A stretch of 64,000 bases of DNA from Bacteroidota bacterium (GTDB lineage: Bacteria; Bacteroidota; JABWAT01), in contig JAKLJL010000001.1 in NCBI GenBank assembly GCA_023151185.1, forward strand, positions 496,001-560,000. The letters are read 5' to 3'. Below, one piece after another: positions 1-64,000 of the stretch. How positions within the stretch are numbered: position 1 is the first letter of the stretch; each line of letters begins with the position of its first letter. A program made the position numbers and the translations under genes. The notes below the pieces were generated by a model. It worked only from the letters and a program-made list of their open reading frames with translations, had not been told where the DNA came from and made no database searches.

Positions 1-297
1 CCGGATGTAACGCCTTACCTTTTTCTGCTTACCAAGCTGAAATTCCGGGCTGATGCCCCTGAAAACGGGAGTCAATTCCTGAATCACCTTGAAGCTTCAG
101 GTGCCGATATGGTTGCTTCTCTGCGGTACCTGCAAAGTGAAACGGATAACCAGGCGGATGATGTCATCCGGAAAAGTCCGGAATTGACGGATGCCGTTTT
201 GAATAAGTTGATTCTGAAGGGGGAAAGCTTGCTGGGAGAACTGAAACTCCTGATTGAAAAATACCTCATTATACTGAATGAATCCCTTCCGAAATAA
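1..297 (+). CDS. Unknown protein, 3' part only
   Basis: The reading frame is open from the first base of the window, so the 5' end lies outside it; 98 C-terminal residues are visible. They are mostly predicted helix, with a leucine- and lysine-rich last third (residues about 65-98 of the visible part) and no cysteines or recognisable catalytic motif. An internal ATG at 109 is a possible start, but the uninterrupted upstream frame reads like coding sequence. The last 20 bases overlap the start of the next gene, suggesting co-transcription. I do not recognise the family; function is unknown. Confidence 0.55.
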   Translation, partial: PDVTPYLFLLTKLKFRADAPENGSQFLNHLEASGADMVASLRYLQSETDNQADDVIRKSPELTDAVLNKLILKGESLLGELKLLIEKYLIILNESLPK

Positions 298-1714
298 GTC
301 CAATATAGGAAAAGCCCGGCCACAGAACCTGTTGCAGGTGTTCCGTGACCGGTTACTTTTTCCTGCACTGTTCAGTTTTTCAGCCTTGCTTCTCCTGTTC
401 CTTTCCGTGCCTGCCATCGCCCAATCAAGCCTCCGTCTTTCTTCAAAGGTCAATCTCCTGTACCACGAATCCGGTGAAAAGCAAAGCTGGGATATTTATT
501 CCCTGGAGACTGCATCCGAAGCTAATATTCCCGTGTTTGGCTCCGTTCTGAAAGTTTCAGCCGGTGGTGAGCGTGGAGTGATTTCTTTCGAAAATCACCG
601 GGTGTCGCAGTCTGTACTCCTGGAGCAAAACACACTGTTTGCCGGGGTAGGTGCAGAACTCTTTTTTTCTGCGGTAAAATTAACACCCCAGATCCGGGTG
701 TTTTCTGGAACTGGTTCATCCCGGCTTGGCTGGTCGGCCGATGCTTCCATTGAAACCGTTCCGGGGCTAACCTTTTCTGCCGGTTCCGGTCAGAGATATC
801 AGCAGTATCTCCATCGCTGGAAAGTTGAAGATATCCGGCCGGAATTCAGTCAATGGAGTAAAATAACCGACTGGCGGGCAGGGGCAGAGTGGACTGGTTC
901 GAACTGGGGAACCCTGAAAGCGGAGTATACGGGCAGCACGGCAGATGTGCAGCCGGTAACCAGTCTCTTCAGAGAGACCGGCTCTTTTCCTGCTGAAAAT
1001 CTGTTGCTTTCGGGATCAGTCTGGTTTCTGGAAAACTGGCGGATTACGGCTGATGGCACCTGGTATCAGGGGCAGGGGACTCCTGAGTGGGCCTTCAAGC
1101 GATTCCCGTTCGCCTCATTTACCGAAAGTGATTTCAAAAAATCAGACTTTTCGGGTGAACTGGCCTGGGCGGTGACACCCAACTGGGTGGTTTCAGCAAA
1201 AGGATTCCGGCAAAAACTTTCCCTGACTTCAGGTGCAGTTCTTCAAAGCTTTCCCTTTACACCGGCGGTTATTTCACTTCTGGGTGATTATTATTTTGTG
1301 AGTTTGGATGCAGCAGAAACTACCGCGGGAATTTCGGCAGCGGTTGAACGGAGTTCCGCCAGTCAATATCCATTTAAACTGAGTTTTGGGTGGCAGAGAA
1401 CCTGGCCGGAACTCGATCTGCAAACCTGGGAGCCGGTCTTTCTTCTCATCGGCCGAAGGAACGAACGGCTTACGGCATTTACCTACCGGTTTATTGATTT
1501 TGCTGCCATCCGGGTTTCGGGTTCCTGGTCGTGGGCATCGGTCAGACTTGAGGCAGAAGCCGGGCAGTTAATACCCGTTTATTCCGAAAGAGCAAAAAAA
1601 ACCTCCTCCGGTTCGGGAGGAGGTTCCGGCGGATCTTCAGGCGGATCCGCGGGGACGGATAAAACGATCTGGGGTGGTACGGATGGAACCATCCGGATTA
1701 CGTTTCAATTCTGA
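278..1714 (+). CDS. Probable outer-membrane beta-barrel protein
   Basis: 478 residues. A basic N-terminus (about 1-26) is followed by a hydrophobic stretch (about 27-48) ending in AIAQ, which reads as a signal peptide. The rest alternates aromatic and polar residues, with many Trp/Tyr/Phe, and ends in Phe (IRITFQF), the usual C-terminal signature of outer-membrane barrels. A Gly/Ser-rich low-complexity linker lies at about residues 444-460. The ATG at 278 overlaps the preceding gene by 20 bases and has no clear Shine-Dalgarno; TTG and GTG codons near 330-340 are alternative starts that would give a shorter signal peptide. Membrane location is inferred from sequence character; the specific role is unknown. 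Confidence 0.65.
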   Translation: MNPFRNKSNIGKARPQNLLQVFRDRLLFPALFSFSALLLLFLSVPAIAQSSLRLSSKVNLLYHESGEKQSWDIYSLETASEANIPVFGSVLKVSAGGERGVISFENHRVSQSVLLEQNTLFAGVGAELFFSAVKLTPQIRVFSGTGSSRLGWSADASIETVPGLTFSAGSGQRYQQYLHRWKVEDIRPEFSQWSKITDWRAGAEWTGSNWGTLKAEYTGSTADVQPVTSLFRETGSFPAENLLLSGSVWFLENWRITADGTWYQGQGTPEWAFKRFPFASFTESDFKKSDFSGELAWAVTPNWVVSAKGFRQKLSLTSGAVLQSFPFTPAVISLLGDYYFVSLDAAETTAGISAAVERSSASQYPFKLSFGWQRTWPELDLQTWEPVFLLIGRRNERLTAFTYRFIDFAAIRVSGSWSWASVRLEAEAGQLIPVYSERAKKTSSGSGGGSGGSSGGSAGTDKTIWGGTDGTIRITFQF

Positions 1715-3387
1715 CTCTGACCCCGGACGCCAAAACCGATTTTCTTCTGCTTATCCTCGCCGAGTGAAATTTCTTCCCGGCAGAATTCCCTCACCTGGAT
1801 GGCATCAGGCCGGGATCCTTCAATCAGTTCATGCAGCACAATTTTCTTGACTACATTATCAATTTGTCCGCCGGAAAAAGAAAACTCAGAAGAAACTGAG
1901 GCAACCAGATCATCCGGCCAGTCTTTCAGCCGGGATGCCCAGATTTGTTTTCTGACGACCGGATTCGGCTTTTCGAATTTGATTTTAAACAAAAACCGCC
2001 GTTCAAAAGCCTTATCCAGATTCTCATTCATATTCGATGTGGCAAATAGAATCCCGTTAAAGGTTTCCAGTTCCTGAAGCAGAATATTCTGCATGGTATT
2101 GTTCATCTGATCAACTGACTGCGACACAGAGACCCGCTTGCTGATCAGGGCATCCGACTCATTGAAGAACAGGACCGGAGTCAATTCCTGACTCTCGGCC
2201 GCCTTCCGGTAAGACACAAATAATTCCCGGATGGCTTTTTCAGATTCACCGACATATTTATCCCGGATCTGGCTGATATCCACCATGTACAGTCTCCTGC
2301 CTGAGGTTCTGGCAAGCTGAAAGACCGATTCCGTTTTTCCGGTCCCCGGATGCCCGTACAGCAGAACGGTAATCCCCGGTGACAGATGGTGGTCTTTCAG
2401 GCGGCTTACAACGGTATCCAGGTGGTCCGGGTGAAGCAGTGACTGCAGACGTTTGACATGCCGTTCTTCTTCCGGATTGAAATACAACGGCTTTTCCCGG
2501 ATGGCATCCGGTTCGGTAACCAGCAGATTCTGTGGAATGTACAGTTTTCTTTTAACTTCAGACGGATTTTCACTCGTATTGAACAGCAGTTCGACACTGT
2601 AGTCAGTCAGTTCAGCCTGGTTATCTTCATCTATGAAAAACCCGTCAGCATACCGGATCAGGTCTTCTCTGAACAGGGGAGATTTACCGTCAAGCGATAC
2701 TCGCCGGAAACTGATGCGGTCCTGCATTTTATCAAACATTCCCTGCGAAATTTCCTTGACCGAAACCGAATCACTGCCTTCGGCAAACTGAAAGCAGATT
2801 TCGAGGAAAAATAAAAGTTCGGCAAGATTCAGTTGTTTCTTCCTGATTTCAGCGAAAAACGTGAGGGTTTCATTTTCCTTCAGGACGGATTCTGCCTCCC
2901 GCAGATAGTCGGCAGTCTGAATTTTCCCTTCCTGGCGCTGTTCATACCAGCCGTGCACAGTTTCAATCAGTTTAAAGAGATCTCCGCTGATGTCTTCCTG
3001 TTTGGGAATGGGCTTGTCATAGGCAATGCTGTTAAAAACGGTGTGCCGGATGATGTAATCCTCTTCAAGGAATCCGGTTTCCCTGAACTGATCCCTGATG
3101 ATCAGTTTTTTCCGCTCCAGTTGGTCAAAAATCTGTTTATAGGTCACCAGACTGAACGTATCCTCACCCGTATGCTCAATAAAGGACAGGGGAGACACAC
3201 CGCCGGGTTTCTGCAGATTCAGCGCAAAAAGGACAGAAAACACCACGGATTCTTCCCGGGTGCAATTGAGATAGCCAGAGACTTTTTCAATCGATCCGGT
3301 GGCTTTGCCGAGCCGCATGGCCCGTCGGGGAGATTTCTGTGCCGCCTGATACACAGACTGAATATGTTTTAAAATCGTTTTTTCCAT
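1705..3387 (-). CDS. AAA+ family ATPase with NE-type Walker B
   Basis: 560 residues from the ATG at 3387; the frame stays open upstream to 3531, and ATGs at 3411 and 3531 are alternatives. The N-terminal ~300 residues look helical and may include winged-helix-like segments. The C-terminal AAA+ core has Walker A GHPGTGKT (residues 345-352), a Walker B written LFFNESD with Asn409-Glu410 where most AAA proteins have Asp-Glu, a sensor-1-like ATSN, and an arginine-rich segment FERRF. The retained Glu suggests ATP hydrolysis is possible. Related AAA ATPases can carry this NE form, so it need not mean inactivity. The stop overlaps the 3' end of the preceding convergent gene by 10 bases. Substrate unknown. 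Confidence 0.8.
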   Translation of the reverse strand: MEKTILKHIQSVYQAAQKSPRRAMRLGKATGSIEKVSGYLNCTREESVVFSVLFALNLQKPGGVSPLSFIEHTGEDTFSLVTYKQIFDQLERKKLIIRDQFRETGFLEEDYIIRHTVFNSIAYDKPIPKQEDISGDLFKLIETVHGWYEQRQEGKIQTADYLREAESVLKENETLTFFAEIRKKQLNLAELLFFLEICFQFAEGSDSVSVKEISQGMFDKMQDRISFRRVSLDGKSPLFREDLIRYADGFFIDEDNQAELTDYSVELLFNTSENPSEVKRKLYIPQNLLVTEPDAIREKPLYFNPEEERHVKRLQSLLHPDHLDTVVSRLKDHHLSPGITVLLYGHPGTGKTESVFQLARTSGRRLYMVDISQIRDKYVGESEKAIRELFVSYRKAAESQELTPVLFFNESDALISKRVSVSQSVDQMNNTMQNILLQELETFNGILFATSNMNENLDKAFERRFLFKIKFEKPNPVVRKQIWASRLKDWPDDLVASVSSEFSFSGGQIDNVVKKIVLHELIEGSRPDAIQVREFCREEISLGEDKQKKIGFGVRGQSQN

Positions 3388-3563
3388 GGGGATAAAGGTC
3401 TTGCTTTTCATTGCTAAATTCCAATCGGATGCCGGTGAAATGAAACCGGTCAGACGAAATGAAGACGTCAGGGTTTCGGTGAACCGTCTGGTTTGAGTCC
3501 GGTTAAACCGGGAAATCCATTTTTTCATCACAGGTGAAGCAACCTAAAAGAAAGGATAACCTG

Positions 3564-3959
3564 ATGACTCCCCGAACCCTCCTCCTGACAGGCGTTTTAC
3601 TGACCGCAGTCTCTGCTTACGCCCAGGATCCGCCACCACCACCGCCTGAGCCCAAAGAAAGAACAGAAAGACTGACGAAAGCCCTGGACCTGACCGCCGA
3701 TCAGCAGGTGAAAGTCAGGGCGATACTTGAAAAGGCAGAACAGGACCGTGCTAAACTGAAAGAGGACCGTCTGGCTAAACTGAAAGAAGTTTCGGACCAG
3801 ATTGAGCAGGTCCTGACGCCTGAGCAAAAGCAGAAGTACCAGGTCCTGAAAGAGAAAAAGAAAAAGGAACTGAAGGATCGCCGCCAGGATAGAAAAGATA
3901 AAAAAGGACGGCATCCCGGGCCGGGTCCTGAACCGGAACCAACCGACCAGAAAAAGTAA
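3564..3959 (+). CDS. Small periplasmic Spy/CpxP-like LTxxQ protein
   Basis: 131 residues from the ATG at 3564, chosen over the ATG at 3534 because AAAGGA stands just upstream and a signal peptide (MTPRTLLLTG...AYAQ) then starts cleanly. After a run of six prolines the protein is a charged, Lys/Glu-rich helix. It carries two LTxxQ-like motifs, LTADQQ and LTPEQK, the hallmark of the Spy/CpxP family of periplasmic chaperone or stress-sensing proteins. The C-terminal tail is Pro/Lys-rich and probably disordered. It stands alone, divergent from the ATPase gene and followed by two hairpin terminators. Family membership rests on motif and architecture; a specific function cannot be assigned. Confidence 0.7.
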   Translation: MTPRTLLLTGVLLTAVSAYAQDPPPPPPEPKERTERLTKALDLTADQQVKVRAILEKAEQDRAKLKEDRLAKLKEVSDQIEQVLTPEQKQKYQVLKEKKKKELKDRRQDRKDKKGRHPGPGPEPEPTDQKK

Positions 3960-3965
3960 CCTGAA

Positions 3966-3998
3966 CCGGCCGGAGTTCCCCGATTCCGGCCGGATTTT
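3966..3998 (+). terminator. Rho-independent terminator after the LTxxQ gene
   Basis: Perfect 9-bp stem CCGGCCGGA / TCCGGCCGG (3966-3974 with 3985-3993), 10-base loop, followed by ATTTT. It lies 6 bases after the stop codon. Confidence 0.75.
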
Positions 3999-3999
3999 A

Positions 4000-4026
4000 A
4001 CCCGGTAAGGTACGCCGGGTGTTTTT
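4000..4026 (+). terminator. Second, back-to-back terminator
   Basis: Stem ACCCGG / CCGGGT (4000-4005 with 4015-4020), 9-base loop, followed directly by GTTTTT. It sits immediately behind the first terminator, so read-through into gltB should be low. Confidence 0.6.
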
Positions 4027-4312
4027 CCTAAAAAATTTAGAAAACCGTTAGAATTTCCTTCGTTCCATCGGGTAAACCGGTAATATATCCGTAAAATGAG
4101 TATATTTACCGGGTAACCTGCCAGAATCATACCACCCATTTGATTTTTGGTTCCTTGCAAAGCAGCCACCCTGACTTGCCCGTTACATCCGATACAGACT
4201 TACCCTGCTCTGTTTTACAGAATCCGTAACCGGCGCATCCGGCACCTATTTCCGGTTTGCATTGCCTTACAGCGGATTAACAACTCTTTTTATCTTATCA
4301 GACAGAAAAATT

Positions 4313-7300
4313 ATGCAGATCGGATTTCCAGAAGCTCAGGGGATGTACAATCCCGAAAATGAACATGATGCCTGCGGTATTGGGTTTGTAGCCAGCATCA
4401 AAGGTCTAAAATCGCATGATACCATCCGCCGGGGGCTGAATGTTCTGGTGAATATGACTCACCGGGGTGCTGAAAGTGCTGATAACGTGTCGGGTGACGG
4501 TGCAGGAATTCTCATGCAGATGCCTCACGAGTTTTTTATTTCAAAAGGGATCCGGCTTCCTGCAGCAGGCAGCTACGGAGCCGGCATCGTCTTTCTGCCC
4601 AAAAACCAGAAGGAGGCAGAAACCTGTCTGGAAACCCTCGAAGCAATGGCAGCCGCAGAAGGTCTTTCGGTCATTGGCTACCGCGACATCCCCGTAAATC
4701 CGGCCTGCCTGGGTGAAATTTCCCGGAAATCGGAACCGGCCATGAAGCAGGTTTTCCTGGGCGGTAAGTTTGAACAGGATGAACTTGAACGGAAACTTTA
4801 TATTACCCGGAAACTGAGTGAAAATGCGATCCGGAATTCGAAACTGAAAGAGAAACGGGCCTTTTACTTTCCGAGCCTTTCTTCCCGGGTTTTCATTTAC
4901 AAGGGAATGCTCACCCCGCAGCAGGTCATTGATTATTTCCCGGACCTCTCCGATCCGGCAATGATCAGCGCCATAGCCCTGGTCCACAGCCGGTTCAGCA
5001 CCAATACCTTCCCAACCTGGGATCTTGCCCAGCCGTTCAGGTACCTGGCCCATAACGGCGAAATCAATACGGTTAAAGGCAACCGGAACTGGATGAAAGC
5101 CAGAGAAGGTCTGCTCCAGACCGAAGTGTTCGGAAAAGACATCCAAAAACTGTTTCCGGTGATCGAGCCGGGCAAAAGTGATTCTGCCAGCCTGGATAAT
5201 ACCCTTGAATTTCTGCACCTCGCCGGGCGGTCTCTGCCCATGGTTTTAAGTATGCTGATTCCCGAATCCTGGAATGACAAAAACCCGATTCCGGATAGCC
5301 TGAAAGCCTATTATGAATTTTACTCCACGATTATGGAACCGTGGGACGGACCTGCATCCATTGTATTTTCGGACGGACGGTTTGTTGGCGGGACGCTGGA
5401 CCGGAACGGGTTGCGGCCTTCGAGATATCTCATCACCAAGGATGACCTGATTGTTATGGGATCTGAAGTCGGGTGTCAGGTTTTTCCTGCTGATCAGATC
5501 CGGGAAAAAGGCCGGCTCAGACCGGGAAAAATTTTGCTGGTGGATACGAAACTGGGAATCATTGTTCCCGATAACGAACTGAAATCCCAACTAGCCAGAA
5601 TGCATCCGTACCAGCAATGGCTCAAAGACAGCCGGCTGGAACTGAACAAGATTGAACCCAGAGGTCATATTCCTTCCGGACTGAACGGTGACCTTCCCAA
5701 ATTCCTGAAGGTTTTCGGATATAACAGGGAAGATATCGACGCCGTCATCACCCCAATGGCTGCTGATGGCTATGAGCCAACCGGTTCGATGGGGAATGAC
5801 ACTCCGCTTGCAGTGCTGTCTGAAAGACCGTACCGCCTGTTTACCTACTTCCGGCAGCTATTCGCCCAGGTGACGAACCCGCCGATCGATCCCATCCGGG
5901 AAGGGCTGGTCATGTCGCTGAGCAATTACATCGGCTCTGTGTCTCAGAATGTTCTGGCCGATACCCCCTCCCATTGTAAATCCATCCGGTTCCGGACTCC
6001 GGTGGTGACCAATACGGATCTTGCCAAACTGCTCGATCTGAACGAGGAAGGGTTCCGCCACATCACCCTTGATATGCTGTTTCCGGTCAATGAAGGCCGT
6101 GATGCACTCGAAAAGGCAGTTGCCAGGTTATGTTCTGAAGCAGAAAAGGCCGTAGATGACAAGTACAACTACATCGTTTTAAGTGACCGCGGGATTTCGG
6201 AAGACCGGGCCCCGATCCCATCCTTACTGGCAACCGCAGCCGTCCATCATCACCTGATTCATGCAAAGAAACGGATGCAGGTAGGCCTGGTGATTGAAAC
6301 TGCTGAACCCCGGGAAGTCCACCACTTTGCACTGCTGATCGGGTACGGGGCCAGTTTGGTCAATCCTTACGGAGCATTTGCTGTTATTGACGATCTGTGC
6401 CGGCAGGGGAAACTGAAAAAGGAATTCGACAGGGCTGCAGAGTATTATATCAAAGCAGTAGATGCCGGTTTGCTGAAAATTCTGTCCAAAATGGGAATTT
6501 CAACCCTGAGAAGTTATCATGGTTCCCAGATTTTTGAAGCTGTCGGAATCAGTGAAGATGTCATTCAGAGGTATTTTACCGGTACGTCTACCCGTATTGG
6601 CGGACTTGGATTTCAGGAATTGCAGCAGGAAGCTCTTCTGACCCACGGCGGATTTTTCGGATCCGGTAAAAACGGACAGCCTAAAACTTTTGGGTTTTAT
6701 CAGTACAGGAAAGATGGAGAAGCCCATGCCTGGGATCCGGAAGCCATTGCTCTGCTGCAATGGGCAACCCGGACCAATGACTACTCCAGATTTAAACAGT
6801 TTACCACGCACGTCAATGCCCATAACCGCCGTCCGATTTTCCTGAGGGGATTTCTCGATATCCGGAAGAATCCGGTCCCGGTCGAAGAGGTTGAACCGGC
6901 AGAAGCAATCATGAAGCGGTTTATTACCGGGGCAATGAGTTTCGGTTCCATCAGTAAAGAAGCTCATGAAGCGATGGCTCTGGCAATGAATACCATTGGC
7001 GGTAAGTCGAATACCGGTGAAGGCGGCGAGGATGCCGAACGGTTTAAAAAACAACCGGATGGCACCAGTCTGAGAAGTGCCGTTAAGCAGGTTGCTTCAG
7101 GACGATTTGGTGTTACTGCCAATTACCTGATCAATGCCGATGAAATTCAGATAAAAATTGCACAGGGTGCAAAACCGGGAGAAGGCGGGCAGCTTCCGGG
7201 GCTGAAAGTGAATAAAATTATCGCCCGGCTTCGCCATTCCACTCCCGGCATTACCCTGATTTCTCCGCCGCCTCATCACGACATTTACTCGATTGAAGAT

Positions 7301-8839
7301 TTGAAACAGCTCATTTTCGATCTCAAATGTACCAATCCGGATGCGAATATCAGTGTGAAACTGGTTGCCGAAGATGGTGTCGGAACGGTGGCTGCCGGGG
7401 TTGCAAAAGCCAAGGCCGATGTCATTATCATCAGTGGTGCAGAGGGTGGGACCGGGGCATCGCCGGTTAGTTCAATCAAGTACGCCGGGCTCCCGATGGA
7501 AATGGGAATTTCTGAAACTCACCAGACTCTGGTCATGAACAACCTCAGAGGCCGTGTCCGGCTTCAGACAGATGGCCAGTTCAAAACCGGGCTGGATGTG
7601 GTGATCGGGGCTTTGCTTGGTGCTGAAGAATTTGCATTTGCTACCGGGGCCCTGGTGGTTCTGGGATGTGTGATGATGCGGAAGTGCCATCTGAATACCT
7701 GTCCGGTCGGTGTGGCGACCCAGGATGAAGAAATGAGGAAAAGATTCATCGGGAAGGCCGATTTTCTGGTGACTTATTTCCGGTTTCTGGCAACAGAAAT
7801 CCGGGAAATCATGGCCGAAATGGGAATCAGGAAATTTGAAGATCTGGTTGGCCGGGCTGACCTGCTGACAACCCGGTCCTTCGAACAGAACTGGAAAGCC
7901 AGAACAGTCGATGTGTCCCGCCTGATTTACGTTCCGGAAGAGGCAAAAAAATATGCGATCCGCAATACCGGCCGGCAGCATCATGAGATTGACCGCCAGT
8001 TAGACCATGACCTGATCCGTCAGGCCAATGCGGCAATTAAAAACAGGGAACGGGTCTGGATTGCAAAACCGGTCACCAATGTGGACCGGACAGTCGGTGC
8101 CATGCTCAGTGGAAAAATTTCACGGGTATACGGGGATGAGGGACTCCCGGAAGATACAATCAATGCCCGGTTTATCGGGTCAGCCGGACAGTCATTCGGC
8201 GCCTTCCTGACCAGAGGCATTACCTTCCGGCTGGAAGGAGATGCCAACGATTATCTGGGGAAAGGTCTTTGCGGCGGGAAAGTAATTGTGGTTCCGCCGG
8301 CAGGCGCCACCTACCGGCCGGAAGACAATATTATTGTGGGAAATACCCTGCTTTACGGCGCAACAAGCGGTGAAGTGTACATCCGGGGAATCGCCGGAGA
8401 ACGGTTCTGTGTCAGGAATTCAGGTGCGGTCGCCGTTGTCGAGGGGGTTGGGGATCACTGCTGCGAATATATGACCGGCGGGCGGACGGTGGTGCTCGGA
8501 AAAACCGGCCGGAATTTTGCTGCGGGAATGAGTGGCGGAATTGCCTACGTCCTCGATCTGGATGGTGACTTTGACTATTACTGCAACAAAGGTCTGGTCG
8601 AACTTTCAAAGCTGGATACCCTTGCAGATGTCACTGAAGTTCAGAACTACATCAGTCTGCATCTGCAGCATACCAACAGCCTTGTTGCTGAACGGATTCT
8701 GACCAACTGGGACGAATACCTTCCTCAGTTTACCAAAGTCATCCCGTTTGAATATAAAAAGGTGCTTGAAGAACAAAAGCTGCAGGCACTCAAGGTAAAA
8801 CTGGCAGAAACTGAAGATGAACCGCATCTAAGATATTAA
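4313..8839 (+). CDS. gltB: Glutamate synthase large subunit
   Basis: Transfers the amide nitrogen of glutamine to 2-oxoglutarate, making two glutamates; forms the NADPH-GOGAT with GltD. Domains in order: class II glutamine amidotransferase with nucleophile Cys21 in DACGIGF, central domain, FMN-binding synthase domain, the 3Fe-4S cysteines in CVMMRKCHLNTCPVG, and the C-terminal GXGXG beta-helix. The length, 1508 residues, is normal for the family. Starts at 4313 or 4343 (MYNPENEH) both fit: a short propeptide is cut off to expose the catalytic Cys. The upstream ATG at 4262 would add an unusual hydrophobic tail. gltD follows after 242 bases. Confidence 0.97.
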   Translation: MQIGFPEAQGMYNPENEHDACGIGFVASIKGLKSHDTIRRGLNVLVNMTHRGAESADNVSGDGAGILMQMPHEFFISKGIRLPAAGSYGAGIVFLPKNQKEAETCLETLEAMAAAEGLSVIGYRDIPVNPACLGEISRKSEPAMKQVFLGGKFEQDELERKLYITRKLSENAIRNSKLKEKRAFYFPSLSSRVFIYKGMLTPQQVIDYFPDLSDPAMISAIALVHSRFSTNTFPTWDLAQPFRYLAHNGEINTVKGNRNWMKAREGLLQTEVFGKDIQKLFPVIEPGKSDSASLDNTLEFLHLAGRSLPMVLSMLIPESWNDKNPIPDSLKAYYEFYSTIMEPWDGPASIVFSDGRFVGGTLDRNGLRPSRYLITKDDLIVMGSEVGCQVFPADQIREKGRLRPGKILLVDTKLGIIVPDNELKSQLARMHPYQQWLKDSRLELNKIEPRGHIPSGLNGDLPKFLKVFGYNREDIDAVITPMAADGYEPTGSMGNDTPLAVLSERPYRLFTYFRQLFAQVTNPPIDPIREGLVMSLSNYIGSVSQNVLADTPSHCKSIRFRTPVVTNTDLAKLLDLNEEGFRHITLDMLFPVNEGRDALEKAVARLCSEAEKAVDDKYNYIVLSDRGISEDRAPIPSLLATAAVHHHLIHAKKRMQVGLVIETAEPREVHHFALLIGYGASLVNPYGAFAVIDDLCRQGKLKKEFDRAAEYYIKAVDAGLLKILSKMGISTLRSYHGSQIFEAVGISEDVIQRYFTGTSTRIGGLGFQELQQEALLTHGGFFGSGKNGQPKTFGFYQYRKDGEAHAWDPEAIALLQWATRTNDYSRFKQFTTHVNAHNRRPIFLRGFLDIRKNPVPVEEVEPAEAIMKRFITGAMSFGSISKEAHEAMALAMNTIGGKSNTGEGGEDAERFKKQPDGTSLRSAVKQVASGRFGVTANYLINADEIQIKIAQGAKPGEGGQLPGLKVNKIIARLRHSTPGITLISPPPHHDIYSIEDLKQLIFDLKCTNPDANISVKLVAEDGVGTVAAGVAKAKADVIIISGAEGGTGASPVSSIKYAGLPMEMGISETHQTLVMNNLRGRVRLQTDGQFKTGLDVVIGALLGAEEFAFATGALVVLGCVMMRKCHLNTCPVGVATQDEEMRKRFIGKADFLVTYFRFLATEIREIMAEMGIRKFEDLVGRADLLTTRSFEQNWKARTVDVSRLIYVPEEAKKYAIRNTGRQHHEIDRQLDHDLIRQANAAIKNRERVWIAKPVTNVDRTVGAMLSGKISRVYGDEGLPEDTINARFIGSAGQSFGAFLTRGITFRLEGDANDYLGKGLCGGKVIVVPPAGATYRPEDNIIVGNTLLYGATSGEVYIRGIAGERFCVRNSGAVAVVEGVGDHCCEYMTGGRTVVLGKTGRNFAAGMSGGIAYVLDLDGDFDYYCNKGLVELSKLDTLADVTEVQNYISLHLQHTNSLVAERILTNWDEYLPQFTKVIPFEYKKVLEEQKLQALKVKLAETEDEPHLRY

Positions 8840-9009
8840 TCAGCCGGTAACAAGAGGCAAGTGACGGGAAACGGGGAAGGAAAACCGGTCTTTGAGGTGG
8901 TTGCTGAGCAAGCCGGAGCACCCTCGAAATGACCGGGAAATGCACAAAAAGATAAGCCACCAGCCTGTCATTGTCCCGGTTTGGAACTACCGGCTTTTAG
9001 GTTATAAAT

Positions 9010-9027
9010 CCCTTTTTTGAAAAAGGG
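9010..9027. repeat. Short inverted repeat between gltB and gltD
   Basis: CCCTTTTTTGAAAAAGGG is an 18-base near-palindrome 55 bases before gltD. It could form a weak hairpin or be the scar of a small repeat. It lacks a T-tract on the plus strand, so it is not a clear terminator. Confidence 0.4.
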
Positions 9028-9081
9028 AACCAAAAACTTTTTGAGAAATTTTCACCAATCACCAAATAAATAAGTAGCGAT

Positions 9082-10503
9082 ATGGGAAATCCAACCGGAT
9101 TTATAGAAACCGCCCGGCGGGATGCCGGAAACAGACCGGTGCACGAACGGCTGAATGATTACGGAGAAGTTGAACAAACCCTGGCTGATGATGAACGGCA
9201 GCTTCAGGCCTCAAGGTGCATGGACTGCGGAATTCCGTTTTGCCAGTACTCCTGCCCGGTGGGAAACACCATGCCGGAATGGCAGGATGCGGTGTACAGG
9301 GGAAACTGGCAGGAAGCCTCAGACAGTCTTCATTCGACCAATAATTTCCCTGAATTTACCGGACGGGTCTGCCCGGCCCTCTGCGAAAAAGGCTGTGTTC
9401 TGAATATTCATGAAGAAGCCGTGACGATCCGGGAAAATGAATGTGCGGTTATTGAAAAGGCCTTTTCGCTCGGTCTTGTAACCCCACAGATCCCCGGGAA
9501 ACGGACAGGAAAAACAGTCGCAGTTATCGGATCCGGACCTGCCGGAATGGCCTGTGCAGATCTTCTGAACAAATGGGGTCACACCGTTACCCTGTTCGAA
9601 AAAAATGAAGCCGTCGGCGGGTTGCTTCGTTTCGGGATCCCGGATTTTAAATTAACCAAATCCGTTATCGACCGCCGGGCCGCTCTTCTTCAACAGGAAG
9701 GGTTGATCATCCGGACAGGTGTTCATGCCGGTATCGATATTTCTGCCGCAGATCTTTTAAACGGGTTTGATGCCGTTGCCATTGCCATCGGTGCGATGAA
9801 ACCCCGTGATCTTACTGTTGAAGGCCGCAATCTGAACGGTATTTATTTTGCCATGGACTATCTAACCCAGCAAAACAGGGTCAATGCCGGACAGTTTATT
9901 CCAGACGAAGACCGGATTTTGGCGAAGGACAAACATGTGCTGGTGATTGGCGGCGGTGATACCGGTTCTGACTGTGTGGGAACGGCAAACCGCCAGAAAG
10001 CAAAATCGGTCACCCAGATTGAAATTCTTCCCAAACCATCAGAAAAACGGACAGATGATCACCCCTGGCCGTACTGGCCGTTTACTCTGAAAACCTCAAC
10101 TTCCCATGAAGAAGGGTGTGACCGCCACTGGAATTTAACCACCAAACGGTTCTCAGGTGAAAACGGATCTGTTCAACAGGTCGAAGTTGCTCAGGTTTCC
10201 TGGGATAAAGAGGCATCCGGGCGCCTGGTCATGACGGAACTTGCCGGTTCTGAACGGACTCTCCGGGCGGATCTGGTTTTCCTTGCCCTCGGTTTTGTTC
10301 ACCCTGTTCAGGAAGGATTGCTTCAGGGATTGAATGTTGCTCTTGACGGACGGGGAAATGTTCAGGCCGGTGCGGATAAAATGACCTCAGTTTCAAAGGT
10401 CTTTGCAGCCGGTGATGCGGTCAGAGGTCCTTCTCTGGTGGTTCATGCGATTGCGGAAGGACGAAAAATGGCCGAATCCATCCACCGTTTTCTTGAGGGT
10501 TAA
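9082..10503 (+). CDS. gltD: Glutamate synthase small subunit
   Basis: 473 residues. Supplies electrons from NADPH through FAD and two 4Fe-4S clusters to GltB. The N-terminal cysteines (CMDCGIPFCQYSCPVGN and CPALCEKGC, about residues 45-105) bind the clusters. GSGPAGMACAD (about 150-160) is the FAD-binding Rossmann motif, GGGDTGSDC (about 290-300) the NADPH site, and the C-terminal AAGDAVRGPSLVVHAI closes the FAD fold. It lies downstream of gltB on the same strand; the 242-base gap leaves room for a separate promoter. Confidence 0.96.
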   Translation: MGNPTGFIETARRDAGNRPVHERLNDYGEVEQTLADDERQLQASRCMDCGIPFCQYSCPVGNTMPEWQDAVYRGNWQEASDSLHSTNNFPEFTGRVCPALCEKGCVLNIHEEAVTIRENECAVIEKAFSLGLVTPQIPGKRTGKTVAVIGSGPAGMACADLLNKWGHTVTLFEKNEAVGGLLRFGIPDFKLTKSVIDRRAALLQQEGLIIRTGVHAGIDISAADLLNGFDAVAIAIGAMKPRDLTVEGRNLNGIYFAMDYLTQQNRVNAGQFIPDEDRILAKDKHVLVIGGGDTGSDCVGTANRQKAKSVTQIEILPKPSEKRTDDHPWPYWPFTLKTSTSHEEGCDRHWNLTTKRFSGENGSVQQVEVAQVSWDKEASGRLVMTELAGSERTLRADLVFLALGFVHPVQEGLLQGLNVALDGRGNVQAGADKMTSVSKVFAAGDAVRGPSLVVHAIAEGRKMAESIHRFLEG

Positions 10504-10610
10504 GTTCTGAACTGGCTGATTGAACCGGATCTTTGAACCTGAATCTGGCCATGTGCTTTATTCTGACAGCATAATTTTTTATTTTCAAAGATTTTTACCG
10601 GATCCGGAAT

Positions 10611-12059
10611 ATGAATCATCCCAAATATGAAGCGGTCATCGGCCTCGAAGTCCATGCACAGCTTTCCACCAAAACCAAGATTTTCTGCGGTTGTTCGACC
10701 AAATTCGGGGCTGCTCCCAACAGCCAGGTCTGCCCGGTTTGTTTGGGGATGCCGGGGGTTCTTCCGGTACTCAATGAAAAAGTTGTTGAATATGTGATCC
10801 GCATGGGACTTGCCCATGACTGTGAGATTGCAGAGAAATCAACCTTTGCCCGTAAGAACTATTTCTATCCGGATCTGCCCAAAGGATACCAGATTTCCCA
10901 GTATGAAGATCCTATCTGTGCCAACGGAACCGTCCGGTTTAAACTGGAAGACGGAACCGAAAAATCTGTCAGACTGATGCGGATTCACATGGAAGAGGAT
11001 GCCGGTAAGTCACTTCACGACCAGCATCAGGATACGTTTGTGGATCTGAACCGGGCCGGAACGCCGCTGATTGAAATTGTCTCGATGCCTGATATTAAAA
11101 CTGCCGAGGAAGCCGGTGCCTATCTGACCAAGCTCCGGCAAACCGTCCGGTATCTGGAAATCTGCGACGGAAATATGGAAGAAGGCTCACTTCGCTGCGA
11201 TGCAAATGTCTCGGTCATGCTGAAAGGTTCAACGGTTTTTGGTACCCGTACAGAACTTAAAAATCTGAACTCGATCAAGTTTGTTGAAAAGGCAATCGAA
11301 GCCGAAATAGCCCGTCAGATTGATATTATTGAAGAGGGCGGCAAAATTATTCAGGCGACCATGCTGTATGATCCGCACCGGAACGAGACCCGGGTTATGC
11401 GGACGAAGGAAAATGCGCACGATTACCGGTACTTCCCCGATCCTGATCTGGTTATGGTTCACGTCACGCCTGACCGGATTGATTCGGTACGGAATAATAT
11501 GCCTGAACTTCCCGACCAGAAACAGGCCCGCTTAATCAGCCAATATTCAATTCCTGCCTATGATGCAGAAGTCCTTTCTGCTGATAAAGAACTGGCGGCT
11601 TATTACGAGGCCGTCTGCAGAGAAACTTCCGATTATAAAGCAGCTTCAAACTGGGTAATGGGTGAAGTCATGCGGGTGATGAAGGAAAAACTGCTTTCAA
11701 TTGGTGAATTCAGCCTGTCATCCTCCCAGATTGCCGGAATCGTCAATCTGATTAAAGACGGTAAAATCAGTACCACAATCGGGAAACAACTGTTCGAAGA
11801 ACTTCTGGCAAACGGCGGTAATCCTGCCGAAGTCGTTGAAGCCAAAGGCTGGATTCAGGTTTCGGATACAGGTGCAATTGAAGCTGTGATCGACGAAATC
11901 ATTGCAGCAAACCCTGGCCAGGTGGCAGAATTTCTGTCGGGAAAGGATAAACTGTTCGGGTTTTTTGTCGGACAGACTATGAAGGCGATGAAAGGCAAAG
12001 GAAATCCGAAAGTGATCAACGATTTGCTGGTGCAGAAACTTGAAGCGTTGAAAAAATAA
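10611..12059 (+). CDS. gatB: Asp-tRNA(Asn)/Glu-tRNA(Gln) amidotransferase subunit B
   Basis: 482 residues. Subunit of the GatCAB enzyme that amidates mischarged Glu-tRNA(Gln) and Asp-tRNA(Asn). The start [23 protein letters not shown] is diagnostic. A CGC plus CPVC pattern (about residues 24-46) forms the zinc site. The central cradle domain contains LRCDANVS and TELKNLNS, and the C-terminal helical YqeY-like tail binds tRNA. gatA and gatC are not in the window. A GC-rich hairpin follows the stop. Confidence 0.97.
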
Positions 12060-12091
12060 CAATACGAAATTTCCCCCCACCGTTCTGCAAT

Positions 12092-12121
12092 CCGGATCCG
12101 GTCAGTCCCGGATCCGGTTTG
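12092..12121 (+). terminator. Terminator after gatB
   Basis: Two copies of the self-complementary decamer CCGGATCCGG (12092-12101 and 12108-12117) separated by TCAGTC form a 10-bp stem followed by TTTG. The T-tract is short, so efficiency is uncertain. Confidence 0.6.
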
Positions 12122-12282
12122 ATCCCTTTCCTTCCGGCTGAGTTGTCTTTTCCTTTCTGGTGTTCAACCGGTTTTCTTTACCTGAATGGCCGATTCCCCC
12201 TGATTGCTTCCCGGGTCAGGTGTTACCAGGCAAATTTGAGCCCGTTTCAGTGGCTGAATGGAAAGATGTCTGGCTGATGGGT

Positions 12283-12299
12283 ATATTATTGAATAATAT
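12283..12299. promoter_or_regulatory. AT-rich palindrome, possible operator
   Basis: ATATTATT-G-AATAATAT is a perfect 17-base palindrome located 27 bases upstream of the predicted -35 box at 12326. Position and symmetry suit a dimeric regulator; the regulator is unknown. Confidence 0.4.
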
Positions 12300-12325
12300 C
12301 CGAATAAAATATTGTTTAATTCAGT

Positions 12326-12354
12326 TTGACAGGATAATGTGCGTTGAGTATTTT
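12326..12354 (+). promoter_or_regulatory. Sigma70-like promoter for the trans-sulfuration gene
   Basis: TTGACA (12326-12331), 17-base spacer, TATTTT (12349-12354); the predicted start of transcription is about 30 bases before the ATG at 12390. Confidence 0.5.
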
Positions 12355-12389
12355 TCCAGCCGAATAAATTTTAATCCGAAAGCTGTCTC

Positions 12390-13529
12390 ATGAAATTCAA
12401 AACTCTTGCCGTTCATGCCGGTGTTGCAAAAGATACGGCCTATAACAGTGTGATCACCCCAATTTACCAAACCTCAACCTTCCGGTTCGAGGGTATTGGT
12501 CAGACAAAGGGGTTTGATTACACCCGGTCCGGAAATCCAACCCGGACTGCCCTTGAAGAAAATCTGGCTGCACTTGAAGGCGGAATATTGGCTCGGGCTG
12601 TCGCAACCGGGATGGTAGCCATTCAGACGGTACTGCATCTGCTGAAAGCCGGTGATCACCTGATCTGCACACAGGATTGTTATGGCGGAACTGAACGGCT
12701 TTTGAGGTTGTACACCTCACTTTATGGGATTGAGGTCAGTTTTATCGACCTGAACCGGGAAAGCGAACTCGAAGCATCACTCAGAAAAACCACAAAAATG
12801 GTTTGGATAGAAACCCCCAGCAATCCGCTGATGAATGTAACCGACATCCGGAAGGTAACCGGGTTTGCCCGTAATCACGGAATTTTAACGGTTGCGGATA
12901 ACACCTTTCTGTCACCGGTTTTCCAGAAACCGCTTGAACTTGGCGCTGATCTGGTCATCCATTCAACTACGAAATACCTGAACGGCCACAGTGATGTTGT
13001 CGGTGGTGCCGTTATCACAGCAGATCCTGTTCTTGCAGACCGGATATCCTACCTGGTTAATGCACTGGGTGTGGCTCAGGCCCCGTTTGATTCCTGGCTG
13101 GTCCTCCGCGGGATTAAAACCCTTGCCCTCCGGATGAAACAGCATGAAGAAAATGCACTTGCAGTTGCCCGGTTCCTCGACCAGCACCCTTCCGTAAAAA
13201 AGGTTAACTATCCGGGACTGCCCGGCCATTCCGGATATGAAACGGCGAAAAGCCAGCAATCCGGTTTCGGCGGAATGCTCTCCTTTGAGGTTGATGGAGA
13301 TTTGGAAAAAGTTAACCGGATTCTCAGTTCAACCCGTCTCTTCAGCTTGGCGGAATCGCTGGGCGGGATAGAATCCCTGATTTGCCACCCGGCTACGATG
13401 ACTCACGCCTCGATGGATCCTGAACTGCGGGAAAAAGCAGGTATTACCCAGCCGGTCATCCGGCTTTCTGTCGGGATAGAGGATGCTGAGGATTTGATTG
13501 CGGATCTGAAACAGGCGCTTTCAGCCTGA
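12390..13529 (+). CDS. PLP-dependent cystathionine gamma-synthase or gamma-lyase
   Basis: 379 residues, the usual length for the Cys/Met-metabolism PLP family. Lys195 in HSTTKYLNGHSDVVGG is the cofactor-binding lysine; TRSGNPTR near residue 50 and the C-terminal SLGGIESL and SVGIED are family signatures. Sequence alone does not separate cystathionine gamma-synthase (methionine synthesis) from gamma-lyase (cysteine synthesis); both are plausible. The gene stands alone with its own predicted promoter and a possible upstream operator. Confidence 0.88.
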   Translation: MKFKTLAVHAGVAKDTAYNSVITPIYQTSTFRFEGIGQTKGFDYTRSGNPTRTALEENLAALEGGILARAVATGMVAIQTVLHLLKAGDHLICTQDCYGGTERLLRLYTSLYGIEVSFIDLNRESELEASLRKTTKMVWIETPSNPLMNVTDIRKVTGFARNHGILTVADNTFLSPVFQKPLELGADLVIHSTTKYLNGHSDVVGGAVITADPVLADRISYLVNALGVAQAPFDSWLVLRGIKTLALRMKQHEENALAVARFLDQHPSVKKVNYPGLPGHSGYETAKSQQSGFGGMLSFEVDGDLEKVNRILSSTRLFSLAESLGGIESLICHPATMTHASMDPELREKAGITQPVIRLSVGIEDAEDLIADLKQALSA

Positions 13530-13580
13530 ACGCTGAAACCTTAGTTTCCCATTAATTTTAATCCGGATAGGCTCCTCTGG

Positions 13581-13612
13581 TTTGTCAGTGTTTCCGGAAT
13601 GGCCTACTTTTG
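13581..13612 (+). promoter_or_regulatory. Bacteroidota-type promoter for tpiA
   Basis: TTTG (13581-13584), 20-base spacer, TACTTTTG (13605-13612), matching the TTTG / TAnnTTTG pattern known for Bacteroides housekeeping promoters. It lies 44 bases upstream of the tpiA ATG. Confidence 0.5.
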
Positions 13613-13655
13613 CACCGGTTTTAAATACTCACTTAGTTTAAAGGAATAAATTCAC

Positions 13656-14408
13656 ATGCCGAAAACGATTATCGCCGGTAACTGGAAAATGAACAAAACC
13701 CTGTCTGAGTCCGTTCAACTGGCTTCGGATGTTGTAAAATCTGCCGGTAAAGCAAGTCCGGGTGTTGAACTCGTGGTATGTCCGGTTTTTACTCATATCG
13801 AAGCTGTAAAGGAAGTGATCAAGGGAAGCCCTGTTAAGCTTGGGGCCCAGAATTGCTATCCGGCAGACTCGGGTGCCTACACCGGCGAAGTATCGGGTTC
13901 AATGCTCAAGGCAATTGGTGTGGATTATGTGATTCTTGGGCACTCAGAACGGCGTCAGTATTTCCATGAAACGAATGAATTTATCAACAAGAAAATTCAT
14001 CATGTTCTGGCTCACGGCATGAAGCCAATCTATTGTGTCGGTGAACTGCTTGAAGAACGGGAAAAGGGTATTACTCCTGCAGTTGTAACCGAACAGATTG
14101 AAAAAGGTTTGGCCGGAATCACCCCCGACCAAATGAAAAATGTGGTTATCGCCTATGAGCCGGTTTGGGCTATCGGAACCGGTAAAGTGGCAACCCCTGA
14201 ACAAGCCAATGAAGTTCATCTTCTCATCAGAAACCTGCTGGTAAAACTTGCCGGTGAAGCCGGTAAAGAGGTTACCATTCAGTATGGCGGATCCATGAAA
14301 CCGGATAATGCCGGGGAACTTCTGGCCCAATCCGAAATCAATGGCGGACTGATTGGCGGGGCCGCACTGAAAGCCGATGATTTTCTGGCCATTGTGTCAG
14401 CAAAATAA
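13656..14408 (+). CDS. tpiA: Triosephosphate isomerase
   Basis: 250 residues, typical length. Interconverts dihydroxyacetone phosphate and glyceraldehyde-3-phosphate in glycolysis. Visible active-site elements: N9-x-K11 in GNWKMN, the catalytic histidine in LGHSERR (about residue 96), the catalytic glutamate and flexible loop in YEPVWAIGTGK (about 167-177), and the phosphate-binding YGGS and GGLIGGAAL near the end. AAAGGA lies about 12 bases upstream of the ATG. Monocistronic: predicted promoter before it and a strong terminator after it. Confidence 0.98.
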   Translation: MPKTIIAGNWKMNKTLSESVQLASDVVKSAGKASPGVELVVCPVFTHIEAVKEVIKGSPVKLGAQNCYPADSGAYTGEVSGSMLKAIGVDYVILGHSERRQYFHETNEFINKKIHHVLAHGMKPIYCVGELLEEREKGITPAVVTEQIEKGLAGITPDQMKNVVIAYEPVWAIGTGKVATPEQANEVHLLIRNLLVKLAGEAGKEVTIQYGGSMKPDNAGELLAQSEINGGLIGGAALKADDFLAIVSAK

Positions 14409-14430
14409 TCCGGGTTTTTCTGTCTTTTAC

Positions 14431-14454
14431 GGGGCCTTCGGGCCCCTTTTTTTT
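14431..14454 (+). terminator. Strong Rho-independent terminator after tpiA
   Basis: GGGGCC-TTCG-GGCCCC, a 6-bp all-GC stem capped by a UUCG tetraloop, followed by eight T residues. Confidence 0.93.
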
Positions 14455-14564
14455 GGGATCCGGTCGTCTGGCTTGATTCCGTTTTATTATCCTGCTACCT
14501 TTTCTGCACAGGATCGGGGAATTTTTCCTGCCGGAATTCCTGTTGAGTCTCACGGACAGGTTTT

Positions 14565-15062
14565 ATGCAGGTTCTGATCTTGAATCAAAATTATGAAGCC
14601 GTTTCAGTTACCGACGAAACCAAGGCGTTTCTGCTGGTCTGGCTGAATAAAGCTGAAATGCTCGAATCCTACGATCATCTTGTTCTGAAAACGGTCAGCC
14701 GATCGTACCCGGTTCCCAGCATCATCAAGCTGAAACGGTATGTTGCAATTCCGTACCGGACCATTCTTCTCTCCAGGAAAAACGTCCTCAGGCGGGATAA
14801 TCACCGGTGCCAGTACTGCCAGACCGTCGCACCTGATCTGACGGTTGATCATGTGATCCCACGGGCTGCCGGCGGGCAGGATTCCTGGGAAAATCTGGTT
14901 GCAGCCTGCCGGAAATGCAATCATAAGAAGGGAAACCGCACGCCTGAGCAGGCAGGAATGAAACTTCTGAATAAGCCGTTCAAACCAAATTATGTCCTGT
15001 TTCTGAGGCAAAACATGGTTAAAATTCATGAAAAGTGGAAGCCCTATTTATTTCTGTCCTGA
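14565..15062 (+). CDS. HNH endonuclease family protein
   Basis: 165 residues. The C-terminal half carries a zinc-bound HNH nuclease fold: CQYC, then DHVIPRAAGG, then N-LVAACRKCNHKKG (about residues 83-126). The N-terminal ~75 residues (VLILNQNYEAVSVTDETKAFLLV) match the extension of a widespread stand-alone HNH protein common in free-living bacteria. It is a solitary gene between tpiA and trpS with no restriction-modification, phage or toxin partner nearby. Nuclease activity is inferred from the motif; the biological role of this subfamily is poorly known. Confidence 0.85.
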   Translation: MQVLILNQNYEAVSVTDETKAFLLVWLNKAEMLESYDHLVLKTVSRSYPVPSIIKLKRYVAIPYRTILLSRKNVLRRDNHRCQYCQTVAPDLTVDHVIPRAAGGQDSWENLVAACRKCNHKKGNRTPEQAGMKLLNKPFKPNYVLFLRQNMVKIHEKWKPYLFLS

Positions 15063-15265
15063 AAATGTGTAATATTGCAGGTCAATTTCTTTTTCCGGCA
15101 TTCCAGGGGCTCCAAATTCCACCAACCTGTTCCCGTTACGCTCAGTATCATCCTTCGGGACAGCTTATACAGCCGGTTTGACCAAAAAATTTCCAGAATT
15201 TAGTCCGGATTCAGGTTCCGGTGATAGATAAATTTGTTTTCCGAAACACAAAACCTTTTTAATTC

Positions 15266-16243
15266 ATGAAAAAAACGATTCTTTCCGGTATGAGACCTAC
15301 CGGCAGGCTGCATATTGGCCATTATGTCGGTGCACTTGAAAATTGGGTTTCACTCCAGGGGGATTATCAGAATTACCATCTTGTTGCCGACCTTCACGTT
15401 CTGACGACCACCACCACCACGACTTCAATTGATGCTCATACTCTGGAAATGGTGATGGACTGGATTGCTGCGGGAATTGATCCCGAAAAAAGCCCCATGT
15501 TCAGACAGAGCCAGATTAAAGAGCATTCTGAATTATTTCTTATTTTCTCGATGCTGATCACCAAGGCCCGTCTGGAGCGGAACCCGACTCTGAAGGAACA
15601 GGTTCGTGATCTTGAAATTGACAATATGATCTACGGACATCTGGGCTACCCGGTTCTTCAGGCCGCAGATATTCTGCTTTATAAAGGTAACCTGGTTCCT
15701 GTGGGAGAAGATCAGTTATCCCATATTGAAATTACCCGGGAAATAGCCCGGAAATTCAATCAGGAATTTGGTCCGGTTTTTCCGGAACCAGAACCGAAAC
15801 TGACTAAATTCAGCCGGCTGCCCGGCCTGGATGGCAAGGCAAAGATGTCGAAATCACTGGGCAATACGATTTATCTGTCGGATAAGCCCGAAGATATCGC
15901 TGCCAGTCTCAAGAAAGCGGTTACCGATACCTCCAAGATCCGGAAAAACGACCCCGGTCATCCGGAAGTCTGCACTGTCTTTACCTACCACCAGAAATTC
16001 AATCCGGCTGAAACGGAATCCATTGCCGCAGATTGCCGGACTGGAATTTTAGGGTGTGTGGACTGCAAGAAACGGTGTTCGGCGGCAATTTCTGATTTCT
16101 TTGCCCCGGTGAGGGAACGCCGGGCGCCGTATGAAGCCAACCCGGGTCTGGTCAGAGAGATTCTTGCAGAGGGTGAGACCAAAGCACGGAAAGTCGCAGC
16201 AGAAACCATGCATCAGGTTCATGATGCCATGAAAATAGGCTGA
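15266..16243 (+). CDS. trpS: Tryptophanyl-tRNA synthetase with putative [4Fe-4S] motif
   Basis: 325 residues, the usual length. Class I signatures HIGHY (about residues 17-21) and KMSKS (about 194-198) are intact. Cys236, Cys257, Cys264 and Cys267 are spaced C-x20-C-x6-C-x2-C, close to the C-x22-C-x6-C-x2-C that binds a 4Fe-4S cluster next to the anticodon site in Thermotoga maritima TrpRS. A stretch of Thr residues (about 49-54, ACC/ACG repeats) replaces the more usual short segment there. The stop overlaps the scpA ATG by one base, so this gene heads the downstream chain. TAAATTTG at 15229-15236 could be a -7 promoter element, but no clear partner box was seen. Confidence 0.96.
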   Translation: MKKTILSGMRPTGRLHIGHYVGALENWVSLQGDYQNYHLVADLHVLTTTTTTTSIDAHTLEMVMDWIAAGIDPEKSPMFRQSQIKEHSELFLIFSMLITKARLERNPTLKEQVRDLEIDNMIYGHLGYPVLQAADILLYKGNLVPVGEDQLSHIEITREIARKFNQEFGPVFPEPEPKLTKFSRLPGLDGKAKMSKSLGNTIYLSDKPEDIAASLKKAVTDTSKIRKNDPGHPEVCTVFTYHQKFNPAETESIAADCRTGILGCVDCKKRCSAAISDFFAPVRERRAPYEANPGLVREILAEGETKARKVAAETMHQVHDAMKIG

Positions 16244-17013
16244 TGTACAAAGTTTCACTGGATCATTTCGAGGGACCTCTCGATTTGCTGCTGTTTTTTA
16301 TCCGCCGTGATGAGATAAATATTTACGATATTCCCATCGCCCGGATAACCAATGAATTCCTGGAGTATGTGCACTATATCAGGCAGCTTGATCTGGAACT
16401 GGCCAGCGATTTCATCTATATGGCGGCTTACCTTCTCAGCATTAAGGCGAAGATGATGCTGCCGGCTGAACCCGGTGAAGACGGTGAAATTGAAGATCCC
16501 AGAACTGAACTGACCGCCTTACTGCTCGAGCACAGTCAGTTTAAGGAAGCTGCCGGGTCCTTCCAGACCCTGGAGGATGACCGGAACCTGTATGCGTCAA
16601 GGCTGAACTTTTCTGAAGAGAAAAAAATGGCCGAAACCAATGCAGACCCCGGACTTGATATCCTGCTCGAAAATGTAACCCTGTTTGATCTGATGGTGGT
16701 TTACCGGAAAGTAATCCAGAACACCCCCAGAATTACCGTCCACGAAATTAAAAAGATCAGTGTGACCATTGAAGATCAGATCTCGGTCGTTCAGGACTGG
16801 CTGACCCGGAAGGACCGTTTTTCATTCAGCGACCTGATTACCGGGATTCAGGAAAAAATTGTGGTCATTATTACGTTTCTGGCGATTCTTGAATTGACAA
16901 AACTGCAAAAAATAACCCTTTACATTCCGGATTCCCTGTCAGATTTTTACGTGGTAAAACGGACGGAATCCGAAGAAGATATCACCGGAGAAATATCGAC
17001 CTATGGCGGATGA
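16243..17013 (+). CDS. scpA: Segregation and condensation protein A (kleisin)
   Basis: 256 residues. ScpA bridges SMC heads and recruits ScpB in chromosome condensation and segregation. The N-terminus YKVSLDHFEGPLDLLLFFIRRDEINIYDIPIARITNEFLEY-like segment and LASDFIYMAAYLLSIKAKMMLP are diagnostic of the family; the C-terminal winged helix (FSDLITGIQEKIVVIITFLAILEL) contacts the SMC head. The start overlaps the trpS stop by one base, and the stop lies inside the scpB start, implying translational coupling. smc itself is not in the window. Confidence 0.95.
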   Translation: MYKVSLDHFEGPLDLLLFFIRRDEINIYDIPIARITNEFLEYVHYIRQLDLELASDFIYMAAYLLSIKAKMMLPAEPGEDGEIEDPRTELTALLLEHSQFKEAAGSFQTLEDDRNLYASRLNFSEEKKMAETNADPGLDILLENVTLFDLMVVYRKVIQNTPRITVHEIKKISVTIEDQISVVQDWLTRKDRFSFSDLITGIQEKIVVIITFLAILELTKLQKITLYIPDSLSDFYVVKRTESEEDITGEISTYGG

Positions 17014-17719
17014 TATCCTGATTCCCCAAACCGATACTACCGACGATTTATTCGTTCCCGACGATCAACTGCTTCCGGTAGTCGAAGCGTTGATTTTTGC
17101 TTCAGAATTTCCGGTATCGCTCGAAAACCTGAAATCCCTTCTGGATGAAGAATATGCCGTTCTGGGTGGTTCAGGAGTGCCTGCCGGCCGGATTGTCGAA
17201 GTCATTGACCGCCTGAACCGGAGTTATGAGGACCACCGGCGGGCGTTCAGAATCCGTCAGATTGCCGATGGATATCAGCATACAACCGATGAGGCTCTTG
17301 CCGGATGGGTTGCAAAGCTGTACCGGAACCGTCAGAATAAAAAAATCAATCAGTCGGCACTCGAAACCCTGGCCATCATTGCCTACAAGCAACCCATTTC
17401 AAAACCTGAAATTGAAAATATCCGCCGGGCCTCGGCCGATTATTCAGTCAAGATTCTGCTCGAACGGAATCTGATAACCGTCGTCGGGCGGGCTGAAACC
17501 GTCGGGAAACCCCTTCTTTACGGAACTACCCGTGAATTCCTGCTGCATTTCGGATTAAAATCGATTACTGAGCTTCCTAAACTCAGAGAGATCTCAGAAA
17601 TCATTCAGGATGACGAATTTGAATTTGAACAACAGATGAGAATCAAAATGGACGATCAGGAGACTGAACCCCGGTCCGATGATTCTCCGGAGCCAAATAA
17701 TGAACAGACCCAATCGTAA
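17003..17719 (+). CDS. scpB: Segregation and condensation protein B
   Basis: 238 residues. Partner of ScpA in the SMC-ScpAB condensin. Two winged-helix domains follow a short acidic N-terminus (about 1-20): LLPVVEALIFASEFPVSLENL opens the first, and the second contains the signature ALETLAIIAYKQPISKPEIENIR (about 118-140). The C-terminal 35 residues are acidic and polar, probably disordered, a common feature. It overlaps scpA by 11 bases and rluB by 20 bases. Confidence 0.95.
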   Translation: MADDILIPQTDTTDDLFVPDDQLLPVVEALIFASEFPVSLENLKSLLDEEYAVLGGSGVPAGRIVEVIDRLNRSYEDHRRAFRIRQIADGYQHTTDEALAGWVAKLYRNRQNKKINQSALETLAIIAYKQPISKPEIENIRRASADYSVKILLERNLITVVGRAETVGKPLLYGTTREFLLHFGLKSITELPKLREISEIIQDDEFEFEQQMRIKMDDQETEPRSDDSPEPNNEQTQS

Positions 17720-18974
17720 ACCCAACGGCAACAAATACCGGAAACCCCGTCCGCATGGCAACTCCAGCCATTCAACAGGCCATCATTCAGACCGGGATGA
17801 ACCCAATTTTAACCTGAAAAGTGAAATTGACGAATACGGCATCCGGACAACCAAATCCCGCCAGTACATTGAAAAAGAACACCGCAGATATGGTTATTCG
17901 GTCGATACACTCAGCGGTAATGCAACTCAGCGCCATTCAAATGATCTCCTGCCGAATGTGAACAAGGTCTGGCGGCCTGAAAACGAGATTTATCTTGGAA
18001 CAGCCGGTATGGGCAAACCTGCCGGACCAAACCGCGGACGGCCGAATCAAAAGCGAAATGCTGCTGCCGGTCAGAATCCCAACCGGAAACGGATCGATAA
18101 CTCAACACCGGGGCTGTCTTCGGGACAGGGAAAATCGCAGGACGCGCATTCAGCAGGGAAGCCGGCAGGAACACGTAAATTTGCCCGGAAAAGTAAATCC
18201 TTCCGCCCAAAACAAAAGGTGTCGGGTGTTCCGAAACCAGCCGAAGAGGGTGAGCTTAGGCTGAATAAATATCTTTCCCAGCAGGGTGTTTCTTCACGCC
18301 GTCATGCCGATGAACTGATTGAAAAAGGAAAAATCAAGATCAATGGGATGATGGTCAAGGAATTGGGAATCCGGGTCAATCCGCTGAAAGACAAAATAGA
18401 AGTGGATGGACTTGAAGTTTCTTCCCGGCCTGAACCGAATTACTATCTGATCATGAACAAGCCAAAGGATACGATTACAACCCGGTCGGATGAAAAAGAC
18501 CGGAAAATTGTCATGGATCTGATTGATGAGGAACTCAGGAAAAAAGTAGTTCCTGTCGGACGGCTTGACCGTGATACGACCGGTGTCCTGCTTCTGACCA
18601 ATGATGGCGAACTGACCCACCGGTTGACCCACCCATCATACCAGATTCCCAGAGTTTACCAGGTAACTCTCGACAAGAAAATTCTGAAGAAAACCCTGGA
18701 TACCATTTTGTCCGGGGTTACTATCGACGGTGAAACAGCCGTTGTAAGCTCAATTGAGTATCAGAAAGATACTAAAAATGAAGTTTTTCTGACTTTGAAC
18801 GAAGGGAAAAACCGGGAAGTCAGGAAAATTTTTGAAGCGGTTGGTTACACAGTTGAAAAGCTGGACCGGATCACCTTTGCCGGCATGAATGCGGAAGGAT
18901 TGAAACGGGGTGAGTTCCGTCAGTTAACCAAATCTGAGATTACCTATCTGAAATCAATTGTGGATTTAAGATGA
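17700..18974 (+). CDS. rluB: 23S rRNA pseudouridine synthase, RluB/RsuA family, long N-terminal extension
   Basis: 424 residues from the ATG at 17700; the in-frame ATG at 17679 lies deeper in scpB. The first ~190 residues are Arg/Lys/Asn/Gly-rich, without predicted hydrophobic core, and look disordered. An S4 RNA-binding domain follows (LRLNKYLSQQGVSSRRHADELI, about 188-250). The catalytic domain has GRLDRDTTGVLLLTNDGEL, with its first Asp the catalytic residue. RsuA-type enzymes elsewhere are about 230-290 residues, so the basic tail is an addition that may help RNA binding; extended versions are known in several phyla. A role on 23S rRNA rather than 16S is the more likely one from family context. 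Confidence 0.9.
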   Translation: MNRPNRKPNGNKYRKPRPHGNSSHSTGHHSDRDEPNFNLKSEIDEYGIRTTKSRQYIEKEHRRYGYSVDTLSGNATQRHSNDLLPNVNKVWRPENEIYLGTAGMGKPAGPNRGRPNQKRNAAAGQNPNRKRIDNSTPGLSSGQGKSQDAHSAGKPAGTRKFARKSKSFRPKQKVSGVPKPAEEGELRLNKYLSQQGVSSRRHADELIEKGKIKINGMMVKELGIRVNPLKDKIEVDGLEVSSRPEPNYYLIMNKPKDTITTRSDEKDRKIVMDLIDEELRKKVVPVGRLDRDTTGVLLLTNDGELTHRLTHPSYQIPRVYQVTLDKKILKKTLDTILSGVTIDGETAVVSSIEYQKDTKNEVFLTLNEGKNREVRKIFEAVGYTVEKLDRITFAGMNAEGLKRGEFRQLTKSEITYLKSIVDLR

Positions 18975-20353
18975 GCACTGCCCGGGTTCTTGCCGTTGAT
19001 GACTACCAGGCAACCCTCGAAAGCCTGACCGTTCTGCTTGAAGCCAACGACTATCTGGTTTCAACAGCGGATAACGGTCCGGCCGGACTGAAGAAACTGA
19101 ATGAAGAAGAATTTGACATTGTTCTTCTGGACGTTAAAATGCCGGGTATGGATGGATTTGAAGTCATTGAACGGCTGAAACGGGATAAACCTGAACTGCC
19201 GGTGATTATTATGTCGGCCCATGACTCTGCCAATACCGCAATCCGGGCGGCAGCAATGGGGGCATTTGATTTTCTGGAAAAACCGGTGGATACCGACCGG
19301 CTGCTTATTACCCTGCGCAACGGTCTGGAAAAAGGACGGCTTGTCAGAGAAAATAAAAAGCTGAAAGGTCAGGTCGAAGGTACCTACGATATCATCGGTG
19401 TATCCAAACCGATTCAACAGATCAGGGAACTGATTTACAGGGTTGCAAAAACAGAAGCCAGGGTTCTGATCACCGGTGAAAACGGGACGGGAAAGGAACT
19501 GGTAGCACGGGCCATTCACCGGCATTCCTCCCGGAATTCAGCCCCATTGGTCGAAATCAATTGTGCAGCCATTCCTCAGGAACTGATTGAAAGCGAACTT
19601 TTCGGCCACGAAAAGGGGTCGTTTACCGGGGCTACCGGCCAGCGGCTGGGTAAATTTGAACAGGCCCAGTCGGGAACTCTGTTTATGGATGAAATCGGGG
19701 ACATGTCGCCCTCGGCACAGGCAAAGGTTCTCAGAGCACTTCAGAATAACACCATCCAAAGGGTTGGCGGTGCCGAAAGTATCTCGGTTGATGTGCGGGT
19801 TATTGCAGCGACCAATAAAAATCTCAGGGAAGAAATTGATGCAGGGCAGTTCAGGGAAGACCTTTATCACCGTCTGAACGTCATCCCGATCCATGTTCCG
19901 CCACTCAGGGAACGCCGGGAAGACATCCCGATTTTGCTCCGCCATTTCATGAAGGATCTTTCGGCGAGGTACCAAAGTCCGGTAAAGGAATTTGATCCGG
20001 CAGCCCTGGATCTGCTTCAGAATCAGGACTGGAAGGGAAATGTACGGGAGTTGCAGAACATGGCTGAACGGCTGATGATTATGAGCCGTGGTGAGATTAT
20101 TTCTGAAGGCGATGTGATGATGTTTGTTTCGCCGGCATCAAAAAAGGAACTACCCGGATCTGATTTGTTCGACAGATATGATAATTTTCAGGCATTTAAA
20201 GATCAGATTGAGAAGCAGTTTATTGAGCGGAAACTTGAAAAATTCGGATGGAATATTTCAAAAACTGCCGAAGCCCTCGATATTCAGAGAAGTCATTTAT
20301 ACAATAAAATTGAAAAATACGGTATCCGCCGGGTTGACGGAGATGCCACATGA
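18971..20353 (+). CDS. Sigma54-dependent response regulator, NtrC family
   Basis: 460 residues in three parts. A receiver domain has Asp10-Asp11, phospho-acceptor Asp54 (LLDVKMPG) and Lys in FLEKPVD. The AAA+ activator domain has Walker A GENGTGKE (Gly169-Lys175) and GSFTGA (216-221), the loop that contacts sigma54, with Ser in the second position instead of the commoner Ala. A Fis-type helix-turn-helix ends the protein ([20 protein letters not shown]). The start overlaps the rluB stop (ATGA), and the lolD start overlaps its stop in the same way. No sensor kinase is nearby, so the signal and target promoters are unknown. Confidence 0.95.
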
Positions 20354-21042
20354 CTGAACCGGTTTTCAGACTGGAAAATCTTCACAAATCCTACAAGCGG
20401 GAAGGACGTGAGGATCTCGAAGTATTGAAAGGTATTCATCTTGAAGTCGGCGAAAAATCCTTTTTAACCATTGTGGGAAAATCAGGATCCGGCAAAAGTA
20501 CCATCCTGCAGTTAATGGCGGCTTTTGACAAACCCACATCGGGTGAAATCTGGTTCAGAAGTCAAAACCTGTCGGTATTGTCAGATGTGGAACTGAGCAC
20601 CTACCGGAACCGTTCCATCGGGTTTATTTTTCAGTTTCACCATTTACTCCCTGAATTTACTTCGCTTGAAAATATTCTGCTGCCGGGCCTGATCAGGCAG
20701 GAAGAAAAACGGCAGGTACTTGAAAACCGGGCTGCTTCCCTCCTGAATCTGGTCGGACTTTCAGACCGGGCAGATCATAAACCCTCCCAATTAAGCGGGG
20801 GTGAACAGCAACGGGTTGCCATTGCCCGGGCATTGATGAATCAGCCGGAAGTTCTTTTTGCCGATGAGCCGACAGGTAACCTGGATTCGGGAAATTCAGA
20901 ACTCATTTTCAGTCTTTTGGCAAAAATTCATTCAGAATATGAAACCACCCTGGTCGTGGTGACCCATAACCTTGAACTGGCCCGGATGGGAAAGACAATG
21001 CTTGAAATCAGAGACGGTATGTTTGCGGAAGGAAGTAATTAA
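20350..21042 (+). CDS. lolD: ABC transporter ATPase, LolD/MacB-FtsE type
   Basis: 230 residues. Walker A GKSGSGKST (about 40-48), signature LSGGEQQRVAIARAL and Walker B VLFADEPTGNLD are complete, and the H-loop is TLVVVTHN. The overall pattern, with EFTSLENILLPGL and the short length, places it in the LolD-like group that energises release of lipoproteins from the inner membrane. The LolC/E permease is not adjacent, so assignment rests on the ATPase alone; a MacB- or FtsE-like role cannot be excluded. It is translationally coupled to the regulator before it and followed directly by nadA. Confidence 0.8.
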   Translation: MTEPVFRLENLHKSYKREGREDLEVLKGIHLEVGEKSFLTIVGKSGSGKSTILQLMAAFDKPTSGEIWFRSQNLSVLSDVELSTYRNRSIGFIFQFHHLLPEFTSLENILLPGLIRQEEKRQVLENRAASLLNLVGLSDRADHKPSQLSGGEQQRVAIARALMNQPEVLFADEPTGNLDSGNSELIFSLLAKIHSEYETTLVVVTHNLELARMGKTMLEIRDGMFAEGSN

Positions 21043-21969
21043 GTGCACCCCGAAACAGTGGCAGAGGAAATAAAAAAGCTAAAAAAAGACCTCAATGCGG
21101 TTATTCTGGCTCATTACTATCAGGAGGGTGAAATTCAGGATATTGCAGATCATGTCGGTGATTCTCTGCAGTTGGCACAGGCTGCTGCAAAGACCACCGC
21201 AGATGTGATCCTTTTTGCAGGGGTTCATTTTATGGCCGAAACTGCTAAAATTCTGAACCCGGATAAACTGGTTCTCCTTCCCGACCTGAATGCAGGCTGC
21301 TCTTTGGCCGATGATTGCCCGTATGATGAGTTCAAGGCTTTCAGGGATCGGTATCCCGATCATCTTGTTCTGTCTTACATCAATTGCTCTGCGGCAATTA
21401 AAACCCTGTCGGATGTAATTGTAACCAGTTCCAATGCTGAAAAGATTGTTTCCTCCTTCCCGGCTGATCAGCCCTTACTATTTGCCCCTGATAAAAACCT
21501 GGGTGCCTATCTCAATAAAAAAACCGGCAGAAATATGGTTCTTTGGGATGGATCCTGCCAGGTGCACGAAGTGTTTTCTGAACGGAAAATGATTGATCTG
21601 AAACTCCGGCATCCCGATGCCCTGATTCTGGCGCATCCTGAGTGTACCGAACAGGTGCTGGATCATGCCGACTTCATCGGGTCAACAACCGGAATCCTGA
21701 ATTATGCGGTCAAATCTGAGGCAACCGAATTTATTGTTGTAACTGAACCCGGAATCATCCATCAGATGGAAAAATCCTGCCCGGAAAAGAAATTTATTCC
21801 GGCCCCACCCGAGGCAAACTGCGCCTGTAATGAATGTCCGCACATGAAATTGAATACACTCGAAAAAGTGTTTCTTGCCTTAAAGAACCGGCAGCCCGAA
21901 ATTACCCTTGATTCCGAAACCCTTCGGTTGGCCCGCCGGCCGATCGACAAAATGCTGGCCCTGAGCTGA
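21043..21969 (+). CDS. nadA: Quinolinate synthase A
   Basis: 308 residues, starting with GTG directly after the lolD stop. Condenses iminoaspartate (from NadB) with dihydroxyacetone phosphate to quinolinate for NAD. Family signatures: [24 protein letters not shown] near the N-terminus, and the three 4Fe-4S ligands expected from [19 protein letters not shown] and [10 protein letters not shown]. The length is that of the compact NadA class. nadB begins one base after the stop, consistent with a channelled or co-regulated pair. nadC is not in the window. Confidence 0.96.
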
Positions 21970-21970
21970 G

Positions 21971-23578
21971 ATGATCTTCGTTTCTGATTTTCTGGTTATC
22001 GGCAGCGGAATCGCCGGCCTAAGCTTTGCCCTGAAAGCTGCAAAACACGGCACGGTTCATATCATTACGAAAAAAGATTCTGCCGAATCCAATACCAACT
22101 ATGCACAGGGCGGGATCGCAGCGGTTTTTTCTCCGGGAGATTCCCTCGATTCCCACATTCAGGATACCCTGACAGCCGGTGACGGACTCTGCCATCCGGA
22201 TGCAGTTGAACAACTGGTTACCGATGGGCCCGCAAGAATTCAGGAACTTATTGATCTCGGTGTGGCTTTCTCAAGAAAAAACGGGGAAATTGAACTGGTC
22301 AGGGAGGGTGGGCATTCTGTTCACCGGATTCTTCATGCCAAAGATCTGACCGGAAGGGAAATTGAACGGGCACTTCTGGCAGCTCTTCATGAAAATGAAA
22401 ATATCCAGATTTTTGAGCACCGGCAGGCGATTGATCTGATTACCGAACACCATACGGGCGGGATCATGAAGGAAGGACATCCGACCTGTTTCGGAGCCTA
22501 CGTCCTGAATCCGGAAACCCAGGAAATTGACCGGTTTCTTTCCAAAATTACCTATCTGTGCACCGGTGGTGCGGGCCAGGTTTACCTGCATACCACCAAC
22601 CCGCTTATTGCAACCGGAGACGGAATTGCGATGGCCTGCCGGGCGGGGGCAACCGTGGGGAATCTGGAATTTATGCAGTTTCATCCAACCAGCCTGTATT
22701 CCAAATCTGGCCGTAGATTTCTGATCTCTGAAGCTGTAAGAGGGCATGGAGCACTATTGCTGAACCGGGCAGGTGAACGGTTTATGGAGCGGTATGACAG
22801 CAGGATGGAACTGGCAACCCGGGACATTGTGGCCCGGGCCATTGACCGGGAGATGAAAAATAACGGCGACGATTTTGTTCTGCTCGATGTTTCCCATGTT
22901 CCCGAAGATGAACTTAGGGATCAGTTTCCCACAATTTTTGAGACCTGCCTGAAAGAGGGAATTGACATCAGCAGGGAACCGATTCCGGTTGTTCCTGCTG
23001 CCCATTATATGTGCGGCGGGGTCGACTGTGACCTCACCGGAAAAACTTCAATCCGAAATCTATACGTTGGCGGAGAAACGGCATTTACCGGTGTGCACGG
23101 TGCAAACCGGCTGGCATCGAACTCGCTGCTTGAGGCAATTGTTTGGGCACATAAATCGGTTGAGGATGCTGCCGTAAAACTCAATTCAATCCGCTTCCAG
23201 ACCCGGTCCATTCCTGAATGGGATGATAAAGGAACAGTGAATACGGAAGAGTGGATTTTGGTTTCCCACAGTTTTCATGAAATCAAGTCATTGATGTGGG
23301 ATTATGTTGGCATTGTGCGCAGTGATCTCAGGCTTGAGCGGGCCCGCCGCCGGATGGATTTCCTGAGAGATGAGATTGAGGAGTTTTACAAACGGACCCG
23401 GCTCACGCCAGAAATCGTGGAACTTAGAAACCTGGCCCTTGTCGCTTCCCTGATTATCCGGTGCGCCAGGATCCGAAAAGAAAGCCGCGGTCTGCATTTT
23501 ACTACCGACTTCCCCGCAAAATTGCCGGATGGAGAAGTCCAGGACACCCTCTGGTGTGATGAAAACGGCAAAATTTAA
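21971..23578 (+). CDS. nadB: L-aspartate oxidase
   Basis: 535 residues. A flavoprotein that oxidises aspartate to iminoaspartate, the first step of bacterial de novo NAD synthesis. FAD-binding GSGIAGLSFA (about 12-21), the loop NTNYAQGGIAAVF, the substrate-site HSVHRILHAKDLTG, QFHPTSLY, and the C-terminal RLASNSLLEAIVWA are all present. The C-terminal helical domain of the fumarate reductase/succinate dehydrogenase superfamily follows. The gene is paired with nadA and ends the chain that began at trpS. Confidence 0.96.
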   Translation: MIFVSDFLVIGSGIAGLSFALKAAKHGTVHIITKKDSAESNTNYAQGGIAAVFSPGDSLDSHIQDTLTAGDGLCHPDAVEQLVTDGPARIQELIDLGVAFSRKNGEIELVREGGHSVHRILHAKDLTGREIERALLAALHENENIQIFEHRQAIDLITEHHTGGIMKEGHPTCFGAYVLNPETQEIDRFLSKITYLCTGGAGQVYLHTTNPLIATGDGIAMACRAGATVGNLEFMQFHPTSLYSKSGRRFLISEAVRGHGALLLNRAGERFMERYDSRMELATRDIVARAIDREMKNNGDDFVLLDVSHVPEDELRDQFPTIFETCLKEGIDISREPIPVVPAAHYMCGGVDCDLTGKTSIRNLYVGGETAFTGVHGANRLASNSLLEAIVWAHKSVEDAAVKLNSIRFQTRSIPEWDDKGTVNTEEWILVSHSFHEIKSLMWDYVGIVRSDLRLERARRRMDFLRDEIEEFYKRTRLTPEIVELRNLALVASLIIRCARIRKESRGLHFTTDFPAKLPDGEVQDTLWCDENGKI

Positions 23579-23642
23579 AAGATTAGTTTTAAAAATGAGT
23601 TCCGGTTCCTATATTTAGCTTTTGTTTTTTACGGAGAATACC

Positions 23643-24494
23643 ATGTGGTCTTTAAAAAGTATTCTGGTGCCGACTGATTTCAGCAGCCATTCTGAACTGG
23701 CCATGAAACAGGCCGAATCAGTTGCAAGAGCTTTTTCCTCGCAGCTCGAAATTCTGCATGTGACAGATTTTGAAAAGGTTGCGGCAGATTACTCGGGCCA
23801 CAGAGGGTCAAAGGAAAGCCTGATCAAGGTTATTGAAAATGAAGCAGAACTCAAAGTCAACCGGCTCATCAAAGAGAGAAACTGGAACGGACTGAAGGTA
23901 ATCGGAATCAACATTACCGGCAGCGCCATTGACCGGATTGTTCATGTGGCCAAATCCCGTAAAACAGATGTGGTCCTTATGGCAACCCGCGGCCGGGGAA
24001 ATGCGACCGATTTTGTCCTCGGATCTACAACTTATAAAGTGATCCGGACAGCACCCTGCCCGGTTTTATCCATTCCGAATCCCAAAGCAGACCTGCAGTT
24101 GGATTCCGTTTTATTTACTACTGATTTCTCGAATAATTCTTACATGGCCTATGAACATGCTGTTTCGTTTGCCAAACAGTATAATTCCAGACTTACCATT
24201 CTTCATGTTGCTGATGCCAATACCCCCGATCTCGATGTTGTCGAACAACGGTTTACTGCACTGAAATCTGCTGCCCATGCAGAGGGTGTTCTGAACGTGA
24301 CTTCGACCATTATTAAAGACCGGGATGCCAGTGATGGTATTAAAAACTTCGTGGATAAAAATGGTGTCAGCCTGATTGTCATTGCCACCCACGGACATGG
24401 TGGGGTTAAGCAATATTTCCTGGGCTCAACAACGGTGGATGTTATTACCCGTTCCCAGGTTCCGGTTCTTCTGATCCGGCAGGTTGAATACTAA
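23643..24494 (+). CDS. Tandem universal stress protein (two UspA domains)
   Basis: 283 residues from the ATG at 23643, preferred over 23622 because GGAGA stands 7-11 bases upstream and ILVPTDFS then begins the first domain. Two Usp domains are fused: the first spans about 5-145 and ends with MATRGRGNATDFVLGSTT, the second about 150-283 and ends with IATHGHGGVKQYFLGSTT. Both carry the G-2x-G-9x-G(S/T) ATP-binding type signature. Such tandem proteins respond to stress or energy limitation; the specific role here is unknown. The last 50 bases overlap the 3' end of the convergent PHP-domain gene. Confidence 0.9.
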   Translation: MWSLKSILVPTDFSSHSELAMKQAESVARAFSSQLEILHVTDFEKVAADYSGHRGSKESLIKVIENEAELKVNRLIKERNWNGLKVIGINITGSAIDRIVHVAKSRKTDVVLMATRGRGNATDFVLGSTTYKVIRTAPCPVLSIPNPKADLQLDSVLFTTDFSNNSYMAYEHAVSFAKQYNSRLTILHVADANTPDLDVVEQRFTALKSAAHAEGVLNVTSTIIKDRDASDGIKNFVDKNGVSLIVIATHGHGGVKQYFLGSTTVDVITRSQVPVLLIRQVEY

Positions 24495-26109
24495 AAAATA
24501 CCGGGTTGGTGAGAGCAAATAACGGATCCCCGACCCGGATCTTTGAAACGCCGCCTGCTGTGCCATAGACTTCCAAACGCAGATATTCAGCGCCTTCCGG
24601 AATGTGGAGCCCGGCAAAATTTCCCTTTGATACCTCTTCTTTAACCGGTCCAGTTTTCAGGGAGTATCTGATTTCCCTGCCTTTTACCCCGTAGAATACC
24701 CAAAATTCCGAAAGTTGTCCTGCCGACTCAGTTGTTTTAATCTGGAAAGACCAGGAGTGAACAGTTTTAGCATTTTGGCAGGATCCAAACCGGATCTCCT
24801 TCCCCGACTCATCCAGGATCCGGATTGCAACGCCGTTGGTCACGTAACTGCTTCCGTTTTGAAGGGAAGTGAGAATTTCCGGCTCTGTCAAACAGTCAGC
24901 CTGAACAACCGTTCTGTATTTTCCAAACCAATGTGTTGTTTTTTCTGACAGGTAAAGGAACGGAATTTTTATCTGGCGGACCCGGTTGAAATTGCCGTGA
25001 GAATCATTTCCGCCACCGATGAAAACCCGGTCACCTTCCAGCAGCCGCCTGATCCAGAGGGATCTTGATTTCAGGAATTCATCACCATACCACCCGTTTA
25101 AAATCTGCAGGTTCAGACCGGGAATCCGGGTATCCTCCAGAGTGTAGGCACCTCGGTTCAGAAGCAGTTTTTCAGCCAGACCAGGCTGTTCAAACGGGTG
25201 CGCAGCAAAAACAGCCGATCCCGGGTTTCTTAAGGAAAAAGCCTGCCGGATCACCGTATCCGGCCGGTTTTTAAATCCCCTTTCACCTCCGTCACCAGTT
25301 CCGTAGATAAAGGACCTTTGCCCGAGCAGAAGTAAATGAACGTTTTGCATCCTGGAATTCCCGGTGCTAAGCTCAAAACCAGGAATCAGAAGCGGCCCAC
25401 CAGGCTGAAGATTCAGATGCCCGGTTTCCTCCAGAAGGCCTTTCCATTTCTGTAAACCGGGATCCTGTTTCAGAAAATCAGAGGGATCATCATCCAGATC
25501 ATAGGAATGATCCGTTAAGCAGAGAAAATCAAACTCAACCGCTTTTGCCATCCGCTGCGAGGCAGCAGGCGTTGCTCCAAATTCAACCTGATCAGAGGTA
25601 TAGCTGGTGTGATGGTGAAGATCACCGTGAAACTGGTTTTCAAATTTCGGGAATGGATCCTGATCGACCAGAACCTGCAGCGGATTTTTACCGGTACGGG
25701 GAAGGTTATCAACGACGATCTCCCGGGTCCCGCCGGAACCGTTCAGACAGGCAGAGGGAAGCAAATCCCATTTACCGGCTGGAAGCTGGATTTCAAAGTG
25801 AAATTCCTGATGGCGCGTGGAGACCGGTTTCTGAACCTGGAAAGTGAAGGACAACCGGCTTTCTGGAACAGTTCTGCTGGCTAATACGGTTACAGAATCA
25901 AGAACAACAGGAAAATTGTGGGTGTCATGAAAAATCAGAATGACCGGAACCGGCTCCCCGGCAGGGTTCCTGACTGGTGCATCAAACAGGATTTCAGGTT
26001 CCGGTCTGAAAATCCGGCTGAAAAACCAGGGTACACGAAAATGGATTTCGGCGTAGCCTGCCAGCCAATAGGCAGGAAGAAGTACTGGAAGGAGGTAGAA
26101 AAAGTCCAA
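24445..26109 (-). CDS. Membrane-anchored PHP-domain metal-dependent phosphoesterase
   Basis: 554 residues. A hydrophobic N-terminus (FFYLLPVLLPAYWLAGY) suggests a signal anchor, followed by a beta-rich region to about residue 160. The PHP fold then shows its metal ligands: GDLHHHTSYTSD, LTDHSYD, PGFELS, AAHPFE and GGNDSHGN. The last ~130 residues look like a beta-sandwich. PHP proteins of this kind hydrolyse phosphoesters of nucleotides, histidinol phosphate or unknown substrates; the substrate here cannot be named. The stop codon lies 50 bases inside the convergent Usp gene. The gene is divergent from upp. Confidence 0.8.
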   Translation of the reverse strand: MDFFYLLPVLLPAYWLAGYAEIHFRVPWFFSRIFRPEPEILFDAPVRNPAGEPVPVILIFHDTHNFPVVLDSVTVLASRTVPESRLSFTFQVQKPVSTRHQEFHFEIQLPAGKWDLLPSACLNGSGGTREIVVDNLPRTGKNPLQVLVDQDPFPKFENQFHGDLHHHTSYTSDQVEFGATPAASQRMAKAVEFDFLCLTDHSYDLDDDPSDFLKQDPGLQKWKGLLEETGHLNLQPGGPLLIPGFELSTGNSRMQNVHLLLLGQRSFIYGTGDGGERGFKNRPDTVIRQAFSLRNPGSAVFAAHPFEQPGLAEKLLLNRGAYTLEDTRIPGLNLQILNGWYGDEFLKSRSLWIRRLLEGDRVFIGGGNDSHGNFNRVRQIKIPFLYLSEKTTHWFGKYRTVVQADCLTEPEILTSLQNGSSYVTNGVAIRILDESGKEIRFGSCQNAKTVHSWSFQIKTTESAGQLSEFWVFYGVKGREIRYSLKTGPVKEEVSKGNFAGLHIPEGAEYLRLEVYGTAGGVSKIRVGDPLFALTNPVFFSIQPAGSEEPEPGNG

Positions 26110-26171
26110 AAACTGTCCGGTTTAAATATCAGATCAAAATTGGTATCTTGCGGAAAAATAGGATTTCCGCC

Positions 26172-26801
26172 ATGGCTAAACAAGTTATTGTCATTGATCA
26201 TCCCCTTATAAAAAGAAATCTGTCGATCCTGAGGGATAAAACCACCCCGGTCAGCCGGTTCAGGGAAACGGTTAATGAACTCTCGACCCTGATGGCCTAT
26301 GAGGTAACAAAGGATATCAATGTGCAGACTTATGATATTCACACGCCTCTTGAAAAAACCGACGGGTATTTTGTCTCCGATCAGATTGTGATCATCCCAA
26401 TTCTGCGGGCCGGACTGGGTATTCTGGATGGTTTTCTTAAATTTCTGCATGAAGCACGGGTTGGGATGCTGGGACTTTACCGGGATCACCGGACCCACGA
26501 ACCGGTTGAATATTACTCCAACATTCCTTCCGGTATCGACAATTCAGTAGTAATTCTGATTGATCCGATGCTGGCAACCGGCGGAAGTGCCATTATGGCG
26601 GTGGATTATCTGAAAAAACTAGGGGCAAAAAAAATCAAATTTGTCTGCCTGATTGCAGCCCCCGAGGGAATTGCGGCTTTCCACGAAAAACATCCGTCAG
26701 TCCCGGTATTTACGGCAGCAGTAGACCGGTGCCTGAACCATAACAAGTACATTCTTCCCGGACTTGGAGATGCCGGTGACAGAATTTTCGGGACCTTATA
26801 A
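26172..26801 (+). CDS. upp: Uracil phosphoribosyltransferase
   Basis: 209 residues from the ATG at 26172; the ATG at 26148 would add eight basic residues without homology support. Converts uracil and PRPP to UMP in pyrimidine salvage. The PRPP loop is VILIDPMLATGGSA (about residues 123-136), with PILRAGLGILDG earlier and the uracil-binding DAGDRIFGT at the C-terminus, all typical. It is a single gene, divergent from the PHP gene and convergent with the YkvA-like gene. Confidence 0.96.
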   Translation: MAKQVIVIDHPLIKRNLSILRDKTTPVSRFRETVNELSTLMAYEVTKDINVQTYDIHTPLEKTDGYFVSDQIVIIPILRAGLGILDGFLKFLHEARVGMLGLYRDHRTHEPVEYYSNIPSGIDNSVVILIDPMLATGGSAIMAVDYLKKLGAKKIKFVCLIAAPEGIAAFHEKHPSVPVFTAAVDRCLNHNKYILPGLGDAGDRIFGTL

Positions 26802-26819
26802 CCCGGGAACCGGAAGCCT

Positions 26820-27227
26820 TCAAACTGATTCTGCAAGAACGTGATGAAATCCGAAATCGGGAACAAAATCCTTTACAATCTTGCAGCAAACGGCAAATAA
26901 ATCGATATCATCGATTTGCCCCACGACGGGATGAACATCCGGGCTAAGATCAAGCGGGTGGTCAATAAACAGCAGGGTAAATACGATTGCTTCGATGACA
27001 GGAAACGGGACATCCGGCCGGAGCCCTTTGTCAAATTCCTTCACGATAGTCAGAACATTTCCCAATTCAGGAATCCAATCCTGAAACCTACGGTGGTGTT
27101 TCATCCTGTACAGAATTTCCTCACTATGGGCAGAGATCTTCTTTACATCACCCGGTTTAATTCTTTTGGCATTCAATCTGATAAAATCCGGGCTGACCCT
27201 TGTAAAATAAGGATGAAGGTCTTTCAT
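26820..27227 (-). CDS. YkvA/DUF1232-like small protein
   Basis: 135 residues. The segment LLFIDHPLDLSPDVHPVVGQIDDIDLFAVCC (about 86-116) matches the core pattern of the DUF1232/YkvA family, usually written PxDLIPDxxPxxGxxDD. The remaining sequence is predicted helical and charged. Family members are small, often membrane-associated proteins of unknown function. It is a single gene, facing upp with an 18-base gap. Assignment rests on the one motif, so confidence is moderate. Confidence 0.7.
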   Translation of the reverse strand: MKDLHPYFTRVSPDFIRLNAKRIKPGDVKKISAHSEEILYRMKHHRRFQDWIPELGNVLTIVKEFDKGLRPDVPFPVIEAIVFTLLFIDHPLDLSPDVHPVVGQIDDIDLFAVCCKIVKDFVPDFGFHHVLAESV

Positions 27228-27494
27228 TTTCTGGAATCCTGCTTGGTCTGACTGCGATACAGATTCAAATAAATCAGTTTAACTGCCCGAAATTAACCAT
27301 TTTACCGGTTAGTTTACAGGAATGGAACCGGGGTAGTGGAACATTTAATGAATTATTAAGGAAGTCAGGGTTTTTTGGAAATTTGAAAAAAAAGCGGTAT
27401 ATTAAGAAATTAACATAAAACCTGCTCTAAGTATTTATTTTATAACAGGTTGAATCAGGGATCATTTTTTTTGAAACTGCCGTCCGGAGTTTGA

Positions 27495-28862
27495 ATGCTG
27501 AAGCTGTTTTTTTCTTTTCTTTTGCTGGGATTTCTTTTTGCATCCGGTGTTCAGGCGAATGCAAAATCCGGTAAAAAGGGAAGTCCGGCTCCGGTAAAAT
27601 TAAGTTCCTACCGGATCGACGATTATTACCCCGACAGTGTCCGGTACCAGATGCTGTCTGATCTGCTTTCAAAGACCCTGAAACAAAAAATTTACCGCCG
27701 TACCCGATTCGGAATTCACATTTCGGATGAATTCGGAAACCCGGTATTTGAACATCATGCCTCAGACAGACTTAAGCCTGCCTCGACCCTTAAAATCATT
27801 TCTACGGCAGTAGCCCTGGAGAAACTCGGGCCGGAATTCCGGTACAAAACCCTGATTTCTACCGACGGAGAGATTGAAAACGGTATTCTGGACGGGAACC
27901 TGATTGTTCATGGGACCGGCGATCCCATCCTTTCCGGATTTTTTGACGGCGAGGTGATTACTCTCACCCAATCCTGGGCTGATCAGATTGAAGCCCTGGG
28001 AATCCGGGAAATTACCGGCGATGTCTTTCTGGATAATTCCTGGTTTGCCGACGGGACCGGTCATGAAAATACCCGGGTGACAACTGTTGCTATGTTCGAT
28101 AAGGCAGCCAAAAGCCAGCTCACCCAAACCGTTATCAATAAAAAAGGCAAGGCGGTCAAGAAAAAAATCAGACTCAGAAAGCGGTCATCCCGGAAATTGG
28201 TTTCTGTTTCCATGAATCAGTACATGGCCAATCAGTTTACGCAGGCGCTTTATTCACGCGGTCTTATTGCAGCTCAGCAGGCAGAGGCGGGGTTCGATCA
28301 GCCGGGTGAGGTTCATTTTACCCCGCTGGTCATTCATGAGTCTGAGCCATTGAAGGAAATTATTGCCCGGACCAATAAAAAAAGTGATAATTTTTATGCT
28401 GACCAACTGGTCAGAACTCTGGGGCACGAGTTTCTGGGCGAAGGAACACTTGAAGCAGGAATCCGGGTCATTCAGGGATTTTTACGGATACGGCTGGATA
28501 TCCCGGAGAGCAAATATAAAATGGCAGATGGTTCGGGTTTAAGCCATGACAATCAGGTGCAACCTGAAGTTCTGACTAAAATTCTTACCTACATGGCTAC
28601 CGGGACTCCGAACCGGGATATCTTCTACAACTCCCTTTCCATCCCGACAGTAGACGGAACCCTTGCCAACCGGATTCACCACCCCCTGGCAGAAAACATG
28701 CGGGGGAAGACCGGCTCAATTACAGGTGTTGTCAGTCTGACCGGCTATATTACCAGCCAGTCGGGTAAAAATCTGGTTTTCAGCATGATGTGCAATGGCG
28801 GCAGCCCCCGCAGGTTGAAATCTCTCGAAGATGAAATCTGCAAACTTCTGCTGAATCTCTGA
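27495..28862 (+). CDS. dacB: D-alanyl-D-alanine carboxypeptidase/endopeptidase, PBP4 type (S13)
   Basis: 455 residues with an N-terminal signal peptide (LFFSFLLLGFLFASGVQA, about 4-21). It trims or opens peptidoglycan cross-links in the periplasm. The three penicillin-binding motifs are in order: Ser97-Thr-Leu-Lys100, Ser297-Asp-Asn299 and Lys405-Thr-Gly407. The spacing between the first two accommodates the inserted domains of the S13 family (for example GNLIVHGTGDPILSG). The adenine/thymine-rich 27,350-27,450 region upstream holds an AACCTG / CAGGTT inverted repeat (27419-27424 with 27446-27451). Confidence 0.93.
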   Translation: MLKLFFSFLLLGFLFASGVQANAKSGKKGSPAPVKLSSYRIDDYYPDSVRYQMLSDLLSKTLKQKIYRRTRFGIHISDEFGNPVFEHHASDRLKPASTLKIISTAVALEKLGPEFRYKTLISTDGEIENGILDGNLIVHGTGDPILSGFFDGEVITLTQSWADQIEALGIREITGDVFLDNSWFADGTGHENTRVTTVAMFDKAAKSQLTQTVINKKGKAVKKKIRLRKRSSRKLVSVSMNQYMANQFTQALYSRGLIAAQQAEAGFDQPGEVHFTPLVIHESEPLKEIIARTNKKSDNFYADQLVRTLGHEFLGEGTLEAGIRVIQGFLRIRLDIPESKYKMADGSGLSHDNQVQPEVLTKILTYMATGTPNRDIFYNSLSIPTVDGTLANRIHHPLAENMRGKTGSITGVVSLTGYITSQSGKNLVFSMMCNGGSPRRLKSLEDEICKLLLNL

Positions 28863-28878
28863 CCCCAAATCTTCCTGT

Positions 28879-29688
28879 CTACCTGATTTCCTCCAGATCC
28901 TCCTGCCTGAGCGGTTCAGCGTCATGATATTCAAAAAAACGGGTGTACTTCCGAACTGCTATCCGTCCGGTGCGGAGATCCACGATCTTCGAAAAACTTT
29001 TTCCCCTGCGGCTCTTTTCGAATTTCAAAATCTGGCGGCCCGATTGACTTTCCTGAATACTGAAGACTACAGAATCATTCCGTTCAGACCAACCGGTCGT
29101 TACAAAAACCGGTGAGACGTATTTTAATGAATCCGGGCTGATATCCAGAAAAAGCATGGGGCCCGGCCCGGGAAACCCGCCTTTTAGGTAATGATTCCAG
29201 TTTGAAAGCAGTCGGGTATCGGTCAGAAACGTATCCGGAAGTTCAATTTTAGCCTCATCCCCAAATTCTTCAAGGATTTTATTTCTGTACCTGAGCAACC
29301 CGGGCTGAAAAGAACTGTAAAGTCCGTTACTCAGCGAAGTATCATTCCCGGTCCACCTTGAGGTGTCTTTCCGGAAAATTTCGAAGTGACTCCAGATCAG
29401 GCGGCCTGAGGTGTCAGTGACCAGTCTGAATCCGGAAGACCAGGCTGTATCCGTTTTGGATTTACTCCTTATTTCAAAATAATCGAATTGGCCAGCCCGA
29501 TAAACCTGATGCAGTTCACTGCCGGCTGAATCCTGAGCCTGATCGAAAATCTGATACTCTGATTCCTGCACCAGAATCAATTGCGGGAGTTTAAAAGATT
29601 TGGGTACGCCGACCATTTTTAAATTCCACATGATGATAAAGGCGATACCCAGAAGAATCAGAAAGGAAATCCGGATGATATAGTTCAT
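28879..29688 (-). CDS. Unknown protein with N-terminal membrane anchor
   Basis: 269 residues. One hydrophobic segment at about 4-22 (IIRISFLILLGIAFIIMW) could be an uncleaved signal anchor or a signal peptide; the rest is soluble, beta-rich and probably exported. No cysteine pattern or catalytic motif was recognised, and I cannot place it in a family. It converges on dacB with a 16-base gap and is divergent from the ilv leader. A 10-bp-arm inverted repeat stands 17 bases before its start codon. Confidence 0.6.
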   Translation of the reverse strand: MNYIIRISFLILLGIAFIIMWNLKMVGVPKSFKLPQLILVQESEYQIFDQAQDSAGSELHQVYRAGQFDYFEIRSKSKTDTAWSSGFRLVTDTSGRLIWSHFEIFRKDTSRWTGNDTSLSNGLYSSFQPGLLRYRNKILEEFGDEAKIELPDTFLTDTRLLSNWNHYLKGGFPGPGPMLFLDISPDSLKYVSPVFVTTGWSERNDSVVFSIQESQSGRQILKFEKSRRGKSFSKIVDLRTGRIAVRKYTRFFEYHDAEPLRQEDLEEIR

Positions 29689-29704
29689 TTTAGTCCATTT
29701 GCAC

Positions 29705-29739
29705 TTACTTCAGGGAAGCAAAGGTAATTCCTGAAGTAA
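29705..29739. repeat. Inverted repeat, possible operator or leader hairpin
   Basis: TTACTTCAGG (29705-29714) and CCTGAAGTAA (29730-29739) are perfect 10-base arms around a 15-base spacer. It lies 17 bases upstream of the minus-strand gene's ATG, so it may fold in that gene's mRNA leader or bind a regulator. Confidence 0.55.
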
Positions 29740-29798
29740 AGGAATGCCATCAAACGCCCTTTTGATTTTGCACGCAGGCTTTCGGCTTTAAAAATAAA

Positions 29799-29861
29799 TG
29801 TTCCGGAAGAATGTCATTTTGGTGGATATTAATTTTTAAGGTTTGGGTGTTCCGGAAGAAT
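29799..29861. repeat. Direct repeat pair, possible regulator sites
   Basis: TGTTCCGGAAGAAT occurs at 29799-29812 and 29848-29861, 49 bases apart start to start. Each copy contains the palindrome TTCCGGAA. They lie about 100-160 bases upstream of the ilv -35 box. Confidence 0.45.
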
Positions 29862-29958
29862 ATGTTGTTAAAGCTGAAAAAACAGAATAATCTTCCATTT
29901 CTGTTTGGTTTGGTACACTCATTTGGCAGGAAATGACTTAAAAATTAAAGAACAGCTA

Positions 29959-29987
29959 TTGACATACTGCCAAACCTTCCGTATACT
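29959..29987 (+). promoter_or_regulatory. Near-consensus sigma70 promoter of the ilv-leu operon
   Basis: TTGACA (29959-29964), 17-base spacer, TATACT (29982-29987). Transcription would start near 29994, about 45 bases before the leader-peptide ATG. Confidence 0.75.
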
Positions 29988-30038
29988 TGCTGAAGGAATT
30001 AAAAAAATCACGACTTCTTCCTTAATTTCTAAAATAAA

Positions 30039-30182
30039 ATGACCAAAGTGCTGACATATCCGGTTTCAATAGTTACAGACAGGGCACCTGGTCGTCTTTT
30101 GTCCGTTTCTTTAACCCTACCGAACCTTCTGCTTCTTGTGGGCCTTACCGTTCTTCTTCTTGGTATTATTACCGTGAACTAA
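30039..30182 (+). CDS. ilv-type leader peptide (47 residues)
   Basis: An ATG-to-TAA frame of 48 codons begins about 45 bases after the predicted transcription start. Its composition is extreme: 13 Leu, 7 Val and 3 Ile in 47 residues. In residues 30-46, 13 of 17 are Leu, Val or Ile (LLLLVGLTVLLLGIITV), and Thr fills two more. It sits directly upstream of ilvB, whose products are these amino acids, and is followed by competing hairpins. This matches the logic of the enterobacterial ilv leaders, where ribosome stalling at scarce codons sets downstream transcription. There is no obvious Shine-Dalgarno; AAAATAAA precedes the ATG. A small membrane peptide is the main alternative. Confidence 0.7.
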   Translation: MTKVLTYPVSIVTDRAPGRLLSVSLTLPNLLLLVGLTVLLLGIITVN

Positions 30183-30511
30183 GAACATAATGGTCAGCCT
30201 GAAGATCTAACTCCCAAAAAACAAAAACCCAGGCTGACCAGCCTGAAGAATCAGCCGGAACGGCAGACCCAGATTTCATATTTGAACTGAGGTAATGTAG
30301 TGGCTGTTTATTATCAATACTCACCGCAATGGTCAGAGCCGGAATCCAGTGCATTCCGTGACAACCCGGGTAAAATGCCAGGTGCTGACTGCTGCCGGTT
30401 AAGGCATCACCCATCAAACCCTCTTTCCGTCCCGAAGTTTACCCATCCCGAATCTTTCAGTTTGTTACCAACCTGTCCGTTTCCCGGACCCAAAATCGTA
30501 TGGAGACAATT
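30183..30511 (+). other. Untranslated ilv leader between leader peptide and ilvB
   Basis: About 330 bases with no credible gene. Competing stems occupy 30191-30245. Smaller hairpins are at 30340-30358 (CGGAAT / ATTCCG) and 30475-30489 (GTCCG / CGGAC). TGGTCAG at 30330-30336 could also pair with CTGACCA at 30234-30240. I found no GC stem followed by a T-tract, so a classic intrinsic attenuator is not evident. Confidence 0.5.
30191..30245 (+). promoter_or_regulatory. Mutually exclusive attenuator-like stems
   Basis: TGGTCAGCCTG (30191-30201) pairs perfectly over 11 bases with CAGGCTGACCA (30230-30240). The same CAGGCT (30230-30235) can instead pair with AGCCTG (30240-30245) in a tight GACC-loop hairpin. 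Both cannot form at once. The 5' arm begins 9 bases after the leader-peptide stop, so a ribosome at the stop codon would mask it, while one stalled earlier would not. Confidence 0.55.
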
Positions 30512-32239
30512 ATGAGTCAGACCGGAAAAGAATTAAACGGTGCAGAAATTTTTCTGGAATCCCTCCGAAAAGAAGGAGTGGATACCATCTTTGGCTATCC
30601 GGGTGGGGCTGTGCTCGGAATTTATGATAAACTGTATGACTGTGATTTTATCCATCACATCCTGGTCCGGCATGAGCAGGGGGCAGCCCACATGGCAGAG
30701 GGATATGCCAAGGCAACCGGCAAGGTTGGGGTTGTGCTGGTCACTTCAGGTCCTGGTGCAACGAATACCGTTACCGGGATCGCCGACGCCTACATGGATT
30801 CAATTCCTCTGGTAGTTTTTACCGGTCAGGTGCCCTCAAAATTAATCGGTAATGATGCCTTTCAGGAAGCGGATATTGTCGGGATTACCCGTCCGATCAC
30901 CAAACATAATTTTCTGGTCAAGGATGTTGAAGAGCTTGCTTCCACCATTAAAAAGGCATTTTTCATTGCGTCTACCGGACGGCCCGGTCCTGTTCTCATT
31001 GATATGCCCAAAGATATGCTGGCAAAAACAACCCGGTTTGTTTACCCCGACCAGGTCGATATCAAAGGGTATAAACCCACCATCAGTGGTCACTCCCAGC
31101 AAATTAAAAAGGCAGCAGCAGCCTTCCGGAAAGCTAAAAGACCCCTTCTGTACGTTGGCGGCGGCGTCGTTATGGCCGGTGCACACCGTGAACTGGGGTT
31201 ACTGGCTCAGGAAGCAGGAATCCCGGTGACGATGACCCTTCAGGGGTTAGGTGCCTTCCCGATGACAGATCCACTTTCATTGGGAATGCTTGGTATGCAC
31301 GGAACCTTCTGGGCCAACATGGCAACCGAAAACTGTGACCTTCTGGTTTCACTGGGTGCCCGGTTCGATGACCGGGTGACAGGAAATACAGAGACCTTTG
31401 CCCGGAATGCCTATAAAATTCAGGTTGATATTGACCCGACGGCTATCGACAAAAACGTTCGGGTCGATCTGCCGATTGTCGGTGATCTGAAATCCGTTCT
31501 CGCTGATCTGCTGACCGAACTTTCAGAAAAACCGGTTCAGTCTGACTACTCGGACTGGTGGACCATGATTCAGCAGTGGAAGGATGCCTGCCCGCTGGAG
31601 TATGACAACCACGATGGAAAACTCAGAGCCCAGTTTGTGCTTCAAAAAATATCAGAAAAGGTTAAAGGCCAGGCTGTTGTGGTCACTGACGTGGGCCAAC
31701 ATCAGATGTGGGCAACCCAGTGGATACAGTTTGACCACCCCCGGTCGCACATTACCTCAGGCGGACTCGGAACCATGGGATTTTCGGTTCCCGCTGCAAT
31801 CGGAGCTGCTTTTGCCGTAACGGACCGGCCGGTAATTTCGATTTCGGGAGATGGCGGATTTCAAATGAATATGCAGGAACTGATCACCGCCGCACACCAC
31901 AAACTTCCGGTCAAGTTTATCATCCTGAATAACAGTTTTCTGGGAATGGTCCGCCAGTGGCAGGGACTTTTTTACAAGGAAAAATTCAGCTTTACAGACC
32001 TGTCAGCCTCAAACCCGGACTTTGTGAAAGTGGCTGAAGCTTTCGGGTGCAAGGGATTGTCGACAGACTCACCGGATGAGGTTGATGCCCTTCTGGATGC
32101 CGTTCTTGCTTATAATGAGGGTCCGGTTCTTGCCGAATTTAAGGTGGTGAAGGAGGAAATGGTTTTCCCGATGGTGCCTTCAGGCGGCTCGATGCGGGAT
32201 ATTATGGTAAAACGTCTTGACCCGAACCGTCTGGTCTAA
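30512..32239 (+). CDS. ilvB: Acetolactate synthase, catalytic subunit
   Basis: 575 residues from the ATG at 30512; ATG 30500 is in frame, but GGAGA lies just ahead of 30512. A ThDP enzyme joining two pyruvates to acetolactate, or pyruvate with 2-oxobutanoate. It has the catalytic Glu in HEQGAAHMAEGYA (about residue 51), the FAD/central domain (LGMLGMHGTFWAN, GARFDDRVTG), and the ThDP-Mg motif SGDGGFQMNMQEL...NNSFLGMVRQWQ in the C-terminal domain. It is the first structural gene after the leader; ilvN follows after 26 bases. Confidence 0.97.
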   Translation: MSQTGKELNGAEIFLESLRKEGVDTIFGYPGGAVLGIYDKLYDCDFIHHILVRHEQGAAHMAEGYAKATGKVGVVLVTSGPGATNTVTGIADAYMDSIPLVVFTGQVPSKLIGNDAFQEADIVGITRPITKHNFLVKDVEELASTIKKAFFIASTGRPGPVLIDMPKDMLAKTTRFVYPDQVDIKGYKPTISGHSQQIKKAAAAFRKAKRPLLYVGGGVVMAGAHRELGLLAQEAGIPVTMTLQGLGAFPMTDPLSLGMLGMHGTFWANMATENCDLLVSLGARFDDRVTGNTETFARNAYKIQVDIDPTAIDKNVRVDLPIVGDLKSVLADLLTELSEKPVQSDYSDWWTMIQQWKDACPLEYDNHDGKLRAQFVLQKISEKVKGQAVVVTDVGQHQMWATQWIQFDHPRSHITSGGLGTMGFSVPAAIGAAFAVTDRPVISISGDGGFQMNMQELITAAHHKLPVKFIILNNSFLGMVRQWQGLFYKEKFSFTDLSASNPDFVKVAEAFGCKGLSTDSPDEVDALLDAVLAYNEGPVLAEFKVVKEEMVFPMVPSGGSMRDIMVKRLDPNRLV

Positions 32240-32265
32240 TTAATTACAGAAGCAGGAAAACCGTT

Positions 32266-32778
32266 ATGAAAAAAATTATATCCGTTCTGGTTGAAAATAA
32301 ATTCGGAGCCCTGAACCGGGTTGCAACAATGTTCAGCGGCCGGGGATTCAATATCCATTCTATCTCAATTGGTGTCACAGAAGATCCTGAAGTCTCACGG
32401 ATGACGATTGTGACATCCGGCGAAGCCAACATTCTGGATCAGATTATCAAACAACTGAACCGCCTGATTGACACGATTAAAGTGGTTGACCTCTCGGCAG
32501 AAAACCATGTCGCCAGAGAACTTGCCATGATTTCTGTCAATTACCAAAAAGGAATCCGGTCTGAAATTATGAACATCGTGGAGGTTTTTCAGGGAAAAGT
32601 GGTGGATATCACGATCAAGTCCATAACCATTGAAGTCACCGGTCCTCCTGATAAAATCGATGCCTTTATCAATATGGTCTCGCCTTACGGAATCAAAGAA
32701 GTGGCCCGTTCAGGACTGGTGGCTCTGAAACGGGAAGAACAGGTTGTCGTCAGGAAAAAAGAAGTTCATATTGCCTGA
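32266..32778 (+). CDS. ilvN: Acetolactate synthase, regulatory subunit
   Basis: 170 residues. The N-terminal ACT domain ([26 protein letters not shown], about 4-29) binds valine and gives feedback inhibition of IlvB; the C-terminal domain continues the ALS small-subunit fold (about 80-160). The length is that of the common IlvN/IlvH type. The coupled pair ilvB-ilvN and then ilvC after 38 bases indicate one operon. Confidence 0.95.
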
Positions 32779-32816
32779 TCAAAAAGAAGAATTTAACAAC
32801 AATAAAGGATGAGCAA

Positions 32817-33833
32817 ATGAAAGTGTATTATAGTGATGATGCTTCCCTTGACCTGATTCTCGGGAAAAAAATTGCCGTGATTGGTTTTGGAAGTCAGGGT
32901 CATGCCCATGCCCTGAATTTACATGACAGCGGCGTTGATGTAGCTGTCGGCCTCAGAAAAGAAAGTTCAAGCTGGGCAAAGGCAGAAGCTGCCGGCCTGA
33001 AAGTCAAAACGGTTTCAGATGCTTCTGCCTGGGCGGATATTATTATGATTTTGCTGCCGGATCAAACCCAGAAGTCGGTTTATGACGCAGAAATTGCCCC
33101 CCACCTTACCGCAGGAAAAACCCTTGCATTCGCACATGGTTTTAATATCCACTTTAAAGTAATTGTTCCGCCTGCCAATGTAAACGTCATCATGATTGCA
33201 CCGAAAAGCCCTGGTCATCTGGTTCGCCGGACTTACGTTCAGGGCAACGGTGTTCCCTGTCTCGTTGCGGTTTACCAGAATGCAACCGGTGATGCGCTGA
33301 ATCTTGCACTTGCCTGGGCAAAAGGGATCGGCGGTACTTTCGCCGGTGTCATTGAAACCACATTTAAAGATGAAACTGAAACGGATCTTTTCGGCGAACA
33401 GGCTGTCCTGTGCGGCGGGTCTGCTGAAATTATCAAGGCAGGTTTTGAAACTCTGGTTGAAGCCGGGTATTCGCCGGAACTGGCCTATTTTGAGTGTATG
33501 CATGAACTCAAACTGATTGTGGATCTCTATTACGAAGGCGGATTAAGCCGGATGAACTATTCAGTTTCTGACACTGCCGAATTTGGCGGAATGACCCGCG
33601 GACCCCGCCTGGTAACGGCTGAGACCAAAAAGGAAATGAAGAAAATTCTCGAGGAGATCCAATCCGGACAGTTTGCAAAGGAATTTCTTGCCGAAACCCA
33701 GGGATCCAAGGCAAACTTCGAAAAACTCAGGAAGGAAAACCGGGAGCATCCCATCGAAAAAGTAGGTGCCAAACTCAGAGGGATGATGAGCTTCCTGTTC
33801 AAAAAGGATAAAAGAGAAGAAGTCGGTGTGTAA
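32817..33833 (+). CDS. ilvC: Ketol-acid reductoisomerase
   Basis: 338 residues, class I (short) enzyme. Isomerises and reduces acetolactate or acetohydroxybutyrate with NADPH. The Rossmann motif is [17 protein letters not shown] (about 22-38), and [13 protein letters not shown] and the knotted C-terminal domain with [12 protein letters not shown] (Mg-binding Asp/Glu) and the [13 protein letters not shown] segment are all intact. An intercistronic hairpin (CACCGG 33845-33850 with CCGGTG 33869-33874) separates it from leuB. Confidence 0.97.
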
Positions 33834-33906
33834 TCCCTAAAAATCACCGGTTTCAGGATGGTCTGATGCCGGTGGTTGTCAGATAATATAGCTCAAAGGC
33901 AAAAAG

Positions 33907-35004
33907 ATGAATTTTAAGATTGTTGTTCTGCCCGGAGACGGAATCGGGCCGGAAGTTGTGGAAGCCTCCATCCCGGTGATGACCGAGGTCGGGAAAAAAT
34001 TTGGTGTCAGCTTTGAGTTTGACGTCCGCCTTTTCGGCGGGTGCAGTTATGATCAATCTGGTGAACCGGTTACTGAAGAAACGCTTGCAGCCTGTGCCAA
34101 TGCCGATGCTGTCCTGCTGGGTGCTGTTGGCGGTCCGAAGTGGGAAGCCCTTCCTCATGATAAAAAACCGGAAGCCGGACTTCTGAAACTCAGAAAAGCG
34201 CTTGAATTATATGCCAACATCCGGCCGGCCAGAGTTTATAACGGCCTGGCCGAAGGGTCCACTTTGAAAAAAGAAGTGATTTCGGGGGTCGACCTGATCG
34301 TCGTAAGGGAACTGACCGGAGGGTTGTACTTTGGTCAGCCAAGGGGAATGTCAGCGGACAGAGGCTGGAACACGATGGCTTATACAAGGGAAGAAATTGT
34401 CCGGATTGCCAGGTCAGCTTTTTCCCTCGCTGCCAAACGCCGGAAAACCCTGGTTTCTGTGGATAAAGCCAATGTACTCGAGGTATCCCAATTCTGGCGG
34501 AATGTCGTTATCGAAGTTGCAAAGGACTTCCCGGATGTTAAACTGAGCCATATGTATGTGGATAATGCAGCAATGCAACTGGTCAGAAATCCGGGACAGT
34601 TTGACGTGATGCTGACCGAGAATATGTTTGGGGATATTCTGAGTGACATCGCTTCAATGATTCCCGGAAGTTTGGGCATGCTTCCTTCTGCCTCTCTCGG
34701 CACGAAATATGCCCTTTATGAACCTGTCCATGGATCTGCCCCTGATATTGCAGGTCAGAACAAGGCAAACCCGATTGCGACCATTGCTTCGATTGCAATG
34801 CTGTTCGACAGCAGCCTGGGAATGCACATCGCGGGTGATTATATCCAGAAATCAATCGAAAAAACTCTGGAGCAGGGGTACCGAACCGCCGATATCTATT
34901 CAGAAGGGACCACACTCCTGGGTACCAGGGAAATGGCCGAAAAGATCAGAGAGTCCTTTTTACAGATAGTTGAGGAACAGCCTTACGGGTTTGCCGTAGC
35001 CTGA
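33907..35004 (+). CDS. leuB: 3-Isopropylmalate dehydrogenase
   Basis: 365 residues. Oxidises and decarboxylates 3-isopropylmalate with NAD+ in leucine synthesis. The start KIVVLPGDGIGPEV, the substrate loop LLKLRKALELYANIRPARVY, RELTGGLYFGQPRG, and the metal-binding DNAAMQL...NMFGDILSD and EPVHGSAPDIAGQNKANP are diagnostic. AAAGGCAAAAAG precedes the ATG. Here leuB precedes leuA, leuC and leuD, whereas many organisms place it between or after them. Confidence 0.97.
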   Translation: MNFKIVVLPGDGIGPEVVEASIPVMTEVGKKFGVSFEFDVRLFGGCSYDQSGEPVTEETLAACANADAVLLGAVGGPKWEALPHDKKPEAGLLKLRKALELYANIRPARVYNGLAEGSTLKKEVISGVDLIVVRELTGGLYFGQPRGMSADRGWNTMAYTREEIVRIARSAFSLAAKRRKTLVSVDKANVLEVSQFWRNVVIEVAKDFPDVKLSHMYVDNAAMQLVRNPGQFDVMLTENMFGDILSDIASMIPGSLGMLPSASLGTKYALYEPVHGSAPDIAGQNKANPIATIASIAMLFDSSLGMHIAGDYIQKSIEKTLEQGYRTADIYSEGTTLLGTREMAEKIRESFLQIVEEQPYGFAVA

Positions 35005-35035
35005 TTGAACAAACACAGAAAACAGAAGGTCCGCC

Positions 35036-36631
35036 ATGTCAGAAAAAATCATCATCTTCGACACAACACTGAGAGACGGGGAACAATCTCCGGGTGCTTC
35101 GCTGACCGTTTTTGAAAAAGTGGAAATTGCCCGTCAGCTTGAAAGGATGAAAGTGGATGTGATCGAAGCCGGATTCCCGGTTTCCTCACCGGCACAGTTT
35201 GAAGCCGTTCAGAGAATTGCCGATCAGTCTTCGGTAATTATTGCCGGACTTTGCCGGGCAGTCGAAAAGGATATTAAAGTTGCAGCCGATGCTCTGAAAA
35301 ATGCCAGGAAAAAGAGAATTCATACCTTCACCAGCACTTCAGACATTCATATCCTGGGCAAATTCGGCGATTCCCGATATGGTGAGTCTCTGGCAGAGAA
35401 ACGGAAAACGGTTATTCAGATGACGATGGATGCGGTTAAATATGCCAGAACGTTTACAGAAGATGTTGAATATTCTGCAGAAGATGCCGGGCGAACGGAT
35501 GTAGGATATCTGGCCGAGGTTATTGAAGCCGCCATTGCTGCCGGGGCCACAACTGTTAACATTCCGGATACAACCGGTTACTGCATGCCACAGGAATTCG
35601 GAGCCAAGATCGCTGAATTGAAAAAAAGAGTGCCGAATATCCATCAGGCCGTCATCTCTGTCCATTGTCATAATGACCTCGGACTCTCTGTTGCCAATTC
35701 GCTTTCTGCTGTACTGAACGGGGCAAGGCAGGTAGAATGTACCGTCAACGGAATCGGGGAACGGGCCGGAAATGCCTCTATGGAGGAATTTGTTATGGCT
35801 CTGAATGTCAGAAAGGATATCTGGCCATTTTACACCGACATTCTGACCAGGGAAATTTATAACACCAGCAGAATGGTTTCCGGGTTTACCGGCATGATTG
35901 TCCAGCCCAATAAGGCAATTGTTGGGGATAATGCCTTTGCACACGAATCCGGGATCCATCAGGATGGCATGCTGAAAAACCGGGATACCTATGAAATTAT
36001 GAAGCCGGAAGACGTTGGAATTACCCATAACCGGATTGTCCTTGGACGGCACTCAGGCCGGCATGGTCTTGTTGCCCGGATGAAGGCACTCGGGTATGAG
36101 CTTTCTCCGTCAGAACTGGATGATATTTATGAAAAATTCCTGCTTGTTGCTGACCGTAAAAAAGAAGTGTACGATGAAGACCTCAGAGTCATGATGGGCG
36201 AAGAGGTGCAGAAGCACTTCGATGAACAATATTACCAGCTTGAATATCTTCAGGTTACATTGGGAACGTCGATTGTACCGACTGCAACCGTAAAAGTAAA
36301 AGCCAAAGAAAAATCAATTCAGGAATCCTCTGTTGGGGATGGACCTGTAGATGCAGCTTTTAAAGCAGTTGAACGGGCGCTGAAAACTCATGTTACCATC
36401 GAGAATTATCAGGTCAGATCGGTGACCGGCGGCCGGGATGCCGTTGGTGAGGTTATCCTCAGAATCCGGGATAACGGAAAAGCCTTCACAGGCAAGGGTA
36501 ATTCTACTGATATTGTCGAAGCAAGTGTCCGGGCATTTTTAAATGCTCTGAATCACAAAAAGCAATATGATAAAGACCGGCACGAACAGACTGTTTCAAT
36601 CTGGCAGGACAATCCGGTCCGGTTTGTATAA
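35036..36631 (+). CDS. leuA: 2-Isopropylmalate synthase
   Basis: 531 residues. Condenses acetyl-CoA with 2-oxoisovalerate, the first committed step to leucine. The TIM-barrel catalytic part has FDTTLRDGEQSPGASL, with the metal-binding Asp, then SVHCHNDLGLSVANSLSAV (HxH metal ligands) and NGIGERAGNASMEE; the C-terminal LeuA allosteric domain (about 390-520) is present, so leucine feedback inhibition is expected. It lies 31 bases after leuB. It is a paralogue of cimA at 38621. Confidence 0.96.
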   Translation: MSEKIIIFDTTLRDGEQSPGASLTVFEKVEIARQLERMKVDVIEAGFPVSSPAQFEAVQRIADQSSVIIAGLCRAVEKDIKVAADALKNARKKRIHTFTSTSDIHILGKFGDSRYGESLAEKRKTVIQMTMDAVKYARTFTEDVEYSAEDAGRTDVGYLAEVIEAAIAAGATTVNIPDTTGYCMPQEFGAKIAELKKRVPNIHQAVISVHCHNDLGLSVANSLSAVLNGARQVECTVNGIGERAGNASMEEFVMALNVRKDIWPFYTDILTREIYNTSRMVSGFTGMIVQPNKAIVGDNAFAHESGIHQDGMLKNRDTYEIMKPEDVGITHNRIVLGRHSGRHGLVARMKALGYELSPSELDDIYEKFLLVADRKKEVYDEDLRVMMGEEVQKHFDEQYYQLEYLQVTLGTSIVPTATVKVKAKEKSIQESSVGDGPVDAAFKAVERALKTHVTIENYQVRSVTGGRDAVGEVILRIRDNGKAFTGKGNSTDIVEASVRAFLNALNHKKQYDKDRHEQTVSIWQDNPVRFV

Positions 36632-36664
36632 AATTTAGATCTATTAATAAGGAAACAGATAAGA

Positions 36665-37960
36665 ATGGGAATGACGATTACCGAGAAGATTCTGGCAAAG
36701 GCATCCGGGAAAAGCAAGGTTGTACCCGGAGAGACTATTTGGCTGAGTGTGGATGTTTTGATGACTCACGATGTCTGTGGCCCTCCCACAATCGATATCT
36801 GGAAACGGGAATTTGGGTCATCAGCAAAAATCTGGGATAAAGATAAACTTGTCATCTTTCCTGACCACTACATCTTTACAGCCAATTCGCATGCGATTGC
36901 CAACGTAGCAAAGCTCAGGGAATTTGCATCTGAATACGACCTTCCGAACTATTACGGCCCCGGGACAGACCGGTATAAGGGAGTGTGCCACATGGCACTT
37001 GCCGAGGAAGGGTACAATGTACCGGGGACAGTTCTGTTCGGGACCGACTCCCATACCTGTACATCCGGTGCCTTCGGCATGTTTTCTACCGGTGTGGGCA
37101 ACTCGGATGCTGCTTTCATTCTTGGAACCGGCAAAATCTGGGAAAAAGTACCTGAATCGATGTTATTCTGGTTTGATGGCGAAATTCCGCCCTACCTAAC
37201 TGCAAAGGATATGATCCTTCAGATCATCGGTGATATTACTACCGACGGAGCAACCTACCGCGCAATGGAGTTTGCCGGCCCGGGGGTTATGTCTTTACCG
37301 ATGTCGGAAAGAATGACCCTGACCAACATGGCCATTGAAGCCGGCGGGATGAATGGAATCATTGAAGCGGATGAGTTGACCGAAGCTTATGTAAAAGCCA
37401 GAACTTCAAAACCGTATGAAATTTTCCGTTCAGATGCCGATGCGGTATATCAATCCAGATACACCTATGATCTGTCAAAAATGGAACCGATGGTTGCAAA
37501 ACCGCACAGCCCTGATAACAAGGATACGGTCAGAAATGTTCAGGGCACCAGACTGACCAAATGTTACATCGGGAGCTGCACAGGTGGTAAACTTGAAGAT
37601 TTTATTTTTGCTGCCCGGATTCTGTTCGGCCAGCAAGTTCAGGTTCCAACCTTTATTGTTCCGGCTTCTACCTGGGTGGATCAGCAGCTTGATGTTGAGA
37701 CTGTAAATGGGGTGACTTTACGTGACATCTTTAAAAAGGCCGGATGCCAAATCGGCGAATCGTCCTGTGCTGCCTGCCTGGGCGGTCCGTCTGATACGTT
37801 TGGACGTGCACAGGACGAGGAAGTCATTATCTCTACAACCAACCGGAATTTCCCCGGCCGTATGGGCAGCAAGAAGTCGGCAGTTTATCTTGCCTCGGCT
37901 CTCACTGTTGCTGCATCAGCAGTAAAAGGGGTGATTACCGATCCACGGGATGTCATGTAA
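36665..37960 (+). CDS. leuC: 3-Isopropylmalate dehydratase, large subunit
   Basis: 431 residues. With LeuD isomerises 2- to 3-isopropylmalate using a 4Fe-4S cluster. The cysteine ligands are in YIGSCTGGKLEDF and SSCAACLGG, with GTDSHTCTSGAFGMF earlier. The protein is of the shorter type (about 420-430 residues) rather than the ~470-residue enterobacterial type; some relatives act on homoaconitate or methylmalate. A citramalate branch is present next door (cimA), so this enzyme may serve both branches, which is inference. Confidence 0.94.
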   Translation: MGMTITEKILAKASGKSKVVPGETIWLSVDVLMTHDVCGPPTIDIWKREFGSSAKIWDKDKLVIFPDHYIFTANSHAIANVAKLREFASEYDLPNYYGPGTDRYKGVCHMALAEEGYNVPGTVLFGTDSHTCTSGAFGMFSTGVGNSDAAFILGTGKIWEKVPESMLFWFDGEIPPYLTAKDMILQIIGDITTDGATYRAMEFAGPGVMSLPMSERMTLTNMAIEAGGMNGIIEADELTEAYVKARTSKPYEIFRSDADAVYQSRYTYDLSKMEPMVAKPHSPDNKDTVRNVQGTRLTKCYIGSCTGGKLEDFIFAARILFGQQVQVPTFIVPASTWVDQQLDVETVNGVTLRDIFKKAGCQIGESSCAACLGGPSDTFGRAQDEEVIISTTNRNFPGRMGSKKSAVYLASALTVAASAVKGVITDPRDVM

Positions 37961-38029
37961 CCAGATGAAATTTTGCCTTCCGGCAGATCCGGCAGGAAGT
38001 TCCAAACTATTTTTTTAATAAGGATTACT

Positions 38030-38593
38030 ATGGAAAAAGTTATTCAGGGAAAGGCCTTTGTTCTTGGGGATAAAATTGATACCGATCAGATTATTCCTGC
38101 TGAGCATCTGGTTTATTCGTTATCCCATCCGGAAGAAAAGAAAAAATACGGACACTATGCCTTTTCAGGGGTTCCCCTGCCGGAATCAGGTTTACCAATG
38201 GGGCATATTCCGTTTATCAAGGGCGAAAACCACCTTTCCGACTACTCAATTATTATTGGCGGCGGAAACTTCGGATGCGGGTCGAGCCGTGAACATGCAC
38301 CATTTGCCCTTCAGGTTGCAGGTGTAAAAGCTGTAATTGCCGAATCTTATGCCCGGATCTTTTACCGGAATTGTGTAGATGGCGGATTTCTGATTCCCTA
38401 CGAAGGCTATGAAAAGCTGAATGATAAAATAAAAACCGGGGATGAACTCGAAATTGATCTCGCAGCAAATTCGGTAAAAAACCTGACAACAGGCCAGGAA
38501 TACTTACTGAAGCCACTTGGAAGTGTAGTTTCAATTATTGAGGCAGGTGATTTATTCGAATATGCCCGGAAAACCGGGATGCTTCAGGGCTGA
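38030..38593 (+). CDS. leuD: 3-Isopropylmalate dehydratase, small subunit
   Basis: 187 residues from the ATG at 38030, chosen because AAGGA precedes it and the family's GKAFVLGDKIDTDQIIPAEHL begins nearby; the ATG at 37973 adds unrelated residues. GGGNFGCGSSREHAPFAL forms part of the active site of the aconitase-swivel domain. It partners with LeuC, 69 bases upstream. Confidence 0.95.
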   Translation: MEKVIQGKAFVLGDKIDTDQIIPAEHLVYSLSHPEEKKKYGHYAFSGVPLPESGLPMGHIPFIKGENHLSDYSIIIGGGNFGCGSSREHAPFALQVAGVKAVIAESYARIFYRNCVDGGFLIPYEGYEKLNDKIKTGDELEIDLAANSVKNLTTGQEYLLKPLGSVVSIIEAGDLFEYARKTGMLQG

Positions 38594-38620
38594 GACAGGA
38601 TTTTTCCCGGGAGGAGGCGT

Positions 38621-40207
38621 ATGCATAAAATCGAATTGTTCGACACAACACTCAGAGATGGTACCCAGGGGGAGCATGTCAGTGTTTCGGTCAATGATAA
38701 AGTTCTGATAACCCGTAAACTGGATGAATTCGGCGTTGATTTTATTGAAGGCGGCTGGCCTGGAAGTAACCCTAAGGACGCTGACTATTTCCGGAAAATC
38801 AAGTCGGTTCAGCTAATGGCTGCCAGAGTTTGTGCCTTCGGATCAACAGCACGGTCCCTTGATGCTGTCAGAGAAGATCCTAACCTGAATGCGTTACTGC
38901 AGGCTGAAACCAGTGTAGTAACCATTTTCGGAAAGACCTGGAACCTTCACTCTGTTCATGGGTTAGGTTTATCGGATGAACAGAATGAAGAATTAATATT
39001 CCGGTCGGTCGAATTCCTGAAAAGCGAAGGCAGACAGGTCATTTTTGATGCAGAGCATTTCTTTGACGGATATAAGGCAAATCCAGGGTTTGCACTTAAA
39101 ATGCTTCTCGCAGCCCAGAAAGCCGGGGCTTCAACTTTAGTGCTTTGCGATACGAATGGCGGCACATTGCCGAATGAAGTAACGGCAATTGTCTCTGAAG
39201 TTGCAGGAAAAGTTACCCTGCCATTGGGCATCCATGCCCATAATGACTCAGAACTGGCGGTTGCAAATTCCCTGGCTGCAGTGGCTGCAGGTGCCGTGCA
39301 TGTTCAGGGTACTATCAATGGCATTGGCGAACGGTGCGGAAATGCCAATCTCGTCAGCATTATCCCAAACCTGGTCCTGAAAATGAATCGGGAAACAATC
39401 CGGCCGGTAACACTTGCCAATCTGAGCCCGCTGTCCCATTTTATCTATGAAACAATGAATCTCGTCCCCAATTCCAGACAGGCTTTTGTCGGAAAATCGG
39501 CGTTTGCCCACAAAGGTGGAATTCACGTTTCTGCCGTGTTGAAAGACAGCCGGATGTACGAACACATTGAACCTGAAACGGTTGGCAACAAGCAACGGGT
39601 TCTGGTTTCTGACCTGTCGGGTCAAAGTAACATCCGGTACAAGGCTCAGCAGTTGGGAATTGACCTGGATCTGGACAGGGAAGCTGCAAAGCGGGTGGTT
39701 GACCGGATTAAAGAACTGGAATTTAACGGTTACCAGTTCGAAGGTGCAGATGCTTCCTTTGAATTGCTTCTCAGAGCCGAACTGGGTGAGTTTAAACCCT
39801 ATTTCAATCTCATCGACAGCAAGATCAATATCACTTCAAACGATATACGCCATCTTTCTCATGCAGAAGCAGTTTTGAAACTGGAAGTGGATGGGGTTGT
39901 CGAACATACTGCTGCTGACGGAAATGGTCCTGTAAATGCACTGGACAATGCGCTGAGAAAAGCACTTTGCCGGTTTTATCCGGGAATTACCGAGACCGAA
40001 CTGGTGGATTACAAAGTCCGGGTTCTGGATGAAAAGGACGGTACCAATGCCAACGTCAGGGTTTTGGTCGAAACCTCAGACAGCAAAGAGGTTTGGGTGA
40101 CGGTTGGTGTCAGCCGGAATATTATAGAAGCAAGCCTTCATGCGATTATTGACGGATTAAATTACAAACTATTTAAAGATAAAGTCAGAACGGGATCTCT
40201 GGTCTGA
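38621..40207 (+). CDS. cimA: (R)-Citramalate synthase
   Basis: 528 residues. Condenses pyruvate with acetyl-CoA to citramalate, which leads to 2-oxobutanoate and isoleucine without threonine deaminase. FDTTLRDGTQGEHVSVSVNDK and the typical FIEGGWPGSNPKDADYF separate it from 2-isopropylmalate synthase. Metal ligands are in GIHAHNDSELAVANS, and NGIGERCGNANLVSI follows. The C-terminal LeuA-type dimer domain (about 390-520) suggests feedback control, probably by isoleucine. It ends the ilv-leu gene run; GGGAGGAGG precedes the ATG, a strong Shine-Dalgarno by local standards. Confidence 0.93.
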   Translation: MHKIELFDTTLRDGTQGEHVSVSVNDKVLITRKLDEFGVDFIEGGWPGSNPKDADYFRKIKSVQLMAARVCAFGSTARSLDAVREDPNLNALLQAETSVVTIFGKTWNLHSVHGLGLSDEQNEELIFRSVEFLKSEGRQVIFDAEHFFDGYKANPGFALKMLLAAQKAGASTLVLCDTNGGTLPNEVTAIVSEVAGKVTLPLGIHAHNDSELAVANSLAAVAAGAVHVQGTINGIGERCGNANLVSIIPNLVLKMNRETIRPVTLANLSPLSHFIYETMNLVPNSRQAFVGKSAFAHKGGIHVSAVLKDSRMYEHIEPETVGNKQRVLVSDLSGQSNIRYKAQQLGIDLDLDREAAKRVVDRIKELEFNGYQFEGADASFELLLRAELGEFKPYFNLIDSKINITSNDIRHLSHAEAVLKLEVDGVVEHTAADGNGPVNALDNALRKALCRFYPGITETELVDYKVRVLDEKDGTNANVRVLVETSDSKEVWVTVGVSRNIIEASLHAIIDGLNYKLFKDKVRTGSLV

Positions 40208-40363
40208 CTTTTTAAACACCGACCGGATTTGCCGGGTTGGGAATTTAGATAAAACGGGAACCGGTTGCGATTTCAACCGCTTTGCTCATACCCTGAATAG
40301 CAGGCTTGAGCCCCGTCTTTTATTTCCCGGTCAGCAGTTCGGAAAAGACTGAATGAGGTTTTT
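40208..40363 (+). other. Gap between cimA and thrA
   Basis: 156 bases without a gene. It contains a small hairpin CGGTTG / CAACCG (40262-40267 with 40274-40279, loop CGATTT). I looked for a threonine/isoleucine-rich leader peptide like that before ilvB and found none. A promoter for thrABC is likely here but not evident. Confidence 0.4.
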
Positions 40364-42844
40364 TTGAATTCATTTCATTGGACAGTACATAAATTTGGCG
40401 GAACATCGGTTGCAACCTCCGAGCGGATAGAAACTGTTGCTGCCATTATCCGGAAAGAACAAACCGGGAAAACCGGAGTTGTTGTTTCGGCCATGAGTGG
40501 GGTAACCGACCAGCTTCTTCAGTTACTTGAATTGGCAAGCCACCGGAAAGAATCACTGAAAGATCATCTGGATTCCCTCAGAAAAAAACACCTGGATGCC
40601 ATTGAATCCCTGCTTCCGGCAATTGCAAGAACTCCTCTTGTTGCCGCCATTCAGTCAGATTTTAATGATGTCGAAGATATCCTGAGAGGGGTATGGTTAA
40701 CCAGGGAATATTCGCCGCGGACCCGGGATTTTGTTTCCGGGCTAGGGGAAGTTTGGAATGCCCAGTTCCTGAATGCAAAACTGCAGTCACTCGGGCTGAA
40801 ATCTGAATGGCTGGATGCCAGGAAAATCCTGGTGGTAGCACCGGCCGTACCAACACCAAACGTGCTGTGGGAACAGTCTAAAAAGAAACTGGATTCCTGG
40901 TTTAAGGAGCATAAAACGGCTGATTATATTGTCATAACCGGATTTGTTGCGCAGACTGAAGACGGAATTCCAACCACTTTGGGCAGGAACGGGTCGGATT
41001 ACTCCGGGTCAATTTTCGGTAATTTGTTCGATGCTGAAAAAATAACCATCTGGACGGATGTAGACGGCGTCATGTCGGCTAACCCGAAACAGGTTCCGGG
41101 TGCGGTTGTCGTCCCCGAGCTCACCTATCAGGAAGCCGTTGAACTTGCATATTTTGGTGCAAAGGTTCTCCATCCGTCTACCATGATTCCGGCCATGAAA
41201 AAAGGAATTCCGCTGTTTATCCGGAACACCTTTAATCCTGACCATCCCGGAACCCGGATTTCCTCTTCCTGTGAACAGGATCCGTTCAGTGTGATCAAAG
41301 GGTTTTCTATCGTTGAAAAAGTGGCCCTGATCAATGTAGAAGGAACCGGAATGCTGGGCGTTCCCGGAATTTCATCGCGGCTTTTCACTGCTCTGCATGA
41401 AAAAAATATTTCTGTGATTCTGATTTCGCAGGCTTCATCTGAACACTCGATCTGTGTTGCTGTTCCTGAAGCACAGGCTGAACTGGCAAAAGCCACAACC
41501 GAACAGGCTTTTTTTGCTGAACTTTATCATGGAAAAATATCTTCGGTCAGTGTCGAAAATCAGTGTGCAGTGCTGGCTGCTGTGGGCGATACGATGTCGG
41601 GTGTGCCCGGTGTTTCAGCCAAGTTTTTCGGTTCCCTGGGTAAAGCTGGGGTGAACATCCGGGCAATTGCACAAGGCTCATCAGAACGCAATATTTCTGT
41701 TGTTGTCCGGGCAGAAGATGCAACTAAGGCACTTCGGGCAGCACATTCCGGATTTTACCTTTCCAACCAGACATTATCTGTCGGAATTATCGGTCCCGGA
41801 CTTGTCGGAACCACCCTGCTCAATCAGATTGCCGGTGAGCATAAACGGTTGAAGGCTGATTTCGGGATTGATATCCGGGTGAGGGGAATTATGAATTCCC
41901 GTAAAATGGTGCTGTCCAACGCCGGGATTTCCCTGAATAAATGGAAGCAGGAACTTGAAAGTGCAGAACTTCAGGCTGATCTGGATTCCTTTATTCACCA
42001 CGTCCATGCCGATTACTTTCCGCACACAGTCCTGATCGACTGCACGTCAAGTCAGGAAATTGCAGGAAAATATGTTGACTGGCTGAAACGGGGAATCCAC
42101 GTTATCACCCCGAACAAAAAGGCCAACACCATGCCCTATCCCTATTATCAGGAACTTAAAAAGGAAGGGAAAAAGATCTCGCGGCACTTTCTTTACGAAA
42201 CCACTGTTGGCGCAGGTCTTCCGATTATCGGAACGCTTCGGGACCTCATTCAAACTGGTGATGAAATTATCCGCATTGAAGGTGTGCTTTCGGGAACTTT
42301 GGGTTATCTTTTTTCAAGCTTTGACGGAAAAACGCCGTTCAGCGAACTCGTCCGTCAGGCCAGGGAAAAAGGATACACGGAACCGGATCCACGGGATGAT
42401 CTCTCCGGGACGGATGTTGGCCGGAAAGTGGTCATTTTATCCAGAGAAATCGGGAAAAATATAGAACTTGAAGAAGTTCCGATCCGGAGTCTGGTTCCCG
42501 CCCGGCTCGAAAAGGTTTCTATCAAGGAATTTCTTGACGGATATGAGGAAATAAACCAGGAAATCGGGGATCTCTACCGGAAAGCTGCAGAAAAAGGTGA
42601 AGTCCTTCGGTACGTTGGGGTGATCGATCCGGCCGGTGGCTCCCGGGTTGAATTAAGAACCTATCCGGCAACACACCCATTTGCCCATATTAGAGGAAAT
42701 GACAATATCGTGGCTTTCACCACCAAGCGGTACTTCAACCAGCCGTTGATTGTTCAGGGTCCCGGGGCTGGTCCGGAGGTCACAGCAGCCGGAGCTTTTG
42801 CTGATCTTCTCAGATTGTCTCAGTATCTGGGGGCAACTCTCTGA
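40364..42844 (+). CDS. thrA: Bifunctional aspartate kinase / homoserine dehydrogenase
   Basis: 826 residues starting with TTG at 40364 (GAGG just upstream; the nearby ATG at 40353 is out of frame). The N-terminal kinase domain has VHKFGGTSVATSERI and GRNGSDYSGSI, two ACT regulatory domains follow (about 315-460), and the homoserine dehydrogenase domain begins with VGIIGPGLVGTTLL (about 468) and holds TPNKKANT and GVLSGTLGYLFSSF. It catalyses the first and third steps from aspartate to threonine/methionine. asd, the intermediate enzyme, is not in the window. The stop overlaps the thrB ATG by one base. Confidence 0.97.
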   Translation: MNSFHWTVHKFGGTSVATSERIETVAAIIRKEQTGKTGVVVSAMSGVTDQLLQLLELASHRKESLKDHLDSLRKKHLDAIESLLPAIARTPLVAAIQSDFNDVEDILRGVWLTREYSPRTRDFVSGLGEVWNAQFLNAKLQSLGLKSEWLDARKILVVAPAVPTPNVLWEQSKKKLDSWFKEHKTADYIVITGFVAQTEDGIPTTLGRNGSDYSGSIFGNLFDAEKITIWTDVDGVMSANPKQVPGAVVVPELTYQEAVELAYFGAKVLHPSTMIPAMKKGIPLFIRNTFNPDHPGTRISSSCEQDPFSVIKGFSIVEKVALINVEGTGMLGVPGISSRLFTALHEKNISVILISQASSEHSICVAVPEAQAELAKATTEQAFFAELYHGKISSVSVENQCAVLAAVGDTMSGVPGVSAKFFGSLGKAGVNIRAIAQGSSERNISVVVRAEDATKALRAAHSGFYLSNQTLSVGIIGPGLVGTTLLNQIAGEHKRLKADFGIDIRVRGIMNSRKMVLSNAGISLNKWKQELESAELQADLDSFIHHVHADYFPHTVLIDCTSSQEIAGKYVDWLKRGIHVITPNKKANTMPYPYYQELKKEGKKISRHFLYETTVGAGLPIIGTLRDLIQTGDEIIRIEGVLSGTLGYLFSSFDGKTPFSELVRQAREKGYTEPDPRDDLSGTDVGRKVVILSREIGKNIELEEVPIRSLVPARLEKVSIKEFLDGYEEINQEIGDLYRKAAEKGEVLRYVGVIDPAGGSRVELRTYPATHPFAHIRGNDNIVAFTTKRYFNQPLIVQGPGAGPEVTAAGAFADLLRLSQYLGATL

Positions 42845-43773
42845 TGGATCAGGCAACGGTTTTTGCACCGGCAACCTGTGCAAATGTAGCGGTCGGGTTT
42901 GATATTCTTGGTTTTGCCCTGAATGCAGTCGGAGATACACTTTCAGTCAGAAAAACGAAAGAACCCGGTGTAAGGATCAAAGAGATAACCGGGACTTCAG
43001 AAATTCTTCCGCTCGATCCTGCCCTGAATGTTTCGGGTGCAGTGCTTCTCAGATTGAGTGAAGATGTGACCCCGGATTTTGGATTTGAACTCTCCATTCA
43101 CAAAGGCATTCCCCTTGGAAGCGGAATGGGTGGCTCGGCAGCATCATCGGTTGGTGCCTTGGTTGCAGCCAATGCGTTGCTGGAGGAACCCTTATCAAGA
43201 AATGAGTTGCTATCCTATGCTCTTCTGGGTGAAAAAATTGCCAGCGGAAGCCCTCATGGCGATAATGTTACCCCCTGCCTTTTCGGCGGTTTGACTCTGA
43301 CCCGGTCCCTTGACCCCATCGAAGTGATCCGGATACCGGTTCCGGATGATATTTTTGCGGTAATCCTTCATCCTCATTACCGCCTGGATACCCGGTTAAG
43401 CCGGGCTGTCCTGAAAAAAGACCTTCCGCTGACTGAATTCGTAGCCCAGTCGGCAAATCTCGCTGGGTTTATCGCCGGGTGTTTTACACAGGACATTCCG
43501 CTTATCAGCCGATCCCTGAAAGATGTCCTGATTGAACCCAGGCGGGCATCACTTCTTCCCGGGTTTTTCCCCGCAAAGGAAGCTGCCCTTTCATCAGGTG
43601 CCATCGGGTGCTCCATTTCCGGTTCAGGGCCTTCCATTTTCGCCTGGGCTAAGGGTCGCCGGAAAGCAGAGGAAATCCGGGAAAAAATGGTCTCAGCTAT
43701 CATTCAGGAAGGTCTGACCTGTGACTCCTGGGTTTCCGGCATCAATCTGGATGGTGCCCATCTACTCTCATAA
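42844..43773 (+). CDS. thrB: Homoserine kinase
   Basis: 309 residues of the GHMP kinase family. Phosphorylates homoserine for threonine synthesis. The start VFAPATCANVAVGFDILGFAL and the ATP loop GIPLGSGMGGSAASSVGA (about 86-103) are diagnostic, and GCSISGSGPSIFAWA marks the C-terminal motif. It is translationally coupled to thrA (1-base overlap). thrC starts 17 bases after the stop. Confidence 0.96.
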   Translation: MDQATVFAPATCANVAVGFDILGFALNAVGDTLSVRKTKEPGVRIKEITGTSEILPLDPALNVSGAVLLRLSEDVTPDFGFELSIHKGIPLGSGMGGSAASSVGALVAANALLEEPLSRNELLSYALLGEKIASGSPHGDNVTPCLFGGLTLTRSLDPIEVIRIPVPDDIFAVILHPHYRLDTRLSRAVLKKDLPLTEFVAQSANLAGFIAGCFTQDIPLISRSLKDVLIEPRRASLLPGFFPAKEAALSSGAIGCSISGSGPSIFAWAKGRRKAEEIREKMVSAIIQEGLTCDSWVSGINLDGAHLLS

Positions 43774-43789
43774 TTTTTGGTCTTCCACT

Positions 43790-45055
43790 ATGAAATATCA
43801 TTCTACCCGATCCGGAAAAAACCGGGTCTCCTTATCTGAAGCAATTGAAAAAGGTTTGGCAGAGGATGGCGGACTGTTTGTTCCGGAAAAATTTCCGGCA
43901 CCAGATTGGTCAGCCATATCAAACTGGAATGATTTCCCTTCAGTTGCTATTGCTTCACTGAGGCCGTTTTTTGAAGGAGACCTGCTTGGAAGTGAACTGG
44001 AAGACATCTGCCGTTCTGCTTTTAACTTCCCCATTCCCCTGAATTTGATAACCGACCGGGTTGCGTTCCTTGAACTTTTTCACGGACCAACTGCCGCATT
44101 TAAAGATGTTGGCGCCCGGTTTTTGGCCGAATGCCTGGTCAGAATCCGGAAAAATGCAAAAAAGGAATTGACCATTGCGGTCGCAACTTCAGGCGATACC
44201 GGCGGTGCGGTCGCTGCTGCTTTCTTTGGGAAACCGGGAATCCGGGTCAAAGTCCTCTTTCCGAAAGGAAGGGTTTCGGCCCGTCAGGAAAAACAGCTCA
44301 CCTGCTGGGGAGGTAATATTGAGTCGTATGCAGTCAGAGGAACATTTGATGATTGCCAGAAATTGGTAAAAGAGGCATTCAACTATCCGGAAATATCCGA
44401 AAAAACTGACCTGAGCTCTGCAAATTCAATTAACATCGCCAGGCTTCTCCCCCAGATGACCTATTATATCTATGCTTCCTTTCTCTATGAAAAACTAACC
44501 GGAGAGAAACCTGTTGTAATTATCCCGACAGGGAATGCCGGAAACTCAGCAGGGGCATTCTGGGCACAGAAATCCGGAGCTCCGATCCGGAAGATCGTGC
44601 TGGCCGTTAACAGCAACCGCCCGATTCCTGACTTTCTTGAAACCGGAAACTGGTCACCAAGGCCCGGAATTCAAACTCTGGCCAATGCCATGGATGTGGG
44701 CAATCCGAGCAATATGGAAAGAATCAGACACCTGTTCCCGGATATTGAGCAACTCCGGGCCGCTTTTTCTTCATACAGTGTAAGCGATCCTGAAATTCGT
44801 GAAACGATCAGAGAGGCATGGAAAATGTCCTCTGAAAGAGTATGCCCGCATACGGCAGTGGGGGAATTTGTGAGAAAGCAGGTATTTCCGGATGAGTTTT
44901 GCATTGTTGTATCAACAGCCCACCCGGCAAAATTTGAAACAATCGTTGAAGCAGAAACCGGATCACCCGTACCGGTACCCCCTTCTCTGGGTGATTTGCT
45001 GAACCGGGAGTCAAGTGTTCAGGAAGTTGATCCTGATTTATCGGCAATTTTCTGA
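43790..45055 (+). CDS. thrC: Threonine synthase
   Basis: 421 residues from the ATG at 43790; the in-frame ATG at 43721 lies inside thrB and adds unrelated residues. A PLP enzyme converting phosphohomoserine to threonine. Lys105 in GPTAAFKDVGARF is the cofactor lysine; TSGDTGGAVAAAFFG and IPTGNAGNSAGAFWA bind the phosphate group. The overall pattern (YHSTRSGKNRVSLSEAIEKGLAEDGG start) is that of the E. coli-type enzyme. Completes thrABC. Confidence 0.96.
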   Translation: MKYHSTRSGKNRVSLSEAIEKGLAEDGGLFVPEKFPAPDWSAISNWNDFPSVAIASLRPFFEGDLLGSELEDICRSAFNFPIPLNLITDRVAFLELFHGPTAAFKDVGARFLAECLVRIRKNAKKELTIAVATSGDTGGAVAAAFFGKPGIRVKVLFPKGRVSARQEKQLTCWGGNIESYAVRGTFDDCQKLVKEAFNYPEISEKTDLSSANSINIARLLPQMTYYIYASFLYEKLTGEKPVVIIPTGNAGNSAGAFWAQKSGAPIRKIVLAVNSNRPIPDFLETGNWSPRPGIQTLANAMDVGNPSNMERIRHLFPDIEQLRAAFSSYSVSDPEIRETIREAWKMSSERVCPHTAVGEFVRKQVFPDEFCIVVSTAHPAKFETIVEAETGSPVPVPPSLGDLLNRESSVQEVDPDLSAIF

Positions 45056-45126
45056 TCAGGCTCACAGAAAACCGGATTATTTCCTTCCGTTGAACCGGCA
45101 TATTCTGTTTTTACCCCTTTTTCCTT

Positions 45127-45134
45127 TATTTTTG
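45127..45134 (+). promoter_or_regulatory. Possible -7 promoter element before rfbA
   Basis: TATTTTTG fits TAnnTTTG and lies 24 bases before the rfbA ATG, but no clear TTTG partner was found about 20 bases upstream. Confidence 0.25.
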
Positions 45135-45157
45135 GAATTTGACCAAAGGAAAAATCC

Positions 45158-46018
45158 ATGAAGGGAATCATTCTTGCTGGTGGATCGGGTACCCGTCTTC
45201 ACCCGCTGACCATTGCCATTTCAAAACAACTCATGCCGGTTTATGACAAACCCATGATTTACTACCCCCTTAGTGTGCTGATGATGGCCGGAATCAGGGA
45301 AATCCTGATTATCTCAACGCCGCATGACCTGCCAATGTTTAAAAAACTTCTGGGATCAGGCAGGCAGATCGGATGCAGTTTTTCCTATGCTGAGCAGGCT
45401 GTTCCCAACGGACTTGCTCAGGCGTTTGTAATTGGTAAAGAGTTCATCGGAAAAGACCCGGTTGCCCTGATTCTGGGTGACAATATTTTTTATGGGACTG
45501 GTCTGCAGGAAACAGTCGCCAAATGTGCAGATCCCTCTGGCGGAATTGTCTTTGCCTATCAGGTATCAGACCCTGAACGGTATGGTGTTGTTGAATTTTC
45601 TGCAGACGGGAAGGTGATTTCCATTGAAGAAAAACCATCCAATCCCAAGTCTGATTATGCAGTTCCCGGACTTTATTTTTACGATAACCATGTGGTGGAA
45701 ATTGCAGAGAATCTGAAACCTTCAGCACGTGGTGAATACGAAATAACAGATGTAAACAATGAATACCTGAAACGCGGGCAGTTAAACGTCAGGGTTTTGA
45801 GCAGAGGAACCGCCTGGCTCGATACCGGAACGCATGAATCGTTGCTTCAGGCCTCACAATTTGTTCATGTGATCGAAACCCGGCAGGGTCTTAAAATCGG
45901 ATGTATTGAGGAGATTGCTTACAGAAAAGGGTTTATCACTACTGAGCAATTATTGGATGCTGCCGATGAACTGAAAAAAAGCGGTTATGGAGATTACCTG
46001 AGAAAGCTGGTTAAATAG
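45158..46018 (+). CDS. rfbA: Glucose-1-phosphate thymidylyltransferase
   Basis: 286 residues. Makes dTDP-glucose from glucose-1-phosphate and dTTP. The start [18 protein letters not shown] with the nucleotide-binding [32 protein letters not shown] and [19 protein letters not shown] are diagnostic. Its product is the substrate of RfbB, encoded about 10 kb downstream at 56414 rather than adjacent. rfbC and rfbD were not found, so the final dTDP sugar may not be rhamnose. A glycosyltransferase follows after 12 bases. Confidence 0.96.
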
Positions 46019-46030
46019 GAAGGTTCCTGT

Positions 46031-47251
46031 TTGAAACACATCCTGATTATTAACCAGCATTATTATCCTGATTTTGCTGCAACCGGGCAACTTCTTGCAG
46101 AATTGTGCGAGGATTTGAGTGAGGCCGGATTTAAAATTACCGTAATTACCGGTTATCCTGAACCCGGAACCTATCCCGGCGGACTTAATCCTGAAAAAAC
46201 AGAAATTTCAGGGAATTTGAAAGTTTTCCGGATTTATAACCATCCTGCAGGTAATAAGTCCATCCTTAACCGCCTGCTCCATTTCTTCAGTTTTTGGTTC
46301 GGATCCATACTAAAATCCTTCCGGATCTCACAGGTTGATCTGGTCTTCGTGATGAGCACCCCACCCCTGCTCAACGGCATAACTGCAAACCTGCTCAGGA
46401 TTTTTCGCAGAATCCCCTATGTTTATAATGTTCAGGATCTGTATCCGGGGATTGCAGTTGAAATGGGAACCCTCAAAAACAAATTCATTATCCGGATATC
46501 AGAGAAACTGGAGCAGTGGATCAACAATCAGGCAATCAGTATTGTCACTTTATCCGGTTCAATGAAAAATGCAATTGCAGTCAGGGAGTCTGAACGGGAA
46601 AAAATCAGGGTTATTCCAAACTGGAGTGATGACTCAAAATTGAAACCCCAGCCTGAAAGCCGGTTCAGAATTGAAAACGAACTTACCGGAAAGTTTGTTG
46701 TCATGTACTCCGGAAATATCGGGATGAGTCAGGGTCTGGATAAAATTCTGAGCCTTGCGCCCTGGTTTGAACAAAACCATCCGGATGTCTGCTTTTGTCT
46801 GATAGGAAACGGGGTAAATCTCCCTTCGATCAGACAGCAAATTGAAAGGTACGGGTGCAAAAACGTCCGGTTTTTTCCGTTCCAGCCAAAAGAAACCCTT
46901 TCCGACAGTTTAAATGCTGCCGACATTCACCTCGTTCCGCTGACAGAAAAAATGGCAGGGTACCTGCTTCCTTCAAAAATTTATGGAATTCTTGCCGTCG
47001 GAAAACCGGTTTTGGCAGTTGTTGATCCCGGTTCTGAAATTGACTTATTGATCCGGAATACCGGCTGTGGCCTTTCTGTTCAACCGGGCGACCCTGAAAG
47101 GATCAAAACAGCCTTGACTGCTCTGCTAGGTGAAAAACAAAATCTTCCCGGGATGGGGCTAAAAGGCTATCACTATTTTCTGAATGGCCTTACCCGAAAA
47201 ACCGCAGTATCTGCTTATCAGGACCTGTTTCAGCAGTTATCAGGCAGGTGA
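46031..47251 (+). CDS. GT4-family glycosyltransferase (WbuB-like)
   Basis: 406 residues starting with TTG at 46031. GT-B fold: the N-terminal Rossmann domain begins HILIINQHYYPDFAATGQLLAELCEDLSEAG-like, and the C-terminal donor-binding domain holds FVVMYSGNIGMSQGLDKIL and LLPSKIYGILAVGKPVLAV. This pattern resembles the WbuB/WcaI group that adds sugars (often fucosamine-type) to lipid-linked O-antigen or capsule intermediates. Donor and acceptor are unknown. No signal sequence; acts on the cytoplasmic face. Linked to rfbA (12-base gap) and followed by the WecA-like transferase. Confidence 0.85.
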   Translation: MKHILIINQHYYPDFAATGQLLAELCEDLSEAGFKITVITGYPEPGTYPGGLNPEKTEISGNLKVFRIYNHPAGNKSILNRLLHFFSFWFGSILKSFRISQVDLVFVMSTPPLLNGITANLLRIFRRIPYVYNVQDLYPGIAVEMGTLKNKFIIRISEKLEQWINNQAISIVTLSGSMKNAIAVRESEREKIRVIPNWSDDSKLKPQPESRFRIENELTGKFVVMYSGNIGMSQGLDKILSLAPWFEQNHPDVCFCLIGNGVNLPSIRQQIERYGCKNVRFFPFQPKETLSDSLNAADIHLVPLTEKMAGYLLPSKIYGILAVGKPVLAVVDPGSEIDLLIRNTGCGLSVQPGDPERIKTALTALLGEKQNLPGMGLKGYHYFLNGLTRKTAVSAYQDLFQQLSGR

Positions 47252-47303
47252 TGGTGGTCAACCCAGCCGGGTGGCAGGTAGGTTAAAATTTTGTTTTTCC
47301 TTA

Positions 47304-47321
47304 TCTTACAATTCTGTAAGA
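47304..47321. promoter_or_regulatory. Short palindrome before the WecA-like gene
   Basis: TCTTACA-ATTC-TGTAAGA, 7-base perfect arms, 27 bases before the ATG at 47348. Possible operator or small hairpin. Confidence 0.35.
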
Positions 47322-47347
47322 GGTAACTTTCACCTGTCCGGTAAAAA

Positions 47348-49027
47348 ATGGTTCATTTCTACTCGTTTGTTCTGGCTCTTGCCACTTCCTTTTTCCTCAT
47401 GCCGGCTGTAATCCGGCTGGCAAACAAATTGAATCTGGTCGATAAACCGGGTGAAAGAAAAGTACATACCCAAATAATTCCCAGGATCGGGGGGGTTGCT
47501 GTTGTCACCTCCTTTGTCTTTGCCATCCTTCTCTTTGGTTCCGATAAAATCCTCCTGCCTCAGGCCAATATCCTGAAAGGTATTACAATCGGTGCCTTAA
47601 TTGTGGGAATGGTTGGCCTCCTGGATGATTATTCAAGTCTGAATCCGTATGTGAAATTTTTTGGACAGATTGTGGCAGGATCGGTTGCGCTTCTGATTTC
47701 AGGACTTTCCATCACCCAAATTGATGTTTTCGGTTTATTTAAACTGGATCTTGGAATTTTTTCAGTCCCCTTTACTTTATTGTGGATTATCGGAATAACC
47801 AATTCCATCAACCTCATGGATGGTTTGGATGGATTGGCAGCCGGAATTGTCTCTATAGCTTTATTTTTTATCGGGCTGATAGGATACCTGCAGGGATCCT
47901 ATATCCTTTTGTTTATTTCAGTAACACTGATAGGTTCAACATTGGGCTTTTTGAAATACAATGCCCACCCGGCTCAGGTTTTTATGGGAGATGTCGGATC
48001 CTATTTCCTTGGATTTGTTTTATCCATGCTGACACTAATCGGCTCCTTCAGGTCTGCAACCGTGATGGCAATTGCACTTCCCCTGACGATTCTGGGTCTG
48101 CCAATTCTGGATACGGCATGGGCCTTCACCCGAAGAATCCTGAAAGGGAAGAACCCGTTTTCACCGGATAAACTCCATATCCACCACCGGCTGATGGGTT
48201 TAGGATTGGGACATGGCCTCACCGTCATGTTCATGTATGGAATTGCCTCAATTTTGGGGATAATTGCCGTTTTATCCGTTTACCAATATCAATTCAGAGA
48301 GTTGTCTCTGCTGATGGTGTCTGTTTTTATGATTTTTGCTGCGTTTAAACTGGTTACTTTTGTCAGGCAGCAGCCAACACTTAAAGCTTTATTTAAAACA
48401 AGAGTCCGGCCGGTTCCGGCTTCTCTGATGTTTTTTCTCAGGATGACACTTTTTTTACCGCTTGTGATCAGGAATCTGATTATTGTGGCACTCTTTCTGA
48501 ATATCCTGATTCTGACCAAAACCTCTCTGGAAGGTATTATAATCGGGATCATCCTCATTGCCGGCCTGGTTTATCTTTACCTGACATCCAGAAAAGAATG
48601 GTATGAACAATTCATGATGTTTATCCTGTTTTTATCCGGGTCCTATATCATTTTCACCGCAGAGCAGGTTATCGATCCGGTTTTCTTTGGCACAATCTCT
48701 GCCGAAATTTTTTCCAATATTTTATATACTGTTATCGGTATCCTGATTTTTGCAAATATTGTAATCAAGCGTCTAAGCGGGAATTTCCTGTCAAACCCCT
48801 TTGAGTTTTTTATCCTGCTGTTTGTCGTTTCGCTTAACCTGATGCCACCCGACATGGCGGTTAAGTATCACCTGGCAGCCGTGAGCATTAAATCCATTAT
48901 TTTATTTCTGGGGTACCGGCTTTTATTGGAATACCACCTTCAGAGAAGCAGGCGGATTGTTTATGCCACCTTCCTGGTAATTGTTTTTACAATCAGCTAT
49001 TCATCCTATCAACTCTGGGGGATGTAA
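47348..49027 (+). CDS. WecA/MraY-type undecaprenyl-phosphate sugar-1-phosphate transferase with long membrane extension
   Basis: 559 residues. The first ~300 form the transferase: GLLDDY (Mg-binding Asp pair), ITNSINLMDGLDGLAAG, FMGDVGSYFLG and HIHHRLMGLGLGHG are the conserved cytoplasmic motifs. The enzyme attaches a sugar-1-phosphate, often GlcNAc or a relative, to undecaprenyl phosphate to start polysaccharide synthesis. WecA-type enzymes are usually about 350 residues; here some 240 extra residues with about seven or eight hydrophobic segments follow. The function of the extension is unknown. The gene ends directly at the GTG of the next one. Confidence 0.87.
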   Translation: MVHFYSFVLALATSFFLMPAVIRLANKLNLVDKPGERKVHTQIIPRIGGVAVVTSFVFAILLFGSDKILLPQANILKGITIGALIVGMVGLLDDYSSLNPYVKFFGQIVAGSVALLISGLSITQIDVFGLFKLDLGIFSVPFTLLWIIGITNSINLMDGLDGLAAGIVSIALFFIGLIGYLQGSYILLFISVTLIGSTLGFLKYNAHPAQVFMGDVGSYFLGFVLSMLTLIGSFRSATVMAIALPLTILGLPILDTAWAFTRRILKGKNPFSPDKLHIHHRLMGLGLGHGLTVMFMYGIASILGIIAVLSVYQYQFRELSLLMVSVFMIFAAFKLVTFVRQQPTLKALFKTRVRPVPASLMFFLRMTLFLPLVIRNLIIVALFLNILILTKTSLEGIIIGIILIAGLVYLYLTSRKEWYEQFMMFILFLSGSYIIFTAEQVIDPVFFGTISAEIFSNILYTVIGILIFANIVIKRLSGNFLSNPFEFFILLFVVSLNLMPPDMAVKYHLAAVSIKSIILFLGYRLLLEYHLQRSRRIVYATFLVIVFTISYSSYQLWGM

Positions 49028-50578
49028 GTGAAGCCAATTTGCCTGGTGTTTTTGTTCCTGTGGTTCCCTTTTGTTCTGTTTTCCCAAAACCTGCCCTGGG
49101 TTCAGGATGCCGGCGACGAAACTCTTTGGTATCAGGAACTTAAGCTCAGGGAACCGGGAGCATTTCAGCCATTTGAAAGTTCGCCTGAATCCTGGGAGTC
49201 CTGGCTTAAATCCGGTACTTTGAAATCAGGATTTTCCAGTGTTTGGAGAGAAACTTTGTCTAACCGGTACCAGATTGGGAACCCGGATTCTTTTCGGGTT
49301 GCTGTATCGGGTCTTGGAAGGTTATCGGGGACCAATGTTCCGGTATCAACCGAAAAGGTGAGAGGCACTTCAGTTGGCGGATTTTGGTTTTCACCCAACA
49401 GTCACCTTGTTTTTTCCACTGCCCTTCAGGTTGATAATGATGCGGGTATGGATTCTGATTACCGGGGAAGAATCTCAAATGAACTGAACAATAATTCAAT
49501 TAAAGGATTCCTGTTCCATCGCCATGCTTATGTAGCAGGGAAATGGTCCTGGTTCGAATTTACTGCCGGAAAGCAAAAAATTTCCTGGGGCCCAACAAAT
49601 TCCTATTCCATGCTGATCGGACTTTCCTCACCGCCGCCGGATCTGCTTTGGTTCAGATATACTGCCGGACCTTTTCGCCTTACTCACTTTTATGCACAAC
49701 TTGACTATTCAACCTACCCGGCAGATGGCATCCGGCTGACGAAAAAAACCGATATTCAGAGAAACCTTGCAGGAATCAGGCTCGAAGCAGTTGTTTTTAA
49801 GGGATTTACCGCCAGTTTATCCCAAACTATCCTGTTTCCAACAACTTCACCGGGATTTAGGCTCGGCTACCTGAATCCGCTGATAACTTATTTTGGTGAA
49901 CGTGAAAATGTAGGTCTCAGTCAGCTCGATGATAATATCGGGTATCAGGGTGATGTGTCCTGGCGTTTACCCGGACTTCATGCCTACACTTCAGTTTTAG
50001 TTGATGACTTTTCAATTGATGGAACAGTTGGTCACAAACTCGGGATTCAGGGCGGTTCAGAAATTTCTGACCCGGTTTTGCCCTTTTTAGGAACGGTAGT
50101 ACTGGAATATACCCGTCTGATGCCAAAGGTTTACACCGTGAAATCAAACGGCGGACCTTTATGGCTGAACTATGTTTTTTACGGAAAAATGAACTCGATC
50201 ACCGAAACTGACTTCACTAAAGGGTCAATTTTAGGCCATCCCATTGGCCCGGATGCCTGGCAGATTTTACTTAAAGCCCGGATTTGGGAAATTTATCCCG
50301 TCATCCCCCAGATTGCTGTCCTTTACCAGGTCGCAGGAACTCAGAATGAATTGCTTCCTTCTGTAACCAATCCATTGAAATTTCCGGAAAAACGAGTCTT
50401 TTCTGAATTAAAAGTGGGATACGACTGGTTGGGCCGTATTTCAGTCAGCAGTTTTATTCAACACCGGTATTTTGTTAACTTTGCACATGAATCAGGATCC
50501 AAATCTGACTGGCTTGCTGGCGGCAGCATCCAGATAGATTTATCCTACTCCTGGAATCCGGGTTTAACTTTATTCTGA
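49028..50578 (+). CDS. Wzi-like capsule assembly outer-membrane protein
   Basis: 516 residues, GTG start directly after the preceding stop. Signal peptide at about 1-19 (ICLVFLFLWFPFVLFSQ). The rest is a large aromatic-rich beta-barrel ending in Phe (PGLTLF), typical for outer-membrane insertion. The segment FTAGKQKISWGPTNSYSMLIG and the PPDLLWFRYTAGPFRLTHF stretch resemble the capsule-assembly Wzi family, which anchors capsular polysaccharide at the surface. The position within a polysaccharide locus supports this. Assigned by pattern; another porin-like role is possible. Confidence 0.7.
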   Translation: MKPICLVFLFLWFPFVLFSQNLPWVQDAGDETLWYQELKLREPGAFQPFESSPESWESWLKSGTLKSGFSSVWRETLSNRYQIGNPDSFRVAVSGLGRLSGTNVPVSTEKVRGTSVGGFWFSPNSHLVFSTALQVDNDAGMDSDYRGRISNELNNNSIKGFLFHRHAYVAGKWSWFEFTAGKQKISWGPTNSYSMLIGLSSPPPDLLWFRYTAGPFRLTHFYAQLDYSTYPADGIRLTKKTDIQRNLAGIRLEAVVFKGFTASLSQTILFPTTSPGFRLGYLNPLITYFGERENVGLSQLDDNIGYQGDVSWRLPGLHAYTSVLVDDFSIDGTVGHKLGIQGGSEISDPVLPFLGTVVLEYTRLMPKVYTVKSNGGPLWLNYVFYGKMNSITETDFTKGSILGHPIGPDAWQILLKARIWEIYPVIPQIAVLYQVAGTQNELLPSVTNPLKFPEKRVFSELKVGYDWLGRISVSSFIQHRYFVNFAHESGSKSDWLAGGSIQIDLSYSWNPGLTLF

Positions 50579-50603
50579 TTTTAAAAAATAAACGGAGCTC
50601 TTT

Positions 50604-51935
50604 ATGAAAATTACAGTCGTCGGGACAGGGTATGTTGGGTTGGTAACCGGTACCTGCCTGGCAGAAACCGGAAACGATGTGCTTTGTATTGATATTGACA
50701 AGGCAAAAGTTGAAAAGTTGAAAAATAAAGTTATCCCGATCTTTGAACCAGGACTGGATGTACTCTTTGCCCGGAACATCAAGGAAAACCGCCTTAATTT
50801 TTCCACCAGTCTGGAAGAAGGGTTCAAACATGGTGAAATCCTGTTTCTGGCTCTTCCCACACCGCAGGATGAAGATGGATCTGCAGATCTGAAATATATC
50901 CTCGGGGTTGCCGGCAATATCGGCGACCTGTATTCAAAATTCCCTGATGAAGGGTACAAAGTCGTTGTAGACAAATCAACCGTGCCTGTTGGAACCTCCG
51001 AAAAGGTCAAAGCTGAGATTCTGTCCAGATCAAATGGCGTTACTTCCTTTGACGTGGTCAGTAACCCTGAATTCCTGCGTGAAGGCTATGCGGTCGAAGA
51101 TTTTATGAAGCCTGAACGTGTCGTGGTCGGAGTTTCTTCAGATAAAGCCAGAAAACTCATGCATGAACTGTACCAACCCTTTGTCATGCAGGGAAATCCA
51201 ATTTACATGATGGATGAGCGGTCTGCAGAAATGACCAAATATGCAGCGAATGCTTTCCTGGCACTTAAAATCTCATTCATGAATGAGATTGCAAATCTTT
51301 GTGAAAAAGTCGGGGCTAACGTTGATAACGTCCGGATCGGGATTGGGTCAGACTCCAGAATCGGAAAACGGTTCCTGTTTCCAGGAATTGGGTATGGGGG
51401 ATCCTGTTTCCCCAAAGATGTGTCAGCACTGAATAAAACTGCCGAAGAATATAACTACGATTTCCGGATTCTGAAATCAGTCATGTCGGTGAATAAAATC
51501 CAGAAAACAGTCATCGTTCAGAGAATAAAGGATCATTTCGGTTCGGTTTCCGGAAAAACCTTTGCAGTCTGGGGTCTGGCATTCAAACCTAATACCGATG
51601 ATATCCGGGATGCACCGGCCCTGGAAATAATTCAGGCATTACTGGCTGAAGGGGCAAAAATTCAGGCTTACGATCCTGAAGGAATGCCTAATGTCAAAGC
51701 CCGTCTGGGTGAAAAAATCACCTACACAGAAAGCAATTATGGTGCTTTGCAGGATGCAGATGCCTTAATCGTGGCCACTGAATGGAATGAATTCCGCAGG
51801 CCGGATTATACAGTTATGAAGCGGTTAATGAAAACTCCTGTCATTTTTGACGGACGGAATGTGTATGACGTCCAGCAAATGATGGACAACGGATTTACTT
51901 ATTATTCTATCGGGAGACCTGTAAGTGGAAAATAA
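50604..51935 (+). CDS. ugd: UDP-glucose 6-dehydrogenase
   Basis: 443 residues. Oxidises UDP-glucose to UDP-glucuronate with two NAD+. NAD-binding [15 protein letters not shown] (about 7-21), the [14 protein letters not shown] substrate segment, and the catalytic cysteine in [12 protein letters not shown] (about residue 267) identify it. CGGAG precedes the ATG. It overlaps the next gene by 11 bases; together they give UDP-glucuronate then UDP-xylose. A second dehydrogenase of the same superfamily is at 57424. Confidence 0.95.
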
Positions 51936-52872
51936 CCGCCGTCCCAGAACTTTGATAACCGGTGGTGCAGGATTTCTGGGCAGCCACCTCTGCGACCGGT
52001 TTATAGCCGAAGGTCACGACGTAATTGCCATGGATAATCTGATAACCGGTTCGGTAGATAATATCTCTCACCTTGCCGGTCATCCGAATTTTAAATTCGT
52101 CAAACATGATGTCAGCAATTACATTTTCATTGATGGACCGCTGGATTATATCCTCCATTTCGCCTCCCCGGCCAGCCCGATTGATTATCTCAAAATCCCC
52201 ATCCAAACCCTGAAGGTTGGGAGTCTGGGCACCCATAATGCTCTGGGTCTTGCAAAGGCAAAAAATGCCCGGATTCTGATTGCTTCAACTTCTGAAGTGT
52301 ATGGCGACCCGCTTATTCATCCCCAAACAGAAGATTATTGGGGAAATGTAAATCCGGTTGGATTCAGAGGATGCTACGACGAGGCAAAACGGTTTGCTGA
52401 AGCGATAACCATGGCCTATAACCGGTACCATCAGGTTCAAACCCGGATTGTCCGGATTTTTAATACGTATGGACCCAGAATGCGGCTGGATGATGGACGG
52501 GTGCTGCCGGCATTTGTGGGCCAGGCACTCAGAGGAGAAGATTTATCCGTTTTTGGAGACGGAAGCCAAACCCGCAGTTTCTGCTACGTTTCTGATCTGG
52601 TAGATGGTATTTTTCGTCTGTTGATGTCTGATGAGCAGGAACCGACCAATGTGGGAAATCCCGATGAAATAACCATTCTTCAGTTTGCAGAGGAAGTGCT
52701 GAGGTTAACCGGTTCAAAAAGTAAAATTGCTTATAAGCCGCTTCCTCAGGACGACCCCAAGGTTCGCCAGCCTGATATCACCAAAGCCAGAAAAGTTCTG
52801 GGATGGCAACCTAAAATAGACCGGTCGGAAGGTTTGAAATTGACACTGGAGTATTTTAAAAAACGGGTCTGA
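51925..52872 (+). CDS. uxs: UDP-glucuronate decarboxylase (UDP-xylose synthase)
   Basis: 315 residues, GTG start inside the end of ugd. An extended short-chain dehydrogenase: [14 protein letters not shown] binds NAD, Ser/Thr in STSEVYGDP and Tyr-x3-Lys in [11 protein letters not shown] are catalytic, and [34 protein letters not shown] is the characteristic UXS segment. It converts UDP-glucuronate to UDP-xylose through a 4-keto intermediate. A 10-bp hairpin without T-tract follows the stop. Confidence 0.93.
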
Positions 52873-52879
52873 CTCATTG

Positions 52880-52909
52880 TCCGGATTTCGGAATGATCTG
52901 AAATCCGGA
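52880..52909 (+). terminator. Intercistronic hairpin after the UXS gene
   Basis: TCCGGATTTC / GAAATCCGGA (52880-52889 with 52900-52909) is a perfect 10-bp stem with a 10-base loop. It is followed by TCCTT rather than a T-tract, so it may reduce rather than end transcription, or protect mRNA. Confidence 0.4.
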
Positions 52910-52920
52910 TCCTTAAAAGT

Positions 52921-53541
52921 ATGAAATCAATTCTGTCCTTCGTTTTTCTGTTAACCCTTTCCTCCACTGGAGCAGCGCAGGAAAGAAACTGGTCCTGGAG
53001 CAGTTCCTTCGGCATCTCCAGAACCTATTTTTATTCATTGACGGATTTTCTTTCCGGGTTTGGCGACAACATTGACCGCAGCCAGAATGCAGTAATGATT
53101 GAAGGAAGGCTGAACAGAGACTGGCTGCCCTGGCTTGGAACTTCAGTTGCTTATCAGTTCGATTACGCCTCGTTTAACCAGGTTCTAAGCGGGCAGGATC
53201 AAAGTTATGGCCTTTCACAAAACAGCCTGACTCTTTTCCCGTATGTTATTATTTTCTCGGATAAAAATTCTGAATGGATCGCCGGAATTCAGGCCGGGAA
53301 AACCTGGTACTCGTTGTCTACAACAGGACTTGGTGCCGTTCTGCCCGAAACGAAAACGGCAAATGGCTGGCTGACCGGCGTCAGGACCGATTTTGACTTT
53401 CTTTCCGGTGAATCTGTCCACATTCTCTTTTCGGGTGGCATTAATCTGAAAACTTCAGAAACCGTTTCCCATGGAAGGTATGACTTTACCTTCAAATCTC
53501 TCGATGCCTATGTTAAACTGGGTATCCTGAATGAGTTCTGA
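52921..53541 (+). CDS. Unknown exported protein, probably a small beta-barrel
   Basis: 206 residues. A cleavable signal peptide is likely (SILSFVFLLTLSSTGAAQ, about 3-20). The mature part has alternating aromatic and polar stretches (WSWSSSFGISRTYFYSLTDF, FPYVIIFSDKNSEWIAGIQAG), and ends YVKLGILNEF with a terminal Phe, as in small outer-membrane barrels. No family recognised. Its stop overlaps the start of the next gene by 11 bases. Confidence 0.6.
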   Translation: MKSILSFVFLLTLSSTGAAQERNWSWSSSFGISRTYFYSLTDFLSGFGDNIDRSQNAVMIEGRLNRDWLPWLGTSVAYQFDYASFNQVLSGQDQSYGLSQNSLTLFPYVIIFSDKNSEWIAGIQAGKTWYSLSTTGLGAVLPETKTANGWLTGVRTDFDFLSGESVHILFSGGINLKTSETVSHGRYDFTFKSLDAYVKLGILNEF

Positions 53542-54124
53542 AGACCTGAATTCTCTTCGGCAGGATACGGAACTCCGGATCCAAAACCTGAAAAACCTGA
53601 TTGATCCCAAATGGCTGGCTCCTGAACCTCCGGTCACTCTGGAGGAACTGAACTCCTTTTCCATCCTTCTTACCCGGCTTTCTGACCTGGAGAAACTGGC
53701 AGGAAGGGAATCCGAAAATTATGAAAAAGAATTTGTCCGCCGTGGCCGGATGGGGTTCAGACTGGTTTTTTATACGACTGCTTTTTGGTTTCTGCTGGCA
53801 AAACTGATTCTGGTTCCTGCAATACCCTCTTTGGTTTTATCCTTTTTCCTGACTCTCACCTTTATGTGGATACAATGGGCAGAAGAGAGAAAAAGCTTTG
53901 ACAGAAAAAACAGGGAACGGGTTTCACAGACATCCAGGGACCAAACTGAAATGGGCAGACTCGGGCTGATTAAACAGGAAATTGAGAAGAAATACAACAT
54001 TCCTGATCTGAACAGCCAAGTCGTAGAGTCCTGGCTTGAAGACTATCACCTCTGGCTTCGTCACGATCAGGAACGGCTTGCGCTTCTTGAGTTGACCCTA
54101 AAACTGAAGGAACTTTCTGATTAA
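53531..54124 (+). CDS. Unknown membrane protein with helical arms
   Basis: 197 residues. Two charged, probably coiled-coil stretches (about 1-70 and 115-197) flank one or two hydrophobic segments at about 77-117 (LVFYTTAFWFLLAKLILVPAIPSLVLSFFLTLTF-like). No catalytic motif or family recognised. The start lies inside the preceding gene's 3' end (11-base overlap), so the two are probably made together. dusB follows 62 bases later. Confidence 0.6.
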   Translation: MSSEDLNSLRQDTELRIQNLKNLIDPKWLAPEPPVTLEELNSFSILLTRLSDLEKLAGRESENYEKEFVRRGRMGFRLVFYTTAFWFLLAKLILVPAIPSLVLSFFLTLTFMWIQWAEERKSFDRKNRERVSQTSRDQTEMGRLGLIKQEIEKKYNIPDLNSQVVESWLEDYHLWLRHDQERLALLELTLKLKELSD

Positions 54125-54186
54125 CCGGACTAACCCGGATGGGAAGTTTGTTTTTAATCGGTGCTGCTGACCATTATTTTTGCAAA

Positions 54187-55161
54187 ATGTTAAAAATCGG
54201 CGAAAAAATACAAATAGAAAATGCTGTTGTTCTGGCTCCGATGGAGGATGTCACCGATCAGCCTTTTAGGCGGATTTGCCGTGAAAACGGGGCAGATATC
54301 GTCTATACCGAGTTTGTTCCTTCAGAGGCGATCATCCGGGATGCAGGGAAATCTGCGAAGAAAATGCAGTTTTCCGAGGAGGAACGACCTGTCTCCATTC
54401 AGATTTATGGAAACCAGGTTGAGGTTATGGTTGAAGCTGCCAAAAGGGCAGAAGCTTTGGGCCCTGATTTTCTGGATATTAATTATGGATGCCCGGCAAA
54501 AAAAATTGCCGGCCGTGGTGCTGGTTCCGGATTATTATGCTATCCGGACCTTATGGAAACGATCACCCGACAAATAGTCGACTCGCTTAAAATTCCTGTT
54601 ACTGCCAAAACACGGATTGGCTGGGATGCCGCTTCCATTTCAATTGTTGAAACAACCCGCCGGCTCGAACAGCAGGGAATCAAGGCATTGACAATCCATG
54701 GAAGAACAAAGGCCCAAATGTTTGAAGGACAGGCAGATTGGGACTGGATCGGAAAGGCAAAAGCCTCTGCAGGAATTCCGATCATCGGGAACGGCGATAT
54801 TACAACCCCTGAATTTGCCCGAGAAGTATTCCTGAAAACAGGTGTGGATGGGTTGATGATCGGCCGGGGGGCCTATGGAAATCCCTGGATATTCAGCAGA
54901 ACGAAGCATTACCTGAACACAGGAATCCTGCTTCCGGAACCGGAGCTTGAAGAAAAGGTTACGGTCATGCTCAGGCACCTGAGATATGCAATTGAATTTA
55001 AAGGCCAGCATGGTCTTGTTTCCTTCAGGAAACACTATCCCAATTATCTTAAAGGATTCCCGAATGCAGCAAAGCTAAGGGCAAGTATTGTAATTCTGAA
55101 TACGTACGACTCAATTGCCCAGACGGTAACCGATTTTCTTGGGATAAAATCAGTTGCTTAA
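54187..55161 (+). CDS. dusB: tRNA-dihydrouridine synthase, DusB type
   Basis: 324 residues from the ATG at 54187; the ATG at 54139 adds 16 non-conserved residues. An FMN enzyme reducing uridines in the tRNA D-loop. VVLAPMEDVTDQPFRRICRE, the catalytic cysteine in DINYGCPAKKIAGRGAGS, TAKTRIGWD, LTIHGRTKAQMFEGQADW and IGNGDITTPEF are all standard, with MIGRGAYGNPWIF near the end. A terminator follows. Its position within a polysaccharide locus looks coincidental. Confidence 0.94.
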   Translation: MLKIGEKIQIENAVVLAPMEDVTDQPFRRICRENGADIVYTEFVPSEAIIRDAGKSAKKMQFSEEERPVSIQIYGNQVEVMVEAAKRAEALGPDFLDINYGCPAKKIAGRGAGSGLLCYPDLMETITRQIVDSLKIPVTAKTRIGWDAASISIVETTRRLEQQGIKALTIHGRTKAQMFEGQADWDWIGKAKASAGIPIIGNGDITTPEFAREVFLKTGVDGLMIGRGAYGNPWIFSRTKHYLNTGILLPEPELEEKVTVMLRHLRYAIEFKGQHGLVSFRKHYPNYLKGFPNAAKLRASIVILNTYDSIAQTVTDFLGIKSVA

Positions 55162-55180
55162 GAATAGTACTGGTGAAAAC

Positions 55181-55210
55181 AAAAAAAGGGGCTTCAGCCC
55201 CTTTTTTATT
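55181..55210. terminator. Bidirectional terminator between dusB and the response regulator
   Basis: A7-GGGGC-TTCA-GCCCC-T6: a 5-bp GC stem with A-tract before and T-tract after, so it can act on both converging transcripts. Confidence 0.88.
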
Positions 55211-55222
55211 GCAATGAGTATT

Positions 55223-56173
55223 TTAAAACAGCTTCTTGTTTCCGAGTGTATTCATCAGATGACTCATGATCGGATTCCCCTGAACAGATAGCCGTTTTAT
55301 GATTTCACTTTCCTTACTTGAAAAAATTCCGTTTCTGAATCCCCAGAAAAATCCGTCCATCACAAGTGACTTCCGGTTATCTCCGGCGCCAAGAAGAAAA
55401 TCTTTGTCATCCAGATTCAGTAAAGGAAGTAAAACTTCAGTATTCAGATTATACTTCTGAACCCACACTTTTACCGGTGGATAGGTAGAACTGAGGGCAT
55501 CATTGCTGAAAATTTCTGTCTTCGATTCAAACAGCTTCGTTAGGCTTGAGGTGGTATTGGATTTTATTGCCCTCAGGTCAAGGGGGAAAGAAACGGTTCC
55601 GCTTTCCTTCATCATTACGTAGTCACCGGTGTCTGTCCGTTGATAGTACGCCATGGCATCAAAATCAAAAATCTCATTCAGACCAGTAATAAAGGAAAGG
55701 ATGGCTTTCTCAAAATTCCGTTCCAGGGAGTTTTTGGCCAGCATCATCATGAGTTTCTGCTTTTTCCGCATCAGAATTTCTTCTGAGGAATCGGCAGTGG
55801 AGTAGATGTCTCCCAAAATGGCAAAGGTTTTAACCAGATAAACAAGTTCATTCTGGGTAAAGGGTTTTGCAAGAAAACCAACTGCCCCCTGCTCATTGGC
55901 GTATCTGGCCTTCTCCCCGCTGGGATCTCCGGTAACAATTACAACCGGGATTCGGTTCAGGTTTTTATCCCTTTTAATTGCGGCCAGGAAAGAAAGCCCA
56001 TCCATGCCTTCCATATTGATGTCACTCAGGATGAAATTAACTTTGTTCGATTTAAGAATATCAATTCCTTCCTGAACACTGTAGGCATGCAAAACCCTGA
56101 CACTCATGGGTTCAAGCATGAAATCAACCATATTATGGTATTCGTAATCGTCTTCGATGTAAAGGATGGTCAT
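55223..56173 (-). CDS. Response regulator with unrecognised C-terminal domain
   Basis: 316 residues. The N-terminal receiver domain (about 1-120) has acidic residues in LYIEDDYEY, the phospho-acceptor Asp in LSDINMEGMDG (about 51), Thr in VIVTGD and Lys in FLAKPFT. The remaining ~195 residues contain a helical linker (about 130-150) and a mixed domain (FDFDAMAYYQRTDTGDYVMM, TEVLLPLLNLDDKDFLLGAG) that resembles a GAF-like sensory fold in layout, but this is a guess. No DNA-binding helix-turn-helix or enzyme output motif is evident. No kinase is adjacent. Confidence 0.8.
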   Translation of the reverse strand: MTILYIEDDYEYHNMVDFMLEPMSVRVLHAYSVQEGIDILKSNKVNFILSDINMEGMDGLSFLAAIKRDKNLNRIPVVIVTGDPSGEKARYANEQGAVGFLAKPFTQNELVYLVKTFAILGDIYSTADSSEEILMRKKQKLMMMLAKNSLERNFEKAILSFITGLNEIFDFDAMAYYQRTDTGDYVMMKESGTVSFPLDLRAIKSNTTSSLTKLFESKTEIFSNDALSSTYPPVKVWVQKYNLNTEVLLPLLNLDDKDFLLGAGDNRKSLVMDGFFWGFRNGIFSSKESEIIKRLSVQGNPIMSHLMNTLGNKKLF

Positions 56174-56361
56174 GGATCACCTGATTTTGAACGGATTTTG
56201 CAAATTCAAATTGAAACTGAAATATACAACTTTTTTAGAGTTCAGTCGAGAAAAAAAAGTCCTGCAGGCAAAAAAGGTGATTAAGTCTTCATGAGAGCCG
56301 GTTTGCAGGGAGCCAATTCGAAGGGGGGTGCTTTTTACACTCTGCATGCTTTGCTTTTGGA

Positions 56362-56380
56362 GCCCTTCGGGCCTATTTTT
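56362..56380 (+). terminator. Weak hairpin with T-tract before rfbB
   Basis: GCCC-TTC-GGGC followed by CTATTTTTG, 34 bases before the rfbB ATG. The stem is short; it could be a weak terminator or leader attenuator. Confidence 0.35.
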
Positions 56381-56413
56381 GTTGGTTATATCGCAAAATA
56401 AAACAGGAAAATT

Positions 56414-57427
56414 ATGCGAATTTTAGTTACCGGTGGTGCCGGATTTATCGGATCAAATTTTATTCATTTTATTTTGAAAAATGTGGATGGGGTTGAGGTT
56501 GTCAACTTTGATAAACTGACCTATGCAGGCAACCTTGAAAACCTGGCAGAAATTGAAAAAAATCCCAGGTATCACTTTGTAAAGGGGGATATTACCAGTA
56601 AGGAAAACGTGGAATCAGCCATCACCAGATTCAACGTTGAAGGTATTATTAACTTTGCTGCAGAATCCCATGTTGACCGGTCAATACTTGGGCCGCTGGT
56701 CTTTTCTGAAACGAATATTATCGGAACCCAGGTTCTTCTCGAGGCTGCCAGGAAATTTTCAATCAAACGGTACCTCCAGATCAGCACTGATGAAGTCTAC
56801 GGGTCACTCGGGGCAACCGGCCTGTTCCATGAAACTACACCGCTTGCGCCAAACTCACCCTACAGTGCATCCAAGGCCTCTGCCGACATGCTTGTCAGGG
56901 CCTACGTCCATACCTTTGACCTGCCGGCGGTTTTAACCCGGTGTTCAAACAATTACGGACCCTATCAGTTTCCTGAAAAACTGATTCCGTTAATGATTAT
57001 CAATGCTTTAAGCGGTAAACAACTTCCTGTTTACGGAGACGGACTGAACGTCAGGGACTGGATTCATGTAGAAGATCATAACCGTGGGGTGTGGGATGTT
57101 TTTGTTAAAGGCCGGCAGGGAGAACATTACAACCTTGGCGGTATGGCCGAAAAAACCAACATTGAAATTGTAAAGTTTATTTTGAACCATCTCGGTAAAG
57201 ATGAAAGCCAGATTAAATACGTAAAAGATCGCCCGGGACATGACCGCCGGTATGCAATGGATGTTTCCTTTATCGGGCATGAACTGGGCTGGAAACCCCA
57301 AATCAAGTTTGAAGAAGGACTTTCTTCAACGATTGACTGGTATCTTTCTCACCAATCCTGGTGGGAAAGAATTCTGTCCGGGGATTACCAAAGTTATTTT
57401 TCAGAAAATTACAAGGATCGGGTATGA
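56414..57427 (+). CDS. rfbB: dTDP-glucose 4,6-dehydratase
   Basis: 337 residues. Converts dTDP-glucose (from RfbA, 45158) to dTDP-4-keto-6-deoxyglucose. NAD-binding [24 protein letters not shown], the catalytic Thr-Asp-Glu in [10 protein letters not shown], Tyr-x3-Lys in [15 protein letters not shown] and [17 protein letters not shown] mark the RmlB family. Its last bases overlap the next gene's start (ATGA). No rfbC/rfbD in the window; the keto sugar may instead feed an aminotransferase. Confidence 0.95.
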
Positions 57428-58758
57428 CACCTGCAGCCTATCAGCTCAGGGAAAAAATTGAAAATAAATCGGCGGTAATCGGTATCGTTGGTTTGGGCTA
57501 CGTTGGACTACCTCTTGCAGTTGAATTTGCAGAAAAAGGTTTCCGTACCGTTGGGATTGATCTGAGTCAGCGGAAAGTCAAATCTCTGAAACAGGGTGAA
57601 AACTATATAGCAGATATTCCGGCTGAAAAATGGAGGAAAGTGGTTGATTCCGGGCGGTTTCAAGCCCAGACTGATTATTCGGGTGCCGCCCAGATTGATG
57701 TATTCTATATCTGCGTTCCGACTCCGTTTACTGAGAACAAGGAACCCGACATCAGCTATATTGTTTCAGCTGCCAGATCCATTAAAGAAGTATTACGCCC
57801 AGGTCAACTGATTATCCTGAAAAGCACAACCTTCCCGAACACGACCGAAGGGTATGTGAGGCCGGTTTTAGACGAAACCGGATTGGTTGTGGGGAAAGAT
57901 TATTTTCTCGCCTTTTCTCCTGAAAGAATTGACCCGGGCAATGCAAAATGGCACACAGGGAATACACCCATTGTGGTTGGCGGGGTTACCCCAGTGTGTA
58001 CTGCCCTGACCGCACAGGTCACCCGTCAAATAGTTGACCATGTTCATGAAGTTTCTTCGCCTAAAGTTGCTGAAATGGAAAAATTGCTTGAAAACATTTT
58101 CAGGTCAGTCAATATTGCCCTCGTGAATGAACTTGCTCAGATGTGTGACCGGATGGGCGGGATCAATGTTTGGGAAGTGATTCAGGCTGCTGCAACTAAA
58201 CCATTCGGGTTCATGCCGTTCTGGCCTGGCCCGGGAATTGGCGGTCACTGCATTCTGATTGACCCTTATTACCTCTCCTGGTATGCCAAGGCTTATGATT
58301 TCCATTCTGATTTTATTGAACTGGCGGCTAAAACGAATGAGTCAATGCCGTTCTATGTCAGGGATGCAATTATTCGGGAGATCGCCCATGCAGGGGTTCC
58401 TCTTAAACAGGCCAAAATTCTCGTTCTGGGAATCGCTTTTAAAAAAAATGTGGATGATACCCGACACTCACCGGCAATCCGTGTGATGGAACTTTTATTG
58501 CAGGAGGGGCTTTCGGGTTTGACTTATCATGATCCGTTTGTTCCGGAAACAGAAATCTGCGGGAAAAATTTTCAATCTACCCCTTTGACAGAAATCGCCT
58601 TAAAGGAAGCTGATCTGGTGGTAATCACAACCGATCACACTCAATTTGACCTCGACTTTATTGCCCGTCATTCCCAACGGATTTATGATACCCGGAATGC
58701 AGTGGGCACTACACCAACCGAAACCCGGATTTCAGTTCTGGGAGATGGAAAATCATGA
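57424..58758 (+). CDS. Nucleotide-sugar 6-dehydrogenase, WbpA/UDP-GlcNAc type
   Basis: 444 residues from the ATG at 57424; an ATG at 57361 in the same frame lies inside rfbB. NAD-binding [21 protein letters not shown], catalytic-site Lys in [19 protein letters not shown], and the cysteine in [21 protein letters not shown] identify the group that oxidises UDP-GlcNAc or UDP-ManNAc to the uronic acid (WbpA, WecC, TviB). The GGHC form and length are closest to WbpA-like enzymes. The exact substrate is uncertain. It overlaps rfbB and the export gene by 4 bases each. Confidence 0.88.
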
Positions 58759-60194
58759 CAAAAACGAAACTCCTTTTAGTAAGCTATTTATTTGCCTGGA
58801 ACCTGCCGTTAGTTGCACAGGACTCCGATGAAAAATCTGGGTCAGGTTCCTTTCTTTCCTCTATGCCGTCGCTCGGGGCAATTTCGGTCTCAATCGGCGG
58901 GGAATTCCCGGTTAACGGATCTTTTGCAGCTTCACCCACAGAACGGGTTGATCAGTTTTTAACCCGTATGGTTTCGGTTGTGGCAAAGGAGTTCAAGGAA
59001 CCCTGGCTGCCGTCTGATAATAATCGGATTGCAAAAAGAGGAATCCTGATTAAACGGGCAGATGGAACAACTCTGGCAATAGATCTGCTGAAATTCAGGT
59101 TAACCGGAGATTTAAAGCAAAATCCCTATTTAAAAAATGACGACCTGATTATTTTCCCCAAGGCCAATCTGGAAAAGAACTTTGTGACGATTTCCGGAGC
59201 AGTTGTTAAACAGGGTAAATTTCAGTTTGTTGATGGGGACCAGGTTTCAACCATTCTGGAACTGGCGATGGGATTTGATCCTGCCTACGAAAAAATTGAC
59301 AAAATTGAGATTACCAGTCTGAGCGAAGACGGAAATACAGAAACGACAGACTATTTGCCTCCAACTTCAAACAAGGTGCTCCACCGCGGTGACCGCATCC
59401 GGGTTGTGGCTGCTGAATCCTATAAGCGGGATTACAAGGTGCTGATTCTGGGTGAAGTGGATAAACCCGGATTTGTATCTATCACAAAAAACACAACCAC
59501 CATTGCTCAGGCACTGTTGAAGGCAGGCGGAATTAAGGAAACTGGTTCCCTGCGTTATGCAAAATTGCTCAGCGGATCAACTGCAGCCTCGATCGTTAAG
59601 AAATCTGTCGACGAAAACCGGTTGTCCTACGACCAGTGGTATTTGAGCCCAGCCTACAATTTTCTCCAGTTTGAACCGGTTGCCAACCTGATGGAAATGC
59701 AGCGGATGAGCAGCCTGACGAACGAGGATACCCTGTTTTTTGCGATTGATAACCAATTGCGGATGATGCAACAGAATGACTTTGCCGACTTAAGCACGGT
59801 CAATAACAGTGAATCAGAAGTTGCCAAAACAGTTGTTCAGGATGGGGACGTGATTATCATTCCAAAGGCACCTACTACTGTTTATGTTTTTGGACAAGTT
59901 GGCCGGACTGGAAATATTCCGTTCGTTCAGAGTAAGGGAATTGACTACTACCTGTCGCAAGCCGGGGGGCTGGGAGAGGAAGCAACCGATGATATTTACC
60001 TGATTAAGGGCAAATCGAAACAATGGATCAAAATTTCGGAAATTAAACGGGATATTGAACCGGGAGATTATATCTGGGTTGCAAAGAAAATCAAACGGCC
60101 ATTTAGTTATTACATGACAGTAACAGCAAGTGTTGCTAGTGTTGTTGGTTCTGTAGCAACTGTGATTTTATTAATTGTACAGTTAGGGAAGTAA
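58755..60194 (+). CDS. Polysaccharide export protein with SLBB domains (Wza-like)
   Basis: 479 residues. Signal peptide at about 1-21 (LLLVSYLFAWNLPLVAQ). At least two SLBB-like repeats are visible: VTISGAVVKQGKFQFVDGDQVSTILELA (about 148-175) and VLILGEVDKPGFVSITKNTTTIAQALLKAGG (about 231-261), and a third starts VYVFGQVGRTGNIPF (about 376). A C-terminal hydrophobic segment (about 455-476) could span the membrane, as in Wza-type channels. No lipobox cysteine was seen. The last 100 or so bases are AT-rich and lack CCGG, unlike the rest of the gene, suggesting a recombination edge. Probably the export channel for the polysaccharide made nearby. Confidence 0.85.
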   Translation: MTKTKLLLVSYLFAWNLPLVAQDSDEKSGSGSFLSSMPSLGAISVSIGGEFPVNGSFAASPTERVDQFLTRMVSVVAKEFKEPWLPSDNNRIAKRGILIKRADGTTLAIDLLKFRLTGDLKQNPYLKNDDLIIFPKANLEKNFVTISGAVVKQGKFQFVDGDQVSTILELAMGFDPAYEKIDKIEITSLSEDGNTETTDYLPPTSNKVLHRGDRIRVVAAESYKRDYKVLILGEVDKPGFVSITKNTTTIAQALLKAGGIKETGSLRYAKLLSGSTAASIVKKSVDENRLSYDQWYLSPAYNFLQFEPVANLMEMQRMSSLTNEDTLFFAIDNQLRMMQQNDFADLSTVNNSESEVAKTVVQDGDVIIIPKAPTTVYVFGQVGRTGNIPFVQSKGIDYYLSQAGGLGEEATDDIYLIKGKSKQWIKISEIKRDIEPGDYIWVAKKIKRPFSYYMTVTASVASVVGSVATVILLIVQLGK

Positions 60195-60195
60195 G

Positions 60196-61344
60196 ATGAG
60201 TAAAGACTATTTAGTTTTTGGTGCCCCAAATATTGGTGATGAAGAGATTAATGCGGTGGTTTCCACATTGAAAAGTGGTTGGATAGGAACTGGGCCAAGG
60301 GTTAGTGAATTTGAAAACTCATTTAAAGATTACGTTGGTGGGAAATACGCAGTCGCTGTTAGTTCTTGTACAAGCGCATTGCATCTGTCAATGATAGCAA
60401 TTGGGTTGAAATCTGGTGATGAAGTAATTGTACCTGCTATGACTTTTGCGGCAACAGCAAATGCTGTAATACATGCAGGTGGAACGCCAATATTTGCAGA
60501 TGTTCATATAGATTCAATGGTTTTAACTGAAAGTGAAATTAGAAGAAAGATAACGAACAAAACAAAGGCCATTATACCAGTACATTTTGCTGGATATCCA
60601 TGTGATTTGGACATGATTTTTAAAATTGCAGATGAATTTGGGCTTGCTGTAATTCAAGATTGTGCCCATGCAATAGAAACTGAATTTAAGGGGAAAAAAG
60701 TTGGATCCTATCCCGGAATATCATGCTTTAGTTTTTATGTGACCAAAAATATTACTTGTTCTGAAGGTGGTATGATCATAACTGATAGCGAGGAAATTGC
60801 AAACAAACTAAAGGTTTTAGCACTTCACGGAATGAGTAAAGATGCATGGAAAAGATTTTCTGATTCTGGATATAAGCATTATGATGTTGTAGTGTCTGGT
60901 TTTAAGTATAATATGACAGATATTCAGGCTTCGTTGGGATTAGTTCAGTTAAATAAAATTGAATTATTTTACCAAAAACGTAAACTAATCTGGGATTATT
61001 ATCAAACTGAATTAGCGTCGTTACCAGTTAAAACACCAATGATGGTTGAAGATCAACTTGGAAAACACGCATTACATTTATTCCCAATTCTTATTGAAAG
61101 TAATAAGAACTCATTAACTCGAGATAAAGTGATTAATTTTTTACATGAACGAAATATTGGAACGGGTGTACATTATACTAGTCTTCACCTTCATTCTGTT
61201 TTTAAATCAAAATATAATTTAGAAAGTATTGATTTTCCGAATTCGAAATATATATCAGATAGAACTCTGAGTCTACCACTTTCTTCAAAAATGACAGTGG
61301 ATGATGCTAAATTTGTAGCAGATAATTTGAAAGAACTATTTTAA
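60196..61344 (+). CDS. DegT/DnrJ/EryC1 sugar aminotransferase, ArnB-like
   Basis: 382 residues. PLP enzyme; Lys184 in FSFYVTKNITCSEGG binds the cofactor. SSCTSALHLSMIAIGL, DEVIVPAMTFAATANAV, PVHFAGYPCDLDMI and the GFKYNMTDIQASLGLVQL segment follow the ArnB/PglE pattern of 4-keto-sugar aminotransferases. Candidate substrates in this locus are the dTDP-4-keto-6-deoxyglucose made by RfbB or the 4-keto pentose intermediate of the UXS branch; the sequence does not choose. AT-rich with AGA/ATA/TTA codons, unlike upstream genes. One base separates it from the export gene. Confidence 0.9.
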   Translation: MSKDYLVFGAPNIGDEEINAVVSTLKSGWIGTGPRVSEFENSFKDYVGGKYAVAVSSCTSALHLSMIAIGLKSGDEVIVPAMTFAATANAVIHAGGTPIFADVHIDSMVLTESEIRRKITNKTKAIIPVHFAGYPCDLDMIFKIADEFGLAVIQDCAHAIETEFKGKKVGSYPGISCFSFYVTKNITCSEGGMIITDSEEIANKLKVLALHGMSKDAWKRFSDSGYKHYDVVVSGFKYNMTDIQASLGLVQLNKIELFYQKRKLIWDYYQTELASLPVKTPMMVEDQLGKHALHLFPILIESNKNSLTRDKVINFLHERNIGTGVHYTSLHLHSVFKSKYNLESIDFPNSKYISDRTLSLPLSSKMTVDDAKFVADNLKELF

Positions 61345-61345
61345 A

Positions 61346-62497
61346 ATGAAAATTCTTGAATTCATTAATGTGATATTAAAAAATAAATTAAAAATATTTT
61401 CCCTAAGTATTGTTTTATTCTTAATAACATATTTATTAATTTACTTTTTTATTGATCCTGAATATGAAGCCACTGTCACTTTAATGCCATCTGAAGATTC
61501 ACAACAATTAGGAGGTGTGTCTTCATTATTAAAGAATATCGGGAATTTACCAATGGGATTAGGGGCAAATTCCAAAATCGCCGATACTGGCTTATATACC
61601 ACAATTATTTTAAGTAGAAATACTCTTTTTCCACTTATTTATAAATACAATTTGATATATGATTATGATATTGACACTTCACGAACAGAATGGCCAGACA
61701 TTATTTTAAAAAAATTTAAAAACAATATTGAGGCAAGCCTGGACAAGAATTATGCCTATAAAATTACTGTTACTTCAACATCGCCCCAAAAGGCAGCAGA
61801 TATAGCCAATGAATTAAGTCAAATTGTAAATTCTCGAATAATTGAATTGAAAATTATTAAAGCAAAGTCCAATAAGGAGTTTTTAGAAAAACGAATCATT
61901 GATGTAAAAAACAAATTACATCAATCGGAAGACAAAATGCGCGAGTTTCAAACTACTTCAAATTTTATCGAAATAAAGGAACAATTACGAGGAATTGTGT
62001 CAACATATAATAGCTTGGAAAATGAATTGTTAACTAAAAAAATACAATATGAAGTATTCGAAAAACTAAACGGTTCGAATTCACCTAAAAATATACTCTT
62101 CAAAGAAGAGCTTTCAGTTCTTGAAACAAACGTTCTGAAGATTAAAAAGGAGGGGTTGGGTGACGGTATTATTCCTGCAGTAAAAGATATCCCTCAAAAA
62201 ACCATAGATTATATTCGTTTTTATCGTGAAGTTCAAACATATCAAACAATTTTAGAATTCATTTTACCATTATATGAACAAGCTAAGTTCGAGGAGCAAA
62301 AGCAAGTACCAATTTTGCAGATAATAGATCCTGCCATTGCTCCAACAAAACGTTCATTTCCGGCCAGAATACTATTAACGTTAGCAATTATTTTTCCACT
62401 AATTATATTTTACATTGTTATTTTGACAGGTAAAGAAAATGGATATTTTCGAAATAATCCAGAAATTACTGAGCTTTTGAGAAATATTACTCGGTAA
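61346..62497 (+). CDS. Wzz-type chain-length determinant protein
   Basis: 383 residues. An N-terminal membrane helix (about 14-34, IFSLSIVLFLITYLLIYFF), a periplasmic domain that starts with YEATVTLMPSED and has long coiled-coil segments (about 165-215), and a C-terminal membrane helix (about 343-364) preceded by PAIAPTKRSFPAR, the usual proline-rich signature. Wzz-type co-polymerases set O-antigen or capsule chain length. It lacks the cytoplasmic tyrosine kinase domain seen in Wzc. Strongly AT-rich. The stop is 4 bases before the flippase gene. Confidence 0.88.
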   Translation: MKILEFINVILKNKLKIFSLSIVLFLITYLLIYFFIDPEYEATVTLMPSEDSQQLGGVSSLLKNIGNLPMGLGANSKIADTGLYTTIILSRNTLFPLIYKYNLIYDYDIDTSRTEWPDIILKKFKNNIEASLDKNYAYKITVTSTSPQKAADIANELSQIVNSRIIELKIIKAKSNKEFLEKRIIDVKNKLHQSEDKMREFQTTSNFIEIKEQLRGIVSTYNSLENELLTKKIQYEVFEKLNGSNSPKNILFKEELSVLETNVLKIKKEGLGDGIIPAVKDIPQKTIDYIRFYREVQTYQTILEFILPLYEQAKFEEQKQVPILQIIDPAIAPTKRSFPARILLTLAIIFPLIIFYIVILTGKENGYFRNNPEITELLRNITR

Positions 62498-62501
62498 GAG
62501 T

Positions 62502-63878
62502 GTGTTTAATAATTATTTTAATGTTGCCTTAAGTCAGCTATTAAGGCCTTTTATACAAACCATATTTTTACTATTATTTGCAAATGTATTATCATCTGAA
62601 GTTTTTGGCCAAATAAGTTATGCGATTTCTTTAATAAATATATTTTTGGTGGTTAAGGATCTTGGATTATCTTCGGCCTTCATTCAAAATACAGATAATA
62701 GCGTAAATCGTAGTGCAATTTTAGTATTTGTAATAATTTTGTCTGTTTTATGGATAGCGTTTGCAATATTATTCGGAATAATAGGTCAGTATTATTTTAA
62801 TATAGATAACCTATTATTAACCTTAGTATTTATCTCTCCAGTAATTCTTTTCAGTAATATTCAATTGGTTTTGCAAGCTTTTCACGATAAGGAATATGAT
62901 TTTAAATATGTAGCAAAATCAGATGTTATTTCAATAATAATAGTATTTAGTATTTCTGGTTTATTGACCTATTTTGGAAAATACTATTTATCGTACATAT
63001 TATTATTTATCCTGCCCCCATTATTTTCTTCAATTCTGCTTTACAGTCAATTAAGAGTAAAGATTATTTTTTCTACAAATATAGGTTCCCTAAAGTCACT
63101 GTATAAGTTTGCAAAGTATTTTTCATTATATAATTTAGTAAACTATTTTTATCGGAATTTTGATATTTTGCTTATTGGAGCTGTGTATGGGACTACCCAA
63201 CTGGGAATATATGCAATCTCCCTGAAAATTATTTTATTGCCTGTCCAAACATTAAGCTCAATAGTTCACAGAGTTCTATTCCCTAGGTATTCAAAAATAG
63301 AAAATAAACAAGATGTATATTTAAATTACGTTAAAATGTTAAATAAAATCATACGAATTACTACGCCAATATTTCTGATTGTATATTTATTGAGTGATAG
63401 CATATTTGGTTTTATCATACCCAATAAATGGGAAAGTATGTATCCATTTGTTCAATTACTTATTCCGATTGGATTTATTCAATTTATAAATTCTTTCAAC
63501 GGATTGATTTTAATGTCGTCAGGCAAGACAAAAATAATGTTTTTATGGTCGATATTTGAAACATTCATAATTTCAACTGGTTTTTATTTTGGATCATTTT
63601 ATTCTTTGCAAATATTGTTAAAAATATATTTATTACTAAATATCTTGATGTTTATTCCTGATATTATTATTGTTAGTTATTCATTTAATAAAAGTAATAT
63701 ACAGTTGTTGAAGAGTGTTCTTATGTATCCTGGAGTAATTATATTTGTATCTTTTATTATTTTCATTTTGTTGACTGAATATAATATTGATCATGTAATA
63801 CCGCTTGTAATCTTTTCCTTCGGACTGTTTTTATTTAATATCTATCCAATTTGGCAAAAGAATGAATATAACAATTAA
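62502..63878 (+). CDS. Polysaccharide flippase, Wzx/MATE-like superfamily
   Basis: 458 residues, GTG start. Some 12-14 hydrophobic segments run through the whole length. The N-terminal LSQLLRPFIQTIFLLLFANVLSSEVFGQISYAISLINIFLVVKDLGLSSAFIQN-like pattern is that of the polysaccharide-biosynthesis flippase family, which moves undecaprenyl-linked repeat units across the inner membrane. Extremely AT-rich. Its 3' end overlaps the next gene's start by 17 bases. Confidence 0.88.
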   Translation: MFNNYFNVALSQLLRPFIQTIFLLLFANVLSSEVFGQISYAISLINIFLVVKDLGLSSAFIQNTDNSVNRSAILVFVIILSVLWIAFAILFGIIGQYYFNIDNLLLTLVFISPVILFSNIQLVLQAFHDKEYDFKYVAKSDVISIIIVFSISGLLTYFGKYYLSYILLFILPPLFSSILLYSQLRVKIIFSTNIGSLKSLYKFAKYFSLYNLVNYFYRNFDILLIGAVYGTTQLGIYAISLKIILLPVQTLSSIVHRVLFPRYSKIENKQDVYLNYVKMLNKIIRITTPIFLIVYLLSDSIFGFIIPNKWESMYPFVQLLIPIGFIQFINSFNGLILMSSGKTKIMFLWSIFETFIISTGFYFGSFYSLQILLKIYLLLNILMFIPDIIIVSYSFNKSNIQLLKSVLMYPGVIIFVSFIIFILLTEYNIDHVIPLVIFSFGLFLFNIYPIWQKNEYNN

Positions 63879-64000
63879 GTATTTAGCACTTGGTTTTTTA
63901 TGCTTATTATTGTACATCATATTTTCAATTGTTTCTTTAAAAATGTTTGGTAATTATTCGATTCCACTAATTTATTCAATTCCATTTGCACTTATAATTA
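63862..64000 (+). CDS. Membrane protein, 5' part only
   Basis: An ATG at 63862 opens a frame that runs to the window end: 46 residues, starting MNITIKYLALGFLCLLLYIIF, with two hydrophobic stretches. It overlaps the flippase gene by 17 bases. The position after a flippase suggests a Wzy-type polymerase or a glycosyltransferase, but too little is visible to decide. Confidence 0.5.
   Translation, partial: MNITIKYLALGFLCLLLYIIFSIVSLKMFGNYSIPLIYSIPFALII

Follow-up and report, generated by a model that had tools for sequence, protein, structure and literature searches.

Between a promoter-like sequence and ilvB, the window analysed here (a stretch of 64,000 nt from a Bacteroidota bacterium) contains a short frame rich in codons for branched-chain amino acids (BCAA). 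This arrangement raises the question of whether the frame serves as a sensor for the operon that follows it, in the manner of the leader-peptide attenuation that is established for the enterobacterial ilv operons. The frame and its surroundings comprise the following features:

29959 to 29987, plus strand: sigma70-like promoter TTGACA-17 bp-TATACT, 11/12 consensus match, predicted start at about 29994
30039 to 30182, plus strand: leader peptide ORF, 47 codons and TAA, with homologues in two congeners (L002, L003), in L004 of the same family and at about 70 loci in other families
30126 to 30170, plus strand: control-codon run CTT CTG CTT CTT GTG GGC CTT ACC GTT CTT CTT CTT GGT ATT ATT, assigned from the sequence and from codon bias across leaders
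30512 to 32239, plus strand: ilvB, acetolactate synthase large subunit, first gene of ilvBNC-leuBACD (TIGR00118, 813 bits, cut-off 538)

Translation of the frame from ATG to TAA yielded the peptide MTKVLTYPVSIVTDRAPGRLLSVSLTLPNLLLLVGLTVLLLGIITVN. Both its location between a near-perfect sigma70 promoter and ilvB and its composition (13 Leu, 7 Val and 3 Ile, with Leu, Val or Ile at 13 of the 17 residues 30-46) had been claimed by the sequence-only reading and were borne out. Among 793 window frames of 20-100 codons, the leader showed the highest count of these three residues per 17 residues (13; runner-up 11). None of 100 shuffled versions of the upstream region scored as well as the promoter, which is kept in the relatives L002 (11/12) and L004 (10/12) and also at g28 and f34 loci. 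Since it lies upstream of the leader, the leader and the operon would, by sequence, be carried on one transcript, as is expected of an attenuator. The genes 3' of the leader were assigned with NCBIfam models to ilvB, ilvN, ilvC, leuB, leuA and leuC/leuD-type genes, in agreement with the claim that the operon serves the synthesis of Leu, Val and Ile.

Downstream of the leader stop codon, two complementary segments were found:

30191 to 30201, plus strand: segment 3, TGGTCAGCCTG, 8 nt past the stop codon, with covariation over 41 loci
30230 to 30240, plus strand: segment 4, CAGGCTGACCA, exact 11-bp complement of segment 3, with covariation

This post-stop hairpin (30191-30201/30230-30240), which is absent from the sequence-only reading, is the second half of the element. 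Segment 3 began 4-14 nt after the stop codon of every leader and segment 4 followed about 20-50 nt beyond. The consensus over 41 aligned loci was GGTCAATCCC / GGGATTGACC. In this alignment 94% of the cells were paired, a percentage that is inflated because the arms had been picked by complementarity, a bias which is addressed in part by controls with the partner slid by one column, where pairing fell to 50-57%. Double-sided changes were observed at 9 of the 10 pairs, with 45 compensatory cells, and these values were reached by none of 500 shuffles. The helix also occurs in family-specific versions, namely GGTCAGCCTG in the window group, AGGTTATTCCC in g28, GCCAGAGGTTA in f16 and GGCCAATCCC in f44/f50. 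Such versions and the compensatory changes are harder to explain by the picking of arms. Within the genus of the window the helix is invariant.

The loop between segments 3 and 4 varied in sequence and in length (about 20-55 nt) across loci. It is A-rich in all genomes of the window's class and in most other families it is not. Several Rhodothermia families (loops of L025, L144, L163, L169 and L055) share a motif (G)CAC(T/C)TC after segment 3, and in Rhodothermus this motif extends to 10-bp complementarity with the Shine-Dalgarno (SD) region of ilvB. The deep conservation of GGTCAATCCC/GGGATTGACC might also be expected of a metabolite riboswitch, a T-box or a protein-binding site to which the frame is secondary. 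However, neither the sequence nor the length of the loops is conserved, which leaves no evident binding pocket, while the coding frame and its codons are. Moreover, searches of Rfam at the gathering score and at a permissive E-value gave no credible match in the region, including T-box, ilvB/ilvB-OMG, ppGpp and leu leaders. Such a sensor is hardly credible here.

The sequence-only reading had proposed a comparison of relatives for a short frame in which Leu, Val and Ile codons are kept and the remainder is variable, and the outcome was positive far beyond the genus. The class of the window genome was represented by only 4 genomes in the searched set. A leader was present upstream of ilvB in both other congeners (L002 and L003) and in L004, the sole other member of the family. 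The peptides of these relatives, MNHMQTYSSAIPVDSAYGNSLPYFINLPNLLLLVGLTILLLGIITLK and MNQTTTATTSLFNTGIPVAVSGSVTRPTLLLAGLVILLSGIITLG, differ in their N-terminal halves and keep the BCAA-rich C-terminal tail. Leader and post-stop hairpin occur together not only within the genus and the family but also in no fewer than 10 other families. Equivalent leaders occur in other classes of Bacteroidota, namely in the genus g28, the family f34, Rhodothermus, Salinivenus and relatives (L125 and L128) and the families f14, f16, f49, f50, f51 and f54; L098, a Rhodothermus sp. locus, has the same leader as L056. In the ilvD-first operons of Ignavibacteria, a leader preceded ilvD at 17 of 20 loci (15 detected by script; L208 and L212 by eye). 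Thus, the position of the leader tracks the first gene of the operon, whether ilvB or ilvD. The leader was not found at the one Chlorobium-type locus examined (L203).

A covariance model (R1) built on the 41 loci matched 15 of 60 relatives and 77 of 196 Rhodothermia, with one match per genome; it gave no match in the f8 genomes searched. Sixty-four of the 77 Rhodothermia matches lay directly before ilvB, 8 before ilvD-ilvB, 4 others before ilvB or ilvD and 1 at the end of a contig. The model had been given sequences from about 20 of the 77 matched genomes and from none of the rest, though many of the latter are congeners. Genomes that did not match may still carry the element, as the fast filters drop weak matches and known loci (e.g. 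L202 in G007) were missed.

Codon usage was compared between the last 20 codons of 58 leaders and the ilvB genes of the same loci, one gene per locus serving as reference. Leucine was encoded by CTA in 26%, CTT in 35% and CTG in 10% of cases in the leader ends, as against 2%, 16% and 40% in ilvB, and ATT accounted for 85% of the isoleucine codons as against 30%. The skew was strongest in f16, where CTA made up 30 of 35 leucine codons of the leaders and none in the ilvB stretches. In the window leader, CTT accounted for 8 of 13 leucine codons, compared with 23% in the window genes (table from 31 long window frames), so that it is enriched, though not rare. The synonymous control codons are therefore under selection. 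Leucine (374 codons) and isoleucine (285) outnumbered valine (72) in the leaders, and for this reason leucine and isoleucine are the likely regulatory signals. In E. coli, CUA has been described as the most suitable codon for a leu attenuator, and in Salmonella changes from CUA to CUG reduced the sensitivity of the leu attenuator (PMC1183508); since CUA is favoured for leu attenuators both by theory and by experiment, the observed skew towards CTA and ATT is what a sensor of tRNA charging needs.

These data also bear on the idea that a small hydrophobic membrane protein is made from the frame, with BCAA richness reflecting a transmembrane helix and proximity to ilvB being incidental. In length and hydrophobicity, the C-terminus would suffice for a single helix. 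The N-terminal halves, however, cannot be aligned between families, and the strong synonymous codon skew is neither needed by nor predicted for such a protein; in addition, a covarying hairpin always follows 4-14 nt after the end of the frame, which was found only before ilvB or ilvD. Taken together, a membrane protein is most improbable.

Two further segments were identified as competing partners of the hairpin arms:

30138 to 30149, plus strand: segment 2, GTGGGCCTTACC, located within the leader (same position in L002 and L004) and a weak partner for segment 3
30240 to 30245, plus strand: segment 5, AGCCTG, competing partner of segment 4 in the hairpin CAGGCT-GACC-AGCCTG (30230-30245), exclusive with 3:4

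Compared with codon-shuffled leaders, the 2:3 pairing was not significant in the window (z 0.1), in L002 (-0.4) or in L004 (-1.1). With z about -3, it did better than the shuffled codons in several f44 loci and in the majority of loci from g28, Rhodothermus and f16, where segment 2 takes the forms GGGGAATATCC in g28 (codons of a SEGN motif), GGGATGACCGC in Rhodothermus, AAGGGATTGCCGTC in f44 and CTAATTTCTGGC in f16. The 4:5 hairpin gave z values of 2.7 in the window (1/100 shuffles), 2.3 in L002 and 1.3 in L004, with means of 1.9-2.5 in the window group, Rhodothermus, f50 and f44. Its equivalents were CCGGGG...CCCCGG in Rhodothermus, GTGAAGG...CCTTCAC in f50 and GAGGGG...CCCCTC in f44, with one more in f49; it was weak or absent in g28, f54 and f14. 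In f16 (19 sequences) the 4:5 pairing reaches into the SD sequence of ilvB, with 90% of the cells paired and 8 compensatory cells; none of 500 shuffles matched the paired cells or the double changes, and slid controls paired in at most 46%. Mutually exclusive pairings around the leader stop codon are thus present, with covariation for 3:4, the 4:5 pairing in the window and 2:3 in other families. As 2:3 was not significant in the window and 3:4 is invariant in the genus, the switch in the window leans on homology. Judged by their sequences, the order of the segments (codon run with segment 2, stop codon, 3, 4, 5) and their exclusivities correspond to a trp-type attenuator with the names shifted by one.

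The tails of the leaders share G-I/L-I motifs across families (GIIT, GLIG, GIIS), which would be consistent with a nascent chain that stalls the ribosome through contacts in the exit tunnel, independently of any shortage of tRNA. In many families, however, the Gly-Ile codons (GGG/GGT/GGC ATT) coincide with segment 2, so the pairing of this RNA with segment 3 explains the motif. The tails also vary widely (LILLS, LIITV, AILPG) and the synonymous codon bias points to sensing of tRNA, which makes an arrest peptide very unlikely.

As for the output step, no intrinsic terminator hairpin with a U-tract was found between the leader and the first gene at any of the 71 loci. The sequence-only reading had compared the arrangement with classical attenuation as in the enterobacterial ilv operons; the sensor architecture of the leader agrees with this comparison, but the terminator/antiterminator does not, and the output is consequently not classical intrinsic termination. 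On the minus strand of the window, the segment 4/5 hairpin followed by TTTTTGTTTT (30247-30228) reads as an intrinsic terminator. An intrinsic terminator at the window hairpin was rejected as a candidate, the sole terminator-like match being on the minus strand and no U-tract being present in the 71 loci. The next translation start usually follows soon after segments 4 and 5 and belongs either to an N-terminally extended ilvB (Rhodothermus, f16, f49) or to a bridging frame, ORF2. In the window the latter consists of:

30287 to 30292, plus strand: SD-like CTGAGG preceding the bridging frame; the block around it is conserved in L002/L003
30300 to 30515, plus strand: ORF2, bridging frame of 71 codons with a GTG start and a stop that overlaps the ilvB start, with similar frames in relatives

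Bridging frames were present at 3 of 3 loci of the window group, 5 of 5 in f50 and 6 of 7 in f44, and at 16 of 30 long-gap loci, where 4.6 were expected from shuffles; at most g28 loci none was seen. The ORF2 peptide is not conserved, and the differences between L002 and L003 are mostly residue-changing substitutions. In Rhodothermia, the conserved enzyme portion of IlvB is preceded by an N-terminal extension that varies (L025, L167, L055), and in short-gap families IlvB starts right past the attenuator.

Sequestration of the SD sequence by an alternative hairpin was detected in f16, in Rhodothermus (loop:SD) and at two f54 loci, weakly in L004 and not in L001 or L002; in the window it was not significant. 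Pairing of segment 4 with the SD sequence was rejected as a universal rule, being confined to f16, part of f54 and L004. A pairing between the control codons and the SD sequence downstream gave no signal (mean z +0.5) and was likewise rejected. Equilibrium folding at 39 loci, in which a masked ribosome was stepped through the leader, revealed no consistent change in SD accessibility and thus speaks neither for nor against a translational step. At the Ignavibacteria loci L198, L201, L205 and L216, a TATATCTGA(A/G)-like motif was observed between segment 5 and ilvD; this motif could form a hairpin with the SD region of ilvD. In f16, a TATATC before ilvB resembles it.

With the same sensor, the OFF state could also consist of Rho-dependent or hairpin-only termination of transcription in place of blocked translation. 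Positions 30381-30490, in the second half of ORF2, are C-rich and G-poor (28 C to 11-14 G per 78 nt) and would be a possible Rho site if untranslated; translated ORF2 could shield this stretch, Rho is encoded in the window genome, and terminator-less cys leaders of mycobacteria have been explained likewise (PMC1262725). A translational step is favoured, on the other hand, by the competing f16 hairpin on the ilvB SD with its compensatory changes and by the SD complementarity of the Rhodothermus loop, and short-gap loci leave little room for Rho. Termination as the output is possible, if on balance doubtful. Given that a U-tract is lacking, the OFF state probably works through blocked translation of the next frame. 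This is the favoured reading of the sequences, with Rho as a possible second step, and a translational output appears best supported in the Balneola-type relatives.

The leader, its codon bias, the 3:4 covariation, the place before ilvB or ilvD and the presence, across many families, of competing pairings (2:3 and 4:5) are seen in the sequences themselves. A conserved frame with biased codons and a covarying hairpin at the position of an attenuator supports the leader-attenuator reading proposed at the outset, and from it we infer ribosome stalling, the direction of the switch and the output step. With a probability of about 0.8, ilvBNC-leuBACD is controlled by a cis-acting, ribosome-stalling attenuator of the ilv leader type. 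In this attenuator, a ribosome would translate the 47-codon leader and, when charged Leu or Ile tRNA (less so Val tRNA) is short, would slow on the C-terminal codon run, on or just 5' of segment 2. Segment 3 would then be free to form 3:4, segment 4 would be kept from segment 5 and the genes would be ON. When amino acids are ample, the ribosome would reach the stop codon, where its footprint may cover the start of segment 3, or it may leave and allow 2:3 to form. With segment 3 blocked or paired with segment 2, segment 4 would fold with segment 5 and the genes would be OFF, presumably because translation of the next frame is blocked (in the window ORF2, which is coupled to ilvB; in families with a short gap, ilvB). 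A second OFF step might follow, with Rho terminating transcription within 30381-30490, where C is abundant and G scarce. A broader proposal, which we consider slightly less than an even bet, is that, through a deeply conserved RNA element unlisted in Rfam, a terminator-free attenuator of this kind extends across the non-Bacteroidia classes of Bacteroidota, that the following frame has its translation switched by the ribosome stalled on the leader, and that in some lineages, the window included, the sole task of ORF2 would be to carry ribosomes, and protection from Rho, into ilvB.

Vitreschak et al. (2004) reportedly mentioned candidate attenuators in Bacteroidetes/Chlorobi. No description of the element was found in the literature on Rhodothermus, Salinibacter or Bacteroidota, in a search that left most subscription journals outside its scope. 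A transcript map of Flavobacterium psychrophilum (2021), a member of the same phylum but of another class (Bacteroidia), hints in one sentence at leader-peptide attenuation of amino-acid operons, and its main text contains no ilv element (PMC9723704). The element shares with the leu, ilvGMEDA and ilvBN attenuators of E. coli and Salmonella a short leader with BCAA control codons near its stop before a BCAA operon, skewed synonymous codons (CUA in leu; PMC1183508) and alternative pairings around the stop codon. It differs from them in that a U-tract terminator is lacking, the leaders are longer (about 45-90 codons), the frame itself contains segment 2 and there is no sequence homology. Leader-peptide attenuation of ilv has been predicted or shown in Actinobacteria (PMC1262725, PMC10272879, PMC11857589). 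The Corynebacterium ilvB-II motif and the actinobacterial ilvB leaders likewise have an I/L/V-rich uORF before ilvB(N)C, once per genome, with covarying stems (PMC10272879, PMC1262725); their uORFs, however, are only about 15-17 codons long and are followed by a terminator hairpin with a uridine run, whereas the leaders described here are longer, have a hairpin without a uridine run and belong to a different phylum. For the Firmicute S. aureus, a leucine-rich attenuator peptide of the ilv-leu operon is described (PMC5794164), that is, a BCAA-rich leader before an ilv-leu operon outside Proteobacteria, a likeness drawn from that description. Translational attenuators of the erm/cat type also employ four RNA segments and a stalled leader ribosome that frees the SD sequence of the next gene, comparable to the segment 4 hairpin over the SD sequence in f16. 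They sense an antibiotic, however, and not the supply of amino acids, and SD sequestration was not significant in the window. The sequence-only reading had regarded such an arrangement outside Proteobacteria as being of interest. An ilv leader outside Proteobacteria is not new in itself, since such control is already known from Actinobacteria (PMC1262725, PMC10272879) and, by the description cited, S. aureus (PMC5794164). What is new is a terminator-free, phylum-scale and Rfam-unlisted form of a known type of regulator.

The leader frame merits annotation and the covariance model is fit for deposit. The element offers a clean case in which a ribosome-stall sensor is conserved and the classical terminator is missing, so that the output, whether translation or Rho, is directly testable, and culturable relatives for such tests exist in Rhodothermus and Salinibacter-type bacteria. 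Through it, leader-peptide sensing of BCAA would reach a large, little-studied section of the Bacteroidota that lies outside the gut and flavobacterial classes.

Follow-up and report, generated by a model that had tools for sequence, protein, structure and literature searches.

The operon ilvBNC-leuBA analyzed here lies on the plus strand of a stretch of 64,000 nucleotides from the genome of a Bacteroidota bacterium, which is called the window in the following. By NCBIfam models, its genes were named ilvB (30512–32239), encoding the large subunit of acetolactate synthase (TIGR00118, above cut-off), ilvN (32266–32778; TIGR00119), ilvC (32817–33833; TIGR00465), leuB (33907–35004; TIGR00169), and leuA (35036–36631; TIGR00973). 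The nearest named relatives of its IlvB were found in metagenome-assembled Bacteroidetes (86% identity), followed mostly by Ignavibacteria (68–73%). For the class of the window, four genomes were compared, namely its own (G000) and three relatives (G001, G002, and G003).

Upstream of the operon, a sigma-70-like promoter (TTGACA-17-TATACT) was recognized in the plus-strand sequence at 29959–29987. According to the alignment, its spacing of 17 is also present in the three class relatives, twice as TTGACA-17-TATTAT and once as TTGACT-17-TATCAT. Further downstream on the same strand lies a leader ORF (30039–30182; stop codon 30180–30182), which encodes 47 amino acids (MTKVLTYPVSIVTDRAPGRLLSVSLTLPNLLLLVGLTVLLLGIITVN), has the C-terminal half LPNLLLLVGLTVLLLGIITVN and is conserved in G001, G002, and G003. 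Its control codons are those for leucine, valine, and isoleucine, and 14 of its last 22 residues are isoleucine, leucine or valine. The textbook mechanism of attenuation has been described mainly for proteobacteria and Gram-positive bacteria. The structures described below are located between this leader ORF and the operon, all of them on the plus strand.

Two competing stems behind the leader ORF

Arm A (TGGTCAGCCTG, 30191–30201), which corresponds to region 2 of an attenuator, and arm B (CAGGCTGACCA, 30230–30240), which corresponds to region 3, form a perfect 11-bp stem starting at the ninth base after the leader stop codon. They enclose an A-rich loop (30202–30229), in which 12 of the 28 aligned bases are identical to G001. 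Arm B is common to both folds. Its bases CAGGCT (30230–30235) can pair over a GACC loop with arm C (AGCCTG, 30240–30245; region 4) instead of with arm A, so that the two folds are mutually exclusive. This arrangement is found exactly as the preliminary description of the locus had given it, and the same holds for the remark that no GC stem with a U-tract follows: no terminator-like site was detected on the plus strand, and only one uridine is present in the 8 nt after B:C.

In dinucleotide shuffles of 30183–30299, an 11-bp Watson-Crick stem arose in 5 of 3,000 cases, and such a stem plus a competing one of at least 6 bp in none of 3,000, which rules out a chance repeat. The fold of 30183–30300 has a z-score of −4.2, with 1 of 200 shuffles being as stable. 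Taken alone, B:C in the window does not stand out significantly from shuffles in which its 3′ side was randomized (p = 0.133), and its support is therefore drawn from the relatives. Performed leader by leader, the same comparison gives a weak result (median p 0.195; p ≤ 0.05 in 5 of 40 leaders), probably because arm B alone can partly fold on itself, and a partner-swap test was used in its place.

Two further similarities were observed downstream of arm C. The stretch at 30262–30272 (GGCAGACCCAG), noticed by eye, nearly repeats arm B (GGCUGACCAG) and could pair with arm A, and 30252–30258 resembles arms A and C. The block that contains these stretches may represent a chain of alternative pairings.

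The response of the RNA to a ribosome was predicted by blocking the bases after the leader stop codon, mimicking the ribosome, and then predicting the fold. For the window, the predicted fold changes from A:B to B:C between 12 and 13 blocked nucleotides, with the probability of A:B falling from 0.88 to 0.04. With RNA reaching only to just past arm C, the flip is predicted at 15 blocked nucleotides, and over 40 leaders the median position of the predicted flip is 12 nt behind the stop codon (quartiles 10–14). A terminating ribosome covers about 10–12 nt past the stop codon. Given a flip at 13–15 nt, the geometry in the window is thus right, but not generous. The earlier claim that a ribosome at the stop codon would cover the upstream arm holds in part, as only the first few bases of arm A are covered, which is roughly enough for the flip predicted at 13–15 nt. 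Judging from the coordinates and the usual ribosome footprint, stalls within the run of leucine, valine, and isoleucine codons would leave arm A free.

Covariation of the arms in relatives

Leader ORFs rich in isoleucine, leucine, and valine, mostly about 45–80 amino acids long, were identified upstream of ilvD or ilvB in Ignavibacteria, Calditrichia, Rhodothermales, and Chlorobi. In the non-Chlorobi leaders, an arm GGTCAATCCC or a variant of it lies within about 5–10 nt of the leader ORF and is followed by a loop and then by GGGATTGACC. A covariance model of the A:B stem, which was built from 12 leaders with the window left out, matches 43 of 394 genomes of the phylum at E ≤ 0.05, and 41 of 370 among the good-quality genomes. 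Of the 30 loci retrieved with the model, 28 carry a leader ORF whose last 22 residues include at least 10 isoleucines, leucines or valines; the loci L169 and L170 have no such leader ORF and were excluded from later counts. Some of the loci were assigned to Rhodothermales or to Ignavibacteria/Calditrichia by their similarity to loci of known affiliation. The model matches neither the window nor its three class relatives, whose arm is GGTCAGCCTG, and the window is therefore placed with the wider element by its position, its leader ORF and its structure.

Covariation of the arms, a check proposed in the preliminary description, was found in the relatives. In the 28 model-aligned leaders, which do not include the window, 91.6% of the A:B cells are paired, in an alignment that contains 11 of the 12 model builders and leans to the structure. 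Here, 46 double-changed cells were counted compared to 14.5 in shuffles (0 of 500 shuffles as high), changes on both sides occur in 8 of the 14 pairs, and pairing falls to about 55% if the partner is slid by one column. Since a single model cannot hold both A:B and B:C, a partner-swap permutation (5,000 permutations, minimum p 0.0002) was applied to 36 of the 40 leaders, with four near-duplicates omitted, the arm ends of three set by hand and ancestry not corrected for. The leaders' own partners gave −21.2 kcal/mol vs. −15.0 kcal/mol for swapped partners in A:B and −9.7 vs. −6.7 kcal/mol in B:C (p = 0.0002 each), and the pairing of the A-B loop with the next translation start reached p = 0.0002 as well. 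The covariation of A:B and that of B:C each hold separately in Rhodothermales and in Ignavibacteria/Calditrichia. Pairing of arm A with the start region, considered as a general output, was rejected (p = 0.16 over 36 leaders) and serves as a control.

A possible region 1 is located inside the leader ORF (30125–30143), which is predicted by duplex calculations to pair with arm A or with the C side. Pairing of the leader ORF with arm A covaries over the 36 leaders (p = 0.0002, the minimum of the partner-swap test) and in Ignavibacteria/Calditrichia, with no support in Rhodothermales (p 0.24 and p 0.56 in two analyses) or within the class of the window (n = 3, p 0.17). Similarly, the pairing between regions 1 and 4 reached p 0.0006 when all 36 leaders were taken together and p 0.02 for Ignavibacteria/Calditrichia, with no support within the class of the window or in Rhodothermales.

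The inverted repeat might also be read on the other strand, as a terminator for antisense transcription. Indeed, a terminator-like site is present on the minus strand from 30247 to 30228, where B:C is followed by TTTTTGTTTT. However, the covariation of the plus strand and the position after leader ORFs rich in isoleucine, leucine, and valine speak against this reading, as do the A:B cells, which contain 29 G-U vs. 13 A-C combinations, a count made in an alignment fitted to the plus strand. An antisense terminator is thus considered most improbable. In turn, the covariation in relatives and the predicted flip over 40 leaders support a switch that is read by the leader ribosome. Its physiological signal is suggested by the leader codons to be leucine, valine, and isoleucine.

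In Rfam, no match at the gathering score was obtained in the window, no leader family for branched-chain amino acids (BCAA) was found at E ≤ 10 in 29950–30530, and no match was obtained at the leaders of 11 related loci. Seven weak matches viewed in a DNA similarity search for further copies fall within coding genes or at the end of a gene and appear to be chance matches, and a short pattern search of the own genome gave no lead among the matches viewed. Three neighboring observations concern other loci. In a Desulfobacterales locus (L083, about 2055–2220), a strong hairpin with a long U-tract lies behind a 28-residue leader rich in isoleucine, leucine, and valine, an arrangement that resembles a classical attenuator of the same genes. 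A SAM riboswitch (L033, 1662–1764, minus strand) adjoins the ilvD leader of an Ignavibacteria locus, and in a KSB1 genome (L107, 2043–2183) a leader ORF rich in leucine and phenylalanine precedes ilvD without a recognizable A:B stem.

Output of the switch in the relatives and in the window

In Chlorobi, 8 of 10 loci have at least 6 uridines among the 8 nt behind the second hairpin, whereas L038 and L043 have 3. Among the non-Chlorobi leaders, at least 5 uridines in the 8 nt after B:C were counted in only 2 of 40, a count in which the automatic pick is not the obvious B:C hairpin for L036, L068, L144, and L167.

In the Rhodothermus group, the A-B loop CUUCACAGG can pair with CCUGUGAGG, the Shine-Dalgarno sequence of ilvB, and in other Rhodothermales the loop sequence GGUAUC or GGCAUC can pair with GAUGCC at the start of a second ORF. 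For the Rhodothermales, the B:C state is predicted to raise the opening cost of the next start region over that in the A:B state by 4.9 kcal/mol on average, with a positive difference in 17 of 17 leaders. At a control site lying 31 nt downstream, the mean is +0.1 kcal/mol, with values above 0.5 in 6 of 17. The same start-locking test is neutral in Ignavibacteria/Calditrichia (7 up and 6 down of 20), and when start accessibility had been assessed earlier without forcing the hairpin, 26 of 40 leaders went up and 5 down. These predictions suggest that the output of the switch differs by lineage, with a U-tract terminator in Chlorobi and a locked next start codon in Rhodothermales. In Ignavibacteria/Calditrichia (L032–L037, L150–L168), many leaders carry a motif like AUCUGAAG or UCUGAGG, which lies 10–30 nt after arm C and before the ilvD start.

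The window has neither the U-tract terminator of Chlorobi nor the strongly locked start of Rhodothermales. Its genome contains U-tract terminators elsewhere, i.e., after 13656–14408 and between the convergent pair 54139/55223, and the caution of the preliminary description toward intrinsic termination is therefore justified. B:C itself could nevertheless stop or pause the RNA polymerase without a U-tract, in a classical attenuation with an unusual terminator to which the second ORF of the locus (ORF2) would be incidental. The presence of the other segments of a classical attenuator, together with the terminators at the same place in the Chlorobi relatives, fits this explanation. It is made fairly unlikely by the single uridine after B:C and the scarcity of uridines in the 40 leaders, by the terminators that the genome uses elsewhere, and by the strongest conservation, which runs 48 nt beyond arm C to the Shine-Dalgarno sequence of ORF2.

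This near-invariant block reaches from arm B to the sequence UGAGGU (30230–30293), and 61 of its 63 aligned bases are identical to G001, compared to 112 of 206 in the spacer after the block and 483 of 600 in the first 600 nt of ilvB. It ends with hairpin L (ACCCAG/CUGAGGU, 30267–30293), which holds the ORF2 Shine-Dalgarno sequence GAGGU at 30289–30293 and has similar counterparts in G001, G002, and G003. As the conserved bases include unpaired ones, hairpin L and its invariant flanks could be bound by a protein or cut by an RNase, with the stems of A, B, and C only tuning this event. A simpler reason for the conservation is that the block holds a good Shine-Dalgarno sequence with start codons 5–7 nt further on; no Rfam family matches, and a role of hairpin L as a protein or RNase target is considered very unlikely.

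ORF2 (30300–30515) starts with GTG, encodes 71 amino acids without a family match and overlaps the ilvB start with its stop codon (ATGA). In G001 and G002, an ORF2 of 72 amino acids starts with ATG and shows the same overlap. A Shine-Dalgarno sequence and a start are present in both G000 and G001, with the start codons at non-homologous places. Among the leaders with a long spacer, 15 of 17 (the exceptions being L068 and L165) contain an ORF2-like frame that runs through the spacer and stops no more than 25 nt from the start of ilvB, a tolerance that was picked after the data had been seen. Grouped by lineage, a spanning ORF is found in 9 of 11 lineages, whereas the shuffles, with the per-leader fractions summed, would give about 2.2. 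In nine ORF2 pairs, dN/dS-like ratios range from 0.5 to 1.6 with no significant synonymous excess (lowest p 0.057), compared to 0–0.13 in five ilvB pairs. The frame of ORF2 is kept, its protein is not, and the amino acids evolve near-neutrally.

Within ORF2, a stretch that is rut-like by composition only was found at 30408–30497, containing 35 C, 10 G, and 28 YC dinucleotides. It has the highest C-over-G value of all 90-nt segments sampled every 10 nt on both strands of the 64 kb. The corresponding stretches of G001 and G002 rank within the top 0.1% for their loci. In Rhodothermales, the rank is at most about 2% in L076, L079, L165, L154, and L151, below 4% in L073 and L068, and 6% in L147; a strong C-over-G stretch is absent in the Rhodothermales long-spacer leaders L050, L051, and L071 as well as in G003. 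The genome of the window encodes Rho.

The switch might gate the access of Rho or an RNase directly in the leader, with ORF2 as a by-product of a low stop-codon density. For a single leader, the chance of a spanning ORF is 0.04–0.51, and the unconserved ORF2 protein as well as the rut-like stretch also fit such direct gating. Against it stand the excess of spanning ORFs over the lineages and the Shine-Dalgarno sequence and start which G000 and G001 share despite non-homologous start positions, and direct gating is regarded as unlikely.

The most probable reading, to which we assign a probability of roughly 0.55, is a ribosome-read attenuator of ilvBNC-leuBA with A, B, and C as segments 2, 3, and 4 and possibly a segment 1 in the leader ORF, whose output runs through the translation of ORF2 with Rho as the terminator. 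If leucine, valine or isoleucine tRNAs are scarce, the ribosome would stall in the leader run, arm A would be free and A:B would form. If they are plentiful, a ribosome at the stop codon would block the start of arm A and B:C would form. B:C would be no intrinsic terminator here, and the output would most likely pass through the next translation start, that of ORF2. An untranslated ORF2 would leave the C-rich RNA open to Rho, and ilvB would lose its coupled ribosome supply; translation of ORF2 would relieve both effects.

For the organism of the window, the step from B:C to ORF2 is suggested by the anatomy of the locus and by the Rhodothermales. In the predictions, a change from A:B to B:C makes the ORF2 start harder to open by only 0.2 kcal/mol while a ribosome occupies the stop codon and by 0.6 kcal/mol once it is released, and the unpaired value of the ORF2 Shine-Dalgarno sequence is 0.17 vs. 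0.18. In the three class relatives, the predicted difference is 0.5–1.1 kcal/mol with the ribosome and 1.6–2.7 kcal/mol after release, with the ilvB start as the site in G003. A switch-dependent opening of the ORF2 or ilvB start is thus essentially absent from the predictions for the window. With regard to the near-copy of arm B at 30262–30272, forcing B:C with arm A free is not predicted to open the ORF2 Shine-Dalgarno sequence either. Overall, the predictions connect the B:C state directly with a locked start codon, strongly in Rhodothermales and weakly in the genus of the window. Rho and translation control, as we infer, are the best candidates for the output.

Tentatively, these features can be combined into a two-ORF relay, in which a BCAA leader switch without a terminator would decide on the translation of an ORF2 of free sequence, which would serve solely to carry ribosomes across a C-rich rut site to the overlap with ilvB. 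One ancestral switch would then possibly act by three outputs in the phylum, namely by intrinsic termination in Chlorobi, by locking of the start codon in Rhodothermales, and by ORF2 and Rho in the class of the window. The sensing half of the attenuator is kept across Ignavibacteria, Calditrichia, Rhodothermales, and Chlorobi, and its output half appears to shift from termination to translation control. If this is true, the way in which attenuators evolve and swap their outputs becomes testable by comparing a few relatives, and small ORFs with a non-conserved protein would gain a function as ribosome shield and relay.

Comparison with known systems

Ribosome-mediated transcription attenuators are known from trp and ilv operons. 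The sensing half of the element in the window resembles that of a ribosome-mediated attenuator; since the U-tract terminator, a defining feature, is lacking, the element is not assigned to this transcription type. No description of it was found in a search of a literature collection that covers subscription papers incompletely.

Closest for gene and leader are the ilvB-II motif of Corynebacterium and ilvB-OMG (PMC10272879). With these, as with the trp and ilv attenuators, the window shares a leader ORF rich in BCAA codons, two exclusive stems downstream of it and the same operon. In ilvB-II, a run of uridines comes after the second stem, which acts as an intrinsic terminator (PMC10272879), whereas the second stem of the window is no intrinsic terminator and is separated from ilvB by a second ORF.

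For Flavobacterium psychrophilum, "strong clues" were reported for a control of transcriptional elongation by leader-peptide attenuation upstream of amino acid operons (PMC9723704). It shares with the window the affiliation to the Bacteroidetes and the class of control; the passage in question contains no description of the element found here, and the term 'ilv' is absent from the main text of that paper.

Variants of the kind proposed here have been suspected before. The LEU element upstream of leuA in Actinobacteria is a pseudoknot, in which leucine codons are paired to the leuA Shine-Dalgarno sequence and for which the authors doubt classical attenuation (PMC1262725). Like the window, it has a leader peptide containing BCAA codons and an alternative structure in which a Shine-Dalgarno sequence takes part, but it differs in anatomy and phylum. 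For actinobacterial leader peptides "without obvious terminators" (cys, cbs), the same authors consider Rho (PMC1262725).

Closest for the proposed output is toiL-topAI of Escherichia coli, where a ribosome stalled in the leader changes the RNA around the next ribosome-binding site and a lack of translation leads to Rho termination downstream (PMC12121999). The toiL leader responds to antibiotics, and its pairing partner is the ribosome-binding site of topAI itself (PMC12121999), whereas the window has amino acid codons, a separate A/B/C switch and a putative relay ORF in front of the structural gene.
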